From: Paenibacillus sp. W2I17
Lineage (GTDB): Bacteria > Bacillota > Bacilli > Paenibacillales > Paenibacillaceae
Direction: 5' to 3'
Length of the DNA: 64,000 nt
NCBI RefSeq assembly: GCF_030815985.1
Contig: NZ_JAUSXM010000001.1
Location: 6,138,001-6,202,000, forward strand
This document shows positions 1-64,000 of this stretch, piece by piece. Under the pieces are notes generated by a model. It saw only the letters and a program-made list of their open reading frames with translations, made no database searches and was not told the origin of the DNA. A program made the position numbers and the translations under genes. How positions within the stretch are numbered: the stretch's first letter is position 1; each line of letters starts with the position of its first letter.

Positions 1-1833
1 GGCGAAGCCTCCGCTACCTATGAAGCCCCCGAAGGGCTTATCGAAGGTCTCGTATATCTGAAACGAAACGTTGTCATTCGGCAGCGGATATTGGAACGTG
101 TGGCGGATACATATAACCGTGACAGCGACCAGCCAGCGGTATCAGATGAATTCCTCGTTTATCGTCTGGGAGAGAACAAGGATAACAAACTCCGTGACAT
201 CGTATCTACGATTCAGGCGGAGCAGGATCTGATTATTCGTGCAGCGAGAAACACTGCATTGATCATTCAGGGTGTAGCTGGATCTGGGAAAACAACGGTT
301 GCCCTGCATCGGCTTGCCTTTTTGCTATATCAGTACAAGGAGCAGGTATCTGCAGAGAAAATGGTTATTTTTGCACCCAACCACATGTTCCTGGATTACA
401 TCTCGGATGTGCTCCCGGAACTTGGAGTAGGGGACATTCAGCAGCGGACGTTCCCGGATTGGGCGATGAATCTGCTGGGGCTGGAGATGCCTTTGGCGAA
501 TACGTCGGATACATTGAACACCTGGTTCGAAACACCTGATGCTCGGCCTGAATTGAATGATGATGTACCTGGACGTTACAAAGGATCGATCCGTTTCATG
601 GAGCTTATTCGAGAGTGGCTCTCGGGCATGGAAGCGGATTCCGTACCGGATATGGACTTCAGTCCATGGGATGGTAAGGTGCTCAGCAAGACGGAGATCG
701 AGAACTGGTTCGGTGAGGAATACAAGCATTATCCACTGGCCAAACGCAAAGAGCGGGTCATGGCGAGAGTTCACCGCTGGATTGAGATGGAACTCAAGAA
801 ACCGATGCCAGAAGCTGTGCGCAAAGAACGCAAGAAAAAAGCAGCGACTCGTGAGAAGGCCTATGCCAAAAAATGGCCTCAATATGAGCCGCTTACGCTA
901 TACAAACAGTTGTTCAAAGCTGCAAAGGGTGGCTCTGTGCCAGCCTCGCTCAGCGGGCTTATTCCAAAACTGGTCATGAAACAAACTGCAGCAGATCTGA
1001 AACAGGATATCGTCCGTGAAGAGGACCTGCCTGCATTGGTATACATTCATACATTGGTCCATGATATTGAGGGTTCGGAGCGATTTGACCATATTGTAAT
1101 CGATGAAGCGCAGGACTTTTCCCCTTTTCATGTGGCGTTATTGGATCAGTTCGTCAAAGGGCATTCCTTCACCATACTGGGTGACTTGTCTCAAGGCATT
1201 CATGAGTACCGTGGTGTTCATGCGTGGGAAGAGATGAGTTCTTTATTTCCTGAGGAACAGAATGCATATTTTGCATTAACCCGAAGTTATCGTTCAACGA
1301 TGGAAATTATCGACTATGCAAACACGATTCTGGAACGTGGCGTCAAGAGCGGGATTACGGCGATTCCTGTTTTCCGTAGTGGTGATCCGGTTCGGACGTT
1401 GGCTTATGGAGGCGAAGGGCGGACGGCGAGCCTTGAAGAGGCTTTGAAGGTGTTAACCGTCAAAGACTACCGAACGGTCTCCATTCTGACCCGTACACTG
1501 CATGAAGCAGAGGTGCTTCACCGTGACCTTCAGGTCGCAGGCTGGGATCTAAATCTGATCGATGGTGGCAAAAAGCAGTACACGGGTGGACACTCCGTTT
1601 TACCTGTCTATCTGTCCAAAGGGTTGGAGTTTGATGCCGTTATTGTGGCAGACGTAGACCAGAAGCATTATTTGCCAAATGCGGGTGATGCAAAGCTGTT
1701 GTACGTTGGTTGTACACGGGCCTTGCACGAATTGTGGCTCTTCCATGATGGTGAACTGCCGATCTATGCGGCTGCAACACATAATCCCGATGGCGAGCCG
1801 GTAACCGTTCAAGGTTGGCCAGAGCTTGGGTGA
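1..1833 (+). CDS. helD: HelD-like superfamily 1 helicase/ATPase, 5'-truncated by window
   Basis: The reading frame is open to the first base of the window, so the N-terminus lies outside; about 610 residues are visible. It is a UvrD/Rep-type superfamily 1 ATPase. Visible motifs are a Walker A (GVAGSGKTT, about nt 271-297), motif II IDEAQDFSP (about nt 1097), LTRSYRS (motif IV region, about nt 1280), the motif V stretch YLSKGLEFDAVIVAD (about nt 1610) and LLYVGCTRA (motif VI, about nt 1698). The small insertion between Walker A and motif II and the family order fit the Firmicute HelD branch, which by established knowledge recycles stalled RNA polymerase. A UvrD/PcrA-type DNA helicase is the alternative, but the motif spacing and short C-terminus favour HelD. 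A strong terminator follows. Confidence 0.85.
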   Translation, partial: GEASATYEAPEGLIEGLVYLKRNVVIRQRILERVADTYNRDSDQPAVSDEFLVYRLGENKDNKLRDIVSTIQAEQDLIIRAARNTALIIQGVAGSGKTTVALHRLAFLLYQYKEQVSAEKMVIFAPNHMFLDYISDVLPELGVGDIQQRTFPDWAMNLLGLEMPLANTSDTLNTWFETPDARPELNDDVPGRYKGSIRFMELIREWLSGMEADSVPDMDFSPWDGKVLSKTEIENWFGEEYKHYPLAKRKERVMARVHRWIEMELKKPMPEAVRKERKKKAATREKAYAKKWPQYEPLTLYKQLFKAAKGGSVPASLSGLIPKLVMKQTAADLKQDIVREEDLPALVYIHTLVHDIEGSERFDHIVIDEAQDFSPFHVALLDQFVKGHSFTILGDLSQGIHEYRGVHAWEEMSSLFPEEQNAYFALTRSYRSTMEIIDYANTILERGVKSGITAIPVFRSGDPVRTLAYGGEGRTASLEEALKVLTVKDYRTVSILTRTLHEAEVLHRDLQVAGWDLNLIDGGKKQYTGGHSVLPVYLSKGLEFDAVIVADVDQKHYLPNAGDAKLLYVGCTRALHELWLFHDGELPIYAAATHNPDGEPVTVQGWPELG

Positions 1834-1852
1834 ATAAAGTTTGTTATACAAC

Positions 1853-1899
1853 AAAAGGCATGACGTTCATGGGAAAGTCCCATAAGCGCATGCCTTTTT
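1853..1899 (+). terminator. Rho-independent terminator after helD
   Basis: AAAAGGCATG pairs with CATGCCTTTTT, with an inner ATGGGA/TCCCAT stem. The A-run on the 5' side lets it also work for the convergent transporter gene on the minus strand. Confidence 0.85.
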
Positions 1900-1957
1900 C
1901 TGCTTTTGTGCGAGAATTGCTTAATCTTCCGACGAAGAACGACGGGGGAGTTCAAGT

Positions 1958-2860
1958 TTATGTTACGCTATTTCTCATTCTGGATGAGCGACGGTTCACC
2001 AGGAATATGCCAACACCAATGAGTAGACCGCCTGCCAATGCAAACCACTGAACGTGTTCTCTTAGTAAAATCCAACTCGATAATACACCAAAGAATGGTG
2101 CCAGAAACAGATACGAACTGGTTTGGGCTGGGTCACTATTCTGAAGCAGATAAAACCAGAGTGAGAACTGAATGATGGAGCAAACAAGCGTTAACCAGAG
2201 CAGCGCCATAACCGAAGTGGTATTGACCATAAAGTGAGGCTGTTCAGTCCATACGCTCAGCAGAAGCAACGCAGCACCTCCAGCAAGCATCTGATAGGCT
2301 GTTAAGACAAAAGTATCGTAGCCATTGCCCCAGCGTTTGATGAGCAATGTGGACACGGCAAAGGAGATCGCACCACCAAATCCAATCCAGGTTCCGGGGC
2401 TAAAGCTCATCTGCCATCCAAAAGTTAACATAATCCCGATGAAACCGAGTATAACACCGATCCACTGACTGAAACGGTAGGTCACTCTATATAAAAGAGC
2501 ACTGAGGATAATGACCAGTAGCGGATTGGTAAACGTAATAATGGCGGATTCACCGGATGTAATCCAGTTCATGCTGTAGTAGGCGCAGCCCATCACTCCT
2601 GCGGATTGGAACAGACCAATGAGGATTATTTTCAACCAAGCCTGCCATCCAGTAGGCAAAGGACGTTTACGAAGGAACAACGCCATCAAGCCACCTGCCA
2701 GTATATAACGTATGCCCATGAGCAGGAAAGGTGGGGCATATAACATGCCGATCTTGCCAACTGGAAAAGAAGTACCCATGATTAGCGTTGTCAAAATGAT
2801 CAATAGTGTATATTTCAATGGTTGTATGATCCGGGTATCTTTATCATGACTGGAGCTCAT
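1958..2860 (-). CDS. EamA/DMT-family membrane transporter
   Basis: 300 residues with about ten hydrophobic segments and the internal duplication typical of the drug/metabolite transporter superfamily (two EamA halves, roughly residues 15-145 and 155-290). Small-residue-rich helices such as LIMGTSFPVGKIGMLYAPPF and the end-of-half motif around residues 115-140 support the family. Substrate is not predictable; members export amino acids, nucleosides or metabolites. Its ATG overlaps the stop of the upstream SDR gene by four bases (ATGA), so the two are translationally coupled and form one unit divergent from the LysR regulator at 3737, which probably controls them. Confidence 0.85.
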   Translation of the reverse strand: MSSSHDKDTRIIQPLKYTLLIILTTLIMGTSFPVGKIGMLYAPPFLLMGIRYILAGGLMALFLRKRPLPTGWQAWLKIILIGLFQSAGVMGCAYYSMNWITSGESAIITFTNPLLVIILSALLYRVTYRFSQWIGVILGFIGIMLTFGWQMSFSPGTWIGFGGAISFAVSTLLIKRWGNGYDTFVLTAYQMLAGGAALLLLSVWTEQPHFMVNTTSVMALLWLTLVCSIIQFSLWFYLLQNSDPAQTSSYLFLAPFFGVLSSWILLREHVQWFALAGGLLIGVGIFLVNRRSSRMRNSVT

Positions 2861-3600
2861 AACGTCTGTCCGCTATCTATAGTAATTAGTTGCCCGGTCA
2901 TGGATTGCTGTTCCAGCGCAGCACAGATCATGTGTGCGATATCTTCAGGTGAGGCAATATGCTGTAATAACACTTCTCCACCAAGACGATACATTCGCTC
3001 CTCGTTTCCAGCCCACCACCTTGTAGCAACTGCGCCAGGGACGATAGCATTCACCCGAATGTGTGGTGAGAGTGCGTGCGCAAGTGATAAGGTCAGCCCA
3101 TGAACTGCCGCTTTGGAGACGGCGTAAGGGAGGGAGGAGCCCGAGCCCGTACTGCCTGCGATACTGCCCAGATTTACGATAGAACCACCGCCAGCCTGTC
3201 TCATGCCTTCCGTCACTGCACGAGCGCAATGAAACATGCCTTTCACATTCACATCAACCAGCTCATTCCAGACGTCATCTGTAACAGACTCCAGATCGTG
3301 CATGGGGATATGGTGCGTGATGCCGGCGTTATTTACAAGTGCAGTGATCGGGCCATAGGTTTCAGTTATTGTAGTGACCATCCGCCGGACATCAAGATCA
3401 TTGGCAACATTGGCTTGAACGGCGAATGCATGGCCTCCCGTATCCAAAATGTGTTGAACAGTCTCTCTTGCTGCATCTTGTGAGCGGGAATAGTTAACAG
3501 CGACTAAGGCTCCGCGTTCAGCGAGCAACTCACTTACAGCACGTCCTATACCTGTTCCACCACCTGTGATCAGAGCAACTCTATTTTTCCAGTATGTCAT
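2857..3600 (-). CDS. SDR-family NAD(P)-dependent oxidoreductase (FabG-like)
   Basis: 247 residues from the ATG at 3600, preceded by AAGGAG eight bases upstream; an in-frame GTG nine bases further out is less well placed. It shows the classical short-chain dehydrogenase layout: TGGGTGIG cofactor loop near residue 14, NNAG near residue 90, a catalytic Ser in NLGSIAGS and YAVSK (Tyr/Lys pair), and a PG motif after it. The product is a cytoplasmic oxidoreductase of 3-oxoacyl-ACP-reductase type; the substrate is unknown, and a dedicated fatty acid role is unlikely away from a fab cluster. It overlaps the DMT transporter gene by four bases and is divergent from the LysR gene. Confidence 0.88.
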   Translation of the reverse strand: MTYWKNRVALITGGGTGIGRAVSELLAERGALVAVNYSRSQDAARETVQHILDTGGHAFAVQANVANDLDVRRMVTTITETYGPITALVNNAGITHHIPMHDLESVTDDVWNELVDVNVKGMFHCARAVTEGMRQAGGGSIVNLGSIAGSTGSGSSLPYAVSKAAVHGLTLSLAHALSPHIRVNAIVPGAVATRWWAGNEERMYRLGGEVLLQHIASPEDIAHMICAALEQQSMTGQLITIDSGQTL

Positions 3601-3622
3601 GCTGAACACTCCTTATCATCAT

Positions 3623-3638
3623 CCAGTCAGATGACTGG
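3623..3638. promoter_or_regulatory. 7-bp inverted repeat in the SDR/LysR intergenic region
   Basis: CCAGTCA-GA-TGACTGG is a perfect inverted repeat lying just upstream of the SDR ribosome binding site. It could be an operator or a 5' UTR hairpin of the SDR mRNA. No independent evidence separates the two. Confidence 0.45.
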
Positions 3639-3646
3639 TTTGGGAT

Positions 3647-3661
3647 CTACATGAATTGTAG
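3647..3661. promoter_or_regulatory. Candidate LysR-type box (T-N11-A)
   Basis: CTACA-TGAAT-TGTAG is an interrupted palindrome that satisfies the T-N11-A LysR-regulator box (T at 3648, A at 3660). It overlaps the -35 region of the lysR promoter, the usual arrangement for autorepression combined with activation of the divergent genes. Confidence 0.55.
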
Positions 3662-3685
3662 TCCGGTTTACACATGAAGTATAAT
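3656..3685 (+). promoter_or_regulatory. Sigma-A-like promoter of the lysR gene
   Basis: TTGTAG, an 18-base spacer, then a perfect TATAAT at 3680-3685. The -35 lies inside the LysR-type box. Confidence 0.55.
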
Positions 3686-3736
3686 GATTGGTAATGAAGC
3701 GGATATCATTTTGAATGATGTCAGAGTGGGGGGACC

Positions 3737-4627
3737 ATGGAGAGCGGGGATCTTAGAATATTTCAGTGTGTTGCACAGGAAGGGAATCTGACCAAAGCGG
3801 CTTCTAAACTGGGGTATGTTCAATCAAACGTAACGGCACGAATCCGGCATCTGGAAGCAGAAGTAGGGACAACGTTGTTCATTCGTCATAACCGAGGCAT
3901 GACGTTATCTCCAGCCGGAGAAATGTTGCTGACCTATGCAGATAAAATTATTGGTTTGCTGAATGATGCTTCCAAGGCGCTTCGGGCGACGAGCACACCA
4001 TCGGGTCCAATGCGAATAGGGTCTACACAAACCGCGGCGGCCGTGCGACTACCTGAACTTTTCGTCAGATATTATAAACAGTATCCAGATGTCTCCTTGT
4101 CACTGGTTACTGGCAATTCGCAGATGCTTATGGATCAAGTGATTGGGTATGAATTGGAAGGGGCTTTCATTGGTTGTCCCTGTGATCACCCCGACATCAT
4201 TTCTATTCCCGTATTTGATGAGGAACTATTTGTTGTCTATTCTGGTATGGGTCCTACGGATGAAGATCTTAAGAGTAAACCCATTCTTGTCTACAGCATG
4301 GGGTGTTCCTATCGTCAGGTTTTGGAGGAATGGTTAGAGGTGGGTGGTGTTACCCGCCCAGTAATTATGGAATTCGGAACCCTTGAAGCGATTATTAGTG
4401 GAGTTACGTCCGGTATGGGAATTTCCTTATTACCAGAGATTGTGATTAGGCATCAGATCGAAAATGGATTATTGCGCACGCATACACTCCCCGTAGGTAT
4501 GAATCGCATGATGACTCATTTTATTACTCGCAAGGATGCCTTTGTCAGCAGTGCACTTCATGCATTTATGGCTATGTTACCGCGAGAGTATGATATGATA
4601 GAGAGTGGAGAACCATCAGAAGTGTAA
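3737..4627 (+). CDS. LysR-family transcriptional regulator
   Basis: 296 residues, the usual LTTR length. The N-terminus (MESGDLRIFQCVAQEGNLTKAA...) is the LysR winged helix-turn-helix, with the conserved A-x-KLGYVQSNVTARIRHLE recognition region at about residues 20-45 and TLFIRHNRGMTLSPAG wing. Residues about 90-285 form the periplasmic-binding-like effector domain. The start has AGTGGGGGG upstream. It resembles the CzcR/YofA group of LTTRs. It is divergent from the SDR/DMT transporter pair and shares a 136-bp control region containing a T-N11-A box, so that pair is the likely target. The ligand is unknown. Confidence 0.88.
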   Translation: MESGDLRIFQCVAQEGNLTKAASKLGYVQSNVTARIRHLEAEVGTTLFIRHNRGMTLSPAGEMLLTYADKIIGLLNDASKALRATSTPSGPMRIGSTQTAAAVRLPELFVRYYKQYPDVSLSLVTGNSQMLMDQVIGYELEGAFIGCPCDHPDIISIPVFDEELFVVYSGMGPTDEDLKSKPILVYSMGCSYRQVLEEWLEVGGVTRPVIMEFGTLEAIISGVTSGMGISLLPEIVIRHQIENGLLRTHTLPVGMNRMMTHFITRKDAFVSSALHAFMAMLPREYDMIESGEPSEV

Positions 4628-4669
4628 TTGTATTCAAGGCAAGGCAATCCGTTAAGGAAGTGATGAGCA

Positions 4670-5977
4670 ATGGATTTATTTTCGTTTCAACAGGACTCAA
4701 AACCACAAGCTAGACTGCTCGCGGACCGCTTGCGGCCAGAGCATCTGGATGAATATATTGGACAGGAACATATTATTGGACCGGGGAAATTACTGCGGCG
4801 GGCCATCGAGGCTGATCAAATTTCGTCCATCTTGTTATACGGCCCTCCGGGATGTGGCAAGACAACCTTGGCACATATTATTTCTCAGCAAACGCAAGGA
4901 CAGTTCGTACGTCTGAATGCAGTGGAAGCTTCCGTCAAGGATGTGCGTGAAGTCATCGAACAGGCGCAAACGAACAAACAGCTGTATGGAACCAAAACCA
5001 TTCTGTTCCTCGACGAGGTACATCGGTTTAACAGTTCACGTCAGGATGCGCTATTGCCAGCGGTAGAGAAGGGCACGATTATTTTTATCGGCGCGACAAC
5101 AGAGAATCCCTTTCATTATGTCAATGGGGCCTTGATGAGCCGTTCCACCCTGTTCCAGCTGGAATCGCTGAACAAGGAGCATTCGCTTATTGCAATGCGC
5201 AGAGCATTGAGTGATGCGGACAAAGGTCTGGGGTTCATGGAACTGCATGCGGACGACGAGGCGCTAGAGCATATTGCCACGATGGCCAACGGGGATATTC
5301 GGCGTGCGCTTAACGCACTTGAACTGGCTGCGTTGACCACGCCACCGGAGAAGGATGGGTCCATTCATATTACGCTTGGTGTAGCTGAAGAGTCTATTCG
5401 GCGCCCTATTGTGAAGGCAGATGAATCCACACAGTATGATGTGTTGTCTGCATTTCACAAGAGTATTCGGGGTTCCAGTGATGCGGCGCTGTTCTGGTTT
5501 CTATACGCTGTGGAGAAGCTCGGCATGGACCCGATGACCTTCATTCGGCGCCTGATTGCAGCAAGCAGTGAAGACATTGGACTTGCGAACCCCCAAGCCA
5601 TGACCCAGGCAATTGGAGCACTTGATGCGTACCGGAATAACGGCTGGCCCGAAGCCAAGCTGAACATCGCACAAGCGATTTTGTTCGCGGTCGAAAGTCC
5701 GAAATCCAATGCGGTGTATACCGCCATTTCCAAAGCCATGAACGCAATTGATGAGGTAAAATCGGCAGAAGTTCCGCTTCACTTGCGAGATACGCATTAC
5801 TCGGGTGCTGTAAAACTTGGACATGAGGGCTATCAATATCCGCACAATTACCCTGGGCATTATGTGAAACAAGAATATTTGCCAAAGCAGCTCTCACGGA
5901 GAGTATTCTATGAGGCCACGGAGCAGGGTAACGAATCGAAAATCAGGCTGAACCAACAGCGGCGCAGGGAATTTTAA
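4670..5977 (+). CDS. rarA: Replication-associated recombination protein A (RarA/MgsA)
   Basis: 435 residues, full length for the family. A clamp-loader-like AAA+ ATPase with Walker A GPPGCGKTT near residue 59, Walker B ILFLDEVHRFN near residue 110, sensor 1 GATTENP, and the RarA-specific tetramerisation domain after residue 260 (SSEDIGLANP, PKSNAVY and HYSGAVKLGHEGYQYPHNYPGHYVKQ-type motifs, here read at about residues 305-410). Established role: acts at stalled replication forks and helps replication restart and recombination choice. The start has AAGGAAG upstream. In B. subtilis the homologue yrvN sits beside cymR, matching the context here. Confidence 0.95.
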   Translation: MDLFSFQQDSKPQARLLADRLRPEHLDEYIGQEHIIGPGKLLRRAIEADQISSILLYGPPGCGKTTLAHIISQQTQGQFVRLNAVEASVKDVREVIEQAQTNKQLYGTKTILFLDEVHRFNSSRQDALLPAVEKGTIIFIGATTENPFHYVNGALMSRSTLFQLESLNKEHSLIAMRRALSDADKGLGFMELHADDEALEHIATMANGDIRRALNALELAALTTPPEKDGSIHITLGVAEESIRRPIVKADESTQYDVLSAFHKSIRGSSDAALFWFLYAVEKLGMDPMTFIRRLIAASSEDIGLANPQAMTQAIGALDAYRNNGWPEAKLNIAQAILFAVESPKSNAVYTAISKAMNAIDEVKSAEVPLHLRDTHYSGAVKLGHEGYQYPHNYPGHYVKQEYLPKQLSRRVFYEATEQGNESKIRLNQQRRREF

Positions 5978-6010
5978 GAACAGACAGATCATTCGGGAGA
6001 TGCACACAAC

Positions 6011-6412
6011 ATGAAAGAGCTTTTGTATATAGGGGTGGGTGGATTTCTCGGTACAGTGACCCGATATGCCATACAGTTAGCGATACCAACTGTCCATGAG
6101 GGTTTCCCTTGGGCAGTGTTGCTAATCAATGCGGTGGGCAGTCTTTTTTTAGGTTGGTTCTTTACCATAGCTGTTCCAGGCAAAATAACACCACAACTTC
6201 GACTGGCGATTGGCACAGGTTTTACTGGCGCATTTACGACATTCTCCACGTTTACACTTGATATTGTTCGTTTATCGGAGGGTGGAGAGTGGGTCCATGC
6301 CGCTATTTATATGATCGTAAGTCTGTTGGCAGGGTTGTTGCTTTGTGCGCTGGGTATGAGCCTTGGACAGCGTATGTTGGGAGCACAAAGACAAGAGGGT
6401 GATGCCTCATGA
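6011..6412 (+). CDS. crcB1: Fluoride ion channel subunit CrcB/FluC 1
   Basis: 133 residues with four hydrophobic segments. The signature GTGFTGAFTTFSTFTLD near residue 75 carries the Phe-box and Thr/Ser residues of the fluoride pore; INAVGSLFLGW gives the conserved Asn. Two adjacent crcB copies are common in Bacillales, where the products form a heterodimeric fluoride exporter in the membrane. Its TGA overlaps the ATG of the second copy (ATGA). I found no fluoride riboswitch: only 33 bases separate it from rarA, so it is probably co-transcribed with rarA. Confidence 0.93.
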   Translation: MKELLYIGVGGFLGTVTRYAIQLAIPTVHEGFPWAVLLINAVGSLFLGWFFTIAVPGKITPQLRLAIGTGFTGAFTTFSTFTLDIVRLSEGGEWVHAAIYMIVSLLAGLLLCALGMSLGQRMLGAQRQEGDAS

Positions 6413-6768
6413 TCCTGTGGATTGGTTTTGCAGGTGTGCTGGGTGCGGTACTGCGTTACAGTCTGGGAAAATGGGTCTCTGGCTTGCTGGGAACGGCTTT
6501 TCCATGGGGAACATGGATCATCAACATCAGTGGTTCATTGTTGCTTGGGTTGTTATATGGGTGGCATCAATCTGCAATGATTTCAGATGGAATCTGGGTG
6601 GTGTGGGGAACCGGATTTTGTGGTGCGTACACCACGTTCTCTACCTTTGGTTATGAGACGTTAGGACTTATGGGTCGACTACGATACGCAAGCGCGGCGC
6701 TCTACGTTGTCAGTTCGGTTCTAGTTGGGGTATTGGCCGCCTGGGCAGGAGTCTGGTTGACTGCATAA
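6409..6768 (+). CDS. crcB2: Fluoride ion channel subunit CrcB/FluC 2
   Basis: 119 residues, four membrane segments, with WGTGFCGAYTTFSTFGYET near residue 66 as the family signature and a conserved Asn in IINISGSLLLG. It is translationally coupled to the first copy by a four-base overlap, as expected for the two halves of one antiparallel channel. Sequence between the two subunits is clearly diverged, which argues for heterodimer formation rather than a recent tandem duplication. A bidirectional terminator follows. Confidence 0.93.
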   Translation: MILWIGFAGVLGAVLRYSLGKWVSGLLGTAFPWGTWIINISGSLLLGLLYGWHQSAMISDGIWVVWGTGFCGAYTTFSTFGYETLGLMGRLRYASAALYVVSSVLVGVLAAWAGVWLTA

Positions 6769-6804
6769 CGAACTATTTTTAATTTTTTTGCAAAAATAAG
6801 CAGG

Positions 6805-6847
6805 AAAAAAGCCATCCTTCATGGTATACATGAAAGACGGCTTTTTT
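6805..6847. terminator. Bidirectional terminator between crcB2 and mnmA
   Basis: AAAAAAGCC...CATG-GTATA-CATG...GGCTTTTTT with A- and T-runs on both sides. Serves the convergent crcB and mnmA transcripts. Confidence 0.85.
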
Positions 6848-6899
6848 AATAGGGATACACGGTATTGTGTATAATCCGCATTTTAATGGACAAGCTCTA

Positions 6900-8345
<1,446 letters not shown>

Positions 8346-8765
8346 TTGAAAATATCGACAAAAGGCCGTTACGGCCTCACAATCATGATGGAGCTTGCTG
8401 CCAGAACAGGCGAAGGCCCTACATCACTTAAAAGCATTGCCGAGCGCAACCAGCTCTCGGAGCATTACCTGGAGCAACTGATTGCTCCACTACGTAATGC
8501 AGGACTGGTGAAAAGCATTAGAGGTGCATACGGCGGTTACATTCTCGCAGGAGATCCTGCAACGATGACTGCAGGCGATGTGATCCGTGTACTGGAAGGG
8601 CCAATCTCTCCAGTAGACTTCACAGAGGAAGATGATCCGGCGAAACGTGATCTGTGGTTGCGTATTCGTGACGGGATTGCGGAAGTGTTGGATTCCACAA
8701 CACTGAAAGACCTGATTACCTTCCAGGATCAGGACAAAAAAGACAGCTACATGTTCTACATTTAA
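8346..8765 (+). CDS. cymR: Rrf2-family cysteine metabolism repressor CymR
   Basis: 139 residues from the TTG at 8346, with AGAGGTG at the proper distance; this start gives the family N-terminus MKISTKGRYGL. The winged-helix Rrf2 domain includes SLKSIAERNQLSEHYLEQL and RGAYGGYIL. There is no cysteine in the protein, so it cannot be an Fe-S IscR/NsrR-type sensor; absence of cysteines plus linkage to cysteine desulfurase and mnmA supports CymR, which represses sulfur uptake genes together with O-acetylserine thiol-lyase CysK in Bacillales. A stem-loop follows. Unlike B. subtilis, the desulfurase gene is not directly downstream: a minus-strand gene lies between. Confidence 0.85.
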   Translation: MKISTKGRYGLTIMMELAARTGEGPTSLKSIAERNQLSEHYLEQLIAPLRNAGLVKSIRGAYGGYILAGDPATMTAGDVIRVLEGPISPVDFTEEDDPAKRDLWLRIRDGIAEVLDSTTLKDLITFQDQDKKDSYMFYI

Positions 8766-8795
8766 GATCATTAATTCGCATCACAGAAGATACAA

Positions 8796-8820
8796 TAAAG
8801 CCCCCAACTTGGGGGCTTTA
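8796..8820. terminator. GC-rich stem-loop after cymR
   Basis: TAAAGCCCCC-AACTT-GGGGGCTTTA, a perfect symmetrical hairpin. The T-run is short on both strands, so termination strength is uncertain. Confidence 0.7.
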
Positions 8821-8947
8821 GACATGCCAATGGGTACTTTGTTCTGTTCTTCAATTTCTACGGATTATTTTAAATGAGCATGGCTATGTATTCAGCCGCG
8901 GGATTTACAAGATGGTCAAGTGTTAACTTAACTGGATAACTTGTAAC

Positions 8948-9322
8948 TCAGCGACTTTTTAAGGTTTCTATATCAGCTTCCATGCGTAACTGACGGCGAT
9001 TCAAAATATCAATGCTGTGCTGATGGGTATTCAATTCGGTAGTTACTTTGCGTTCAGAGGCAGAGTGGGAAGCGTCAAGACGTTTCGTAACGGTCAATGT
9101 TTCCAGAACAGCTTGTTGAAGAAGCGGAATGTTTTTAGTTTGTTCCTCAATGGCATTAAGTCTGTCATCGAAAGTGTCTAGTCTGCTCTCTACGGCACCG
9201 AGCCTCTCTTCCATAGCATCAAGCCGGTGGTCTATTTTTCCAAGATGTCCATCAATGCTGTCGAATCGTTTGTCCATTTGTTGAAGCTGATTCAGAATCT
9301 GCCCGAGAATGGGATCACTCAT
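8948..9322 (-). CDS. Small coiled-coil protein of unknown function
   Basis: 124 residues from the ATG at 9322, which has AAGGAGAGAGAC immediately upstream. I do not recognise a named family. Residues about 15-60 form a heptad-type coiled coil with recurring D/E-x-RL-x-x-x-E/D steps (for example IDHRLDAMEERLGAVESRL), followed by a polar C-terminal segment of likely helix. There is no signal peptide, membrane segment or cysteine. Composition is highly charged, as in small scaffold or oligomerisation proteins. It is divergent from the cysteine desulfurase gene, with which it shares a 132-bp intergenic region, and convergent with cymR; it interrupts the usual cymR-desulfurase pairing. Confidence 0.75.
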   Translation of the reverse strand: MSDPILGQILNQLQQMDKRFDSIDGHLGKIDHRLDAMEERLGAVESRLDTFDDRLNAIEEQTKNIPLLQQAVLETLTVTKRLDASHSASERKVTTELNTHQHSIDILNRRQLRMEADIETLKSR

Positions 9323-9454
9323 GTCTCTCTCTCCTTTTTGAAATGGATATAGAACATTATACACGAAGATGTGACAATAGAGCATCCGTTTCAGTTTCCA
9401 ATTTTGACAGTTTGCCATGAGATAGAAATTTAACATATAACGGGGTGAAGATAA

Positions 9455-10606
9455 ATGAAACGAATTTATTTGGATCACGCCGCATCGACACCTATGCATC
9501 CACAAGTCGCAGAAGCGATGATGAACGTCATGACAGGACAATTTGGCAATGCATCAAGTATCCATGCCTTTGGGCGTGAGGCCAAACGGACTGTCAGCGG
9601 AGCAAGGGATGTCATTGCGGCGTCTTTGGGCTGTTTCCCGGACGAACTGGTATTCACCGGAGGTGGCACGGAGAGCGACAATCTGGCAATCTTTGGAGCA
9701 GTCTCATCCAGGCAGGATAAGGGGAAACACGTCATTACGACCGCAATTGAGCACCATGCTGTCTTGCATACATGTCAGGAATTGGAGCGGCAAGGTTATG
9801 AAGTAACCTATCTATCTGTTGATCATTATGGACGAATAAATCTGGATGAGTTGCGAGAGGCCATTCGACCGGATACGGTGTTAATCACCATGATGTATGC
9901 CAACAATGAAGTAGGCACGATTCAGCCGATCCGCGAGGTGGGTGAGCTTGCCCGTCAGCATAATATCCTTTTCCATACCGATGCAGTTCAGGCTCTGGGC
10001 AGTCAGAATATTTCCTGTAAGGATCTGCCTGTGGATCTGATCAGCTTCTCTGCGCATAAAATCAACGGACCTCAGGGCGTGGGTGCACTCTATGTACGGC
10101 GAGGAATTGTGCTGGAAGCAAGAGCTCACGGTGGGTTGCAAGAGCGTCAGCGTCGCGCTGGTACGGAAAATATCGCAGGTATTACCGGATTTGCAGAGGC
10201 TCTCAAGATTGCATCAGCACAGACGGAGGCGCATCGCCAGCATGATTTGGAATTGCGTAAACTTTTGTTGGAACAGCTTGAAATTCATGTGGGTACGGAG
10301 CACTTTCACGTGAATGGACACCTGGAGCATACGCTGCCAAACATCCTGAATATCAGCTTTCCGGAAGTGTCCACAGAGACGATGTTAATGAATCTGGATA
10401 TGGAAGGAATTGCTGTTGCAAGCGGTTCTGCCTGCACTTCCGGTTCACTTGAAGTCTCTCATGTGCTCAAAGCGATGAAATTGCCTGAAACATTTTTACA
10501 CTCTGCGATTCGATTTAGCTGGGGATTGGGTAATACTACGGAAGAAATCATGATAACCGCCGAAAAAATTGGAACCATTCTTGGACGACTGCGTAATAGA
10601 CCCTAA
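9455..10606 (+). CDS. iscS: Cysteine desulfurase (IscS/YrvO type)
   Basis: 383 residues, full length. A fold-type I PLP enzyme converting cysteine to alanine and enzyme-bound persulfide. Visible: LDHAASTPMHP at the N-terminus, FTGGGTESDNLA, His in AIEHHAV (residue about 101), DAVQALG, PLP-binding Lys202 in SFSAHKINGPQG, and catalytic Cys327 in SGSACTSG with a loop length of the group I (NifS/IscS) class rather than SufS. Near cymR and mnmA, the expected role is supplying sulfur to MnmA for tRNA thiolation, as B. subtilis YrvO does. RBS CGGGGTGAAG precedes the ATG. The symbol is by similarity; nifS-like is equally used. Confidence 0.92.
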   Translation: MKRIYLDHAASTPMHPQVAEAMMNVMTGQFGNASSIHAFGREAKRTVSGARDVIAASLGCFPDELVFTGGGTESDNLAIFGAVSSRQDKGKHVITTAIEHHAVLHTCQELERQGYEVTYLSVDHYGRINLDELREAIRPDTVLITMMYANNEVGTIQPIREVGELARQHNILFHTDAVQALGSQNISCKDLPVDLISFSAHKINGPQGVGALYVRRGIVLEARAHGGLQERQRRAGTENIAGITGFAEALKIASAQTEAHRQHDLELRKLLLEQLEIHVGTEHFHVNGHLEHTLPNILNISFPEVSTETMLMNLDMEGIAVASGSACTSGSLEVSHVLKAMKLPETFLHSAIRFSWGLGNTTEEIMITAEKIGTILGRLRNRP

Positions 10607-10770
10607 GGGGAACTTTACACATGGAACAGAAGGAGGGAAGAAGTTCCATTTCATCGGTTGGATAGAAGCGGTTTTGATGATCGGCGTCTGATTGCCACTC
10701 ATCAACTTTGGGCATACCTAGCAATAGCGCCGCGCCTATTTAATGATAAGAAGATGAGGGGGACCCAGCG

Positions 10771-11292
10771 ATGAAGCTTCAGGAAATGATCGGACTTGCC
10801 GTTTTTGATGTTGAGGACGGGAAGCAGGTCGGTAAAATCCAGGATTTCATTGTGAATGATGATTGGGAGATCGAAGGCATTGAGCTTGAGAACAAAGGTC
10901 TGTTTACCAATCATGTCAAAATCGTGCAGTGGCAAGATATCGTTGCCTACGGCGAAGATGCCGTCATGATCCGTAATCAACAGGCTGTCCGCAAGACGGG
11001 AGCCGACGACATAAAATACACGTACCTCCTCGGTCGGTCTAAATTGAAGGAGATGTCCGTGCTCACCGAAGAAGGTTTGCTGCTTGGGCGTGTCTCCGAT
11101 GTTTATTTTGACCAAGAGTTGGGAAATACAATAATAGGGATTGAAATTACGGACGGTTTTGTGTCCGATCTGATCGAGGGCCGCAAATGGCTGCCATGTA
11201 CAAGCGATATGTCCATCGGGGAAAGTGCCATTATGGTGCCGTCTCTGAGTGAACAACGCTTGGAAAATGCCATTCATTCTGTTAATGGATAG
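10771..11292 (+). CDS. PRC-barrel domain protein
   Basis: 173 residues with two PRC-barrel-like halves: residues about 1-75 (LQEMIGLAVFDVEDGKQVGKIQDFIV...) and about 85-165 (LKEMSVLTEEGLLLGRVSDVYFD...). Each has the beta-barrel pattern with a conserved GxV/IxD turn. PRC-barrels bind RNA, ribosomes (as in RimM) or other macromolecules, but no ligand can be named here. GAGGGGGACC precedes the ATG. It is followed after ten bases by a small zinc-ribbon gene, so the two are likely one operon. In related Bacillales the pair occurs near the cysteine desulfurase gene, but a functional link is only an inference. Confidence 0.85.
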   Translation: MKLQEMIGLAVFDVEDGKQVGKIQDFIVNDDWEIEGIELENKGLFTNHVKIVQWQDIVAYGEDAVMIRNQQAVRKTGADDIKYTYLLGRSKLKEMSVLTEEGLLLGRVSDVYFDQELGNTIIGIEITDGFVSDLIEGRKWLPCTSDMSIGESAIMVPSLSEQRLENAIHSVNG

Positions 11293-11302
11293 GTGAATGA
11301 AT

Positions 11303-11512
11303 ATGAAATGTCCAAACTGTAGTTCCAAAGATATCGGGAAAATTGGTTCCCACCAGTTTTATTGCTGGGGATGCTTTATCGAATTAACGGTGAACGGTGA
11401 GAAAATGTCTGTATATCAGGTGGAAGAAGACGGTACGCTGAGCTCTTTGGATGATTTGTTTTTCGGGGACGAGCTGCCACAAGACTTCCCTCATCTTCAC
11501 GCTTCTTCTTAA
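11303..11512 (+). CDS. Small zinc-ribbon-like protein
   Basis: 69 residues from the ATG at 11303 (AGGTG seven bases upstream; an ATG six bases earlier is too close to it). The N-terminus has a CPNC motif and then CWGC about 16 residues later, forming a CxxC-CxxC zinc ribbon; the rest is acidic and probably disordered apart from a SSLDDLFF-type helix. No named family recognised. It lies just downstream of the PRC-barrel gene and is probably co-transcribed. Confidence 0.75.
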   Translation: MKCPNCSSKDIGKIGSHQFYCWGCFIELTVNGEKMSVYQVEEDGTLSSLDDLFFGDELPQDFPHLHASS

Positions 11513-11659
11513 TAGGCAGGATAACTTCCTCTATATGCGGTTTCATGACAATGTCTGCCATGAGAGGCTGTCGATAATTGTTGGCAGATGTATATAGATG
11601 CGGTTACATAGTGGTTCGGCTGGTGTATGTATGATTATATGCTAACCCGTACTGCAAAA

Positions 11660-11697
11660 TGCGCTTCCTTCTCTGATGAAGGAGGCGTTTTTTTTGG
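11660..11697 (+). terminator. Terminator between zinc-ribbon gene and AI-2E permease
   Basis: GCGCTTCCTTC pairs (with wobble) with GAAGGAGGCGT, followed by eight T. The rest of the 289-base gap holds only a possible promoter; no other gene seen. Confidence 0.75.
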
Positions 11698-11807
11698 TTT
11701 AAGAAAAAATGTTCGGATTGCTCCTTTCCACTTCTGCGCTGTGTTAATAAATATTACCTTTCCTACATATACTGACTCTCAGAGCCAGTCCAAAAGGAGA
11801 GATGCAA

Positions 11808-12875
11808 GTGGAGCAATTAACCAAAAACAAGCTGTTCCGTTACGCGATCTGGCTGCTGCTCGGATTGATCATTTTATATTTTATATGGCTGCTGCGGCCT
11901 TTACTGCTTCACACATATGCGTTCCTGAAAACAGTGCTGGCACCCTTTATCGTAGCCCTTATCATATCCTATGTACTTAATCCGATTGTCAGCATGCTGG
12001 GAGGGCGCAAGGTGCCGCGTACAATTGCGGTTCTACTCATATATGCCTTTTTCCTGACCTGCCTCGGTGTCATTCTGATGAATGTCATTCCGGTATTGAT
12101 TGAACAGCTGGGGGAACTCAACGAGCATATGCCGGAACTGTCCATGCGTGCACAGAGCCTGATGAACAATATGGATCACAAATTAATGCCGCCAAGTGTG
12201 CGAACAGGCATGAACAGTTGGTTTTTTCAGATGGAGGATCGACTAACTCAGGGAATTACCGTGTTAATGGACAATATCGGGGCGACCATTAATGTGTTAT
12301 TCAATGTGTTTATCGTGCCATTTCTGATCTTTTATATGTTAAAAGACTTTGAGGTATTCGAGCGCACCATTGTGGCGTATCTTCCGCGTTCACGTCGAAA
12401 AGCGATTGTCTCGGTGATGAAAGAGATCGATACTGCACTGGGGAACTACATTCGGGGACAGTTTATTGTCTGTGTCATTGTTGGTATCTTTGCCTACATT
12501 GGTTATATCGTCATTGATATGCCGTATGCCCTGCTGCTTGCAAGCATTGTAGCTGTGTTTAACATTGTGCCCTACTTGGGGCCGTTCCTTGGAGCTGCTC
12601 CTGCTGTGGTCATGGCATCAACCGTATCGTTTAAAATGGTACTACTTGTTGTCATTGTGAACACACTGTGCCAGGTGTTGGAGAGTAACGTTATTTCTCC
12701 TCAGGTGGTGGGACGTACGTTGCATCTGCATCCACTGTCGATTATATTTGCGCTGCTCGTCGGAGGTGAATTGGCAGGCATTGTAGGTTTAATTCTGGCA
12801 GTACCTGTTTTTGCCGTACTGAAGGTGATTGTGCAGCACTTTTTCGCCTATTACATCAAACGAAGGACCGACTAA
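11808..12875 (+). CDS. AI-2E/UPF0118-family membrane permease (YrrI-like)
   Basis: 355 residues from the GTG at 11808, chosen because AAAGGAG sits eight bases upstream; the ATG at 11802 would be only two bases from it. About eight membrane segments, with the family hallmarks in the C-terminal half: NIVPYLGPFLGAAPA (about residue 248) and a late PxxxGRTLHLHPL motif. Members include TqsA/AI-2 exporters and Na+/H+-type antiporters, so the substrate is unsettled. The B. subtilis homologue yrrI is also directly upstream of alaS, which is what is seen here. A second paralogue is at 25460-26656. Confidence 0.88.
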   Translation: MEQLTKNKLFRYAIWLLLGLIILYFIWLLRPLLLHTYAFLKTVLAPFIVALIISYVLNPIVSMLGGRKVPRTIAVLLIYAFFLTCLGVILMNVIPVLIEQLGELNEHMPELSMRAQSLMNNMDHKLMPPSVRTGMNSWFFQMEDRLTQGITVLMDNIGATINVLFNVFIVPFLIFYMLKDFEVFERTIVAYLPRSRRKAIVSVMKEIDTALGNYIRGQFIVCVIVGIFAYIGYIVIDMPYALLLASIVAVFNIVPYLGPFLGAAPAVVMASTVSFKMVLLVVIVNTLCQVLESNVISPQVVGRTLHLHPLSIIFALLVGGELAGIVGLILAVPVFAVLKVIVQHFFAYYIKRRTD

Positions 12876-12892
12876 ATAACAGGGTTAAAACA

Positions 12893-12910
12893 TCAACGCG
12901 GCCGCGTTGA
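12893..12910. promoter_or_regulatory. 18-bp perfect palindrome overlapping the alaS -35
   Basis: TCAACGCGGCCGCGTTGA is its own reverse complement and its last four bases are the first four of the -35 hexamer. No T-run follows, so it is not a terminator for the upstream permease. Candidate operator. Confidence 0.6.
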
Positions 12911-12935
12911 CACCCGCTTGTGCTACCGATATAAT
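12907..12935 (+). promoter_or_regulatory. Perfect-consensus sigma-A promoter for T-box/alaS
   Basis: TTGACA, exactly 17 bases, TATAAT: both hexamers match consensus. Start of transcription expected near 12942, which begins the T-box leader. Confidence 0.9.
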
Positions 12936-12941
12936 GAGTGT

Positions 12942-13230
12942 GTATGTTGAGAACATGAAATCGATGATGAAATAAAGTACGCCGAGGGTTCCTTTCCTCA
13001 GAGAATAGACTTCTTCGGATCAGGGTGAGCCTGAACTGATGGCTGGAAGAGTCTTGAAAGATGAAGCGGCGGAAAGCTAATTTCGGAGTGCAGGACAACC
13101 CTGCCGGGAGCGACCGTTATTTCGCATGAACGAGGAGATTGTTTGTTTGTCCGGGCAGCAAGGGATAAACAGCAATAACCAGGGTGGTACCGCGATAACA
13201 TCGTCCCTGATTATTCAGGGGCGTTTTTTG
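12942..13230 (+). ncRNA. T-box leader (tRNA-Ala sensing) of alaS
   Basis: The canonical T-box AGGGTGGTACCGCG is at 13181-13194 and is followed by an intrinsic terminator (CGTCCCTGA-TTAT-TCAGGGGCG and a T-run, 13202-13229). The T-box and the 5' arm of the terminator form the alternative antiterminator. Upstream, an AGAGAA element and the distal-loop type GGTGAGCC/GGCTGG region belong to Stem I. Uncharged tRNA-Ala should stabilise read-through. The specifier codon is not certain by eye: candidates are GCT at 13076-13078 or GCG at 13066-13068, both alanine codons. Confidence 0.92.
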
Positions 13231-13310
13231 TGTTTATTTTTAAAAAATCAATGTTGACCAACCGGAGCGAATACGCAACGGACTATTATAATTTAATGGG
13301 GGCATCCAGT

Positions 13311-15941
13311 ATGAAAGCCAGTGAAATCCGGTCCAAATGGATAGAATTTTTTGCAAGTAAAGGTCACAAAATCGAGCCGAGCGCATCGCTCGTGCCTCAC
13401 AACGATCCTTCCCTTCTGTGGATCAATGCGGGTATGGCACCGCTCAAACCTTATTTTGACGGACGTGAGAAGCCAGAGAACCCGCGCCTTGCGAACTCCC
13501 AAAAATGTATCCGTACCAATGATATCGAGAATGTTGGTAAAACCCGTCGTCACCATACGTTCTTCGAAATGCTTGGCAACTTCTCTATTGGAGATTACTT
13601 CAAGGAAGAGACCGTAACATGGGCGTGGGAATTCTTGACCAGCAAAGAGTGGATCGGATTCGATCCGGAACGTCTTTCCGTAACGGTATATCCAGAAGAT
13701 GAAGAAGCTTTCAAACTGTGGAACGAAAAAGTAGGACTGCCTGCTGAGCGTATCATTAAATTGGATGAAAACTTCTGGGATATCGGCGAAGGCCCATGTG
13801 GACCTTGTACCGAGATCTTCTATGATCGCGGCGAAGCTTACGGAAACGACATGAGTGATCCTGAAATGTATCCAGGTGGGGAAAACGAACGTTATCTGGA
13901 AGTATGGAACCTGGTATTCTCCCAGTTCAACCATAACAAAGATGGTAGCTACACACCGCTTCCTAACAAAAACATTGATACAGGTGCTGGTTTGGAGCGT
14001 TTTGCTTCCATTCTGCAAAATGTGGATTCCAACTTCGACACAGACCTGTTCCAACCGATGATTCAAAGAACAGCCGCTCTTGCGGGTGTGAAATATAACG
14101 ACAGCGTCGAGATTGATGTTGCATTGAAAGTCATTGCCGATCATATCCGTACGGTTGCTTTTGCAGTAGGGGATGGCGTTCTGCCAAGTAATGAAGGACG
14201 CGGATATGTCATCCGTCGCTTGCTTCGCCGTGCAGTTCGCTATGGAAAAGTACTTGGACTTGACCGTCCATTCCTGTATGAATTGACAACAACCGTTGGT
14301 GAAGTGATGGGCATGTACTACCCTGAGGTAGTAGACAAACAGGAGTTCATCGCCAAAGTAATCAAAACCGAGGAAGAGCGTTTCCACGAAACACTCACAG
14401 ATGGTCTGGCTATTCTGGCTGATATCAGCGGCACAGCCAAATCCGAAGGACGCACCGTTATTAGCGGACCTGAAGCTTTCAAACTGTATGATACGTACGG
14501 TTTCCCGTTTGACCTGACAGAAGATTATGCAGCAGAGCATGGTCTGACTGTGGACCGTGAAGGTTTTGATGCTTCCATGCAGAAACAACGTGAGCTTGGA
14601 CGTGCTGGGCGCCAAGAGAACGAGAGCATGAAAGTTCAAGGCGGACCACTTGCTGACCTGGAGGTTAAAAGCGAGTTTGTTGGTTATACTGACCTGTTGA
14701 CGGAAGCAAAAGTGGTAGCCATCGTAGCTGGTGACGCCCTTGTTGAATCTGTAGGCGAAGGACAGACGTGTCAGGTTGTTCTGGACAAGACTCCGTTCTA
14801 CGCGGAAAGTGGCGGTCAAGTGAGTGATCAGGGCTTACTGCGAGGTGCTGGTGTAACAGCGAAAGTACAAGGTTTGTTCAAAGCTCCACTTGGACAACAT
14901 GTACATCTGGTGAATGTGGAGTCTGGTGAACTGCGTGTAGGTGATGTGATCAACGCCGAAGTGGATTCAGCAAAACGTGGCGACATTATCAAAAACCATA
15001 CGGCTACCCACTTGCTGCACAAGGCACTCAAAGATGTGCTCGGAACACACGTAAACCAGGCAGGATCGCTCGTAGAGCCACAACGTCTGCGGTTTGACTT
15101 CTCTCACTTCGGTAGTATTACGCCGGAAGAGTTGACAGAGATTGAACGTCAGGTGAATGAACAGATCTGGAATCGTCTGAACGTGAACATCGAACTGAAA
15201 GGTATTGATGAAGCCAAAGAAATGGGTGCCATGGCCCTGTTTGGCGAAAAATATGGAGATATTGTACGTGTTGTTCAAGTCGGAGACTACAGTTTGGAAC
15301 TTTGTGGCGGCTGTCACGTAAATAATACTTCAGAGATCGGAATCTTCAAACTGGTGAGCGAGAGCGGAATTGGCTCCGGCGTACGCCGGATCGAAGCTGT
15401 AACTGGCCGCGGCGCATATCTGTATGTGGAAAGCCAGTTGGAACTGCTTAAACAATCAGCAGCACTGCTCAAAGCAAATGTGGCTGATGTACCTAAACGG
15501 ATTGAAGGTCTGAATCAACAACTGAAAGAAGCAGCCAGAGAGACTGAATCCCTGCAAAGCAAGCTGAGTGCCATGGAAGCGGGTCAATTGACAGATCAAG
15601 TGGTACAAGCAGGAAATACACAGTTGCTGGCAACACGCGTAGATGCTCCGAACATGGATGCGCTGCGTACAGTGGCAGATGAGTTGAAAGTAAAATTGCC
15701 TAACGCGGTACTCGTATTGGGTGCTCCAGCGGACGGCAAAGTGAATTTTGTTGTAGCAGTACCTGCTGAACAAGTAAAACAAGGATTACACGCAGGCAAA
15801 ATCGTCAAAGAAGTCGCAGCAGTATGCGGCGGCGGTGGCGGTGGACGTCCAGATATGGCGCAAGCCGGAGGTAAGGATGCGACCAAGCTGGATGAAGCGC
15901 TGAAACTGGCGGTTTCGCTGGTTAGCGGGCATAATGTATAA
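13311..15941 (+). CDS. alaS: Alanyl-tRNA synthetase
   Basis: 876 residues from the ATG at 13311 (GGGGG upstream), matching the normal AlaS length; an 81-base in-frame extension reaches into the terminator T-run and is rejected. Domains: class II aminoacylation core (residues about 5-250, with [12 protein letters not shown] and the [16 protein letters not shown] motif), the tRNA-recognition domain, the editing domain with [12 protein letters not shown] (zinc ligands HxxxH) and the later CGGCHV, a coiled-coil/C-Ala region, and a glycine-rich [16 protein letters not shown] near the end typical of C-Ala. Charges tRNA-Ala and clears Ser/Gly-tRNA-Ala. Controlled by the T-box upstream. Confidence 0.98.
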
Positions 15942-15966
15942 ATCCATTGAGTGGCTTTCAATCGTC

Positions 15967-16004
15967 AAAAAATAAATCGAAATGGTTCTGTTCGTTTATT
16001 TTTT
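15967..16004 (+). terminator. Terminator after alaS
   Basis: AAAAAATAAA pairs with TTTATTTTTT around an internal loop. It also contains the run of T needed on the plus strand. It separates alaS from the ireB-ruvX unit. Confidence 0.65.
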
Positions 16005-16094
16005 GTACCCGAGAGCGTGTGGAATCGAATGATGCAATATGCTGAAGCCAGTAAAGGACAAGCAAAAAACACAATTGCCTTATCCTTTGTTTAC

Positions 16095-16123
16095 TTGTGG
16101 CAGTCAGAATATGTTATTATATA
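16095..16123 (+). promoter_or_regulatory. Promoter of ireB-ruvX operon
   Basis: TTGTGG, 17 bases, TATATA, about 60 bases before the ireB start. Confidence 0.65.
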
Positions 16124-16183
16124 AACAGAAATCAATTCGGCAGGACATGGTCCCCATGTTCATGCAGGAGCGAGGTGTCATCA

Positions 16184-16444
16184 ATGGACTCCATGGATAA
16201 GACGGTTAAATTTAATGTGAAAGGTGACGAACAGGAAGCATCATCCAAAGAGATTCTTCTCACGGTATATGATGCATTGGTCGATAAGGAGTATAATCCG
16301 ATCAACCAGATTGTTGGGTATCTGATTTCTGGAGACCCGGCATACATTCCTCGTCACAACAACGCACGTAGTCTGGTCCGTAAAAAGGAGCGCGATGAGC
16401 TGATTGAAGAGCTTGTACGTTCCTATCTGGCCAATCACCGGTAA
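16184..16444 (+). CDS. ireB: IreB-family regulatory phosphoprotein (YrzL/UPF0297)
   Basis: 86 residues from the ATG at 16184 with GAGGTG six bases upstream. The sequence is nearly invariant in Firmicutes: [20 protein letters not shown] followed by [14 protein letters not shown] and a helical [14 protein letters not shown] tail. In Enterococcus the homologue is a substrate of the Ser/Thr kinase IreK and opposes cephalosporin resistance; in other species its job is less clear. It precedes ruvX as in Bacillus (yrzL-yrrK-yrzB). Confidence 0.92.
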
Positions 16445-16572
16445 TGTACGCCGCTTCCGCTGTGTTGCAGCCTTGCAGGCAGCGGGAAATGAACCGACAG
16501 AAGACAGCCTGAAGCTTGAGAAGGCGATTATTTGTAATCGACCTGAGCAGGCCCCAGGATGGGAGAGCATGG

Positions 16573-16989
16573 ATGAAAATATTAGGTTTGGACTATGGGG
16601 ACCGAAGAATCGGAGTTGCCGCGAGTGACGCCTTCGGTTGGACTGCCCAGGGATTGGAAGTGCTAGAACGCCGCCGTGATGAAGGCGAGTTCGCTCGGAT
16701 TGCCGAACTTGTGCGTGAGCATGAGATAAGTGAGATCGTAGTCGGACTCCCCAAAAACATGAACGGCACCGTAGGACCGCGCGGTGAGATCTGCATTGCT
16801 TTTGCCGAACGCCTGCGGGATGAACTGAATTTACCTGTTCACCTTTGGGATGAACGGCTGACAACCATGGCAGCAGAACGTACGCTGATCGAAGCGGATG
16901 TCAGTCGGAAAAAACGCAAGCAGGTTGTGGACAAAATGGCCGCAAGCTTGATTTTGCAAAATTATTTGGATGCCAATAGTAGAAGGTGA
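16573..16989 (+). CDS. ruvX: Holliday junction resolvase-like nuclease RuvX/YqgF
   Basis: 138 residues from the ATG at 16573, with GGGAGA upstream; the frame extends further 5' but without the family sequence. RNase H-like fold: GLDYGDRRIG at residue 4 (first catalytic Asp), VGLPKNMNGT (about residue 58), WDERLTT (catalytic Glu, about residue 97) and the late DKMAASLIL with the final Asp. The family processes pre-16S rRNA 5' ends (YqgF) and can cut Holliday junctions; which activity dominates is not settled here. It is embedded in a conserved block with ireB and DUF1292 genes. Confidence 0.92.
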   Translation: MKILGLDYGDRRIGVAASDAFGWTAQGLEVLERRRDEGEFARIAELVREHEISEIVVGLPKNMNGTVGPRGEICIAFAERLRDELNLPVHLWDERLTTMAAERTLIEADVSRKKRKQVVDKMAASLILQNYLDANSRR

Positions 16990-17001
16990 GGGGGATCAAC
17001 A

Positions 17002-17301
17002 ATGGCTGAAGATCAACTGGGTATGGAAGAAGAAGCGGAAATTATTTACATTGCGGATGACGAGGGTAATGAAGAGGAATTTGAAGTCATCATGAAGTTT
17101 GAAGTAGATGGTTCGGAGGCCAAGTACATGATGGTTGCTCCGGTTGAACCTGAAGATGGCGAAACGGATGTATATGCATTCCGTTATGAAGAAGAGGGCG
17201 ACGATATTAAACTTTTCGTCATCCAAGATGATGCCGAATGGGATATCGTCGAGGAGACGTTTAATACATTTCTTGCTGAAGATGAAGAGGAAGCGAACTA
17301 A
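17002..17301 (+). CDS. DUF1292-family acidic protein (YrzB)
   Basis: 99 residues, strongly acidic, with the DUF1292 pattern EIIYIADDEGNEEEFEVIMKF followed by a beta strand pair and GDDIKLFVIQDDAEWDIVEETFN. The family has about 100 residues and no known activity. GAGGGGGATC precedes the ATG. It ends in TAA directly followed by the ATG of the next gene. Confidence 0.88.
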   Translation: MAEDQLGMEEEAEIIYIADDEGNEEEFEVIMKFEVDGSEAKYMMVAPVEPEDGETDVYAFRYEEEGDDIKLFVIQDDAEWDIVEETFNTFLAEDEEEAN

Positions 17302-17616
17302 ATGACGGAATATAGCCGCAAAGACCTGAAATGGACAGATTCACTGCGTCTGGCATTCGGTGCTCATGTTGAGCTCGAGGAAGAGAACGGTAAATCACAA
17401 CCGTATGACTTGTTGGCTGAGTTCGAAGTGAACGGTCAGCAGTACGCGGTGCTCCGCAGTTCGTTGCGACCTTATGACGAGGTTGAACTTTTGCGGGTAT
17501 CACTTGGAAGTGAAGACCAGATCATGCCAGAGTTAGTTACGATCGACGATGATGATGAGTGGGAGAACATCTCGGAACTGTATGATGAGTGTACACTCCC
17601 CATTGACGAAGATTAA
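17302..17616 (+). CDS. Second DUF1292-like acidic protein
   Basis: 104 residues. The sequence after residue 25 follows the same layout as the neighbouring YrzB gene: an acidic start (ELEEENG), FEVNGQQYAVLRS strand pair, then DDDDEWENISELYDE, so it appears to be a diverged paralogue. Its first 20 residues (YSRKDLKWTDSLRLAFG) have no counterpart in the first copy. It starts immediately after the TAA of that gene with no gap, so the two are translationally coupled. Function unknown. Confidence 0.8.
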   Translation: MTEYSRKDLKWTDSLRLAFGAHVELEEENGKSQPYDLLAEFEVNGQQYAVLRSSLRPYDEVELLRVSLGSEDQIMPELVTIDDDDEWENISELYDECTLPIDED

Positions 17617-17642
17617 ATCAGCTTCAAATTGAAGAAACCGGG

Positions 17643-17666
17643 AGGGCGGAGAAGTCCGCTCTTTTT
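17643..17666 (+). terminator. Terminator-like hairpin before mltG
   Basis: AGGGCGGA-GAAG-TCCGCTCT followed by TTTT, ending 26 bases before mltG. It may end the ireB-DUF1292 mRNA or attenuate read-through into mltG. Confidence 0.7.
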
Positions 17667-17692
17667 GGTTGTGTAAAGGAGTTGTTTCTTAT

Positions 17693-18733
17693 TTGAAAGG
17701 GAAAGCAATAGTAGTCATACTGCTTATCATTGTAGTTCTTGCCGGAGGCGCAGGCGGTTACGTATGGAGTATGATGCGTCCTGTAGAAGCATCTACAGAA
17801 CCGGTCGTATTCGAGATTAAGAGCGGATCGGGAACTTCGAAAATCGCGGATCTGCTTCAAGAAGAAGGCCTCATTCGAAGCGGGTTAACCTTCAAAGGGT
17901 ATTTAAAGTGGAAGAAACTAGGTTCTAATTTCATGGCGGGTACATATTCTATGAATCCTGGCGTGACATATGATGAGATTGTTAGCAAGCTGAGTAGTGG
18001 TGAAGTTGTACCGGAGGAAATGGTGAAATTTACGATTCCGGAGGGTTATAACGTTCTGCAAATGGCGGGTAAGCTTTCTTATGAGCATGTTGTAGATCGG
18101 GATGAATTCATCAAGCTGGCCAATGATCCTTCGGCCTTTGATGTAGATATCATCAAAGATATTCCAGTGGATGAAGAACTTCGCTACGTATTGGAAGGGT
18201 ATCTATTCCCGGAGACGTATGAGCTGAAAAAGGGAAGTTCCACGCATGATGTGATGCAACGGATGCTGGAAGAATTCCAGACCAAGATTAATTCCATTCC
18301 TGATTTGGAAGCCAAGCTCCAGGAAAAGAACCTTTCCCTGCATGAACTGCTGACGATTGCGTCACTCGTGGAGAAAGAAGTTGTAGTGGACGAGGAACGT
18401 GCTCTGGTTGCAGGTGTAATCTACAATCGGATCAATCAGGATATGAAGCTGGAGATTGATGCTACCGTGCAATATCTGCTCGACAGACCGAAGGAACGAT
18501 TGTTTTTCAAGGATCTAAAGGTGAAAAGTCCCTATAATACGTACCTGAACAAAGGCTTGCCACCCGGTCCAATTGCCAGTCCAAGTCTTCCGTCCATTGA
18601 GGCAGCGCTAAATCCGGAAGCTTCGGAGTATCTGTTCTATGTGACAAAAAAGGATGGCTCGTCTGGACATCTATTTGCCAAAACGTATAAGGAACACCAG
18701 CAAAATATAGCCAAAAGTAAGGCTGCGCAATAA
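17693..18733 (+). CDS. mltG: Endolytic murein transglycosylase MltG (YceG/YrrL)
   Basis: 346 residues from the TTG at 17693 (AAAGGAG about 11 bases upstream). An N-terminal membrane anchor (VVILLIIVVLAGGAGGYVWS) is followed by an extracytoplasmic LysM-like region and the YceG catalytic domain: LEGYLFPETYEL (about residue 165), ASLVEKEV with the catalytic Glu (about residue 222), AGVIYNRI and LPPGPIASPSLPSIEAAL. It cuts nascent glycan strands and sets their length. Located as in Bacillus between yrzB and the U32 pair. The trmR (yrrM) methyltransferase gene that normally follows mltG in B. subtilis is missing. Confidence 0.93.
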   Translation: MKGKAIVVILLIIVVLAGGAGGYVWSMMRPVEASTEPVVFEIKSGSGTSKIADLLQEEGLIRSGLTFKGYLKWKKLGSNFMAGTYSMNPGVTYDEIVSKLSSGEVVPEEMVKFTIPEGYNVLQMAGKLSYEHVVDRDEFIKLANDPSAFDVDIIKDIPVDEELRYVLEGYLFPETYELKKGSSTHDVMQRMLEEFQTKINSIPDLEAKLQEKNLSLHELLTIASLVEKEVVVDEERALVAGVIYNRINQDMKLEIDATVQYLLDRPKERLFFKDLKVKSPYNTYLNKGLPPGPIASPSLPSIEAALNPEASEYLFYVTKKDGSSGHLFAKTYKEHQQNIAKSKAAQ

Positions 18734-18747
18734 GCGGAGGGGATTAT

Positions 18748-19677
18748 ATGAGTAAGAAACATGAACTGCTCGTTACAGCAGCGAATGTGAAAGAGGCAGA
18801 AGTGCTGCTTCAGGCGGGAGCAGATGCTTTGGTCATTGGAGATGATCGATTCGGCATGCGTCTTCCAGGAAGCTTTAGCGTGGAAGAGACAGCAGAGGTG
18901 GTTGCCATTGCAGCCAAACATCAGGCGCGTGTGTATGTATCCATGACTAATCTGATGTCCAACGAACTGTTGAAAGAATTGCCTGAATATGTTCAAGCAC
19001 TTGGCAGAATCGGTATTGATGGTGTGGAGTTTAATGATCCATCCGTGCTGGCCACCATGAAGGAATACGCGCCACATGTGAAGCTGCACTGGAATGCGGA
19101 GATGACTTCAACGAACTATGCGACGGCCAACTATTGGGGAACCAAGGGAGCTAGTCGCGTTGTACTTGCCCGAGAGTTGAATATGGACGAGTTGACGGAA
19201 ATGGTTCCTTTTTTGAAGGTGGAGGCTCAGGTTCAGGTGCATGGCATGACGAATATTTATCATTCCAAGCGCAGTCTGGTGCAAAGTTATATGGCTCATC
19301 AAGGGCGGCCGGTTGAGGGACATCTGGGTAAAGAACGGGGATTGTTCCTGATCGAGGCTGAACGCCGGGATGAGAAATTCCCGATCTACGAGGATATTAA
19401 CGGTACACACATTATGAGCTCAGAGGATATATGTATCCTCGAAGATCTTCATCTGTTGATGGAGGCGGGTGTGCACAGTTTCAAAATCGAAGGTATCTTA
19501 AAATCACTTACCTACAATGAAGCTGTTGTACGTGCATATCGGACAGCGATTGACAGTTATATAGCCGATTCTGATGCATATGAGTTCTCTGAAGAGTGGC
19601 TCGCTGAGGTACGGAAGTTACAGGACCCTGAACGTGAATTATCGTTTGGATTTTTCTATAAAGAACAAGTGTATTAA
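18748..19677 (+). CDS. trhP1: U32 family protein, tRNA U34 hydroxylation subunit 1 (YrrN-like)
   Basis: 309 residues, the length of the short U32 paralogue. Begins ELLVTAANVKEAEVLLQAGADALVIGDDRFG, and contains EMTSTNYATANYWG, VHGMTNIYHSKR and FKIEGILKSLTYNEAVVRAYR, which is the U32 core. Established knowledge: B. subtilis YrrN/YrrO (TrhP1/TrhP2) are needed for prephenate-dependent 5-hydroxyuridine at tRNA position 34. The cysteines that hold the Fe-S cluster in the long partner are absent here, so it probably works with the next gene. GGAGGGG upstream; an 8-base gap to the next unit's RBS region suggests co-expression. Older annotations call it a peptidase. Confidence 0.85.
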   Translation: MSKKHELLVTAANVKEAEVLLQAGADALVIGDDRFGMRLPGSFSVEETAEVVAIAAKHQARVYVSMTNLMSNELLKELPEYVQALGRIGIDGVEFNDPSVLATMKEYAPHVKLHWNAEMTSTNYATANYWGTKGASRVVLARELNMDELTEMVPFLKVEAQVQVHGMTNIYHSKRSLVQSYMAHQGRPVEGHLGKERGLFLIEAERRDEKFPIYEDINGTHIMSSEDICILEDLHLLMEAGVHSFKIEGILKSLTYNEAVVRAYRTAIDSYIADSDAYEFSEEWLAEVRKLQDPERELSFGFFYKEQVY

Positions 19678-19694
19678 TAGACGAGGTGAACAGA

Positions 19695-21023
19695 ATGGAA
19701 ACAGTGGCGGTACAGCGGAAGTTCTCGGGTAAACGTAACCGTCTGGACAAACCGGAGCTGCTAGCTCCGGCGGGTAATCTGGAAAAACTGAAATTTGCGA
19801 TCCATTACGGCGCAGATGCCGTATATATCGGTGGACAGGCCTATGGACTCCGTTCCAACGCGGATAACTTCAGCTTTGAAGAGATGCGTGAAGGTGTGGA
19901 GTTTGCCAAAAAGTATGGAGCCAAAGTGTTCGTAGCGACAAACATCTATGCACATAATGAGGATGTTGAGGGTATCGAAACATACCTGCAAAACCTCTAT
20001 AAAGCGGGAATCTCTGCGATCATCGTAGCTGATCCGGCTATTATTGAAGTAGCCCTTCGTGCTGTGCCAGGCCTTGAGGTACATCTAAGTACTCAACAAT
20101 CCACACTCAACTGGCAAGCCGTGAAGTTCTGGAAAGATGAAGGACTCCCGCGTGTTGTTCTCGGACGTGAGACCAGCTTCGAAGAGATTGAAGAGATCAA
20201 GGCAAATGTGGATATCGAAATTGAAGCCTTTATTCACGGGGCGATGTGTTCCTCGTATTCCGGACGTTGCGTGCTCTCCAATCACTTTACGGATCGGGAC
20301 TCCAACCGGGGCGGCTGTTGCCAGTCTTGTCGCTGGAAGTATGATCTGTTCGAGGATGCGAGAGAAGATACGGTGTGGGTTAGCGAAGAGGACATGCAGA
20401 TGAAGGCACCTGCGCCATTCAAACTGGGTGAGAATCAGCTTCCCCTGTTCCAGGAACAGGATAATTCATTCTCCATGGGATCTAAGGATCTGTGCATGAT
20501 TGGCCATATTCCCGAGTTGATTGATGTGGGTGTGGACAGTTTCAAGATCGAAGGACGTATGAAATCGATCCACTACGTGGCAACTGTGGTTAATGTATAC
20601 CGTCAAGCCATTGATGCCTATATGGCAGACCCGGAAAATTATGTTCTGAAACCTGAATGGGTTGAAGAATTGAACAAAGCGGCAAATCGTCCGTTGAATA
20701 CCGGATTTTTCTATGACACACCAGACCATGAAGATCATATCTATGAACCGGAAGAAAAGGCTGTACCTTTTGACTTCGCTGGCTTGGTCATGGGGTATGA
20801 TGCTGAAACAGGAATGGCAACCATTCAACAGCGCAATCACTTCAAACCAGGGCAGGAAATCGAATTTTTCGGTCCGGGAGGTCACTTTTTCAAACAGGTC
20901 GTCGGTGAAATACAGGATGAAGAAGGCAATGTTCTCGATGCAGCCCGTCACCCGTTGCAACTGATTAAAATGAAGGTAGATCAACCGGTTTCGTACTTCG
21001 ATATGATGAGAAAAAAGAAGTAG
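19695..21023 (+). CDS. trhP2: U32 family protein, tRNA U34 hydroxylation subunit 2 (YrrO-like)
   Basis: 442 residues from the ATG at 19695 (GAGGTGA upstream). U32 core LLAPAGNLEKLKFAIHYGADAVY, then VHLSTQQSTLN, IEAFIHGAMCSSYSGRC, a cysteine-rich stretch with CCQSC (about residue 215) that provides the iron-sulfur ligands, and SKDLCMIGHIPELIDVGVDSFKIEGR. The C-terminal 80 residues form the barrel domain of long U32 proteins. Role as for the preceding gene: prephenate-derived hydroxylation of wobble uridine. A terminator follows. TrmR, which would methylate the product to 5-methoxyuridine, is not in the window. Confidence 0.87.
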   Translation: METVAVQRKFSGKRNRLDKPELLAPAGNLEKLKFAIHYGADAVYIGGQAYGLRSNADNFSFEEMREGVEFAKKYGAKVFVATNIYAHNEDVEGIETYLQNLYKAGISAIIVADPAIIEVALRAVPGLEVHLSTQQSTLNWQAVKFWKDEGLPRVVLGRETSFEEIEEIKANVDIEIEAFIHGAMCSSYSGRCVLSNHFTDRDSNRGGCCQSCRWKYDLFEDAREDTVWVSEEDMQMKAPAPFKLGENQLPLFQEQDNSFSMGSKDLCMIGHIPELIDVGVDSFKIEGRMKSIHYVATVVNVYRQAIDAYMADPENYVLKPEWVEELNKAANRPLNTGFFYDTPDHEDHIYEPEEKAVPFDFAGLVMGYDAETGMATIQQRNHFKPGQEIEFFGPGGHFFKQVVGEIQDEEGNVLDAARHPLQLIKMKVDQPVSYFDMMRKKK

Positions 21024-21093
21024 GCTCAAATACCTATAATGTGTCAATATTGTATTATGATTTAACAAAATAGTGTTATGAATTTTAAATGGG

Positions 21094-21129
21094 GACCTCC
21101 GTTTATCGGCAGATGGGGGTCTTTTTTTT
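21094..21129 (+). terminator. Terminator after trhP2
   Basis: GACCTCC pairs with GGGGGTC around a 14-base loop, then eight T. The remaining 130 bases up to the chemoreceptor hold only an AT-rich probable promoter. Confidence 0.75.
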
Positions 21130-21263
21130 ATAGAAAAATAGGAATAAAGTTGTAAAATATTTCTGGGAAGTGAAAGGGGAACGAAGAAAGCTGTCGAATA
21201 CTACATATTTATAGGGGAGAGAAAGAAAAATCTAACAAGTAAATTACTGGCAGGTGAATGGGA

Positions 21264-23546
21264 TTGGTTCAAAAGAAGCAGAAAGACAGTGGGGAGCAAG
21301 TGACAAAAGCCGAGCAGGTTAATCCTGAGAAGGTTCAGAAAGTGAAGAAAGAAAAAGTAGTCAAAAGCAAAACCTCAGGCAGTGGCAAAAGATTGTTTAA
21401 GATTGACCGCAGCAAGCTCAAGCTGGGCTGGATCAAGACTGATTGGGTGAAGAAACAATTTAGAAACCGGGATTGGAAAAACCTTGGAGGTTCTTCTTTC
21501 CAACAGATTAAGAAGGCAAATCCGGTTAAATCCGTAGGGGTTAAACTGTTCTTGATCTTTTTTGCGGGAATTATGATTTTTGTAGTAAGTTTAGGTCTAT
21601 TATCCTATTCAAAAGCCAAGGGTACGATAGAGAAAAATGCCTCACGTGCCAATCAGGAGACCATTGATCAGACCAAACAAAAAATGGACATTATTTTGGA
21701 GAGATTTGTGGATACATCCACACAGATTTTCTTTGATCCAGAAATGCAGTCCTTGCTACAAAAAATGTCAGATCAAAATCTGACTGCGTACGATACATTC
21801 ATAAACTCAAGTTCTATCAACAAGCAACTGTCCAATGTTGCATTTACAAATAAATCTATGGAAGCGATTTATTTGGTACCTACGGACGATACGAAGTCCG
21901 TTATGGGTACAGGTAGCAACAGTTCATCCATGGGCAACATTCGCCAGGAAACATGGTACAGTGAGTTGATTGAGGCGGGCGGTTATCGCTGGCTTCCAAC
22001 AGAGGTCAAGGAAGATGGCTCAACCCCAACGTTTAAAATTGCACGTTCCATGAAAAACCTGCAGGGAACGACCCAGTCTTATGTTCTGGTTATTGAACTG
22101 AAACTGGAAGTTTTGGAGGAACAATTGAAATCGCTTGATCTGGGGCCAGGAGCTATTCTTCAACTGATTGCTCCGGATAATAAAGTGGTTGCATCCTCCA
22201 TCTCGGATCGTACAGGACAAGATACAGAGCTTGCATTTGTCAAAGAGTTGACCGAACCAGCAGGTAGCACGAATACGGAGTATACGGTAGATGGCAAATC
22301 TACGGAAATGCTGGCTGTATACAGTACGATGGATACAGCCAATTGGAAACTGGTTGGTATGATACCTACCTCTGTTTTGGTTCAGGACGCAAAAGGCATT
22401 CTGACTCTGACCCTGTGGATGGCGCTGATTGATGCGGGGATTGCAGTATTGATCGGGATCTGGATGGTGCGTATGATCGCTCGTCCACTTGGCAGATTGA
22501 AAGACCTGATGCAGGAAGGTGCGAAAGGTAATCTTAAAGTTCGTACACCATATAGCTCCAAAGATGAAATTGGTCAGCTCTCATCTGCCTTCAATCTGAT
22601 GATGGAGCAGATTACTAAGCTGGTTGAACAAACCAATCGTTCTGCGCAGGAAGTATTGGATACAGCCTCTGAGCTGAGCAGTGCATCCAAGAAAACGGCT
22701 GTATCTGCTTCGGAGATCGCTGTAGCTACAGAGGAGATCGCAGGCGGTGCAGGCAGTTTGGCAACCGAAGCGGAACGTGGTAATGAATTAACTGACAATA
22801 TCTCTCGTCAGATGCAGAGTGTAATCGCTGCTAATGAACAGATGGGTGATTCTGCTCGTCATGTAGAGAAGTCCAGTCAGACAGGAACACAACATCTGAA
22901 TCAGTTGATGACCAAAACCCAGAAGACAGAAGAAATGATTGGTGCACTGGTGAATAAGGTTGATTCGCTGAAAGAGAGCACATCCTCTGTTCTGAAAGTG
23001 CTTGAAGTGCTGCAAAACATAACGAAACAGACAAATATCCTTTCCCTGAATGCGACCATTGAAGCAGCACGTGCCGGTGCAGCCGGACGCGGATTCATGG
23101 TGGTGGCAGATGAGGTTCGTCAGCTTGCGGCTCAATCCAGACAATCCATTGAGATGGTTGGAGAGATCACAGACAAAATCATGACTGAAATGAATGAGAC
23201 CGTGGATGCTTTGTCTGCAGCTTATCCATTATTCAAGGAACAGATGGATGCGGTTAAAGATACCAACGTCATCTTTGCTTCCGTACAGGAACAGATGGGT
23301 GCATTTGTGGAACGTCTGGGCATGGTGACAGGTTCTATTGGAGAATTAAGCCAATCCCAAGGTACGTTGTCTGAAGCCATGAGCAATGTCAGCGCTGTAG
23401 CTGAAGAATCTTCTGCAACGTCCCAAGAAGTAGCTTCCTTGAGCAGTGAACAGCAAAATATCAGTAACCAGCTGGTCAATCTATCTGGCAAACTGGAGAA
23501 TGTGTCCACTGAACTGAAAGAAACCTTGTCACGCTTTACGGTGTAA
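21264..23546 (+). CDS. Methyl-accepting chemotaxis protein with long basic N-terminal extension
   Basis: 760 residues from the TTG at 21264, which has AGGTG seven bases upstream; the ATG at 21258 is only one base from it. About 90 lysine-rich cytoplasmic residues precede the first membrane segment (about residues 94-115), an extracytoplasmic dCache-like sensor (about 120-375) follows, then a second membrane segment, a HAMP domain (RPLGRLKDLMQEGAKGNL) and the methyl-accepting helical hairpin, whose tip reads NATIEAARAGAAGRGFMVVADEVRQLAAQ without the usual Glu-Glu-Gln before GRGF. The ligand cannot be predicted. A standalone gene between two terminators. Confidence 0.92.
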   Translation: MVQKKQKDSGEQVTKAEQVNPEKVQKVKKEKVVKSKTSGSGKRLFKIDRSKLKLGWIKTDWVKKQFRNRDWKNLGGSSFQQIKKANPVKSVGVKLFLIFFAGIMIFVVSLGLLSYSKAKGTIEKNASRANQETIDQTKQKMDIILERFVDTSTQIFFDPEMQSLLQKMSDQNLTAYDTFINSSSINKQLSNVAFTNKSMEAIYLVPTDDTKSVMGTGSNSSSMGNIRQETWYSELIEAGGYRWLPTEVKEDGSTPTFKIARSMKNLQGTTQSYVLVIELKLEVLEEQLKSLDLGPGAILQLIAPDNKVVASSISDRTGQDTELAFVKELTEPAGSTNTEYTVDGKSTEMLAVYSTMDTANWKLVGMIPTSVLVQDAKGILTLTLWMALIDAGIAVLIGIWMVRMIARPLGRLKDLMQEGAKGNLKVRTPYSSKDEIGQLSSAFNLMMEQITKLVEQTNRSAQEVLDTASELSSASKKTAVSASEIAVATEEIAGGAGSLATEAERGNELTDNISRQMQSVIAANEQMGDSARHVEKSSQTGTQHLNQLMTKTQKTEEMIGALVNKVDSLKESTSSVLKVLEVLQNITKQTNILSLNATIEAARAGAAGRGFMVVADEVRQLAAQSRQSIEMVGEITDKIMTEMNETVDALSAAYPLFKEQMDAVKDTNVIFASVQEQMGAFVERLGMVTGSIGELSQSQGTLSEAMSNVSAVAEESSATSQEVASLSSEQQNISNQLVNLSGKLENVSTELKETLSRFTV

Positions 23547-23569
23547 CAAGCCAAGGTTGAAATGAGGAG

Positions 23570-23603
23570 AACCTGCCCCGCACATGGGACAGGTTTTCTT
23601 TTT
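23570..23603 (+). terminator. Terminator after chemoreceptor
   Basis: AACCTGCCCC pairs with GGGACAGGTT, followed by TTCTTTTT. Its position inside the 5' extension of the next frame supports the later start of the PBP gene. Confidence 0.75.
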
Positions 23604-23669
23604 GTTTACCGGATAATCCCAAGTCATATCAGCAATAATATGGTCAAAACGACAAAAGGTGAGATTGGG

Positions 23670-25481
23670 ATGCATCTCCTTGCGAAACGGCGAATCTATA
23701 TAACTTGTATTCTTCTAACTCTTGTCTTTGGATTGCTTATATTGCGATTGGGATGGGTCCAGATCGTTCAGGTGAATCAGACGATGCCTGGATTACACCG
23801 AACGGTACGTGAAATGTCTGTATTGCAGCGTGAACGCGGGGTGATGCTTGACCCGGGGCGTGGACAATTTACGGATTACAAGGGTGAGGCGTTGACCGGT
23901 AAGCTGCAATGGGGGCTGGTTCTTTTTCCACAGGCAAGTCCATTAGAGAAATTACGCAAGCAAGGGGCATTAGAAGGCTCCGAGATGACACAGTTGGCAG
24001 CTATATTACATACCGATCTGGATCAATTGAAGAAGGAATGGAATCAGGAAAGTATACTTCATTTCTGGACAGCAGGTACACATCAACCTGTTCATTTGAC
24101 CGCTGCCCAGGTGGAGCGTCTACGTAGTTTGCACCTGCAAGGAGCTGGCATTTATCCAATGATGACAAGGTATCTTCAGGGGCATACAGGAATGCAATGG
24201 ATGGGTTATCTGGCTGAACAGCCTGAGTCCTCCAAAGTTCTAACTGGGCATCAGGATGAAGTGAAACAGCCATTTGCCATGAAATCAGGGGCAGCTGGAC
24301 TGGAGAGGACACTTGAACCCCTATTAAGGGGAATTGGCCCTACGCTTGTATCACGCATGGTCTCGGGTGGTGGAGAGATTATCCCTGATATTCAGCCGCA
24401 TGTCATTGCACCGACCAATAGCCATTATCCTTTACGTGTAGAAACCACAGTGGATGCTGAGTTACAGCGTGGGTTGGAGGAGTTGACGCAAGAATCTGGA
24501 TTACAGGAAGGGGCCATTGTTGTGTTAGATGCCGCTAATGCAGATGTTCGCGCCATGATCTCCCGCCCTTTCTATCAGCCACAACATGTGAACCCTAAAG
24601 AATCGTCCTGGGGGAATCGTGCAGTACAGGGAGCCGTACCAGGTTCCATTTTCAAAATTGTCACTGCCGCTGCTGCTTTGGAGTATCATGCGGTTTCTAA
24701 CGGAGAAGAATTCCATTGCGGTGGTGAGTACGGAAGATATGGGCTGTCTTGCTGGAAGGAGCATGGACATGGAGACCTGAATCTGGAGCAAGGATTCGCT
24801 GAGTCTTGCAACATCGTATTCGCGGAAACGGCGCGCAGGCTTAGTATGGAACAACTGGAGAACACGGCTGATCGTCTGGGACTCGCGCGTCCGATTGGAT
24901 GGGAGGGGAAGCAGATGGCAGGAATGCCCGTGTTACGACACTTTGATCATGAGGATCAAGGGCGTGTGAGAACAGAGGCTGTTACTGATGCTGATGAAGG
25001 TGCGAAAATACAGACAGCAATCGGTCAGCGCGATGTCTTGGTCACACCGCTGCAAGCTGCCAATCTGATCGTTACATTGTTACATGATGGAAAGGTTAGT
25101 GCCCCACGTCTCGTTAAGCGCATCCGATATGCGGATGGTGGCACCATGCTGGAGATGCCCTTGCATGATTCACCTTCAGCATCAGGACAGATTGCTCCCG
25201 CAACAGCGCATAAACTGTTATCCTGGATGAATAAGGTAGTTCGTGAGGGAACAGGAAAATCCCTGCAGCGTGCACGGTGGCATGTTGCAGGGAAATCAGG
25301 TACAGCTCAGGTACAGAAACATGGAGAGAAGCGCAACAATCAATGGTTCATTGGTTATGGACCGGTAGAACAACCCAAATATGCTGTAGCTGTTCTTGTT
25401 CAAAATGTCTCTCCTGGCAGCCAACATCAGGCGACGGCTCTCTTCAGGAAGGTGATGGACTACTTGGCTGAGTCCTCATGA
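23670..25481 (+). CDS. pbpI: Class B penicillin-binding protein, PbpI/SpoVD-like transpeptidase
   Basis: 603 residues from the ATG at 23670 (AAGGTGAG upstream). An N-terminal membrane anchor (ITCILLTLVFGLLILRLGWVQ) precedes the PBP dimerisation domain, then the transpeptidase with SxxK in PGSIFKIVTA (about residue 328), SxN in AESCNIVF and KSGTAQ (the KTG-type motif). It crosslinks peptidoglycan outside the membrane. The gene sits downstream of the trhP pair, where B. subtilis carries pbpI (yrrR), so the symbol is by position and type. Its last 22 bases overlap the 3' end of the convergent AI-2E permease gene. Confidence 0.85.
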   Translation: MHLLAKRRIYITCILLTLVFGLLILRLGWVQIVQVNQTMPGLHRTVREMSVLQRERGVMLDPGRGQFTDYKGEALTGKLQWGLVLFPQASPLEKLRKQGALEGSEMTQLAAILHTDLDQLKKEWNQESILHFWTAGTHQPVHLTAAQVERLRSLHLQGAGIYPMMTRYLQGHTGMQWMGYLAEQPESSKVLTGHQDEVKQPFAMKSGAAGLERTLEPLLRGIGPTLVSRMVSGGGEIIPDIQPHVIAPTNSHYPLRVETTVDAELQRGLEELTQESGLQEGAIVVLDAANADVRAMISRPFYQPQHVNPKESSWGNRAVQGAVPGSIFKIVTAAAALEYHAVSNGEEFHCGGEYGRYGLSCWKEHGHGDLNLEQGFAESCNIVFAETARRLSMEQLENTADRLGLARPIGWEGKQMAGMPVLRHFDHEDQGRVRTEAVTDADEGAKIQTAIGQRDVLVTPLQAANLIVTLLHDGKVSAPRLVKRIRYADGGTMLEMPLHDSPSASGQIAPATAHKLLSWMNKVVREGTGKSLQRARWHVAGKSGTAQVQKHGEKRNNQWFIGYGPVEQPKYAVAVLVQNVSPGSQHQATALFRKVMDYLAESS

Positions 25482-26656
25482 TTCTTCGCAGAAACGGGAC
25501 GTTGTACAGTAGATTCGGCAGAATTCGATGAGGCCTTATTCACAGGTGGGTCCATCACTAATGGAGAGGACTCAAATTCATCTTTTGGCAGGTGAATCCA
25601 CTTTTGCAGGTACCCTTGTTGTAACAGTTCTTTCAGAAGGATCAGGAGCACTGGAGATAACACTACACCAGCCAGGCCAAAGATCGAAAGCGAGATCAGC
25701 ATAAACGAAAGCATCAAGTACGCCGAAGATACACCAATCGAGTTACCCGATATTTTCGGTTCCAGCAACTGCCGTGTCAGCATCGTCACTGCCAGAATCA
25801 CAATCAGGCCAATCGCCAGGCTGCTATTGCCAATAATGAATAAGTAGACGATCCATGGAATAAACACAACAGGAACGCCAAGCAATGGTACCAGATCAAA
25901 AACCGCACAGACTGCTGCAATGGTAAAGGCATTAGAGGTTCCCAAAATCAACAAACCTGCATAAATCAATACAAATGTAATGAGCATCATGATCATCTGT
26001 GCCTTCAGATACGAGCGGATTGTCTTGAACACGTGATTACGCATGAATTCAATAGCTAACTTTAATGTTTTGGGCGTTTTCGCACGGGCGAACTTGCGCC
26101 AGGATTCAATCTCGATACTGAGGAAAAATGCCAGAATAATCGCAATTCCGAAGTTCGTAATAAACGAAGAGAATGAACTGAGGAAACCTACGACGAATTG
26201 CGCGCCGCTAGTTACCCATTTGGACAGGAACCCGGTCAGTGTTGCAAAATAATCATTCGCTTTTTCCATAACTCCATCAGGGAGAGCGTCTGACTTGTCC
26301 TGAATGAATAACACCAGATTGGTGAATTCACGTTGTATCATTTCAATGTATACAGGGAAATTATCTTGAAGATTGGAAATTTGTGAAATGATAATCAAGC
26401 CTACCCCAAAAAAGGCAGCGACAATTAATGCAAGAAACAACAAGACGGAGATGGCGGCTCCAAGTGTCTTGGGCAATCCTTTGCGATGTAAAAATTTGGC
26501 CAGCGGTTCAATCATCCAATACACAATGAATGATAGAAAGACCGGTGCAGCCACATGGTATAATTGACTGAAACCGTACATGATCACATACACGGTTAAT
26601 ACGAGCAACGCGATGTCAAAGACGGTTCGCCCGTATTTTTTGTAAAGCGGTAGCAT
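25460..26656 (-). CDS. AI-2E/UPF0118-family membrane permease, second copy
   Basis: 398 residues from the ATG at 26656, with AAAGGAG about eight bases upstream; an ATG six bases earlier is less well placed. Eight predicted membrane segments, the family motif FDLVPLLGVPVVFIPW at about residue 250, and a conserved PKISGNSIGVS region near residue 300. The last 40 residues are a hydrophilic Ser/Pro/Glu tail (SSPLVMDPPVNKASSNSAE). Not a recent duplicate of 11808-12875: the two differ throughout. The substrate is unknown (ion antiport or quorum-signal export in relatives). Its stop lies inside the end of the PBP gene. Confidence 0.88.
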   Translation of the reverse strand: MLPLYKKYGRTVFDIALLVLTVYVIMYGFSQLYHVAAPVFLSFIVYWMIEPLAKFLHRKGLPKTLGAAISVLLFLALIVAAFFGVGLIIISQISNLQDNFPVYIEMIQREFTNLVLFIQDKSDALPDGVMEKANDYFATLTGFLSKWVTSGAQFVVGFLSSFSSFITNFGIAIILAFFLSIEIESWRKFARAKTPKTLKLAIEFMRNHVFKTIRSYLKAQMIMMLITFVLIYAGLLILGTSNAFTIAAVCAVFDLVPLLGVPVVFIPWIVYLFIIGNSSLAIGLIVILAVTMLTRQLLEPKISGNSIGVSSAYLMLSFMLISLSIFGLAGVVLSPVLLILLKELLQQGYLQKWIHLPKDEFESSPLVMDPPVNKASSNSAESTVQRPVSAKNHEDSAK

Positions 26657-26830
26657 GGACATGGCTCCTTTGATGGCAATAATTAGATTGTATTTATTGT
26701 ACACGATAGCTATCTTTTTGGGAAAACAGGATTCAAGAAAAGTCTGAACTATGATAAAATTAAAGGCGGTTTATTTTAGATAGTGCCATAGTGCACCGTA
26801 ATTCAGCAGGAGAAGTGGGGAGCTTGCAAC

Positions 26831-28234
26831 ATGACAACGATACTTCATAGTATTTTACTGTGGTTATTGTATCTTTCATCTTTTTACGCCTTTATTCCAA
26901 GTTTGATCAGCAGGCTTTTTGGTTTTCGTGTATTTCGACGGGGAAGAAGTGATACACAATTTGCATTAACATTTGACGATGGGCCAGATCCACATTATAC
27001 GCCGAGATTGCTCGATCTGCTTCGTCAGCATCAAGCAAAAGCCACATTTTTTGTCGTTGGAGAACATGCAGCGAGTCATCCTGAACTCATACAGCGCATA
27101 CATGAGGAAGGTCATCTTATTGGCATTCATAATTATATTCACAAGACGAACTGGCTCATGCGGCCACGTACCGTTCGAGATCAGATTCAGCGAACAGGTC
27201 AGATTATTCATGAAGTAACCGGCGTGAAGACTTGTTATTATCGTCCACCGTGGGGGATTATGAATTTGTTTGATTTTTTCAGCAAGAAAGAACGAAAGAT
27301 TGTACTGTGGTCTTCTATGTTTGAAGACTGGAGAAGCCGAGTAGGTGCCCAGAGATTGACCGAACGGATGCTGAAGGAACTGAGAGGCGGAGAGGTCATG
27401 TTGCTGCATGATCGAGGAACGACCCTTGGTGCTGATGCACACGCGCCGGAGCAGATGCTTCAGGCGCTGGAAGTCGTCTTGCAGGAAGCTGAACGGCTAG
27501 GCCTGCAAAGCGTACGCGTTGATACGTTGATGGGAGGTATCACAGTGAGCGAATCTCAGAACAAAACGCAATTACAGACACCATTGAAGCTATGGAAACG
27601 AATCGTTGTTGCCTTATGGCTGGGCTGGGAGAAGTTGTTCCACTGGGTATATCATCTACGGACGGCTTCGCCAGAGGACCCCATGCTGCACTTCAGATCA
27701 CGTGTATATCACGGAGCACGGGTGGAGATGAATGACGGCCATGTCATTCAAAATGGAGATCCGGTGATAGAACTGCATTTTGACAATCAAAAGTTGTTTG
27801 AACTTGGAGTGACATCACGTTCCAGTATGCATTTGGCTATTCGCATGATTCGGACCATGGAACAGCAATTGCCGGATCTGGCACGCATGGTGGCACTCGA
27901 ACCTGAGTTACAATCTGCCAAGGCCATATACGGTGTGAGTATGATTAACAGAGGTCCGGAAAAATTCGGATTTACCATACAAGAATTGCCTCCTGGACCG
28001 TTCAGTGCTGCATCTAAAGTATACCTGAAACTGCTCTTAAGTGTGATCCATCCTGCCGGAACCAAACGCCTGAAACAGCGTGCAGAACAATTGGTACCCA
28101 AGATGATTGCCATGCCGCTGGATCTACTGTTGGAACGTTACGGTCAACATATGATGCAGGTGGCAGCAACGGTAGAAGAATCCAGAGATGAATCGTTGTT
28201 AATTGAACAAGAGATACTGCCAGAGCGGAACTAA
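26831..28234 (+). CDS. Polysaccharide deacetylase (NodB) with a C-terminal accessory domain
   Basis: 467 residues. An N-terminal hydrophobic segment (LLWLLYLSSFYAFIPSLIS) anchors or exports it. The NodB domain covers about residues 40-230: TFDDGPD with the metal and catalytic Asp pair, HNYIH (the HxxxH metal motif), RPPWGIMN and the late MLLHD. It likely N-deacetylates peptidoglycan or chitin-type amino sugars. Residues about 240-460 form a second domain with DGHVIQNGDPVIELHFDNQKL and a helix-rich end, reminiscent of the B. subtilis YkoP-type domain found behind deacetylases; I am less sure of that. GAAGTGGGG precedes the ATG. A terminator follows. Confidence 0.85.
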   Translation: MTTILHSILLWLLYLSSFYAFIPSLISRLFGFRVFRRGRSDTQFALTFDDGPDPHYTPRLLDLLRQHQAKATFFVVGEHAASHPELIQRIHEEGHLIGIHNYIHKTNWLMRPRTVRDQIQRTGQIIHEVTGVKTCYYRPPWGIMNLFDFFSKKERKIVLWSSMFEDWRSRVGAQRLTERMLKELRGGEVMLLHDRGTTLGADAHAPEQMLQALEVVLQEAERLGLQSVRVDTLMGGITVSESQNKTQLQTPLKLWKRIVVALWLGWEKLFHWVYHLRTASPEDPMLHFRSRVYHGARVEMNDGHVIQNGDPVIELHFDNQKLFELGVTSRSSMHLAIRMIRTMEQQLPDLARMVALEPELQSAKAIYGVSMINRGPEKFGFTIQELPPGPFSAASKVYLKLLLSVIHPAGTKRLKQRAEQLVPKMIAMPLDLLLERYGQHMMQVAATVEESRDESLLIEQEILPERN

Positions 28235-28263
28235 AAGGACTGATCACACCAACCAGCAAAAGA

Positions 28264-28313
28264 AAAGGGTTGCCCTTCGCCATATTTGGCAGAAGAGCAA
28301 CCCTTTATTTATT
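28264..28313. terminator. Bidirectional terminator between deacetylase and ilvD
   Basis: AAAGGGTTGC pairs with GCAACCCTTT around an inner CTTC/GAAG and GCCA/TGGC stem; A-rich and T-rich flanks suit both strands. Confidence 0.85.
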
Positions 28314-28319
28314 AGTGAA

Positions 28320-30005
28320 TTAGATACTCAGGACGCCACCGTTGCTTGCATTGGTAACCAGTTTGGAATAACGAGCCAGGTAACCGGTTTTTACTTTCGG
28401 TTCAAAGCCTTTCCAACCTGCGCGACGACGTTCAAACTCTTCGTCACTGATGTGCAATTCGATGATACGGTTGTTCAGATCCAGCTCGATGATGTCCCCT
28501 TCTTCAACAAAGGCGATTGGACCACCTTCAGCTGCTTCTGGTGAGATATGTCCGATACTGATTCCGCGGGATGCGCCAGAGAAGCGTCCATCGGTGATCA
28601 GACCAACTTTGGCACCCAATCCCATACCTACGATCTGGGAAGTAGGAGCCAGCATCTCAGGCATACCTGGTCCGCCTTTTGGTCCTTCATAACGGATAAC
28701 AACAACATGTCCTTCTTTTACTTTGCCGTTAGCAATACCTTCGAGCGCTTGCTCCTGGGAGTCAAAGCAGATGGCAGGACCTTTGTGGTATCCGCCAACC
28801 GAAGCATCAACTGCACCAACTTTGATGATAGCGCCTTGTGGTGCAAGGTTACCAAACAATACAGCCAGGCCGCCTTTTTCGGAATGCGGGTTATCCAGAT
28901 GGTGGATGACATTTGTATCCTGGATTTCTTTTCCTTCAACGTTCTCACGGATCGTTTTACCCGTTACAGTAATGCAGTCACCATGAATTGCGCCTGGTTT
29001 CTTGAGCAATTCGTTCAGCACTGCGCTTACGCCGCCTGCATTGTGAACGTCTTCGATGTGAAGATCGGAAGCAGGTGCCAGTTTCGCCAGATGCGGAACG
29101 CGGTTAGCTACTTCATTGATGCGCTCAATTGGATACTCGATGCCTGCTTCATGAGCCAGTGCCAGCGTGTGCAGTACTGTATTCGTAGATCCACCCATCG
29201 CCATATCCAGTGCAAACGCGTTATCGATCGCTTCTACAGTAACGATATCACGTGGTTTCAGATCCATTTTAATAAGTTCCATCAGTTGTTTAGCAGATTG
29301 TTTAACAAACTCACGACGCTCAGGAGCAACAGCCAGGATGGTTCCGTTACCTGGCATAGCCAGTCCCATCGCTTCAGCCAGACAGTTCATGGAGTTTGCA
29401 GTAAACATACCGGAACATGATCCACATGTTGGACAGCCAAACTGTTCAAGTTCAAGCAAGCTCTTATCATCGATTTTACCTGCTTGGTAAGCACCTACGC
29501 CTTCAAATACAGAGGTCAAGGACAGAGCTTTACCATTGCTGTCACGACCGGCTTTCATCGGTCCACCGCTGACAAACACGGTAGGGATATTACAGCGAAG
29601 TGCCCCCATCATCATGCCGGGTGTAATTTTATCGCAGTTCGGGATACATACCATGCCGTCGAACCAGTGAGCAGATACAACCGTTTCCACGGAATCCGCG
29701 ATAATGTCACGGCTTGGCAGCGAGTAACGCATACCAATGTGTCCCATGGCAATACCATCATCTACTCCGATGGTGTTGAATTCGAATGGAACGCCACCGG
29801 CTTCACGAATAGCATCCTTTACAATTTTACCGAATTCCTGAAGGTGGACGTGGCCGGGCACGATATCGATGTATGAGTTACATACGGCAATAAACGGCTT
29901 GCCGAAATCCTCTTCTTTAACGCCCGCTGCGCGGAGCAAACTCCGGTGTGGTGCACGGTCAAAACCTTTTTTGATCATATCGGAACGCATCTTCTTGGCT
30001 GACAT
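28320..30005 (-). CDS. ilvD: Dihydroxy-acid dehydratase
   Basis: 561 residues from the ATG at 30005, preceded by GGGGGG; an in-frame extension of 21 residues is not family-like. The IlvD/Edd fold is shown by [25 protein letters not shown] (the Fe-S cysteines, about residues 190-205), [13 protein letters not shown] and, near the C-terminus, [14 protein letters not shown]. It dehydrates 2,3-dihydroxyisovalerate and 2,3-dihydroxymethylvalerate in valine, isoleucine and leucine synthesis. It stands alone, away from ilvBHC-leu, and has its own leader with a terminator 90 bases before the start, which suggests attenuation (see findings). Confidence 0.97.
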
Positions 30006-30092
30006 GGTGTATTCCCCCCAAATATATAATATTGAGCAACATGAATGGAAAAGTAAATGGCAGTGCATCTGTCGTTTAATTTCATCCGTACT

Positions 30093-30209
30093 CTAAAAAA
30101 AAAGGACCGGCATGCCGGTGTCGAGCTGCCCGTAGTTTGTGAAATTCTTTGCTGCTTTAAACCCGTGAACACCCGGTTTTTCTATTGAGTCTATCACAAC
30201 CGTCGTCAT
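30093..30209 (-). CDS. Possible 38-codon leader peptide of ilvD
   Basis: From ATG at 30209 the frame reads MTTVVIDSIEKPG and continues through the terminator stem and T-run to a TAG at 30093-30095. It starts Met-Thr-Thr-Val-Val-Ile, three regulated branched-chain/precursor amino acids in a row. I see no good ribosome binding site, so the peptide may not be made, or may be translated from a leaderless transcript. Placed here because its stop falls exactly at the end of the attenuator. Low confidence as a real gene. Confidence 0.3.
   Translation of the reverse strand: MTTVVIDSIEKPGVHGFKAAKNFTNYGQLDTGMPVLFF
30095..30122 (-). terminator. Intrinsic terminator in the ilvD leader
   Basis: On the minus strand ACCGGCATGCCGGT (perfect palindrome) is followed by CC and nine T, about 90 bases before the ilvD ATG. 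As nothing else on this strand lies immediately upstream within 190 bases, it is best read as an attenuator in the ilvD leader. Confidence 0.75.
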
Positions 30210-30314
30210 ATTTCTACAATCAATAGAAAGAAGCCTCAAACCATTTTCATGGAATTAGACTTCTTGATTTACGGGAAAGCTATGATCATGTTTCGATGTG
30301 GCGAGCTGAATTCA

Positions 30315-30566
30315 TTAGTTGCTTCCACCTTTACGTCCAATCTCACGATAGAATTCCTTATTATGAGTTTCGGAGGTTGCTTCGCCGCCCTTGCGACCAA
30401 TCTGCTTGTAAAAGTCAGTGTCATGGGCATCTGAAGTCGCTTCTCCACCTTTTTTTCCAATCATCTGGTAGAAGCTTCGATCATGGTTCTTGGAAGTCGC
30501 TTTGCCACCTAATCTGCCAGCTTCCTCACGGCTCATCTTGCGTTCTGACGTCGGTTGACGTGCCAT
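30315..30566 (-). CDS. KGG-repeat stress protein (GsiB-like)
   Basis: 83 residues, hydrophilic, no cysteine or membrane segment. It consists of four copies of an about 20-residue repeat centred on IGRKGGEATSETHNKEFY, with the K/R-GG-x-AT-S core of the KGG family (B. subtilis GsiB, E. coli YciG). These are stress- or desiccation-related hydrophilin-like proteins, made in large amounts; their molecular role is not established. AAGGAGTG precedes the ATG at good distance. It sits on the minus strand, co-directional with ilvD and the acyltransferase upstream. Confidence 0.88.
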   Translation of the reverse strand: MARQPTSERKMSREEAGRLGGKATSKNHDRSFYQMIGKKGGEATSDAHDTDFYKQIGRKGGEATSETHNKEFYREIGRKGGSN

Positions 30567-30689
30567 TACAAATCACTCCTTACAACGATAAGTTGTTTTT
30601 TGTAGCGCGTATCCCTAATTTACCACCTTATTTCCAGCCTGAAACAACACACCAGGATAGAACGGATGGTGAAGAGACACGTCAGAGCA

Positions 30690-31730
30690 TTAGGCCGATC
30701 GTTTAAACACCTCATGTTGATTGAAAGAAAATCGGGATATATCCGGTTCAATTAAGGGTTTGAACGTGTGACGTACAGCCGGCAGAGCCAGTGTGACTGC
30801 GAAGAGTACGGCAATGACCAGTATAACTGGAATATACGCCGAGCTTCCCATATAACTGTAGACTCCGGACCAGATGGCGAGGCGAACGAGAAAACCATGC
30901 AGCAGGAATACATAGAGTGTGCGTCGTCCAAGGTCCGTCAGTCTGGAAGTGAAGGAAGGTACCCAGGCCAAGAACAGTGCTGCCGATGCGATCTCCAATA
31001 GGTAGACTCCAAGTCGGAAGATGCCGGCATACCATTCGTGGTGACCCAGTTCGGCGTACGTCATGCTGCCGAGTAACCATCCGGATGAAATGTTCAAACC
31101 ACCATACCCGATCCATACCAACAGTGCAGCAGAGAGGATGGCTGCGGTTTTTCGCCCCCAACCGGATAATAAATGTGAACGGATGGTTGCTCCATAGTCA
31201 TAACCGATGACAAAAAACGGCAGAAATACAAACGTACGGCTGAAGCTGAGCCAGAACCCGTCGATGGGCAAATACCCGGCAATTACACCAAGCGCAATCG
31301 ATCCAATCAGCCGATATATCGGTTTCCAGGAAATCGTCAGACGAAGCAACAGTCGCCAACAGAAATGACTTGCGAGAAACCATAACAGCAAGTAAGGTGC
31401 AAAGAAGGATAGCCGCATATGGGGTGTGTGGAATACGGTAAAGTCCATCAATGCGTATAAGGACTGAAACAGTACATACTGTAGTGCAATCTGCTTCAGG
31501 ACGTTTCGCCCAGATGCACCTTGGAGTGAGTGTGTCGCAAAATACCCGGTTACCCATACAAAGAGCGGCATGTGAAACGTATATATCCACAGGAACAGAG
31601 CTTCCGCTCCTGCAAAACGTGTGATGAGTGGTTCAAGTGCATTACCAGCAAGGACACAGACGATAAGCATAAAGCGCAGATTGTAAAAGAAAGATTCCTG
31701 ATCGTCCCGGATCAGTGTCTGATTTTTCAT
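30690..31730 (-). CDS. Acyltransferase-3 / NolL-like membrane acetyltransferase
   Basis: 346 residues with about ten hydrophobic segments. The N-terminal NLRFMLIVCVLAGNALEPL and IYTFHMPLFVWVTGYFA show the acyltransferase-3 layout, with His in the HMPLF motif near residue 50 as in OafA, YrhL and the fucose 4-O-acetylase NolL. Such enzymes O-acetylate exopolysaccharide, cell wall or lipids on the outer face of the membrane. The target here is unknown and no polysaccharide gene adjoins. GGGGGC precedes the ATG. It is divergent from kdgK, sharing an intergenic region with a FNR/CRP-like palindrome. Confidence 0.85.
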   Translation of the reverse strand: MKNQTLIRDDQESFFYNLRFMLIVCVLAGNALEPLITRFAGAEALFLWIYTFHMPLFVWVTGYFATHSLQGASGRNVLKQIALQYVLFQSLYALMDFTVFHTPHMRLSFFAPYLLLWFLASHFCWRLLLRLTISWKPIYRLIGSIALGVIAGYLPIDGFWLSFSRTFVFLPFFVIGYDYGATIRSHLLSGWGRKTAAILSAALLVWIGYGGLNISSGWLLGSMTYAELGHHEWYAGIFRLGVYLLEIASAALFLAWVPSFTSRLTDLGRRTLYVFLLHGFLVRLAIWSGVYSYMGSSAYIPVILVIAVLFAVTLALPAVRHTFKPLIEPDISRFSFNQHEVFKRSA

Positions 31731-31808
31731 GGTGTAGCCCCCTTATAGACCCTGGTTGCCAGGTCATTTGCATCTGTAATAAGGGTAGTATGGATGTGCA
31801 TTATCTAT

Positions 31809-31824
31809 TGTGATTTAATTCACA
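31809..31824. promoter_or_regulatory. Perfect FNR/CRP-type palindrome TGTGA-N6-TCACA
   Basis: TGTGATTTAATTCACA matches the B. subtilis Fnr consensus (TGTGA-N6-TCACA) exactly. It lies between the divergent acyltransferase and kdgK genes, 79-94 bases upstream of the acyltransferase ATG. Confidence 0.6.
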
Positions 31825-31825
31825 T

Positions 31826-31841
31826 TAGTAAGCGTTATCTT
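31826..31841. promoter_or_regulatory. Candidate cre-like site 1 upstream of kdgK
   Basis: TAGTAAGCGTTATCTT matches the CcpA cre pattern WTGNAANCGNWWNCAW with two mismatches. It may also be the operator of a LacI-family KdgR. Confidence 0.4.
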
Positions 31842-31878
31842 TTCTCAAAGCTGTGACAACAAAATGAACGCAACGGGA

Positions 31879-31894
31879 TTGACAACGGTTGCAT
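31879..31894 (+). promoter_or_regulatory. Candidate cre-like site 2 on the kdgK -35
   Basis: TTGACAACGGTTGCAT matches the cre pattern with one mismatch and contains the -35 hexamer, so binding would block RNA polymerase. Confidence 0.55.
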
Positions 31895-31907
31895 AGAGGA
31901 TGACAAT
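31879..31907 (+). promoter_or_regulatory. Promoter of kdgK-kdgA
   Basis: TTGACA (consensus), 17 bases, GACAAT; transcription start near 31914, with AAGGAGGG just before the kdgK ATG. Confidence 0.65.
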
Positions 31908-31952
31908 AGAAAAAGAAGATGAGGGAATGTAACTATAAGGAGGGAAGAAATC

Positions 31953-32918
31953 ATGTCAACGAGTCCCTATCCAAGCCCGGAAATTATTACGTTTGGGGAG
32001 AGTATGGGTTTGCTGACTGCCAAGGATACAAGAGGGCTGGAATATGCAGCCACACTGGACAAGTCTTTCGGGGGTGCTGAGAGCAATCTGGCTATTGGCG
32101 TATCCCGCCTGGGGCATACCAGTGGTTGGTTTGGACGCTTGGGCAATGATCCGATTGGCAGTATGATTCTGAAAGCCATTCGCGGTGAAGGCGTAGATGT
32201 ATCCCGGGTAAGGTTAAGTGATCACGAGCCCACTGGTTTGATGATTCGTGAGAACGCTTCCGGGAAAGCCTCGGTCCATTATTATAGGAAGCTATCTGCT
32301 GCAAGTGCGATCACACCTGATGATCTGGATCCCGACTATATTGCCGGGGCGAAGATATTGCACGTTACGGGTATAACGGCAGCGATAAGCCCGTCGGGAC
32401 TTGCTACGGTAGAGGCTGCCATACATATTGCCAAACAGGCAGGGGTGAAAGTAAGCTTTGATCCGAATCTGCGTCTCAAACTATGGTCTGCGGATGAGGC
32501 CCGTCCGGTTATACTGCGTATAGCTGAACTGGCGGACTACTTTTTACCGGGGCTGGACGAGATGAAACTTCTATATAACGAAGAAAATGATCAAAAAGTA
32601 CTTGAGCGTTTATCTGCCCTGAATGCTGTGTGCATTGTGAAGGGTGGCCCTGATTTGACCTACGTATTGGCGAATGGTACCCTAACTGAAGTTCCGTACT
32701 TTAAGGCGGATAATGTTCTGGATACGGTAGGAGCAGGAGATGGATTCTGCGCGGGATTTTTATCGGGTATATTAAAAGGATACTCCCCGCAGGAAGCAAC
32801 CCGTCTCGGCAATTTGACCGGTTCCATGGTTATACAGGCTGTTGGCGATTGGGAGGCGCTCCCGACGTGGGGGCAGGTCGAGGCCAAGCTGAACAACGTT
32901 GCCCATGTTGAGCGTTAG
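31953..32918 (+). CDS. kdgK: 2-keto-3-deoxygluconate kinase (PfkB family)
   Basis: 321 residues of the ribokinase/PfkB fold: ITFGESMGLL at the N-terminus, GGAESNLAIGVSRLGHTSGWFGRLGNDPIG, FDPNLRLKLW in the middle and the C-terminal DTVGAGDGFCAGF with the catalytic Asp and anion hole. Followed 88 bases later by a KDPG aldolase gene, which is the next step, so the substrate is most likely 2-keto-3-deoxygluconate from pectin or glucuronate breakdown. AAGGAGGG is upstream of the ATG. Fructokinase activity is the main alternative for this family. Confidence 0.9.
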   Translation: MSTSPYPSPEIITFGESMGLLTAKDTRGLEYAATLDKSFGGAESNLAIGVSRLGHTSGWFGRLGNDPIGSMILKAIRGEGVDVSRVRLSDHEPTGLMIRENASGKASVHYYRKLSAASAITPDDLDPDYIAGAKILHVTGITAAISPSGLATVEAAIHIAKQAGVKVSFDPNLRLKLWSADEARPVILRIAELADYFLPGLDEMKLLYNEENDQKVLERLSALNAVCIVKGGPDLTYVLANGTLTEVPYFKADNVLDTVGAGDGFCAGFLSGILKGYSPQEATRLGNLTGSMVIQAVGDWEALPTWGQVEAKLNNVAHVER

Positions 32919-33006
32919 TCGCTGCTGAAATCATATATGGCTCATCTTCGTTCTTAAATGTAAGGCTTGTATACACAACCACCACATTGACAAGGGAGAG
33001 AATGAA

Positions 33007-33672
33007 ATGAAGAAACTTCAGCTGTTGCAAAAGATTACGGACAATGGGGTTGTGGCAGTTCTGCGTGCAGATTCTGCTGATCAAGTCATTGCCATGGCCG
33101 AGCAAGCGATTGCGGGTGGCATTAAAGTTATCGAGATTACGATGACAGTACCCAGTGCACTCAAAGCCATTGAAAAATTAAGCCGTGTATACCATTGGAA
33201 CACACAAGATCCAGAGAAATTCGCGATTATTGGTGCGGGAACGGTGCTTGAACCGCAAACGGCAAGAGCGGCTATCATGTCTGGTGCCGAGTTTGTAGTC
33301 GGACCTTCCCTGAACCCGGATACGGTTCAGATCTGCAACCTGTATCGAATTCCGATTCTGCCGGGTGTGATGACGATTGCTGATGTTCAACGCGCATTGG
33401 AACTCGGCGTGGACATTGTGAAGTTGTTCCCGGGTAATCTGTATGATCCTTCGATTATCAAAACGATGAAGGGCCCTATGCCGCAGGCGAATTTTATGCC
33501 AACTGGCGGGGTATCCTTGTCTAATCTGGGGGATTGGATCAAGGGTGGAGCAGTCGCTGTAGGGATCGGCTCCGACTTGACATCGGAAGCTGTGAAGACG
33601 GGTGACCTGAGTCATGTCCGTCGCAAAGCGGAACAATATATGGATGCTTACCGCAAGGCCAAGGCTGAATAA
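33007..33672 (+). CDS. kdgA: KDPG/KHG aldolase
   Basis: 221 residues, class I aldolase. The proton-donor Glu43 lies in VIEITMT, the Schiff-base Lys139 in DIVKLFPGN, and GAGTVLEPQTARAA plus GPSLNPDTVQ complete the family signature. Splits 2-keto-3-deoxy-6-phosphogluconate to pyruvate and glyceraldehyde 3-phosphate. Placed just after kdgK, it completes the short pathway; no hexuronate isomerase or dehydratase gene is in the window. GGGAGAGAATGAA precedes the start. A hairpin without a strong T-run follows at 33694-33718. Confidence 0.93.
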   Translation: MKKLQLLQKITDNGVVAVLRADSADQVIAMAEQAIAGGIKVIEITMTVPSALKAIEKLSRVYHWNTQDPEKFAIIGAGTVLEPQTARAAIMSGAEFVVGPSLNPDTVQICNLYRIPILPGVMTIADVQRALELGVDIVKLFPGNLYDPSIIKTMKGPMPQANFMPTGGVSLSNLGDWIKGGAVAVGIGSDLTSEAVKTGDLSHVRRKAEQYMDAYRKAKAE

Positions 33673-33693
33673 TATTTTTTCAATTCGGAGAAA

Positions 33694-33718
33694 GGGAGCC
33701 TGATGAACGAAGGCTCCC
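33694..33718 (+). terminator. Stem-loop after kdgA
   Basis: GGGAGCC pairs with GGCTCCC. Only AATTCTG follows, so it is a weak terminator or an mRNA-end structure. Confidence 0.45.
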
Positions 33719-33766
33719 AATTCTGTGAGCCGCGGCACCTGCGGAAGTGAAGAAAGGTGATTAACG

Positions 33767-34531
33767 TTGAGAAATCGGTATAATACAGGGCGCAAGAAGA
33801 GGGGCATCGGGAAATTCCTGCTCGTACTTCTGGCGCTCATTGTCATTGGATGTGGATTTGTTGCGTGGAAATTATTCACACCATACGGTCCACAGCAAAC
33901 AGCCCAAGCGGCCATGGAAACAGCCAATAAGGTGACCGTGAACGAACAAGAGAACTGGATTGATTTTGTGCCAGATAAACCGACTGGTAAGAGCGTTCTG
34001 TTCTACCCTGGTGGACTGGTAAAACCGGAAAGTTATGCACCACTTGCCCATGAGCTGGCTGCTGCCGGTCATCACACCATTATTGCCAAGATGCCAGTTA
34101 ACCTGGCAGTGCTTAAGCCAAACTTGGCAGATGAGATTCTGGCCGCATATCCAGACGAACAATTTGTTATGGGTGGACACTCTCTCGGCGGGTCCATGGC
34201 TGCACGTTATGTAGCCGCACATCCTGATGCACTTCACGGGATCTTCTTCTTGGCATCTTACCCGGATGAAAAAGGGAGTGTAATGACACTGGGAATACCT
34301 GCATTATCCATTTTGGGTACTAAAGATGAGGTTGTGAATATGACCAAGTATCAGAGTGGACGTATGTATTTGCCCGTGGAGACGGTATACTACACCATTG
34401 AAGGTGGAAACCACGCCCAGTTCGGTGATTATGGTCATCAAAAAGGAGATGGCGAGCCGGAAGTGAATGGAGAAGAACAGCTGAATCAGACGGTCAAGAC
34501 AGTACTGGCTTGGTTAAGTACGATTAAGTAG
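33767..34531 (+). CDS. Alpha/beta hydrolase, membrane-anchored
   Basis: 254 residues starting with TTG. A basic N-terminus and one hydrophobic segment (FLLVLLALIVIGCGFVAW, residues about 17-34) anchor it, with the hydrolase domain outside the cell. Nucleophile elbow GHSLGGS at about residue 143; the late GGNHAQFGDYGHQ supplies the catalytic His. It matches the alpha/beta hydrolase group of PF12695, lipase/esterase-like and often called a carboxymethylenebutenolidase-like or unknown hydrolase. The substrate cannot be named. It stands between kdgA and a HAD phosphatase; I see no operon evidence beyond orientation. Confidence 0.85.
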   Translation: MRNRYNTGRKKRGIGKFLLVLLALIVIGCGFVAWKLFTPYGPQQTAQAAMETANKVTVNEQENWIDFVPDKPTGKSVLFYPGGLVKPESYAPLAHELAAAGHHTIIAKMPVNLAVLKPNLADEILAAYPDEQFVMGGHSLGGSMAARYVAAHPDALHGIFFLASYPDEKGSVMTLGIPALSILGTKDEVVNMTKYQSGRMYLPVETVYYTIEGGNHAQFGDYGHQKGDGEPEVNGEEQLNQTVKTVLAWLSTIK

Positions 34532-34595
34532 ATTTTGATTATTCTGCATTAAGGGCTGTATGCATTTATAGCATAACTTGATGGAGGTGATACGG

Positions 34596-35363
34596 ATGAC
34601 CATGCTTCAAGTGTATGGAGTGCAGATCCCATGTAAAGCTATCCTGTTCGATAAAGATGGAACATTACTGGAATTCCTCCAGCTATGGGGGCCGTGGGCA
34701 GAGACGTTGCTGAGTCAGTTACAATCACGTATGAATGAGCTTGGAGCTTCATTTACGGTTGAACGGGAGCACGTCCTGGGCACCATTCATAATGCAGAAG
34801 GTCACATTGTCGGCTATGATCCGCAAGGTCCACTTGCCATTGCGACTGTGGATGAGTGCACGGGATTACTTGCCGGGCAGTTATATGCGGCAGGCATACC
34901 ATGGAATGAAGCGATCACAACGATACGCCAATTTTCAAGCGAGGCCATGAAATCGGTAAGAGAGCGCAAATCGGCTGAACCGATGCCAGGATTACTTGCT
35001 TTCTTACAGAGTTGCAGGGCAGCAGACATACCTCTGGCAGTTGTTACTTCAGACAGTACAGCGGCAGCAGAAACACATCTGGATTGGATGGGGATACGTT
35101 CCTTTTTCACCTCCATTGTGGGCTGTGATCGGGTGACCCAGGGCAAACCGGATAGAGAAGCAGCACTCTTGGCTTGCCGTGAATTACATATCGATCCTGC
35201 GGAGGCCGTTGTAATTGGAGACAGCAATGGGGATATGCAGATGGGGCGGCACGCAGAGGTATCCTATACCCTAGGTTACTGCCCGCAGTTAGATCAAGGA
35301 TCTCACCTGGTTGATGCCCATGCCATTGTTCGTCATTATAATGAGATAAGCGTTATTATATAA
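34596..35363 (+). CDS. HAD-family hydrolase (phosphatase)
   Basis: 255 residues from the ATG at 34596 (GGAGGTGA upstream; an earlier in-frame ATG overlaps this RBS). HAD motif I is FDKDGTLLEF (residue about 18), with a cap domain after it; motif II VVTSDS, motif III GKPDREAAL, motif IV IGDSNGDMQMG. Similar to phosphoglycolate phosphatase or PpaX/YsaA-type enzymes, but the substrate is not certain. Ends 22 bases before the palindromic element at 35386-35574. Confidence 0.87.
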   Translation: MTMLQVYGVQIPCKAILFDKDGTLLEFLQLWGPWAETLLSQLQSRMNELGASFTVEREHVLGTIHNAEGHIVGYDPQGPLAIATVDECTGLLAGQLYAAGIPWNEAITTIRQFSSEAMKSVRERKSAEPMPGLLAFLQSCRAADIPLAVVTSDSTAAAETHLDWMGIRSFFTSIVGCDRVTQGKPDREAALLACRELHIDPAEAVVIGDSNGDMQMGRHAEVSYTLGYCPQLDQGSHLVDAHAIVRHYNEISVII

Positions 35364-35385
35364 GTCACCCTGGCTTGGTTGAACG

Positions 35386-35574
35386 ATATAAATTGAACTC
35401 AACATTTACACAAAACGGAGAGGACAGAAATAACCTGAAGAAACAGAGTGTTCGCCTTTATCCTCGGATTTTTTCCTTTAGAAAGGAATCAAAAAAATCT
35501 GTGGATAACAGCGATCGGAAGGTTGTTCTGTCATCGTAGTGGCCAGTGTAAATATTCTTTAGTTCAATTTATAT
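35386..35574. repeat. 189-bp foldable palindromic element, MITE-like or structured RNA
   Basis: It begins ATATAAATTGAACT and ends AGTTCAATTTATAT: a 14-bp perfect terminal inverted repeat. Nested inside are ATTTACAC/GTGTAAAT (404-411 with 546-553), GACAGAA/TTCTGTC (423-429 with 526-532), AACCT/AGGTT (432-436 with 520-524), TTATCC/GGATAA (458-463 with 503-508), GATTTTTT/AAAAAATC (467-474 with 492-499) and CCTTT/AAAGG (475-479 with 482-486), all offsets from 35000. The whole sequence folds as one long hairpin, so it is either a miniature inverted-repeat element or a structured RNA. No protein gene fits. Confidence 0.75.
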
Positions 35575-35599
35575 AGTAAACAAAAGGAGGAGAGAGAGG

Positions 35600-36340
35600 A
35601 TGAACGCAACAGAACAACTGGCTGCCTGGATTCAGGAGAGCTCCCGGATTGTTTTTTTCGGAGGAGCCGGGACTTCAACGGAAAGCGGGATTCCCGACTT
35701 CCGCTCGGCTGCGGGTCTGTATCAGACGGAGCAGCATTCGCCTTATCCACCGGAAGAGTTATTAAGCCGACATTTTTTTGATCAACATGCCGATATTTTT
35801 TATGATTTTTATCGTGGCAAAATGCTTCATCCAGATGCGGAACCGAATGGGTGTCATCGACTATTGGCCCGTCTGGAGCAGGAAGGAAAACTTCAGGCAG
35901 TGATCACGCAAAATATCGACGGACTGCATCAGAAGGCAGGTAGCAGCAATGTCTTTGAGCTTCACGGCTCAATTCATCGTAACGGCTGCATGGATTGCAA
36001 GCAGTTTTATACGCTGAATGATATTATACAGTCCCAAGATACAGTGCCTCGCTGTACCACATGTGGTGGTGTGATCAAACCGGATGTGGTGCTGTACGAA
36101 GAGGAGCTGGATCAGACGACATTGTATCGTTCCATTGATGCACTGTCTTCTGCAGATCTGTTACTCGTGGGAGGCACGTCACTGACGGTATATCCGGCGG
36201 CCCAGTTAATTACGTATTTTCAGGGAAAACATACCGTTCTGCTTAACGCTACACCTACCGCTTACGACCGCAGGGCTGATTTGCTGATTACAGAGCCGAT
36301 TGGTGAGGTAATGAATATTGTGGACCAGCTTCTTGGTTGA
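35600..36340 (+). CDS. NAD-dependent protein deacylase, Sir2 family
   Basis: 246 residues. The sirtuin Rossmann fold shows FFGGAGTSTESGIPDFRS near residue 20, TQNIDGLHQKAG (about residue 108), the catalytic His in ELHGSIHR and a zinc ribbon CMDC...CTTC. The GGTSLTVYP motif follows. Removes acyl groups from lysines using NAD. Family length is normal. GGAGGAGAGAG precedes the ATG. Its gene starts 26 bases after the palindromic element, so that element forms most of its upstream region; a promoter must lie within or before it. Confidence 0.93.
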   Translation: MNATEQLAAWIQESSRIVFFGGAGTSTESGIPDFRSAAGLYQTEQHSPYPPEELLSRHFFDQHADIFYDFYRGKMLHPDAEPNGCHRLLARLEQEGKLQAVITQNIDGLHQKAGSSNVFELHGSIHRNGCMDCKQFYTLNDIIQSQDTVPRCTTCGGVIKPDVVLYEEELDQTTLYRSIDALSSADLLLVGGTSLTVYPAAQLITYFQGKHTVLLNATPTAYDRRADLLITEPIGEVMNIVDQLLG

Positions 36341-36418
36341 ACGTATGGACTGAATAACCGCATTCTCCGGCATAGACCGGATACAAGAGGCGGAACCTGG
36401 GGAAAGAAGGGATTCATA

Positions 36419-37426
36419 ATGGTCTACGTAGCAAGCGATACTCGCTATGAAACGATGAAATATAACCGCGTTGGACGTTCAGGTTTGAAACTGCCAGCGA
36501 TTTCACTGGGGCTGTGGCATAATTTTGGCGGTATCAATAACGCTGAGAATGGCCGTAATATGATTACCCGATCATTTGATCTGGGTATTACACATTTTGA
36601 TCTTGCCAACAATTATGGCCCACCGGCAGGTTCGGCAGAGCAGTTATTTGGACAGGTACTGGCCCAGGATCTGAAACCTTATCGTGATGAACTGGTGATC
36701 TCCACTAAAGCGGGTTATTATATGTGGCCCGGGCCGTATGGAGAGTGGGGTTCACGCAAAAATCTGGTATCCAGTCTGAATCAGAGCTTGAAGCGTATGG
36801 GCCTGGATTATGTGGATATTTTCTACTCACATCGTTATGATCCCGAAACGCCTTTGGAAGAAACGATGATGGCACTGGATCATATTGTTCGCTCGGGCAA
36901 AGCCCTGTATGTAGGGATCTCCAACTATCCCGCAGAGCAGACGAGACAGGCTGCCGAAATTCTGAAAAGTCTGGGTACGACACTGTTAATTCATCAACCG
37001 AAATACTCGCTGCTGGACCGCTGGATTGAAGATGGTTTGCAGGACGTGCTGGATGAGTATGGAACAGGCAGTATTGCATTCTGTCCATTGGCACAAGGTG
37101 TGCTCACGAACAAATACTTGAATGGTATCCCGGAAGACTCACGTGCCAAAGGACCGTCGGTATTCCTGAATGAGAACAACATCTCTCCAGAGACGCTCCG
37201 CAAAGTGCGTGCGCTAAACCAGATTGCAGCAGCCCGTGGTCAGAGTTTGGCTCAATTTTCACTATCATGGGTGCTGCGTAATGGCAGGGTAACTTCTGCG
37301 CTGATTGGCGCAAGTCGTCCTTCCCAGATTGAAGAGAATGTGGCTGCGCTCAGTCAATTGGATTTCTCTACAGAGGAATTGGAACGGATTGAATCTATCC
37401 TGTCTCCGGAGCCTGATGACAAATAA
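36419..37426 (+). CDS. Aldo/keto reductase (YghZ/Gpr-like)
   Basis: 335 residues, AKR TIM barrel. The motif MKYNRVGRSGLKLPAISLGLW near the N-terminus, FDLANNYGPPAGSAEQLFG with catalytic Asp/Tyr, STKAGYYMWPGPYGEWGSRK (catalytic Lys), DYVDIFYSHRYDP with the conserved His, and the late NADP-binding GASRPSQIEENV. The GPYGEWGSR-type loop fits the L-glyceraldehyde 3-phosphate reductase group. Reduces aldehydes with NADPH; the physiological substrate is uncertain, methylglyoxal being a common guess. AAGAAGGG upstream of the ATG. Bidirectional terminator follows. Confidence 0.9.
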   Translation: MVYVASDTRYETMKYNRVGRSGLKLPAISLGLWHNFGGINNAENGRNMITRSFDLGITHFDLANNYGPPAGSAEQLFGQVLAQDLKPYRDELVISTKAGYYMWPGPYGEWGSRKNLVSSLNQSLKRMGLDYVDIFYSHRYDPETPLEETMMALDHIVRSGKALYVGISNYPAEQTRQAAEILKSLGTTLLIHQPKYSLLDRWIEDGLQDVLDEYGTGSIAFCPLAQGVLTNKYLNGIPEDSRAKGPSVFLNENNISPETLRKVRALNQIAAARGQSLAQFSLSWVLRNGRVTSALIGASRPSQIEENVAALSQLDFSTEELERIESILSPEPDDK

Positions 37427-37435
37427 ATAAAGTGC

Positions 37436-37478
37436 AAAAGGTGCATCTTAGCCATAATGGCGGAATGCACCTTTTTTT
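37436..37478. terminator. Bidirectional terminator between reductase and AraC gene
   Basis: AAAGGTGCAT pairs with ATGCACCTTT around an inner GCCAT/ATGGC stem. T-rich on the plus strand and T-run of four on the minus strand. Confidence 0.8.
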
Positions 37479-37510
37479 GTCGTACGTGGTTCCTCCGTCC
37501 GTTATGTTGC

Positions 37511-38491
37511 TCATCGTTTGTTTTGTTGAGCATTCTTCTGTAACCCCTGATGTAGTGGACGGGACAGTATTTTCTCTCGATACAAGCTAGGCGCTTCACC
37601 GTGAAATCGTTTGAACTGTTTGGAGAAATACAGCGCGTCTGGCAGTCCCACTGATGCAGATACCTGTTCGATGGACAGATCCGGGCGTTCTCTCAGGAGT
37701 TGGCGCGACTTGTCGATCCGCAATTTTAGTAGATAAGTGACTGGCGAAAGTCCGGTTTCCTGTTTGAAAATACGGGATAGATAAGCACGGTTGTACCCAA
37801 GACTCGCAGACATTTGTTCAATGGAGACAGGGTAGGCATATTGGGTAGACATATATTGAATCATCTGTTTCACCGTACGTCGGATGGAGGATTCACCTGG
37901 AATTAAGGTTTGGCCCTGCGAAAGGTGATTTTGTGCTTCGGCTAGAATCATATATAACGTGCCCAGTGATGTGAAATGAGAGCTTTCTTTGCGCTCGGCA
38001 AAAGCATCCTGCATCACGGATAACCAATCGGAAATTCCACAAGAGGGTCCGGCATGAAAAACGGACTTTTCCGGGCGGAATCCGGCTTCTTCGGTATATT
38101 GGCCAGCCTGGCTGCCTGTGAAGGCAATCCAGCGGTATTGCCATGGGTTGCGGGCATGTGACTGGTAGCTTACCAGTTGCCCGGGATGAATGAGGAAACA
38201 ATCACCTGCAGATAACTCGTAGGTGTGCAGCTCGGTGCGGAACGTACCCGCCCCTTTTTCTACATAATGCAGCAGATAATAATCAAACAGTTTGGGTCCG
38301 AGGGCGTGACCGGGAAGTGTCTGGCTTGCCCCGGCAAACAGGACATGCAGTGCTCCTTGTTCATAATAGACGGGATTGGAGGCAACCGAATAACTGAGTG
38401 CTCCGCTTTTACCGGAAGGTGGTTCCTGAATTTTCTCTATAGAAGGTGCAAGGGAGTCTTTCTTCGAGTTTGAGTGATCTGCCATGGTCAT
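37511..38491 (-). CDS. AraC-family regulator with cupin sensor domain
   Basis: 326 residues (or 324 from the ATG at 38485, which has the better-placed RBS AAGGAA). The N-terminal about 190 residues hold an AraC-type beta-barrel sensor (YYLLHYVEKGAGTFRTELHTYELSAGDCFLIHPGQ). The C-terminal about 100 residues have two helix-turn-helix units: VSIEQMSASLGYNRAYLSRIFKQETG and LSIEQVSASVGLPDALYFSKQFKRFHG. It is divergent from galK-galE-galT and separated from them by about 150 bases, so it likely controls the Leloir operon in response to galactose or a related sugar. That link is inference. Confidence 0.9.
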   Translation of the reverse strand: MTMADHSNSKKDSLAPSIEKIQEPPSGKSGALSYSVASNPVYYEQGALHVLFAGASQTLPGHALGPKLFDYYLLHYVEKGAGTFRTELHTYELSAGDCFLIHPGQLVSYQSHARNPWQYRWIAFTGSQAGQYTEEAGFRPEKSVFHAGPSCGISDWLSVMQDAFAERKESSHFTSLGTLYMILAEAQNHLSQGQTLIPGESSIRRTVKQMIQYMSTQYAYPVSIEQMSASLGYNRAYLSRIFKQETGLSPVTYLLKLRIDKSRQLLRERPDLSIEQVSASVGLPDALYFSKQFKRFHGEAPSLYREKILSRPLHQGLQKNAQQNKR

Positions 38492-38567
38492 TTCCTTCTT
38501 TCTGGGATGCTCCGATCATTATACGCCTTAAGGTCACATTTATCCATATGAAACACACATGGTTGCA

Positions 38568-38596
38568 TTACATGAGGCACCGCTTTCTTATATAAT
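38568..38596 (+). promoter_or_regulatory. Promoter of the galK-galE-galT operon
   Basis: A perfect -10 TATAAT at 38591-38596 follows a poor -35 TTACAT at 17 bases. A weak -35 with a good -10 is typical of activator-dependent promoters, as the divergent AraC gene suggests. Confidence 0.5.
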
Positions 38597-38638
38597 AACA
38601 TTAAGAAAACCACAACAACGAGGCGAGGTGCACCAGCA

Positions 38639-39820
38639 GTGAACGTAACTGAATTGAAACAAAAGTTTATTGAGAAGTACGGAGAGAGTGGAGCGGACAT
38701 CCGTGTGTTTCATGCCCCGGGGCGTGTGAATCTGATCGGTGAGCACATTGACTATAACGGTGGATACGTGCTTCCGGCAGCACTTGAATTCGGAACAACA
38801 TTGATCATTCGTGTGCGTCAGGACAACAAGTTGCAACTGGCTTCCACGAACATGTCTTACGAAGGGGTACTAAACACTTCCTCCATCGGTAAGGAAAAAA
38901 CCGGAGAATGGACCGACTATCCTGTTGGTGTCATGGTTGAATTGCAAGGCAAAGGCGTAAATGTAACAAAAGGCTACGACTTCCTCTACCACGGGGAGAT
39001 TCCGAACGGGGCAGGACTTTCATCATCTGCATCTCTGGAGGTACTCACCGGATTTGCGATTCAGTCTCTGGAGGGTGTATCGGATATTGATACGGTTCAA
39101 CTGGCGCTTCTGTCCCAGAAAGCGGAAAATGAGTTCGTAGGCGTCAACTGTGGAATCATGGATCAGTTCGCTGTCGCAAACGGTGCTCAGGATCACGCGA
39201 TCCTGCTGATGTGTGACACACTGGAGTACCAAAAGGTTCCTTTCCGTACAGGCTCCTACAAATTGGTCATCGGTAACACAAACAAACGCCGCGGTCTGGT
39301 GGATTCGGCTTACAATGAACGTCGCTCTCAATGCGAGCAGGCACTTGCCATCTTGAAGGAACAGCTGCCTGCACTGAATTACCTGGCTCAATTGACGCCA
39401 GAGCAGTTCGTAACACTACAGGATCAGATCAAGGATGAGAAAGTAAGACAGCGTGCGCAGCATGTCGTGGAAGAGAACGCACGTGTTCTCGCATCGGTGG
39501 AGGCATTGCGGATCAATGATCTGGAATCCTTCGGCAAGCTGATGAACGCTTCTCATGAATCGCTTCGCGATTTGTACGAAGTAAGCTGTGATGAGTTGGA
39601 TGTTATGGTTGAGGAAGCTCAGCGGATTCCAGGCACACTTGGTGCTCGAATGACTGGCGCAGGATTTGGCGGTTGTACCGTATCACTTGTGCATGAAGAT
39701 GATGTCGAGCGTTTTGTAAGTGAAGTGGGCGCTGCATATGAAGCGCGTACCCATCTCAAAGGTGATTTTTATGTATGCGGCGTAGGCGACGGTGTTAAAG
39801 AATTGAAGGAGGCGAAGTAA
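38639..39820 (+). CDS. galK: Galactokinase
   Basis: 393 residues starting with GTG (GAGGTG upstream). GHMP kinase: the galactokinase signature GRVNLIGEHIDYNGGYVLP near residue 32, the phosphate-loop GAGLSSSASLEV, and the C-terminal TGAGFGGC. Phosphorylates galactose at C1. First gene of a compact operon: only one base separates its TAA from the galE ATG. Confidence 0.96.
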   Translation: MNVTELKQKFIEKYGESGADIRVFHAPGRVNLIGEHIDYNGGYVLPAALEFGTTLIIRVRQDNKLQLASTNMSYEGVLNTSSIGKEKTGEWTDYPVGVMVELQGKGVNVTKGYDFLYHGEIPNGAGLSSSASLEVLTGFAIQSLEGVSDIDTVQLALLSQKAENEFVGVNCGIMDQFAVANGAQDHAILLMCDTLEYQKVPFRTGSYKLVIGNTNKRRGLVDSAYNERRSQCEQALAILKEQLPALNYLAQLTPEQFVTLQDQIKDEKVRQRAQHVVEENARVLASVEALRINDLESFGKLMNASHESLRDLYEVSCDELDVMVEEAQRIPGTLGARMTGAGFGGCTVSLVHEDDVERFVSEVGAAYEARTHLKGDFYVCGVGDGVKELKEAK

Positions 39821-39821
39821 A

Positions 39822-40811
39822 ATGGCAATTTTGGTGACAGGTGGAGCAGGGTATATTGGGTCTCATACGGTAGCAGCATTGTTGGAACGTGGAGAAGAGG
39901 TTGTTGTACTGGATAACTTGCAGACAGGGCATCGTGAAGCGTTGCTCGGCGGTAAGTTGTATGAAGGGGATCTGCGTGACAAAGAAATTCTGGCGAAGCT
40001 GTTCGCTGAGAATTCAATCGATGCAGTCATTCACTTTGCAGCCAACTCACTCGTAGGCGAGAGCATGAAAGACCCGGTTAAATATTATGACAACAACGTG
40101 TTTGGTACACTCTGTCTGTTGGAAGCGATGAATGCAGCGAATGTACGCCGCATCGTCTTCTCCTCTACGGCAGCTACGTACGGTGAGCCTGAGAAAGTGC
40201 CAATCGAAGAGAGTGATCGTACAGAACCAACCAACGTATACGGCGAAACAAAGCTGATGATGGAACGCATGATGTCATGGTTCGATAAAGTTCAGGATAT
40301 CAAATACGTTTCCCTGCGTTACTTCAATGCAGCCGGTGCACATGACAGTGGCAAAATTGGTGAAGATCACCAACCAGAGAGTCACCTGATTCCACTCGTA
40401 CTGCAAACAGCATTGAAACAACGCCCGCACATCGCCGTGTTTGGTGACGACTATGCAACAGAAGATGGAACATGTATCCGTGACTATATCCATGTGAGCG
40501 ACTTGGCTGATGCACATCTGCGTGCAGTAGATTATCTTCGCAAAGGTGAGAACAGTAATGTATTCAACCTAGGTAATGGTACAGGATTCTCGGTAAAACA
40601 AGTGATCGAAACAGCTAAAAAAGTGACTGGCCTCGATATTCCGGTTGTACAGGAACCACGTCGTGCAGGTGACCCGGCTGTGCTGGTAGCTTCATCTGCA
40701 AAAGCGAGATCTGTCCTGGGCTGGAATCCGAAATGGACCAATCTGGAAGATGTCATTCAAAGCGCTTGGAGCTGGCACCAATCACGTCCTGACGGCTACG
40801 GAAAAAACTAG
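39822..40811 (+). CDS. galE: UDP-glucose 4-epimerase
   Basis: 329 residues, extended SDR. TGGAGYIGSHT at the N-terminus, FAANSLVGESMKDPVKYYDNN, the catalytic Tyr/Lys in YGETKLMME (residues about 148-152) after the Ser/Thr in FSSTAATYGEP, and RYFNAAGAHDSGKIGEDH all match GalE. Interconverts UDP-galactose and UDP-glucose, step between galK and galT products. The galT ATG follows 14 bases later. Confidence 0.96.
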   Translation: MAILVTGGAGYIGSHTVAALLERGEEVVVLDNLQTGHREALLGGKLYEGDLRDKEILAKLFAENSIDAVIHFAANSLVGESMKDPVKYYDNNVFGTLCLLEAMNAANVRRIVFSSTAATYGEPEKVPIEESDRTEPTNVYGETKLMMERMMSWFDKVQDIKYVSLRYFNAAGAHDSGKIGEDHQPESHLIPLVLQTALKQRPHIAVFGDDYATEDGTCIRDYIHVSDLADAHLRAVDYLRKGENSNVFNLGNGTGFSVKQVIETAKKVTGLDIPVVQEPRRAGDPAVLVASSAKARSVLGWNPKWTNLEDVIQSAWSWHQSRPDGYGKN

Positions 40812-40825
40812 GAGGCGAACACCTT

Positions 40826-42424
40826 ATGTCACAGACTCATATTGCAGCAGGTGCCACAGAGCGGACACCGGAGCAGCAGGAAGCACTGCATGCCATTGAA
40901 CGTCTGGTTGCATTTGCCTTGCAGAAACAATTAATCGAGGAAGCGGATTGGGATTATAGCCGCAACCTCTTGCTGGAACAATTCGGATTCTCAGAGCCTT
41001 ATGCCGGTGAGTTGGACACGACTGTGCCCGATGGCCCACAGGCGATGCTGGATACGTTGATTGATTATGGATTTTCCATTGGACTCATTCCTGAAAATAG
41101 TGATACATTCCGTGATTTGCTGGATGCCAAAATCATGGGTCATTTGATGGCACGCCCATCCGAAGTGGTACGCGCATTCCGCCACACGGAGCAGACGGAA
41201 GGCATTGAGGCGGCCACATCTCAATTCTATGACTTGTCGATTAACTCCAACTATATCCGGATGGATCGGATCTCGAAGAACGTCTACTGGACACAGGACA
41301 CGGCCTATGGAGACATGGAGATTACCATTAACTTGTCAAAACCGGAGAAAAGTCCAAAGGAAATTGCCATGGCGAAATTGCTTCCGCCACCTGTATATCC
41401 AAAATGCCAGCTGTGTCGTGAAAATGTAGGTTACGCTGGTCGGGTGAATCACCCGGCCCGCCAGAATCTGAGAGTCATTCCGCTGGAACTTAACAGCGAA
41501 CCTTGGTTGTTCCAATACTCGCCGTATGTGTACTACAACGAGCACTGCATCATTTTCCATCATGATCATGTGCCGATGAAGCTGACCAAAGATACACTGC
41601 GCAGACTGCTTGCCTTTGTCGGGGAGTACCCGCATTACTTTATCGGATCTAACGCAGATCTGCCGATCGTGGGCGGTTCTATCCTGACACATGACCATTT
41701 CCAAGGTGGTCGTCATACATTCGCCATTCAAAATGCACAGCCAGAGGCGGTCTTCCGCCATGCGGATGCACCTGGACTTACATTGAGTCTTGTGAAATGG
41801 CCAATGTCCGTAATGCGTCTGGCTTCACACGATCCTGCAGAGCTGCTTGAAGCGGGTAACGCCGTATATGAAGCGTGGAAGGTCTACAGTGATTCTGCTG
41901 TGGATATCGAAGCATTCAGTGAAGTGGACGGGGAACAAGTACCACACAATACGGTAACACCAATCGTTCGTCGTAGTGCAGATGGTGGTTATGAGATGGA
42001 TCTTGTATTGCGTAACAACCGTACGAATGATGTGCATCCTGAAGGGATCTTCCATCCGCACCGTGAAATGCACCATCTGAAGAAAGAAAACATTGGTCTG
42101 ATCGAAGTGATGGGGCTTGCCATCCTGCCAGGTCGTTTGAAAGAAGAACTGGACAGTATCGCGGATATCCTCGCTGGAGATGCCAAACTTGCTGAAGCCG
42201 CCAAAGCTTCTGATCATGTGTTGAACAAACATCTGGGCTGGGCGGAAGAATTGATTGAACGGTTTGGTTCTAACCTGGACAAAGAACAAGCTGTTGCCAT
42301 TGTACAGCAGGAAGTCGGTTTGAAATTTGCCGAGATTCTGGAGCATGCAGGTGTCTACAAATATGATGAAGCAGGACGCCAGGCTTTCCATCGTTTTGTA
42401 AGCAGCATGGGATACACTGAATAG
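40826..42424 (+). CDS. galT: UTP-hexose-1-phosphate uridylyltransferase (Firmicute GalT)
   Basis: 532 residues, the longer Firmicute GalT form. CQLCRENVGYAGRVNHPARQNLRVIPL, then YNEHCIIFHHDHVPM and LTHDHFQGGRHTF, where the HxH-type nucleophile region lies, distinguish it from the short enterobacterial type. It transfers UMP from UDP-glucose to galactose 1-phosphate. Last gene of the operon; AGGAGGCG precedes the ATG. A perfect terminator follows at 42441. Confidence 0.95.
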   Translation: MSQTHIAAGATERTPEQQEALHAIERLVAFALQKQLIEEADWDYSRNLLLEQFGFSEPYAGELDTTVPDGPQAMLDTLIDYGFSIGLIPENSDTFRDLLDAKIMGHLMARPSEVVRAFRHTEQTEGIEAATSQFYDLSINSNYIRMDRISKNVYWTQDTAYGDMEITINLSKPEKSPKEIAMAKLLPPPVYPKCQLCRENVGYAGRVNHPARQNLRVIPLELNSEPWLFQYSPYVYYNEHCIIFHHDHVPMKLTKDTLRRLLAFVGEYPHYFIGSNADLPIVGGSILTHDHFQGGRHTFAIQNAQPEAVFRHADAPGLTLSLVKWPMSVMRLASHDPAELLEAGNAVYEAWKVYSDSAVDIEAFSEVDGEQVPHNTVTPIVRRSADGGYEMDLVLRNNRTNDVHPEGIFHPHREMHHLKKENIGLIEVMGLAILPGRLKEELDSIADILAGDAKLAEAAKASDHVLNKHLGWAEELIERFGSNLDKEQAVAIVQQEVGLKFAEILEHAGVYKYDEAGRQAFHRFVSSMGYTE

Positions 42425-42440
42425 ACATGTATAACGATGA

Positions 42441-42472
42441 ACACCAGCCCATACAAGGGCTGGTGTTTTTTT
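42441..42472 (+). terminator. Terminator of the gal operon
   Basis: ACACCAGCCC-ATACAA-GGGCTGGTGT followed by seven T; perfect 10-bp stem. Confidence 0.92.
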
Positions 42473-42507
42473 GAATATGATTAGTAACGGAGTTGTGAGC
42501 CAGTCGT

Positions 42508-44508
42508 TTATTCTGTTGGAATTGAACGATAGATCAGGGCAGCCAGCTCGGCTCGGGTTAGGGAGTCATCCGGCCTGAACAGTCCGTGATATCCCACAAC
42601 CATTCGAGTCTTGGCCAGTGTGGCTATGTAGTCGTGAGCCCAGTGGGAGGAGGGAACATCCTCAAAAGAACTCGTTTGGATCAGCGGCATGTCCAGCGCG
42701 AGCACCAGAATTTTTGCTGCCTCAGCCCGTGTAAGTACAGCATCCGGATGGAAGAAATCATTTAAGCCGTTCGAAATATGGAATCCATCAATAAGGCCAA
42801 CCTCCTGTAGTCGAGATATAGCTTCAAAGTAGGGATGTGTGGGCTCTACATCTTCAAAGGGAGCAGCCTTTCGGACTATGGGTAGCTCAAACGCTCCGTT
42901 GATTATACGAGCCATGTGTTTACGCAAGATTGGCTGATTAGGCCTGAATGTGGCATCGGGATAGCCCGTTATCAGACCACGTGCAGCGATACTTTCAATC
43001 ATCAAGCGTGCCCAGTGGGTTGAAATATCACTAAACACAACTGGGCTCAAAGGTGTTGTTGATTCTTTAGGTTCAGGTTCAACTTTAGGTGTAGGTTCGG
43101 CTTTAGCTTTCGTTCCTGTATCAGGTTCCTGGGGTGATGTGGCAGTAGGAGAACTGCTGGTCCAAAAAGAAGAACTGCCACCATGGTTTTCAGAGCTATC
43201 AGTCTTTACCCATCTGGCATATAGCGTTATGTCCCGACTTACGGTATCTCGGTCAAAATTCCAGAGAAGAGATAATGCCGAGTCTATGTACCATCCATCA
43301 AATGAAAACCCGCTCTTGCTGGGCTGAGTGGGAGGCGCAATTGCTTGATTGTTACTGGTAATAGTAGAGGAAATGGGGCTACCGCCTTGAGAGTCAAAAG
43401 AGACGGTCAAGGCGGAAATGGGATCTTCCTTAATCGTATCTTTGGACGCAGTTGTCACTGAACTCGTCCACTTGGCATATAGCGTTATGTCCCCATTCAC
43501 GGTATCTCTGGCAAAATCCCAGGGAAGGGAGTATACCGAATCTATGTACCAGCCTTCAAACGAAAACCCGTCCTTGGTAGGTTGAGTGGGAGGTACAATG
43601 GTTTGCCCATAAGTGGCTTGAGTGTCCGAAACCGGGTTTCCACCATCGGAGTCAAAGGAGACGACCATATTCAATTTTTGAAAGGGAATGTCATCCCAGT
43701 AAGCGAAGTCTTGAGCCTCTGAAGGATCAAAACCAGTAATAATAAGGGATGAGTTGCCATGAAACGCTGAGAAACCAATAGACGACACGCTAGCTGGAAT
43801 GAAGACAGTCGCCAGCCGATTGTCCGCAAATGCCATCGCCCCGATAGAGGAGACACTATCCGGAATGACGACAGAAGTCAGTTGATTGTCTGTAAATGTA
43901 GCATGTCCAATGGAAGAGACACGATTTGGAATAACAATAGAAGTCAGCTGGTTAGATGCAAAAGCCCAGTTCCCAATCGTGGAGACATTCTCTGGAATAA
44001 TGACAGTAGTCAGTTTATTGTTTGTAAATGCGCTATCTCCGATCGACATAACAGTCTCGGGAATAACGACAGAGGCCAGTTGGTTGTTAGTGAATGTGGA
44101 GTTCCCAATTGTGGATACACTATCCGGAATGACGACAGAGGTCAGTCGGTTGTATGCAAATGCCAAGTCTCCAATAGTCGTGACAGTCTCTGGAATAATG
44201 ACAGAGGTCAATTGATTGATTTCAAATGCCCTTTCTCCAATAGTGGAGACGGTATGCGGAATAACTACAGAAGTCAAATGATCGCTGTAAAATGCTTTGT
44301 CACCAATAATAGTTACTTTTTGTCCGTGAATAGTGTCGGGAATAATGACATCTTTCGAAGTGCCCACATAGTCGTTTATTGTGATTCCATGAGCGTTGGT
44401 GCTTGTTATGAAATCCTCTTCTTTATTCGGCTCAGCATACATAACCATCTGTCCCCAGGGTACGAGGAACATTAGCAGAGCAAAGACGAAGATGCTTGCT
44501 TTTTTCAA
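42508..44508 (-). CDS. BspA-type repeat, InlB-repeat and SLH surface protein
   Basis: 666 residues from the TTG at 44508, where AAGGAGGTTAGTGGA is the RBS and a signal peptide (KKASIFVFALLMFLVPWGQM) begins. After a short spacer, eight exact-register 22-residue LRR_5/BspA repeats of the form LTSVVIPxxVxxIGxxAF run to about residue 250; two InlB B-repeat-like modules follow (each with FDSxGG...DGFSFxGWYID...ITLYAxW); then a Pro/Glu/Lys linker and three SLH domains (ARLMIESIAARGLITGYPD, and two more) that bind pyruvylated cell-wall polymer. It is secreted and anchored in the S-layer, probably for adhesion or scaffolding. Expressed opposite to galT. Confidence 0.93.
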   Translation of the reverse strand: MKKASIFVFALLMFLVPWGQMVMYAEPNKEEDFITSTNAHGITINDYVGTSKDVIIPDTIHGQKVTIIGDKAFYSDHLTSVVIPHTVSTIGERAFEINQLTSVIIPETVTTIGDLAFAYNRLTSVVIPDSVSTIGNSTFTNNQLASVVIPETVMSIGDSAFTNNKLTTVIIPENVSTIGNWAFASNQLTSIVIPNRVSSIGHATFTDNQLTSVVIPDSVSSIGAMAFADNRLATVFIPASVSSIGFSAFHGNSSLIITGFDPSEAQDFAYWDDIPFQKLNMVVSFDSDGGNPVSDTQATYGQTIVPPTQPTKDGFSFEGWYIDSVYSLPWDFARDTVNGDITLYAKWTSSVTTASKDTIKEDPISALTVSFDSQGGSPISSTITSNNQAIAPPTQPSKSGFSFDGWYIDSALSLLWNFDRDTVSRDITLYARWVKTDSSENHGGSSSFWTSSSPTATSPQEPDTGTKAKAEPTPKVEPEPKESTTPLSPVVFSDISTHWARLMIESIAARGLITGYPDATFRPNQPILRKHMARIINGAFELPIVRKAAPFEDVEPTHPYFEAISRLQEVGLIDGFHISNGLNDFFHPDAVLTRAEAAKILVLALDMPLIQTSSFEDVPSSHWAHDYIATLAKTRMVVGYHGLFRPDDSLTRAELAALIYRSIPTE
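43750..44277 (-). repeat. Eight tandem 66-bp repeats coding LRR_5 units
   Basis: A 22-residue unit (L-T-S-V-V-I-P ... I-G-x-x-A-F) repeats eight times with constant spacing. Codons and wobble positions also echo between units, which makes copy-number change by recombination likely. Confidence 0.85.
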
Positions 44509-44689
44509 TCCACTAACCTCCTTATTTATTTTAAGAATTTTGAAGTCCTTTTGGTTACAGTACAACTGTTAGATGAGATTAACAATACTGAATCTTCAAT
44601 AGGTGAGCCGAGGGCACATGGAGTCGCGGTATTTTCAATGACGGCACTCATATTCGTTTTCAGAAATGGAAGATGTCAGTTCCCGCATG

Positions 44690-44695
44690 TATAAT
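44690..44695 (+). promoter_or_regulatory. Candidate -10 of the PPOX gene
   Basis: TATAAT, with TGGAAG 17 bases upstream as a weak -35. Confidence 0.4.
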
Positions 44696-44744
44696 GGTGG
44701 AAAGCCATTGAAGACATTATCAATGAAGAAACGGGGACGAATAA

Positions 44745-45332
44745 TTGGAAAAGAAGGCATTGAATATTCCATTGATTACAGATGCAGAGGAACTGCAAGG
44801 CATGGTGGGGGAACCGCATGAACATGTGCGTAACAAGGCAATCTCATTTGTGGATTCACATGTTCAGAATTTTCTATCCATGTCACCATTATTTTTCCTC
44901 TCCACCTCAGATCGTGATGGGAAAAGTGATGTGTCACCTCGGGGTGATGGAGCGGGATTCGTAAAAGTGTACGATACATACCGACTCGTCTATCCCGAAC
45001 GCCCAGGCAATCGGCGCATAGACTCGTTGTTAAACATGTTGTCGAACCCTGGTATTGGTATGCTCTTTTTGATTCCGGGTATGAACGAAGTGCTGCGTAT
45101 TAATGGCACAGCATCCATTACCAAGGATGAGGAATTCATCGCGAGTATGGGCTGGAGTGGTAAAACCATAGGTGCGGCTGTCATTGTAGATGTAGAAGAG
45201 TGTTTTATCCATTGTCCGCGGGCATTCAAACAGGCTGGATTATGGGCCTCAGAAACATGGGTGGATGCTGAGAATTTGCCTTCAACGAGCGAGATGTTTC
45301 GAGCCCATTTGGAGATTAACGGGTTGTTATAA
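44745..45332 (+). CDS. Pyridoxamine 5'-phosphate oxidase-family protein
   Basis: 195 residues from a TTG at 44745 with only a weak RBS. The split-barrel FMN-binding fold is shown by FLSTSDRDGKSDVSPRGDGAGFV, RRIDSLLNMLSNPGIGMLFLIPGMNEVLRINGTA, and CPRAFKQAGLW. It is similar to the MSMEG_1061-type group annotated as PPOX-family, which may reduce or bind flavin or heme-type ligands. A role in pyridoxal phosphate synthesis is unlikely, as the PdxH motifs are missing. The start is the least certain point. Confidence 0.8.
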   Translation: MEKKALNIPLITDAEELQGMVGEPHEHVRNKAISFVDSHVQNFLSMSPLFFLSTSDRDGKSDVSPRGDGAGFVKVYDTYRLVYPERPGNRRIDSLLNMLSNPGIGMLFLIPGMNEVLRINGTASITKDEEFIASMGWSGKTIGAAVIVDVEECFIHCPRAFKQAGLWASETWVDAENLPSTSEMFRAHLEINGLL

Positions 45333-45425
45333 AGTGAGTGACTATCGATTTGTTTTTCTATAAACAGGGTACTATAATTGGAGTTGCACTAAAAATTCTA
45401 AACTCCATTGGAGGCGACAATAGAT

Positions 45426-46589
45426 ATGAGATCTTTCCAATTCTATAATCCAACCCGGCTGATTTTCGGTAAAGGACAACTGGAAGCATTAAAGACAGAA
45501 GTACCGAAATACGGTAAACGGGTTCTGCTTGTATATGGTGGCGGCAGTATCAAACGCAGTGGTCTGTACGATCAAGTGATCGGTTTGCTTAAGGAAGCCG
45601 GAGCAGAAGTGACTGAACTGGCTGGTGTGGAACCTAACCCGCGTCTTTCTACGGTGCATAAAGGGGTAGACCTCTGTAAAACAAATAACATCGACCTGAT
45701 CCTCGCTGTAGGTGGCGGTAGTGTATTGGACTGCTCCAAAGCTATTGCTGTAGGTGCCAAGTATGATGGCGATATGTGGGATTTTGCTCAGCGCAAAGCC
45801 GTTGCACAGGACGCTCTTCCACTCGGTACCGTATTGACCATGGCGGCAACTGGTTCCGAAATGAACTCCGGTTCGGTTATTACGAATCAGGATACACAAG
45901 AAAAATTGGGCTGGGGTAGCGCATATTCATTCCCTGCTTTCTCCATTCTGGATCCGGTGAATACATACACTGTTCCACTGGACCAAACGGTATACGGTAT
46001 GGTGGATATGATGTCCCACGTATTGGAGCATTACTTCCATCTGGATGCCAACACACCGGTTCAACTCGGTTTCTGTGAGACGATTCTGCGTACCGTCATG
46101 GAAGCAGCACCTCGTCTGGTTGAAGACCTGGAGAACTATGAACTGCGCGAAACGATTCTGTATTGCGGAACAATGGCACTGAATGGCGTGCTGAATATGG
46201 GTCTCGCAGGAGACTGGGCAACACATAATATTGAACACGCGGTATCCGCAGTGTATGATATCCCACACGGCGGTGGACTTGCAATCTTGTTCCCACACTG
46301 GATGAAACATAACCTGGATGTGAATGTGGATCGATTCAAACGTCTGGCAATTAATGTATTCGAAGTGAACCCTGAAGGCAAGTCGGACAGACAGATTGCT
46401 GAAGAAGGTATCGATGCGCTCAGCAAATTCTGGACATCCATTGGTGCACCTAACCGTTTGGCAGATTACGATATCGATGACAGCCAGATCGACGTAATGG
46501 CTGACAAAGCGATGCTGTTTGGTCCATTCGGTAACTTCAAGAAACTGCAACGGGAAGATGTTGTATCCATCTACAAGGCTTCTCTGTAA
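45426..46589 (+). CDS. Iron-containing alcohol dehydrogenase (BdhA/YugJ type)
   Basis: 387 residues from the ATG at 45426, which is about ten bases after GGAGG; a TTG frame extension of six residues overlaps that RBS. The N-terminus [18 protein letters not shown] and [25 protein letters not shown] are typical, and the metal ligands lie in [12 protein letters not shown] (about residue 200) and [19 protein letters not shown]. Family members are NADPH-dependent butanol dehydrogenases that reduce aldehydes during fermentation. A strong terminator follows. Confidence 0.92.
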
Positions 46590-46634
46590 TTCTATAATCA
46601 CTGCAAAGTGAAAGGACACATTCTGTTGTCCAAT

Positions 46635-46671
46635 AACCGCAAGTCTCCTTCATGGGGGCTTGCGGTTTTTT
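46635..46671 (+). terminator. Terminator after alcohol dehydrogenase
   Basis: AACCGCAAGTCTCC pairs with GGGGGCTTGCGGTT, then a T-run. Confidence 0.9.
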
Positions 46672-46778
46672 CGTGTATTCGACTGTACACGTGAATAATG
46701 GAGGAACTTGAAGCAAGGCGAACAGAATGTCGTGATAATACCCATTATCGGGTTCAGAATACAATTGAGGAAAGATTT

Positions 46779-46804
46779 TGAAACATTTTACCCCTTGCTA
46801 CGTA
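46779..46804 (+). promoter_or_regulatory. Sigma-W (ECF) promoter of the nfeD-flotillin operon
   Basis: TGAAAC, exactly 16 bases, then CGTA, which is the B. subtilis sigma-W consensus. The start of transcription should be near 46811, about 56 bases before the nfeD ATG. In B. subtilis the same operon yuaF-floT-yuaI is under sigma-W. Confidence 0.85.
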
Positions 46805-46866
46805 TTTATTTACATGTGGAATGCTCAGTTAGGATGAATTTGCGGCAGAGAGAGGAGGAACAGGGG

Positions 46867-47403
46867 ATGGAAACAATTTATTGGGGGTGTCTAATCGGAG
46901 GGGCGATATTTGCGGTTGTCAGCCTTGTGCTGGGTGACTTGATTGATGGCTTGCTGGACGGAGCTTTTGAAATGCCAGGTCTTGATTTTTTCAAACCCGT
47001 TGTGTTAGCTGGTTCCATTACAACCTTTGGTGGGGCAGGTATTTTGCTGATACGTTATAGTTCATTAAGTGCAATGTCCGGTCTAATACTATCCCTGCTT
47101 ATAGGTATTGCTGCAGCCATGCTGGTATTCTTCGCATATATCAAACCGATGCGTAACAGCGATGTCTCCATTGCATTTTCAATGAAAGAGTTATCAGGAA
47201 AAATTGGGGAAATCACCATTCCGGTGCCGGAAAAAGGTTTTGGCGAAGTAATGATCCGCTTTGCATCCGGTAGTACGATTCAAACGGCATCCAGTTTTGA
47301 ACACCTCCCCATTGCGGCGGGAGCCCGTGTTGTCGTGGTGGATGTTGTAGATGGTGTACTGCGTGTGTCGGAATGGGATGAAAATGTACTTAAAGATTTA
47401 TAA
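46867..47403 (+). CDS. NfeD-like membrane protein (YuaF-type) paired with flotillin
   Basis: 178 residues from the ATG at 46867, with AGGAGG eight bases upstream; earlier in-frame codons lie before the promoter and are rejected. Two or three membrane segments (residues about 5-30, 45-65 and 75-95), then a soluble beta-barrel (SGKIGEITIPVPEKGFGEVMIRFASG...ARVVVVDVVDGVLRVSEW), the OB-fold of NfeD short forms. These proteins form a complex with SPFH proteins; the gene downstream is a flotillin. No serine protease domain, so it is a short NfeD. Under a sigma-W promoter. Confidence 0.88.
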   Translation: METIYWGCLIGGAIFAVVSLVLGDLIDGLLDGAFEMPGLDFFKPVVLAGSITTFGGAGILLIRYSSLSAMSGLILSLLIGIAAAMLVFFAYIKPMRNSDVSIAFSMKELSGKIGEITIPVPEKGFGEVMIRFASGSTIQTASSFEHLPIAAGARVVVVDVVDGVLRVSEWDENVLKDL

Positions 47404-47462
47404 AGTATTCTTATCACCTAAGTAATTTAAGCACTCATCATGAATAAGGGGAGAGATGTGGA

Positions 47463-49015
47463 ATGGAAAATTTGAATTGGGATGTTTTATTGATTCCCAT
47501 AGTTGTAGTCGGAGTCATTCTAATTTTGGGTCTGGCTTTCTGGGCGAGATACAAAACGGTTGGACCGGATGAGGCAATGATCGTTACGGGATCATTCCTG
47601 GGTAGCAAAAATATCTCCGATGATGATTCTGGACGGAAAATTAAGATTGTTCGTGGTGGCGGTGCATTTATCCTGCCGGTATTCCAGCAATCCGAGTTTA
47701 TCTCCTTGTTATCCCACAAGCTGGATGTCTCCACACCTGAAGTGTACACGGAGCAAGGGGTTCCGGTTATTGCTGACGGTGTGGCTATTATCAAGGTTGG
47801 AGGCGCTGTAGAAGACGTTGCTACGGCAGCTGAGCAATTCATCGGTAAACCTGTAGAAGCGCTGAGAAGCGAAGCACAGGAGGTACTGGAGGGGCATTTG
47901 CGGGCCATCCTCGGTACAATGACGGTGGAAGAAGTATACCGGAACCGGGATCGGTTTGCGCAAGAGGTTCAAGGCGTAGCAGCTAGAGATTTGAAAAAAA
48001 TGGGTCTGCAAATTGTCTCATTTACCATCAAGGATGTTCGTGACAAACAGGGCTACCTGGACGCTCTCGGTAAACCGAGAATTGCGGCAGTGAAGCGTGA
48101 TGCCGAGATTGCTGAAGCGGAAGCAATGCGTGATGCGCGTATTCAGAAGGCTAATGCGGAAGAACAGGGCCAAAAAGCAGAGTTGCTGCGGGATACCAAT
48201 ATCGCCGAGGCAGCCAAAGAGAAGGAACTGAAAGTAGCCACGTTTAAGCGGGATCAGGATACAGCAAAAGCGGAAGCCGATCAGGCATACCATATCCATG
48301 AAGCGCGTGCGAGACAGACCGTGGTGGAAGAAGAAATGAAGGTTGAACTCGTTCGTAAAGAACGTGAGATTGATCTCCAGGAAAAAGAAATCGTCGTACG
48401 TGAGAAGCAATATATGATGCTGAAGTGAAGAAAAAGGCAGAAGCGGATCGTTATGCGGTAGAGCAAGCTGCCGAAGCGGATAAAGCCAAAAGAATGCGTG
48501 AAGCCGATGCTGTACAGTACTCCATCGAAACACATGCCAAAGCAACAGCTGAGCAGAAACGACTTGAAGGTCAGGCCATGGCGGATGCGGAACTTGCCAA
48601 AGGTACAGCAGATGCAGAAGTTATTCGTTTGCGTGGTCTTGCAGAAGCAGAAGCAAAAGAAAAACTGGCCGAAGCGTTCCAGAAGTTTGGCGAAGCAGCT
48701 GTACTCGATATCATTGTCAAAATGCTGCCTGAACTGGCTGGTAAAATTGCAGAGCCAATTGCATCCATTGATAAACTGACGGTGGTAGATACAGGTAAAG
48801 GTGAAGGTGCAGCACGAGTGAGTAACTATGTTACTGAACTTATGGCGACCGCTCCAGAGATGCTCAAAAGTGTATCCGGCATCGATGTAGAGCAGCTGAT
48901 TAAAGGCCTTACGAAGTCTAAAACACCTGCGCCAGTTGCCATTCAACAGAGCGAGACTGTTACAACTCCTTCTATAATCGACAAGATTGTGGAAAGAGCT
49001 GGAGTTGACGAGTAA
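47463..49015 (+). pseudogene. floT: Flotillin FloT, split by a 2-bp frameshift at 48414-48415
   Basis: The coding sequence reads in two frames: 47463-48428, with an SPFH/band-7 domain and the start of the flotillin coiled coil, ends in TGA; a second frame, 48425-49015 (start GTG), continues the same protein. The change is at CAATATATGATGC: removing two bases (AT) gives Gln-Tyr-Asp-Ala-Glu-Val-Lys, the conserved flotillin sequence, and a protein of about 516 residues, as in FloT. FloT builds functional membrane microdomains. The two pieces overlap by four bases (GTGA), so limited re-initiation is possible. A genuine mutation and a sequencing error cannot be separated here. Confidence 0.85.
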
Positions 49016-49083
49016 GAAGCACTTCGAATCTTGCATGGTTGCTCTATTGACCTTAAGGCGAATTTTTGTTACTTTTTAAGCGA

Positions 49084-49120
49084 GACGTCCGGCGCGGTTT
49101 GCCCGCTTCGGGTGTCTTTT
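49084..49120 (+). terminator. Terminator after the flotillin gene
   Basis: A 14-step stem from GACGTCCG with CGGGTGTC, GCGG/CCGC inner pairing and a TTTG loop, followed by TTTT. Confidence 0.75.
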
Positions 49121-49132
49121 CGTTCGTAACAG

Positions 49133-49151
49133 GGTGTGACTTAATCACACC
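49133..49151. promoter_or_regulatory. Inverted repeat GGTGTGA-N5-TCACACC before glcT
   Basis: Perfect 7-bp arms with a 5-base spacer, ending 29 bases before the glcT ATG. No T-run follows, so this is a candidate operator rather than a terminator. Confidence 0.5.
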
Positions 49152-49180
49152 TAAGATGGTGTGAAAAAGAGGTGCAAACA

Positions 49181-50035
49181 ATGAGCAGCTTGCATGTAGA
49201 TAAAGCGCTAAATAATAATGTAATCATTGCACAGCATCCAGAACACGGGGAAGTCGTTGTTATTGGTAAAGGCATTGGCTTTAACCGAAAACCGAGTGAT
49301 CACATTCCATTGATGGCTGTGGAGAAAATGTTTATTTTGAAAAACCAGCAGGAGCAAGAGCAGTACAAACAGCTTCTTCCACAGGTGGATGAAGCACTGA
49401 TCGAGATTATTAACGAAGTTATTACGTATATTGCAGAGCGTACGGACGTTCCTCTGAATGAACATATCCATATTGCATTAACCGATCACATTTCTTTCGC
49501 GTTAAAACGCAAGGAGCAGGGCATTATCATACAAAATCCATTTTTATATGAAACCCGCGAGATTTATCCTGAAGAATATCGAATGGGAGAATACGCTGTT
49601 CGTCTGATCAAAGAGAAAATGGGTGTAGATCTGGGGATGGATGAGATTGGTTTTGTTGCCCTCCATATCTATAGCGCAATGACCAATCAAAATATATCCC
49701 AGGTACGTGAACATTCACAATTGATCACTGATTTGGTGAACCTGGTGTCTGATCAACTCGATTATTCGTTTGAAACGGAATCGCTTGATTACTCTCGTTT
49801 GCTGACTCATCTTCGTTTCGCCCTTGAGCGTGTTCGGCGTGGAGACAAAGTGGAGGAGCTTCATAAGTTGGATTCCCTGCTTAAGTTGGAGTATCCCGAA
49901 ATGTACTCGCTTGCATGGAAACTGACCAAAGTGATGGAGAAAAGACTGAAACTGCCGGTTTATCCTGCGGAGGTAGGTTATCTGACCATTCATCTGCAAA
50001 GACTGAATCAGCGGAAGGAAGAAGAGAATAAGTGA
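49181..50035 (+). CDS. glcT: PRD transcriptional antiterminator GlcT
   Basis: 284 residues from the ATG at 49181 (GAGGTG upstream). The N-terminal 60 residues form the CAT RNA-binding domain (KALNNNVIIAQ..GKGIGFNRKPSD), then two PTS-regulated PRDs with the conserved His-containing stretches ALTDHISFALKR and GYLTIHLQRLN. It binds the RAT hairpin upstream of ptsG and prevents its terminator; glucose EII phosphorylates the PRDs when glucose is absent. It directly precedes its target ptsG, as in B. subtilis. Confidence 0.95.
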   Translation: MSSLHVDKALNNNVIIAQHPEHGEVVVIGKGIGFNRKPSDHIPLMAVEKMFILKNQQEQEQYKQLLPQVDEALIEIINEVITYIAERTDVPLNEHIHIALTDHISFALKRKEQGIIIQNPFLYETREIYPEEYRMGEYAVRLIKEKMGVDLGMDEIGFVALHIYSAMTNQNISQVREHSQLITDLVNLVSDQLDYSFETESLDYSRLLTHLRFALERVRRGDKVEELHKLDSLLKLEYPEMYSLAWKLTKVMEKRLKLPVYPAEVGYLTIHLQRLNQRKEEENK

Positions 50036-50038
50036 GGT

Positions 50039-50072
50039 CATTCCAGTGATGGAATGTGGAATTTATTTTTTT
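50039..50072 (+). terminator. Terminator after glcT
   Basis: CATTCCA-GTGA-TGGAATG followed by a T-rich tract. Confidence 0.75.
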
Positions 50073-50083
50073 GGTGTAAAGGC

Positions 50084-50112
50084 TTGCAATAGGTTAGAAC
50101 TGGTGCTACAAT
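50084..50112 (+). promoter_or_regulatory. Promoter of ptsG-ptsH-ptsI
   Basis: TTGCAA, 17 bases, TACAAT. Start of transcription near 50119, 28 bases before the RAT hairpin. Confidence 0.8.
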
Positions 50113-50146
50113 GGTTTCCGTAATCAAGCAACTGAATAAACATAAG

Positions 50147-50177
50147 CGACGTGTTACTGACTCGATCAGGCATGAGT
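50147..50177 (+). promoter_or_regulatory. RAT (GlcT-binding ribonucleic antiterminator)
   Basis: ACGTGTTACTG...CAGGCATGAGT has the RAT core TGTTACTG/CAGGCA with asymmetric internal loops and a short loop. Its 3' half is also the 5' arm of the terminator, so the two are mutually exclusive. Confidence 0.85.
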
Positions 50178-50265
50178 TAATTAAAGTGTGATTGTTCTTT
50201 CCTTGTACAGGGTATGCTATACCCCAAGGTTGGCACAGTTTACTTTGTTAATTCATGCCTTTTTT
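50168..50265 (+). terminator. Leader terminator of ptsG
   Basis: AGGCATGAGTTAATTAAAG pairs with CTTTGTTAATTCATGCCT and ends in T6. Between the arms lies a second hairpin (CCTTG...CAAGG with GGGTAT/ATACCC), so the whole leader folds as a three-way structure. Confidence 0.85.
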
Positions 50266-50321
50266 GTGTTCCCTTGCTTGCATCACAACATATAAATTAG
50301 ACGAAAGGGAGAAACGACGCG

Positions 50322-52373
50322 ATGTTCAAAAAGCTTTTTGGTGTATTGCAAAGAGTAGGTAAAGCTCTCATGCTGCCTGTAGCCATTCTACCTGCGGCAG
50401 GTTTGCTGCTCGGAATTGGTAACATGCTGGTTAATCCAGATTTCTTGCAATATGTAACGGCGCTCGACACCCCTTGGGTGAACTCGATCGCAACAATTAT
50501 GATGAACGCAGGTCAGATCGTATTTGATAATCTGGCATTGCTGTTCGCCGTCGGCGTAGCTGTCGGATTGGCTGGTGGCGAAGGCGTTGCAGGTCTTGCA
50601 GCGATCATCGGTTACCTGGTCATGAATGTTACATTAGGATCTGCAGTAGGTGTTACTCCGGCAATGATCGGTGAAGTACCGGGTTATGCCAGCATCTTGG
50701 GTATCCCAACATTAAGTACAGGCGTGTTCGGAGGTATTATCATAGGTATTGCCGCCGCGCTGTGTTACAATCGATTTTTCAAAATCGAACTGCCGTCTTA
50801 CCTCGGTTTCTTTGCAGGTAAACGATTTGTACCGATTATCACATCGGTAGTATCCCTTGTAATCGGGTTGCTTCTTGTGATTATCTGGCCTCCGATTCAA
50901 AATGGACTGAATGCTGTATCTCACTTCATGGTAGATACAAGTCCGACCTTGTCGGCATTCATCTTCGGAGTTGTGGAACGGTCATTGATTCCGTTCGGTT
51001 TGCATCACATTTTCTACTCCCCATTCTGGTTTGAGTTTGGTGAGTATGTGAATAAAGCCGGAGATGTTATTCGTGGGGATCAGAAGATTTTCTTCAGCCA
51101 GTTACGTGATGGCGTTGCTCTCACAGCAGGAACATTCCAAGTTGGTAAATTCCCGTTCATGATGTTCGGTTTGCCAGCAGCGGCACTTGCGATGTACCAT
51201 GAAGCAAGACCGGAGCACAAAAAATATGTTGCAGGGATCATGGGTTCAGCTGCGCTAACCTCGTTCCTGACAGGGATTACAGAGCCACTTGAGTTCTCGT
51301 TCCTGTTTGTGGCACCAATCCTGTTTGCAGTACACTGTATCTTTGCAGGTTTGTCTTTCATGACCATGCAAATTCTGGGTGTAAAGATCGGTATGACCTT
51401 CTCCGGTGGGTTCATTGACTTCCTGATCTTCGGGATTATTCCGAACCGTACACCTTGGTGGGACGTTATTATTGTCGGATTGGTTCTTGCGGTGATCTAT
51501 TACTTCGGTTTCCGGTTTATCATTCGCAAATTCAATCTCAAAACACCAGGACGAGAGGATGCAACGCCTGAAACCGAATCTGGCGGAGGCTCTGGTTCAA
51601 CGGATGACCTGCCACATAACATTCTCGAAGCTTTCGGTGGCAAGGAAAATATCAAACATCTGGACGCTTGTATTACTCGTTTGCGGATTGAAGTTAATGA
51701 GAAATCCAATGTGAAAAAAGATCGTTTGAAACAATTGGGTGCATCTGGTGTACTTGAAGTGGGTAATAATGTTCAAGCCATCTTCGGAACACGTTCCGAC
51801 ACGATCAAATCTCAGATGCAGGATATTATTGCAGGACGAACTCCAGCACCAACGCCAGCAGCTGCCAAACCAACTCCTGAAGAGGAGAAGGCACAAGGTG
51901 AGCAGGGAGAGCGCATCGTTGCTGAGGATATCGTCATGCCAGTCAATGGTGAATTGCTGGACATTACAAACGTACCTGATCCGGTCTTTGCTGAGAAAAT
52001 GACAGGTGATGGATTCGCAATTTTGCCACATGATGGTACGATAACTTCTCCTGTCTATGGTAAAGTGTTTAATGTATTTCCAAGCAAACATGCCGTGGGC
52101 ATCATGTCCGATGGTGGCAAGGAAGTGCTTGTTCATATAGGTGTTAATACGGTGAAGCTGAAAGGTCAAGGCTTTAACGTACTGGTACAGGAAGGTGATC
52201 TGGTATCGGCAGGTCAGCCGATTATGGAAGTGGATCTGGAGTATGTCAAAGCAAACGCTCCTTCGATCATTTCACCAGTTATTTTCACTAACCTGCCAGA
52301 GGGCTCCACAGTAACTCTGAAGAAGAGTGGAGTGCTGAAAGTTGGCGAACAGCCAATCATTGAGATAAAATAA
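50322..52373 (+). CDS. ptsG: PTS glucose-specific EIICBA
   Basis: 683 residues. EIIC membrane domain at residues about 5-410 (LPVAILPAAGLLLGIG near the start, GITEPLEFSFLF near residue 325), then EIIB about 430-500 with the phosphorylated Cys in HLDACITRLRIEV, a Pro/Ala-rich linker, and EIIA about 545-683 with His in KEVLVHIGVNTVKL. It imports and phosphorylates glucose and also acts on GlcT. The AAAGGGAGAAAC RBS precedes the ATG. A C-terminal EIIA makes a separate Crr unnecessary. Confidence 0.97.
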   Translation: MFKKLFGVLQRVGKALMLPVAILPAAGLLLGIGNMLVNPDFLQYVTALDTPWVNSIATIMMNAGQIVFDNLALLFAVGVAVGLAGGEGVAGLAAIIGYLVMNVTLGSAVGVTPAMIGEVPGYASILGIPTLSTGVFGGIIIGIAAALCYNRFFKIELPSYLGFFAGKRFVPIITSVVSLVIGLLLVIIWPPIQNGLNAVSHFMVDTSPTLSAFIFGVVERSLIPFGLHHIFYSPFWFEFGEYVNKAGDVIRGDQKIFFSQLRDGVALTAGTFQVGKFPFMMFGLPAAALAMYHEARPEHKKYVAGIMGSAALTSFLTGITEPLEFSFLFVAPILFAVHCIFAGLSFMTMQILGVKIGMTFSGGFIDFLIFGIIPNRTPWWDVIIVGLVLAVIYYFGFRFIIRKFNLKTPGREDATPETESGGGSGSTDDLPHNILEAFGGKENIKHLDACITRLRIEVNEKSNVKKDRLKQLGASGVLEVGNNVQAIFGTRSDTIKSQMQDIIAGRTPAPTPAAAKPTPEEEKAQGEQGERIVAEDIVMPVNGELLDITNVPDPVFAEKMTGDGFAILPHDGTITSPVYGKVFNVFPSKHAVGIMSDGGKEVLVHIGVNTVKLKGQGFNVLVQEGDLVSAGQPIMEVDLEYVKANAPSIISPVIFTNLPEGSTVTLKKSGVLKVGEQPIIEIK

Positions 52374-52450
52374 GAAGTGTTACGACGATGGCAAGCAAGT
52401 GTAAATATATGCAATGCCTAAACCAAACTACTGAAAGTGAGATGATTGTA

Positions 52451-52726
52451 ATGCAACAAACATTCAGAATTACAGACGAAGATGGTATCCACGCACGTCC
52501 GGCGACAGCCCTGGTTAATACAGCAAACAAATTCAAAGGTGCAGAATCCTTTGCAGAAGCTAACGGTAAAAAAGTAACTTTGAAATCCATTCTGGGTGTT
52601 CTTTCCCTGGGATTGGAACAAGGCGACACTATCAGCATCATCGTTGAAGGCGAAGGCGAAGCTGAAGCTCTTCAAGCTTTGACTGACGTTATGGTTAACG
52701 AAGGGTTGGGCGAAATTAATGCTTAA
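52451..52726 (+). CDS. ptsH: Phosphocarrier protein HPr
   Basis: 91 residues from the ATG at 52451, giving the family N-terminus MQQTFRI; an ATG nine bases earlier and a longer extension are possible but less likely. [10 protein letters not shown] carries the PEP-dependent His14 and [12 protein letters not shown] the HPr kinase site Ser46. Relays phosphate from EI to EII and, when Ser-phosphorylated, serves CcpA. The GTGAGATG upstream is a weak RBS. Its last eight bases overlap the ptsI start. The HprK gene is not in the window. Confidence 0.93.
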
Positions 52727-54431
52727 TGTCTCCGGGATCGCGGCTTCGGCGGGTATTGCTATCGCCAAGGCGTTTATCTTGGAGCATCCTGATTACTCTG
52801 TAGAAAAACGCCAAATCAACGACGTTGACGCAGAGATCGCGAAACTCGACTCAGCTCTGGGTAAATCCCAGGCTGAGCTTGAGGCGATCAAAGAGCGTAC
52901 TTTACAAGAGCTTGGCGAGAAAAAAGCTGAGATTTTTGCTTCGCATTTGCTCATTCTGAATGACCCGGAACTGATTGATCCGGTTAAAGCTAGAATTGCG
53001 GATGACATGATCAATGCAGAATTTGCTTTGAACGAAACGGCATCACAATTTATCTCCATGTTCGAGAACATGAAGAGTGCATACCTGCAGGAACGTGCAG
53101 CAGATATGCGTGACGTTACCAAACGTGTGCTAAATCACTTGCTTGGTATCGACTTCATGAGTCCAGCTGAGATCAATGAAGAAGTGATCGTGCTTGCGGA
53201 GGATCTAACACCTTCCGACACGGCTCAATTGAACCGCCAATTTGTTAAAGGTTTTGCAACTAACATTGGTGGACGTACTTCTCACTCGGCGATTATGGCT
53301 CGCTCTCTTGAAATTCCGGCTGTTGTTGGAACCAAGGACATCTTGGCTCAAGCGAAACAAGGCGATATGATTATTGTTGACGGTCTGGATGGTCACGTAT
53401 TGGTTAACCCTACTGATGAAGTTATTGCTGAATACCGTGCCAAACAGGAACAGTATGATGCACAACGTGCAGAGTGGAGAAAACTTCGTGATGAGCCAAC
53501 GGTAACGGTGGATAACGTTCATGTTGAACTTGCAGCCAACATCGGTACACCAAATGATGTAACGGGTGTTCTGGAAAATGGCGGCGAGGCTGTAGGCCTG
53601 TACCGTACCGAGTTCTTGTACATGGGCAGAGACAAGCTCCCTTCCGAAGACATTCAGTATAATGCTTACAAAGCGGTACTGGAAAAAATGGAAGGTAAAC
53701 CTGTCGTTGTTCGTACACTCGACATCGGTGGAGACAAAGAGCTTCCATACCTGGACTTGCCAAAAGAAATGAATCCATTCCTCGGCTTCCGCGCAGTTCG
53801 TCTGTGTCTGGACCGTCTGGATATCTTCCGTACACAATTGCGTGCATTGCTGCGTGCAAGCGTACATGGAAACTTGCGTGTCATGTTCCCAATGATCGCA
53901 ACACTCGGTGAATTCCGTGAAGCAAAAGCTGTCTTGCTCGAAGAGAAAGAGAAGCTGGTTGCTGAAGGTATTGCTGTTTCTGACAGCATTCAACTCGGAA
54001 TCATGGTCGAAATTCCTTCGACTGCAGTTCTGGCGGATCAGTTTGCCAAAGAAGTGGATTTCTTCAGTATCGGAACGAACGATCTGATTCAATACACGAT
54101 GGCTGCTGACCGTATGAACGAACGAGTGGCTTATCTGTACCAGCCTTACAACCCAGCCATTTTGCGTTTGGTTAAAATGGTTATCGATGCAGCGCATCGT
54201 GAAGGCAAATGGGTTGGCATGTGTGGTGAGATGGCAGGAGACGAAACAGCAATTCCATTGTTGCTTGGTCTTGGATTGGATGAGTTCAGCATGAGCGCAA
54301 CCTCCATCCTGCCAGCTCGTAGTCAGATCACTAAGCTGTCCCGTGCGGATATGCAGGAACTGGCTGCTAAAGCTCTGGATATGCAAACGGCTGAACAAGT
54401 CGTTGAATTGGTTCAAAGCATTCAAGCGTAA
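52719..54431 (+). CDS. ptsI: PTS enzyme I
   Basis: 570 residues, full length. HPr-binding N-terminus, the phosphohistidine in [13 protein letters not shown] (about residue 188), [13 protein letters not shown] and the PEP-binding C-terminal domain with [15 protein letters not shown] and [21 protein letters not shown]. Starts inside ptsH with an eight-base overlap (ATGCTTAA), which ties EI and HPr synthesis. Cytoplasmic, feeds all PTS permeases including the mannitol system at 60342. Confidence 0.97.
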
Positions 54432-54504
54432 TTTTGCCGGGGTTTCCTCCGGATTTGAGGTTTTTTCTTTTTCCGATAATGAGCTGCATTGATGCAGCGA
54501 TTTT

Positions 54505-54547
54505 GCCGGTATCCGCGAATCATTGTGGATATCGGCTTTTTTTGTTA
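54505..54547 (+). terminator. Terminator after ptsI
   Basis: GCCGGTATCC pairs with GGATATCGGC, followed by seven T. A smaller hairpin with T-run also lies at 54445-54475. Confidence 0.88.
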
Positions 54548-54620
54548 TAAATGTTGAGAAATACTCTAACAGGATGATGGCGAGCTGTAAGAGTGGCATC
54601 TTTAAAGGGGAAGGCAACAC

Positions 54621-54657
54621 AAAAAGCTCTTGCTGATTGGAACATCAGCAAGAGCCT
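54621..54657 (-). terminator. Terminator after gcvPB
   Basis: On the minus strand GCTCTTGCTGAT pairs with ATCAGCAAGAGC, then TTTTTG. Confidence 0.9.
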
Positions 54658-54677
54658 TCGTTATAACAATGATTTGA

Positions 54678-56258
54678 TTAACTGCACGCGCAGTTCAGTA
54701 CAGGTTTGCGGGCGGCGGTAGTCTCATCGAGTCGAGTAACCGGTGTGCCATAAGGTGCGTTCAGGACTAATTCTGGTGTCTCTTCCGCTTCTTTGGCAAT
54801 CCGTATCATCGTATCAATGAACCCATCCAGCGTTTCTTTACTTTCGGTTTCTGTCGGCTCGATCATGATGCATTCTTCGACGTTGAGCGGGAAGTACACC
54901 GTTGGTGGATGATATCCAAAATCAAGCAATCGTTTGGCAACGTCAAGTGTACGCACACCATATTGCTTCAAACCCCGACCAGACATGACAAATTCATGTT
55001 TACATACGCCTGGATATGGAATCTCGTAGTAAGGGGCGAGACGGGCCATCATATAGTTGGCATTCAGTACCGCACATTCAGAGACACGGCGCAAACCTTC
55101 CGGTCCATAAGTGCGAATGTAGGCATAGGCACGTACCAAAATACCGAAGTTGCCGTAGTAGGCTTTCACCCGACCAATGGATTGATCTCCTTCACAATCG
55201 AATGCATACATACCGTCATCATTTTTAATTACCATTGGCTTAGGCAGGAACGGAATCAGGCGATTCTTCACACCAACTGGTCCGGCGCCAGGTCCACCAC
55301 CGCCATGAGGTGTACTCATCGTTTTGTGCAGGTTCAGATGCACCACGTCAAAGCCCATATCACCCGGACGGGTAATGCCCATAATGGCATTCGAGTTGGC
55401 TCCATCGTAATACAACAAGCCACCAGCCTGGTGTACGATGGATGCAATCTCCTGAATGTCTTTCTCGAACAAACCAAGTGTATTCGGGTTTGTCAGCATC
55501 AATGCTGCCGTATCCGAACCAACAGCTGCACGGAGCGCGTCCAGATCGACCAGTCCATCTGCGCGGGATGGAATCGTCACAGTTTGAAATCCTGCAACGG
55601 TAGCACTTGCCGGGTTGGTCCCGTGAGAAGAATCGGGCACGATGACTTTGGTACGTTGTTCGCCACGAGCTTCGTGGTAGGCACGAATCATCATAAGTCC
55701 AGTCCATTCTCCATGGGCACCAGCGGCGGGTTGCAAGGTCACAGCGTCCATACCTGTCAGACCTGCAAGGTCGTTTTGCAACGTATATAACAGTTCAAGA
55801 GCACCTTGAATGCTGGATTCATGCTGGTACGGATGGATTTTGGCAAAACCGTTATAACGGGCAACATCCTCATTGATCTTCGGATTATATTTCATTGTAC
55901 AAGAGCCCAGTGGGTAGAATCCGTTATCTACACCGAAGTTGCGACGGGATAGCGCAGTATAGTGTCGAATAACATCTACCTCGAACACTTCCGGCAGTGC
56001 CGCTGCTTCCGAACGGAGCATTTCCCGGGGAATCAACGTATCCGCAGCCTGACGAGGAACGTCACATTCTGGCAAGGAATAAGCGACACGTCCCGGGCTG
56101 CTGAGTTCAAAGATCAATGCTTGCTCCGGTGCAGGGGATAAGGTCTGTGCGTTGAATTTTTCTGTCACAGATTGAGCCGAAGTGGAGACAGAGGTACCTG
56201 TTTCCGATTGTCCTTGTACCGATGTTGTCGTTGTCGTCGTTGTCGTTTCCTGAGTCAC
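54678..56258 (-). CDS. gcvPB: Glycine dehydrogenase subunit 2 (P-protein, C-terminal half)
   Basis: 526 residues. PLP-binding Lys in [20 protein letters not shown] at about residue 305; also [14 protein letters not shown] and [12 protein letters not shown] are family-typical. The first 30 residues are a Thr/Ser/Gln-rich tail with eight consecutive Thr ([13 protein letters not shown]), not seen in the usual GcvPB, coded by alternating ACG/ACA triplets. With GcvPA it decarboxylates glycine. The ATG overlaps the gcvPA stop by four bases. It ends before a strong terminator. A later start would trim the Thr tract, but this one has the coupled position. Confidence 0.94.
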
Positions 56259-57610
56259 AGCGATCCCTCCAATGCTCGTGCGAATTCGTCAATCTCTTCC
56301 TTACTGCGTCGTTCGGTAACAGCAATCAGCATATGTCCGGCAAGCTCCGGGTAATCACGTCCGAGTTCGTAACCACCAATAAAGCCCGCATCCAGCAATT
56401 TCAACTGAAGGGCATCCACGTCGGTTCCTTCAGGAAGCTTAATAACAAACTCATTAAATGTTGGTGCATTAAAAGTAAGGCTAACTCCAGGAATCGCAGT
56501 TAATGTATTGAGGGTGTAATGACTCTTTTGCAAATTCAGATCCGCGACATCGATCATGCCCTGTTTACCCATGATGGACATATACACAGATGCGCTGAGT
56601 GCAAGCAAAGCCTGGTTGGAACAGATATTGGATGTCGCCTTTTCGCGGCGGATGTGCTGTTCACGTGCTTGCAGTGTCAGTACAAAACCACGCTTGCCGT
56701 TGCGATCCGTTGTTTGGCCTACAATTCGGCCAGGAATTCGGCGCATATGAGGCTGGGATACGGCGAAATATCCGCATGTTGGGCCGCCGAGTGAAGCGGC
56801 GATGCCGAGGGGCTGCGCATCACCTACAACGATGTCGGCACCCAGCTTGCCTGGGGCTTCCAGCAGACCCAGCGATAGCGGGTTAGCACTTACAACGAGC
56901 AGGCCCTTGTGCGCATGCACGAGGTCAGCGGCTTGCTTCACATTTTCCACTGCACCAAAGAAGTTCGGGCTCTGGATCATGACAGCAGCGGTATCGTCCG
57001 ATATGGCGGCTTGCAGGGCATCCCAATCAGTGACGCCATCCTTATAACCAATCTCGACAATCTCCAAACTCAATCCGTGCGCATACGCCTGCAATACCTG
57101 ACGGGCTTCCGGATGAACGGTACGGGATACGATGAGCTGTTTGCGACGAGTTGCCGCTGCGGCCAGGTTTCCTGCTTCGGCAAAGGCAGTTGCACCGTCA
57201 TACATACTGGCATTGGCCACAGCCATACCGGTTAATTCACAGATGTAGGATTGAAATTCGAAAATGGCCTGTAGTTCACCTTGGCTGATCTCAGGCTGAT
57301 AAGGTGTGTAGGCAGTGTAGAACTCGGAACGGGATATGACATGATTGATGACGGAAGGAACATGATGATCATATATACCTGCGCCGAGGAAGCTGGCGTG
57401 TGTTTCGAAATTGGCGTTGGCGCCAGCTTGTTTGGACATATGACGTGTCAGCGCATATTCATCGAGTTTGGAGGATACGGGCAGCTCGCCCTGATAACGA
57501 ATCTCCTGCGGAATGTCCTGAAACAGATCCTCCAGCGTATCCACACCGATGGTTGCGAGCATGGCGCTCTGATCTTGCTCAGTCATGGGAATGTAACGGT
57601 GCTTGCTCAT
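56255..57610 (-). CDS. gcvPA: Glycine dehydrogenase subunit 1 (P-protein, N-terminal half)
   Basis: 451 residues. [20 protein letters not shown] at the N-terminus, then [38 protein letters not shown], a hallmark of the GcvP N-terminal half, and [15 protein letters not shown] [16 protein letters not shown]. It overlaps gcvT at its start and gcvPB at its end by four bases, so the three subunits of the glycine cleavage system are translationally coupled. The two-gene P-protein form is usual in Firmicutes. Confidence 0.96.
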
Positions 57611-58743
57611 GCTTGATCAGCTCCTTGAGTAGGTGTCTTCGACGTACGTGTCCGTTTATGAAAAGGGGTCTTCACGACCTCGGCTTTTAGTTTCTTGCCG
57701 CGGATCTCAATCTCAAGCGGGGTTCCCAGCGCAGCGTATTTGCTGTCGATGAGGGCAAGCCCCAGATTACGCTTCAATGTAGGTGATTGCGTGCCTGTTG
57801 TCACTTCACCAATCTGTACGCCTTCGGCGTAAATCGGATAGTGGGGGCGAGGAATACCACGCTCCAGCACTTCGATGCCGACCAGTTTGCGGGCGAGCCC
57901 GTCAGTTTTTTGCTGTAACAAGGCTTCGTGTCCGATAAAAGGTCCGGCGTTCAGCTTCACAAACATGCCAACGCCAGCCTCAAGCGGAGAGATGGTTGCC
58001 GACAGTTCCTGTCCATACAGGGGGAGCCTTGCTTCAAAGCGCAGTGTATCCCGGGCACCAAGTCCGGTTGGTACGAGTCCGTGACCTTCACCGGCTTTCA
58101 TTAATCCATTCCAGACCACAGCAGCCTGGTCCGCAGGAACATATAGTTCAAAGCCATCTTCACCGGTATAACCGGTACGGGACAACAGTAATTTTACTCC
58201 GCATACTTCAGCATCCTGCACAAAACGAAACGGTTCAATCGAGCTTACATCCGTATCTGTAACTTTCCCGATAATGTCTACAGCCAGTGGACCTTGCAAG
58301 GCGAGCAGCGCCGTCTGCTCCGAATCGTTGGTCATGCTTACGCCAGGGATCAAGTGCTCTTGCAGCCACGCCCAATCCTTGTTGATGTTGGAGGCGTTAA
58401 CAACGAGCATATAATGCTGATCTTCCAGCTTATACACAAGCAGATCATCCACCACACCGCCATCTGGATAACACATCAGGGTGTACTGGGCTTGACCGGG
58501 AACCAGCGTGGTCACATCATTGGTCGTCATTTGTTGCAAAAAAACTTCAGCCTGCTCACCCTGTACTGTGAATTCGCCCATATGGGATACATCAAACAGT
58601 CCCGCGCGCTCGCGTACGGCTTCATGTTCTTTCTGGATTCCGCTAAATTGTACCGGAAGCTCCCAGCCTCCAAAATCAATGCACCGTACGCCTTCGTATT
58701 GCTGATACAGTGGGAAGAGTGGTGTTCTAAGCAAATCGGACAT
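57607..58743 (-). CDS. gcvT: Aminomethyltransferase, glycine cleavage T-protein
   Basis: 378 residues from the ATG at 58743 with GAGGTG upstream; a TTG directly before it is too close to the RBS. The folate-binding domain shows FDVSHMGEFTVQG and TGYTGEDGFELYVP, and the C-terminal barrel GIPRPHYPIY with GEVTTGTQSPTLKRNLGLALI. It releases ammonia and passes the one-carbon unit to tetrahydrofolate. First gene of the riboswitch-controlled operon. Confidence 0.97.
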   Translation of the reverse strand: MSDLLRTPLFPLYQQYEGVRCIDFGGWELPVQFSGIQKEHEAVRERAGLFDVSHMGEFTVQGEQAEVFLQQMTTNDVTTLVPGQAQYTLMCYPDGGVVDDLLVYKLEDQHYMLVVNASNINKDWAWLQEHLIPGVSMTNDSEQTALLALQGPLAVDIIGKVTDTDVSSIEPFRFVQDAEVCGVKLLLSRTGYTGEDGFELYVPADQAAVVWNGLMKAGEGHGLVPTGLGARDTLRFEARLPLYGQELSATISPLEAGVGMFVKLNAGPFIGHEALLQQKTDGLARKLVGIEVLERGIPRPHYPIYAEGVQIGEVTTGTQSPTLKRNLGLALIDSKYAALGTPLEIEIRGKKLKAEVVKTPFHKRTRTSKTPTQGADQA

Positions 58744-58899
58744 CAAATCACCTCGTCATGGGCCGTCAGCCGGCCGGATATACAATCGTGGATCAATGAA
58801 CCAGGGTATTTTTAAATTTTCAGCTAGATACTTTCATCACATAAGTATGGTAAGGCAGCTATGACAGCGCCGATCTGAATCCTGTTTTTCGTTTTTTGG

Positions 58900-58969
58900 G
58901 AAAAAGGAAAAGGACAGGCCAAAGAATCGGCATGCCAAGTAGCACGCTGTATTCTAAGGCTCTGTCCCT
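58900..58969 (-). terminator. Terminator in the gcvT leader
   Basis: On the minus strand GGGACAGAGCC pairs with GGCCTGTCC across a 36-base loop, then TTTTCCTTTTT. Its 5' arm is also the closing P1 strand of the second glycine aptamer, as expected for an ON switch. Confidence 0.65.
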
Positions 58970-59180
58970 TGTACCTGAGAGTTACCCCGCTACGTTGTGC
59001 AGCAGGTTTCCCCTTGGGTGATCATAACGCCCGCACAGGGCGAATAGATGCTCTCCAGAGTTGCGTCCCGTAAAAGTCCTTTTGCCTGAGAGATTCACCC
59101 CCGCTTATCGGTGGTTTACTCCTTCGGCGTTACCTCATGTGCATCCCGAATCGGGTGTCACGGGTAATCTCTCCCTTTAC
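58961..59180 (-). ncRNA. Tandem glycine riboswitch of gcvT operon
   Basis: Reading the minus strand, two aptamers in series share the glycine-riboswitch core: GGGAGAGATTACCC ... GAATCTCTCAGGC (aptamer 1, about 59180-59070) and GGACGCAACTCTGGAGAGC ... GTAACTCTCAGGT (aptamer 2, about 59069-58961). Both end with CTCTCAGG-type P3b/P1 strands. The linker is short, as in cooperative tandem switches. The associated terminator suggests glycine turns on gcvT-gcvPA-gcvPB. Confidence 0.95.
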
Positions 59181-59228
59181 ATTCATCCGCGGGTATAACA
59201 TAGTCCAATAAACACATTTACTCCTCTC

Positions 59229-59258
59229 ATTAAAACGTGAATCCACTACTGATGTCAA
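59229..59258 (-). promoter_or_regulatory. Promoter of the gcv operon
   Basis: On the minus strand TTGACA, 18 bases, TTTAAT. Start near 59222, about 40 bases before the first aptamer. Confidence 0.75.
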
Positions 59259-59529
59259 GAACGATATCATAGATAATGATTAAAAACCGAATATTTAATA
59301 TTATTTTAATAATATTGTTCGTGTATTTATAAAGAGTGCGCTTACTATTCTAATATTCACCAGTATATGAAGAAAGAGTGTAATCCGGTTACAGGATTTA
59401 GAGGTGTTCAGCAAATAAATTGTGAGGTATCTTGACATTTGATTCAAAAATATCATACGCTATGTTCTGGGAAAAAGGTTAAGGTCAAAGAACGCATGTA
59501 CTCATTAATGAAAAGCGAGGCGGATATCG
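59259..59529. other. Divergent AT-rich region between gcv operon and gcvH
   Basis: No gene found. It has TTGACA at 59432-59437 as a possible -35 for gcvH with a poor -10 (TACGCT, 18-base spacing). No glycine riboswitch is seen on the plus strand. GCGAGGCGG before the gcvH ATG is the RBS. Confidence 0.5.
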
Positions 59530-59922
59530 ATGAGCGAATTGAAAAGTGATTTCCTGTACAGTGAAGAGCACGAATGGGTGCAAACCGTAGGGGAGGATAC
59601 TGTACGTATTGGCATTACCGAGTTCGCGCAGCATCAGCTGGGTGACATTGTGTTTGTGGAATTGCCTGACCTTGAAACTAATGTAAAAGCAGAAGACAGC
59701 ATTGGAACGATCGAATCGGTCAAAACGGTTTCGGACTTGTTTTCTCCAGTCACTGGTTCAATCATTGCGGTGAATGATTCGTTGCAGGACTCACCTGAAC
59801 TGGTAAACAGCTCTCCTTACGAGGAAGGCTGGATGATCGAGATTCGTGTTGAGGGAGATCTGTCTGCAGCATTGTCCACATTGATGAATGCAGATGCGTA
59901 TCGCAAACATACCGAAGAATAG
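59530..59922 (+). CDS. gcvH: Glycine cleavage system H protein
   Basis: 130 residues, the usual size. Lipoyl domain of beta strands with the lipoylated Lys in IGTIESVKTVSDLFSPVTG (about residue 63). It carries the aminomethyl group between the P, T and L proteins. Unlike the other subunit genes it is not behind the glycine riboswitch but starts its own transcript in the opposite direction, so it can be made without glycine, perhaps for lipoyl relay (in Bacillus GcvH is the lipoate carrier for LipL). Confidence 0.96.
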   Translation: MSELKSDFLYSEEHEWVQTVGEDTVRIGITEFAQHQLGDIVFVELPDLETNVKAEDSIGTIESVKTVSDLFSPVTGSIIAVNDSLQDSPELVNSSPYEEGWMIEIRVEGDLSAALSTLMNADAYRKHTEE

Positions 59923-59990
59923 AATCAATGAACTTGTACTTATTAACATATGATTTTATAGAAAAATGAGATGTGCTTCATGTTATTGCG

Positions 59991-60027
59991 ACCTGTGTGA
60001 GCTTGATGCTTGCACAGGTTTTTTTGT
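59991..60027 (+). terminator. Terminator after gcvH
   Basis: ACCTGTG pairs with CACAGGT around TGAGC/GCTTG, followed by seven T. Confidence 0.9.
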
Positions 60028-60182
60028 GCTTTCCAAGGAACGTTGTGAATACTGATTCAGGCAGATTGTGATGCAAATTGTCTGATTAGACCAAGCTATA
60101 GGTTAGAAAATGATTTTGGAAATGATAAAAGTCATAGGCGAGAAAAGCCTTATGTACCAATGAGTTCAGCCATTATGCATAG

Positions 60183-60198
60183 ATAAAAACGATTACAT
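60183..60198 (+). promoter_or_regulatory. Candidate CcpA cre site upstream of mtlA
   Basis: ATAAAAACGATTACAT fits WTGNAANCGNWWNCAW with one mismatch. Its place 50-65 bases upstream of the promoter suggests catabolite control of the mannitol operon. Confidence 0.5.
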
Positions 60199-60217
60199 AA
60201 CCTAATGTTGTCATCAT

Positions 60218-60254
60218 TGTTCATGACGAAAGTACGCTTTCATTTCATTGAACA
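60218..60254 (+). promoter_or_regulatory. Nested dyad, candidate MtlR operator
   Basis: Outer TGTTCA/TGAACA arms and inner GAAAG/CTTTC around TACG make a 37-bp dyad that ends at the -35 of the mtlA promoter. A typical position for a PRD activator such as MtlR. Confidence 0.5.
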
Positions 60255-60277
60255 GGAGAGCATTCTCGCTTAGGATT
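60248..60277 (+). promoter_or_regulatory. Candidate mtlA promoter
   Basis: TTGAAC, 18 bases, TAGGAT, both imperfect, consistent with activator dependence. 64 bases before the ATG; AAGGAGG is the RBS. The rest of the 419-base gap up to gcvH has no gene. Confidence 0.5.
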
Positions 60278-60341
60278 ACAGCAGGGGAGAAATGATACCC
60301 CTTTCATAATCATAATCACTTGATCCAAGGAGGATAATACA

Positions 60342-61796
60342 ATGAGTAATTTGGACCAATCGTCCAATTCCAAAGGTGGGCTACGGGTTGGTGTTCAGCG
60401 TTTTGGCCGATTCCTGAGTGGTATGGTCATGCCGAATATGGGAGCGTTCATCGCCTGGGGATTAATTACGGCTCTGTTCATTCCAACAGGCTGGTTCCCT
60501 AACGAGACGCTTGCCCAGCTAGTCGATCCGATGATCAAATATTTGCTGCCACTGTTAATCGGTTACACCGGGGGTACGATGGTGCATGGCCAGCGTGGTG
60601 GTGTCGTGGGTGCCATTATGACCATTGGGGTCATCGTGGGTAGCGATATTCCGATGTTCCTCGGGGCCATGATCGCTGGACCTCTGGCAGCATGGATCAT
60701 CAAAAAATTCGATAAATCGATCGAAGGTAAAATTAGAGCCGGATTTGAAATGCTGGTTAACAACTTCTCAGCCGGTATTATTGGCGGAATCTTGGGCATA
60801 TTTGCGCTACTGGGCATTGGGCCTGCTGTAGAAGCCATTAGCAAAGTATTGTCTGCCGGGGTGCAAGGCTTAATGAATCTGGGCTTGCTGCCGCTGGTCA
60901 ACCTGATTATCGAACCGGGTAAAGTATTGTTCCTAAACAATGCAATTAACCACGGTATTCTTACGCCTATTGCAACAGATCAAGCAAGAGAATTAGGGCA
61001 ATCCGTATTATACATGCTTGAATCCAACCCGGGTCCGGGACTTGGTATCTTGCTTGCTTACTGCTTCTTCGGACGCGGAATGGCCAAATCTTCTGCACCA
61101 GGTGCCGTTATCATTCATTTCTTCGGGGGAATTCATGAGATCTACTTCCCTTACATTCTGATGAGACCGATTCTGATTCTTGCCGCAATTGCGGGTGGCG
61201 TCGCAGGTACATTAACATTTATGCTCACCGGAGCAGGACTTGTTTCAGCACCATCACCGGGTAGTATTATCGCGTATTTCCTCTTAACACCAAAAGGTGG
61301 ATACCTGCCGATGCTCGCAGGGGTGCTTGTAGCAGCCGTCGTTTCTTTCCTTGTGGCAGCATTGTTGCTGAAAACGGGTAAACAAAAGGACGAAGATCTG
61401 GAGTCCGCATCCAGTCGCATGAAAGATATGAAGAGTCAAGGAACCGTGCCAAACGCTGGCATTACGGCTAACCAACGTGAAGCAGACAGAGCTGCGGATA
61501 TGGCCTTTTCTACTGTGAAAACAGATGTGAAAAAGATCGTCTTCTCCTGTGATGCAGGTATGGGATCGAGTGCCATGGGCGCTTCCATTCTACGCAAGAA
61601 GATGAAGGCCGAGGGGATTGACGTTACGGTGACCAATACGGCCATCAGTGATATCCCGCCGGATGCAGATGTGGTGATCACACAACAAGTATTAACCGAT
61701 CGTGCCCGCTCTGTGGCGCCGAATGCAGAACATATATCCATCGACAACTTCCTAAAAAGCCCGGAATATGATGCGCTCGTTGAACGTCTGAAGTAA
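60342..61796 (+). CDS. mtlA: PTS mannitol-specific EIICB
   Basis: 484 residues. EIIC membrane domain in about residues 20-345 (GRFLSGMVMPNMGAFIAWGLITALF and GIHEIYFPYILMRP), then EIIB in about 395-484 with the phosphorylated Cys in KIVFSCDAGMGSSAMGAS. The EIIA part is missing, as in Bacillus, and is supplied by mtlF at 63931. Imports and phosphorylates mannitol to mannitol 1-phosphate. AAGGAGG precedes the ATG. Confidence 0.97.
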   Translation: MSNLDQSSNSKGGLRVGVQRFGRFLSGMVMPNMGAFIAWGLITALFIPTGWFPNETLAQLVDPMIKYLLPLLIGYTGGTMVHGQRGGVVGAIMTIGVIVGSDIPMFLGAMIAGPLAAWIIKKFDKSIEGKIRAGFEMLVNNFSAGIIGGILGIFALLGIGPAVEAISKVLSAGVQGLMNLGLLPLVNLIIEPGKVLFLNNAINHGILTPIATDQARELGQSVLYMLESNPGPGLGILLAYCFFGRGMAKSSAPGAVIIHFFGGIHEIYFPYILMRPILILAAIAGGVAGTLTFMLTGAGLVSAPSPGSIIAYFLLTPKGGYLPMLAGVLVAAVVSFLVAALLLKTGKQKDEDLESASSRMKDMKSQGTVPNAGITANQREADRAADMAFSTVKTDVKKIVFSCDAGMGSSAMGASILRKKMKAEGIDVTVTNTAISDIPPDADVVITQQVLTDRARSVAPNAEHISIDNFLKSPEYDALVERLK

Positions 61797-61834
61797 TTGC
61801 ACGCATTCGTTTTCCCTGAGCCGGAGGCTGAGAT

Positions 61835-63934
61835 ATGAGTATTACCAAAAGACAACGCGAAATCGTGGAGTTTCTGTTGGAGCACCCACATGAAGTCACT
61901 GCCGGCGAAATCGCCGTTGAAGTAAAAGTCAGTACCCGAACGGTTCATCGCGAGCTTCAAATGATTGAACAATGGCTTGAACCTTTGGGGATGAGACTGG
62001 AAAAAAAATCAGGAACCGGTATTCGAATTGATTCCGGTTCGGATGATCTGACTGCATTGCGACAGCAACTGGAGGGTAAAGAATATGTAGAGTTTACGCC
62101 AGAAGAGCGTAAGCTCTTCATGCTTTGCATCCTGCTTGATGAGTCAGAGCCTGTGAAGTTGCTTGCTCTTGCTTCGGATCTGAAGGTGACTGTGTCCACG
62201 GTAACCACTGATCTGGACGATCTGGAGTTACGGATTCTTCAGGCTGGACTGAAGCTGGTCCGCAGGCGTGGATATGGTGTCAAAATTAACGGAAGTGAGA
62301 CGTTTCATCGCACAGCCATTGCTGCACTTGCCCTCGAATTTCTGGATGAGTCTGATCTGTTCGGAAGACAGCCAGAACAAGGAGGCTCCATCGTAAACCA
62401 AAAACTGCTGGATATGATTGGACATGGTGATGTGCTAACGGTCGAAAATGCGTTATGGCAGCCGGATATCGAATGGCTGGAGAACATCCCGGAACGGCAA
62501 TACATGAAGCTGCTGATTCAATTATCCGTAGCAGTTGTACGTATCCGTAAAGGCTTTGGCATTGGGCGTATATCTCCCCGGGAGAAGAAGGGAGATGAAA
62601 TTGCAGAGCAGGGTGAGATAAAGGTTCCGCCTTATCTGGCTTCCCGCTTGTGCAGTGTTCTATCCACCCAGCTGGGGCTGACATTCTCCCAAGATGAGCA
62701 GGCTTATTTTCACAGACTATTAATTGAGACAGAACAACGGATTCACTCTTCACGGCTGTTGCCGATAGACGACTTGATTTTACTGGACAGGGTACATTCA
62801 CTGATTGATCAGATGCAGGCTAGAACTCATTATGCCTTTCATGAGGATCGTTTGCTTCGTGAGGGTCTGATTGGTCATATGCAACCTGTAATGGAGCGAA
62901 TTGAAGAACAGCAGATCATTCGTAATCCGTTGCTGCAGCAGATTCGAAAGGATTATGATTCACTCTTCGAAGATGTCAAAAAATCCGTGCATCAAGCTTG
63001 GCCGGGTGTGAAAGTTCCGGATGAGGAAATTGGTTTCTTGGTCATGCATTTTGGAGCTTCCATTGAGAGGTTGCGTGCATTGAAACGGGAAATCAGGGCG
63101 ATCATTGTGTGTACAAGCGGAATCGGATCATCACGTATGCTTTCCAGTCGACTGACGAAGGAGATTCCCGAGATTCGGATCATGGACAGTGTGTCCTGGT
63201 ATGAAGCTACGCGAATCCCTACAGATGAATATGACCTGGTGTTATCCACTGTCGATCTGCCGATGGATGAGCATCAATATTACAAAGTGAGCCCACTGCT
63301 CACGGCAGAAGAGAGTGAGCAGCTGCGTCATTTTATCAGGACAACAACGTTACAACGACAGCATCACAAGCCGCAGGAAACAGAGGTTCAGACGACAAGT
63401 CGTTACTCGAACCCTGACGGAATGGAAGCTATTCTGGTTGAAATCGTCCGGATTATCGGGAAGTTTCAGGTGTACTCGCTGGATAACCAGGATATTGGTT
63501 TCTATAAAACCGTATATGCGATGTGCAACGTCCTCCATGAATCTGGTGTGTTGAAGGAACCGGAGGAGATTGCGAAACGGTTGGAGGCACGTGAAGCAGT
63601 GGGGAGTCAAAAGATTCCCGGCACAAGACTTGCGCTGTTCCATACACGCAGTGAGGGCATCTACAGGCCGTCTATCAGCCTATTTCAGCTCACTGAGCCA
63701 CTCCTTCGTACGCCGGATGATCCGGCAGGAGTTACCCATATCCTCTTGATGCTCGGTCCCAGAGAATTATCCAAGGAAAGCCTGGAGGTTCTCAGTGAGA
63801 TTAGCGCACTGTTATTGCAGGAAGAAATGATTGCATTGCTGGAGAAGGGAATCAGGGATGAACTCATTCATTACCTTTCCCAGGAACTGGTTGGATTTTA
63901 CCGCAGTAAAACCGAAATTGGAGGTCAAAAATGA
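61835..63934 (+). CDS. mtlR: Mannitol operon activator MtlR (PRD, EIIB, EIIA domains)
   Basis: 699 residues. An N-terminal DeoR/HTH_11-type DNA-binding pair (SITKRQREIVEFLLEHP and a second helix-turn-helix near residue 105, LKVTVSTVTTDLDDLE), two PRDs (about residues 185-400), an EIIB-like domain with Cys in IIVCTSGIGSSRML (about residue 425), and a C-terminal EIIA-like domain (about 540-690) with His in LALFHTRSEGIYRP. PTS phosphorylation at PRD2, EIIB and EIIA controls it in relatives. It lies between mtlA and mtlF. Confidence 0.95.
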   Translation: MSITKRQREIVEFLLEHPHEVTAGEIAVEVKVSTRTVHRELQMIEQWLEPLGMRLEKKSGTGIRIDSGSDDLTALRQQLEGKEYVEFTPEERKLFMLCILLDESEPVKLLALASDLKVTVSTVTTDLDDLELRILQAGLKLVRRRGYGVKINGSETFHRTAIAALALEFLDESDLFGRQPEQGGSIVNQKLLDMIGHGDVLTVENALWQPDIEWLENIPERQYMKLLIQLSVAVVRIRKGFGIGRISPREKKGDEIAEQGEIKVPPYLASRLCSVLSTQLGLTFSQDEQAYFHRLLIETEQRIHSSRLLPIDDLILLDRVHSLIDQMQARTHYAFHEDRLLREGLIGHMQPVMERIEEQQIIRNPLLQQIRKDYDSLFEDVKKSVHQAWPGVKVPDEEIGFLVMHFGASIERLRALKREIRAIIVCTSGIGSSRMLSSRLTKEIPEIRIMDSVSWYEATRIPTDEYDLVLSTVDLPMDEHQYYKVSPLLTAEESEQLRHFIRTTTLQRQHHKPQETEVQTTSRYSNPDGMEAILVEIVRIIGKFQVYSLDNQDIGFYKTVYAMCNVLHESGVLKEPEEIAKRLEAREAVGSQKIPGTRLALFHTRSEGIYRPSISLFQLTEPLLRTPDDPAGVTHILLMLGPRELSKESLEVLSEISALLLQEEMIALLEKGIRDELIHYLSQELVGFYRSKTEIGGQK

Positions 63935-64000
63935 TGAGTATGTTAACAACAGATAAAGTCATCTTGAATGCGACGGCTCAGGACAAATATGAAGCGATTC
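63931..64000 (+). CDS. mtlF: PTS mannitol EIIA (MtlF), 3'-truncated by window
   Basis: Only 23 codons are visible, starting in a four-base overlap (ATGA) with the mtlR stop; the ATG at 63934 is an alternative. GGAGG lies six bases upstream. The start MLTTDKVILNATAQDKYEAI resembles the EIIA-Mtl N-terminus. In Bacillus mtlF follows mtlA or mtlR and passes phosphate from HPr to MtlA. mtlD is expected further downstream, outside the window. Confidence 0.8.
   Translation, partial: MMSMLTTDKVILNATAQDKYEAI

Follow-up and report, generated by a model that had tools for sequence, protein, structure and literature searches.

A candidate family of transposable RNA structures in Paenibacillales, represented by a repeat upstream of a sirtuin gene

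The spacer between two genes of Paenibacillus sp. W2I17, one for a HAD-family hydrolase (34578..35363, + strand; PF13419, PF00702) and one for a SIR2-family protein (35600..36340, + strand; PF02146), raises the question of whether a short intergenic element can be both a transposable element and a structured RNA. A first-pass annotation of the 64,000-nucleotide stretch of DNA analysed here (the window) had singled out a 189-base interval in this spacer, directly ahead of the sirtuin gene, and had offered two readings of it: a MITE, or an RNA under selection. Both were largely supported by our analysis; the transcript side of the second is one that we infer.

The element and its copies in the genome

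The interval (35386..35574, + strand) begins and ends with the perfect 14-bp terminal inverted repeats that had been annotated, ATATAAATTGAACT on the left (35386..35399, + strand), which forms the outer part of stem P1, and AGTTCAATTTATAT on the right (35561..35574, + strand). Judging from homologous copies and empty sites, the mobile unit appears to coincide with this interval to within ~3 bases, as TATAAATTGAAC...GTTCAATTTATA with TA flanking. No listed open reading frame of 80 or more amino acids overlaps it, in agreement with the annotated lack of a coding frame, and the SIR2 ATG lies 25 bases downstream of its 3' end.

Folding of the + strand gave -62.4 kcal/mol, compared with -34.0 kcal/mol (sd 4.0) for shuffled sequence (z -7.1), and none of 200 dinucleotide shuffles folded as well, which rules out a chance fold; the minus strand gave a z of -6.3. 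The whole interval folds as nested arms from its ends to its middle, as had been proposed, and the arms listed at that time match the minimum-energy fold in kind. From the outside inwards on the + strand, these are inner P1 (TTTACAC, 35405..35411, with GTGTAAA, 35546..35552); P2 (GGACAGAA, 35422..35429, with TTCTGTC, 35526..35532; alignment helix 2); P3 (35432..35436 with 35520..35524; helix 3, its extent in the window judged by eye); a two-pair mini-hairpin (AC-AGA-GT in the window copy, 35443..35449; helix 5, its loop placed by eye on alignment A6, described below); P4 (TCGC, 35452..35455, with GCGA, 35511..35514; helix 6); and P5 (35458..35471 with 35495..35508; also helix 6). The partner strands of P2 to P5 rest on alignment covariation. 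One arm of P5 resembles a DnaA box by eye.

Neither an intrinsic terminator nor a promoter was found within the element: there were 0 terminator-like sites (0.5 expected), and the one promoter-like site (0.8 expected) lies upstream of it, at 35330-35359. When searched against all Rfam 15 families at gathering score, the element was unmatched in the window, in 20 loci and in 7 further loci, and at a relaxed E <= 10 all matches fell far below gathering scores. The statement that no known riboswitch class matches therefore holds for the stretches searched, and a known Rfam RNA is rejected there. Elsewhere in the window, a tandem glycine riboswitch was identified by Rfam 15 at 58960-59186 on the minus strand (65.5 + 34.1 bits).

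A BLAST search of the 7.0-Mb genome with the 189-base query returned at least 40 matches, the query included (the best 40 of 206 candidates), which span 171-189 of the 189 bases at 82-100% identity. A covariance model, R1, built from 30 of these own-genome copies (alignment A2), gave at least 150 matches at E <= 0.01, only one of them, the element itself, within the window. A rescan of fetched stretches found 8 more places beyond the 150 listed matches, so 150 copies is a lower bound. A single-copy element is thereby ruled out, and the suggestion that such elements can be abundant, for which a whole-genome search had been proposed, proved correct. The window copy belongs to the short form: among the 150 listed matches, 99 measure 185-205 bases, 36 measure 222-245, 13 are shorter than 170 and 2 have other lengths. 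Identity to the nearest paralogue, calculated for the 132 copies whose partner aligns over at least 85%, does not exceed 96.9% and has its median at 88.6%, values that suggest accumulation spread over a long time and not a fresh burst. The element is thus short, non-coding, bounded by terminal inverted repeats and present in at least 150 copies, as expected of a MITE.

Filled and empty sites, and the search for an enzyme

To see filled and empty sites side by side, we aligned the sirtuin locus of W2I17 with those of 29 relatives. The element is present at nine of the 30 loci, at one of them lacking its left end, and two more have remnants. Seven loci are clean empty sites, one no longer has the site, and the spacers of the other 11 have diverged and show no element in the alignment. 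A full copy is present in a record labelled P. polymyxa ISL-58, and a 76-base remnant or derivative in Paenibacillus sp. OVF10. The model found no match in seven more sirtuin loci from Paenibacillus.

We also compared own-genome copies with 400-kb syntenic stretches of three relatives. Four clean empty sites, that of the sirtuin locus included, were readable at the sequence level; two further loci with 30-40-base gaps were not clean and were left out of this count. TA is present at the target in all four, and a TA duplication is readable at two, where TA flanks TATAAATTGAAC...GTTCAATTTATA left and right in the filled site, the empty site has it a single time, and the flank beside it differs by a single letter or one base. 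At the other two, the right junction shows no plain TA duplication, which counts against a TA-inserting explanation. Presence and absence in close strains with target duplication, named in the first-pass annotation as one means of deciding between RNA and MITE, were thus both observed, the duplication at two of four sites. The base just outside the TATATAA end could be read at 86 left and 78 right ends (the latter on the complementary strand); it is C at 46 and 42 of these, respectively, which suggests a CTAG-like target.

The end motif of the family (TATATAARTTGAACTAAA..., also given as TATATAARTTGAAC) recurs in similar form in some copies from other genera. End-only and internally deleted derivatives exist as well, among them a 45-base derivative that consists of the two inverted ends alone (L348:1497-1541, at 332008) and an 82-base derivative in another fetched stretch (L346). 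Together, the copy number of at least 150, the inverted ends, the filled and empty sites, the TA duplication at two of four and the deleted derivatives support the MITE reading, in which the TATATAARTTGAACTAAA... ends would be transposition ends and copies would be moved in trans by an enzyme.

We looked for that enzyme in two ways. The IS630-type transposase domain DDE_3 (PF13358) was not found in the genome of W2I17, which speaks against an IS630-driven MITE. We also sorted by eye 15 extra sites of the end motif; one is a remnant (in L083), and 13 others were fetched as stretches of 3-4.5 kb. None of these 13 contained an inward-facing second end (up to 3 mismatches) at transposon distance, and we therefore consider the fetched extra motifs to be remnants or solo ends and not parts of an autonomous copy. 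That neither search found a transposase partner counts against the trans-mobilised explanation. A phage element was rejected for lack of any phage match, and a plasmid element because the one match to a plasmid had a coverage of 46% and an identity of 75.5%. A divergent partial copy lies on a 2.7-Mb plasmid of Paenibacillus cellulosilyticus (NZ_CP054613.1:434103-434196).

The RNA core and its hairpin module

The nucleotide query matched 32 of 59 genomes (own included), all of the same genus. The R1 model reaches further: of 296 genomes sampled from the order Paenibacillales, 213 have matches at E <= 1e-5, and these represent 26 of 48 genera and several families. A sample of 250 genomes from the class gave 22 with matches, every one of them in the window's own family, and 228 without. 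Ten genomes of seven other genera, picked for strong hits and not at random, contain 5 to 87 R1 matches each. Divergently oriented pairs of copies, a few hundred bases apart, occur in three genomes (G204:C60:228299-228812, G281:C88:149212-149867 and G114:C1:1456358-1456973).

Copies of other genera align over ~130 nt. For alignment A6, 7 own and 25 other copies were aligned with MAFFT without structure, and the consensus structure was predicted from A6 itself, so that the following values are somewhat favoured by its derivation. On this fold 93.7% of cells are paired, and 29 of 39 pairs have changed on both sides, including 9 of the 10 pairs of P2. There are 189 double-change cells, compared with 55 in shuffles and 20-38 with the partners slid; all five covariation measures were reached by 0 of 500 shuffles, and the slid controls were far lower. 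Covarying stems, the support that had been sought for an RNA family, are thus present, and two of the findings that would speak against the annotation, a single copy and a lack of compensatory change, are contradicted.

The conserved fold runs from P1, formed by the inverted ends, through P2, P3, the mini-hairpin, P4 and a strongly conserved CTTT/AACA internal loop to P5 with its variable tip. Beside P4, the mini-hairpin has a GNA/GNNA-like loop (GC-GN(N)A-GC in most aligned copies, by eye); 26 of the 32 copies have G-C as its outer pair, and 5 have A-U. A three-pair helix that R1 places beside P3 is broken across genera; we rejected it and omitted it from the within-genome count of G-U and A-C cells given below.

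The non-Watson-Crick cells carry a strand signal. In A6, there are 40 G-U cells compared with 9 A-C cells; within the genome, the count is 185 to 45 over 34 pairs, or 107 to 45 without the one G-U consensus pair (best 128 of 150 rows of alignment A3, cut before the reverse-strand rows, with one element present twice). As equal use of both DNA strands would give equal numbers of G-U and A-C, the excess points to the + strand as the folded one, as it probably is; strand-biased mutation could add to the excess.

A core of this kind might also be retained for transposition itself. The element could be a purely selfish MITE whose interior is kept as a transposition signal, or as a single-stranded DNA or cruciform hairpin for the enzyme, and which has no RNA role in the host. 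End motif and interior do occur together in five copies from other genera (L317, L322, L325, L337 and L341, by eye), the end-only and internally deleted remnants described above are what a selfish element would leave, and the interior of orthologous copies is no less diverged than its flanks. Pairwise divergence averages 0.043 in the flanks, 0.062 in the end arms and 0.058 in the interior, so single copies do not evolve visibly more slowly than their surroundings; these averages include the very unlike copies at 6066745 and 6378116 (arm divergence up to 0.25 and 0.36), which may be separate insertions or replacements. However, in 48 of the 150 listed copies neither end lies within 3 mismatches of the motif and the model still matches, and interior-only matches make up 8 of the 150 listed here and 25 of 84 in genome G132. 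The latter cover only approximately model positions 33-165, the core without these inverted ends, and hint that other end types may exist. The G-U excess that marks one strand, and a sense bias beside genes (below), also argue against a role in DNA alone. We regard the selfish account as a serious possibility that the evidence does not favour.

The interior also varies by a unit of its own. A hairpin module of ~39 nt (AAAAGCTTTC..GAAAGC..) is present in 34 of the 150 listed copies at either of two alternative positions, after CGCCT in 17 and after the mini-hairpin in 17 (split by hand). In one class of long forms, it stands just before P5; the window copy does not have it, but 4 of the 9 sirtuin loci with an element do. 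Its presence varies between sister species at 5 of 11 orthologous loci (6129561, 6213659, 6288103, 6414807 and L297:3848-4044). At these loci, most copy-specific letters on either side of the module are kept, with small patches of difference (6129561 in G095, and 6213659), which makes wholesale gene conversion of the interior improbable.

Orientation beside genes and along the replichore

We called genes by codon score on the 1.31 of 7.01 Mb that had been fetched, with starts taken from the longest open reading frame, so that distances are approximate (one upstream distance, of 9609, is an artefact of missing sequence). The leading strand was assigned from GC skew in 250-kb bins of the sampled stretches, which changes sign near 4.5 Mb and 0.75 Mb; the + strand was treated as the leading strand between 4.45 Mb and 0.745 Mb, across position 0. 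Between tandem genes, 92 copies lie sense and 18 antisense (110 contexts). This mostly sense placement, along with covariation across genera and the G-U excess of one strand, sustains the reading of an RNA under selection.

Orientation could instead be set by replication, for example if insertion occurred into single-stranded DNA exposed at forks, with transcription having no part in it. In keeping with this, 118 of the 150 listed copies lie on the inferred leading strand, and copies follow their genes in 86 of 98 tandem contexts on that strand (12 antisense) and in only 6 of 12 on the lagging strand (6 antisense). However, 852 of 1073 called genes (79%) are also on the leading strand, a share equal to that of the element; where neighbours are divergent or convergent and gene direction gives no cue, copies split only 26 leading to 14 lagging; and the TA duplication suggests a staggered double-strand cut. 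Replication-linked insertion as the sole cause is, in our estimate, improbable. As the element is sense in just half of the lagging-strand contexts, transcription alone does not explain orientation either, and both transcription and replication seem to matter. Between 4.0 and 4.25 Mb, 8 of 11 copies run against the local leading strand as given by GC skew, possibly as the result of a past inversion.

Within the spacers of W2I17, sense copies lie close to the following gene. The next start is a median of 26.5 bases away for these copies and 114 for antisense copies; for the preceding stop, the medians are 77 and 3 bases, respectively (86 sense-tandem and 17 antisense-tandem copies, after 7 that overlap a called open reading frame were dropped). 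A Shine-Dalgarno sequence with a start follows within 90 nt of the 3' end in 51 of 150 own copies, compared with 11 of 150 on the mirrored side.

These distances bear on another account, in which the element is a host cis-regulatory RNA, a riboswitch- or attenuator-like leader copied many times over. The conserved, covarying core would fit this, as would two features of this genome: the element ends -10 to 60 bases from the following start codon in 54 of 86 sense-tandem copies versus 3 of 17 antisense copies, and the copy lies nearer the co-oriented gene in 17 of 24 divergent spacers (counted by hand). Against it stand the filled and empty sites among close species and the absence of an Rfam match in the stretches searched, as well as placement in other genera. 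There, we sampled 79 loci (the best 30 of 87 in genome G204, the best 30 of 84 in G132 and 19 from eight more genomes), 10 of them without a called neighbour. Tandem contexts are again more often sense (34) than antisense (15 of 49), but convergent sites (at 3' ends) outnumber divergent ones by 16 to 4, and the element is tied more to the upstream gene. The Shine-Dalgarno count against the mirrored side is 5 versus 2 of 30 in G204, 5 versus 4 of 30 in G132 and 6 versus 1 of 19 in the other loci. Close-to-start placement thus holds in W2I17 and not in G204 or G132, and a universal 5'-UTR rule is rejected; what the genomes have in common is that copies tend to lie sense in untranslated DNA, and not that they form a 5' leader. 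A duplicated leader is accordingly an unlikely description of the family.

Several known repeat families invite comparison. The target duplication of bcr1 is TTTAT. This family is described as a structured repeat of 147-167 bp with mobile features, titled as specific to the B. cereus group (PMC2267715). By description, the element resembles bcr1 in size, in being structured, in its mobile features and in its occurrence in Bacilli, and differs from it in range, R1 being confined to the window's own family among the 250 class genomes and reaching other Paenibacillales families in the order set. ERIC/IRU is described as a 127-bp repeat with TA at its termini, target duplication and a long stem-loop RNA, co-transcribed, with an orientation-dependent effect on mRNA, in 30, 150 and 711 copies in three species and in two families (PMC2229807, PMC10969869). 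The element here shares TA insertion, a long stem-loop and high copy number, and may by analogy affect mRNA; unlike ERIC, and again by description, it has a Paenibacillales host, a length of ~190-235 nt, a multi-stem core and an optional module at two positions. The same sources give Correia/NEMIS of Neisseria as repeats of ~100-155 bp with TA termini, 24-bp inverted ends and transcripts cleaved by RNase III, and RUP of pneumococcus as a non-autonomous, intergenic repeat with a TA target, driven by IS630-Spn1 (PMC2229807, PMC10969869). An inner core conserved across genera sets the Paenibacillales element apart from Correia/NEMIS as described there. RUP is accompanied by a matching IS630 element, whereas the search for DDE_3 in the genome of W2I17 was negative. 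By analogy, the element would resemble ERIC, NEMIS and RUP in movement and siting, with its own host order and a well-supported RNA core. Among the titles listed by a search of the open-access literature, none describes this repeat family, which is apparently undescribed so far.

Collectively, these data make it probable that the repeat is a non-autonomous, TA-inserting element of the ERIC/NEMIS/RUP kind, mobilised in trans and forming its own family across Paenibacillales, with an interior that is a structured RNA and is present as a sense-strand hairpin in untranslated regions of mRNA. In this model, the ~130-nt interior (P2 to P5, the mini-hairpin beside P4 and the CTTT/AACA loop) would be the conserved structured RNA, and co-transcription with neighbouring genes would place it, folded, in untranslated or intercistronic mRNA. 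There, it would most likely act post-transcriptionally, as an RNase processing site or an mRNA-stability hairpin, and sense orientation would be favoured either through harm done by the antisense form or through a benefit of the sense form. A more speculative extension, which we put forward tentatively and consider rather unlikely, is a mobile regulatory-RNA network: a covarying fold carried on TA-inserting ends would, throughout the order, lie sense in the UTRs of as many as a hundred or more transcripts in a single genome, a common factor (an RNase, an RNA-binding protein or a ligand) would read it, and module swaps would alter how a gene is regulated while the element stays in place.

The repeat is an abundant feature of a much-sequenced order, with at least 150 copies here and 5 to 87 matches in the ten chosen genomes of other genera, and it represents an ERIC-like system in Gram-positive bacteria whose RNA fold has strong comparative evidence. 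Natural empty, filled, module-plus and module-minus alleles exist at the same gene, so the long-open question of whether such repeats act on mRNAs is directly testable. We propose this group as a candidate family of transposable RNA structures with a possible part in gene regulation.
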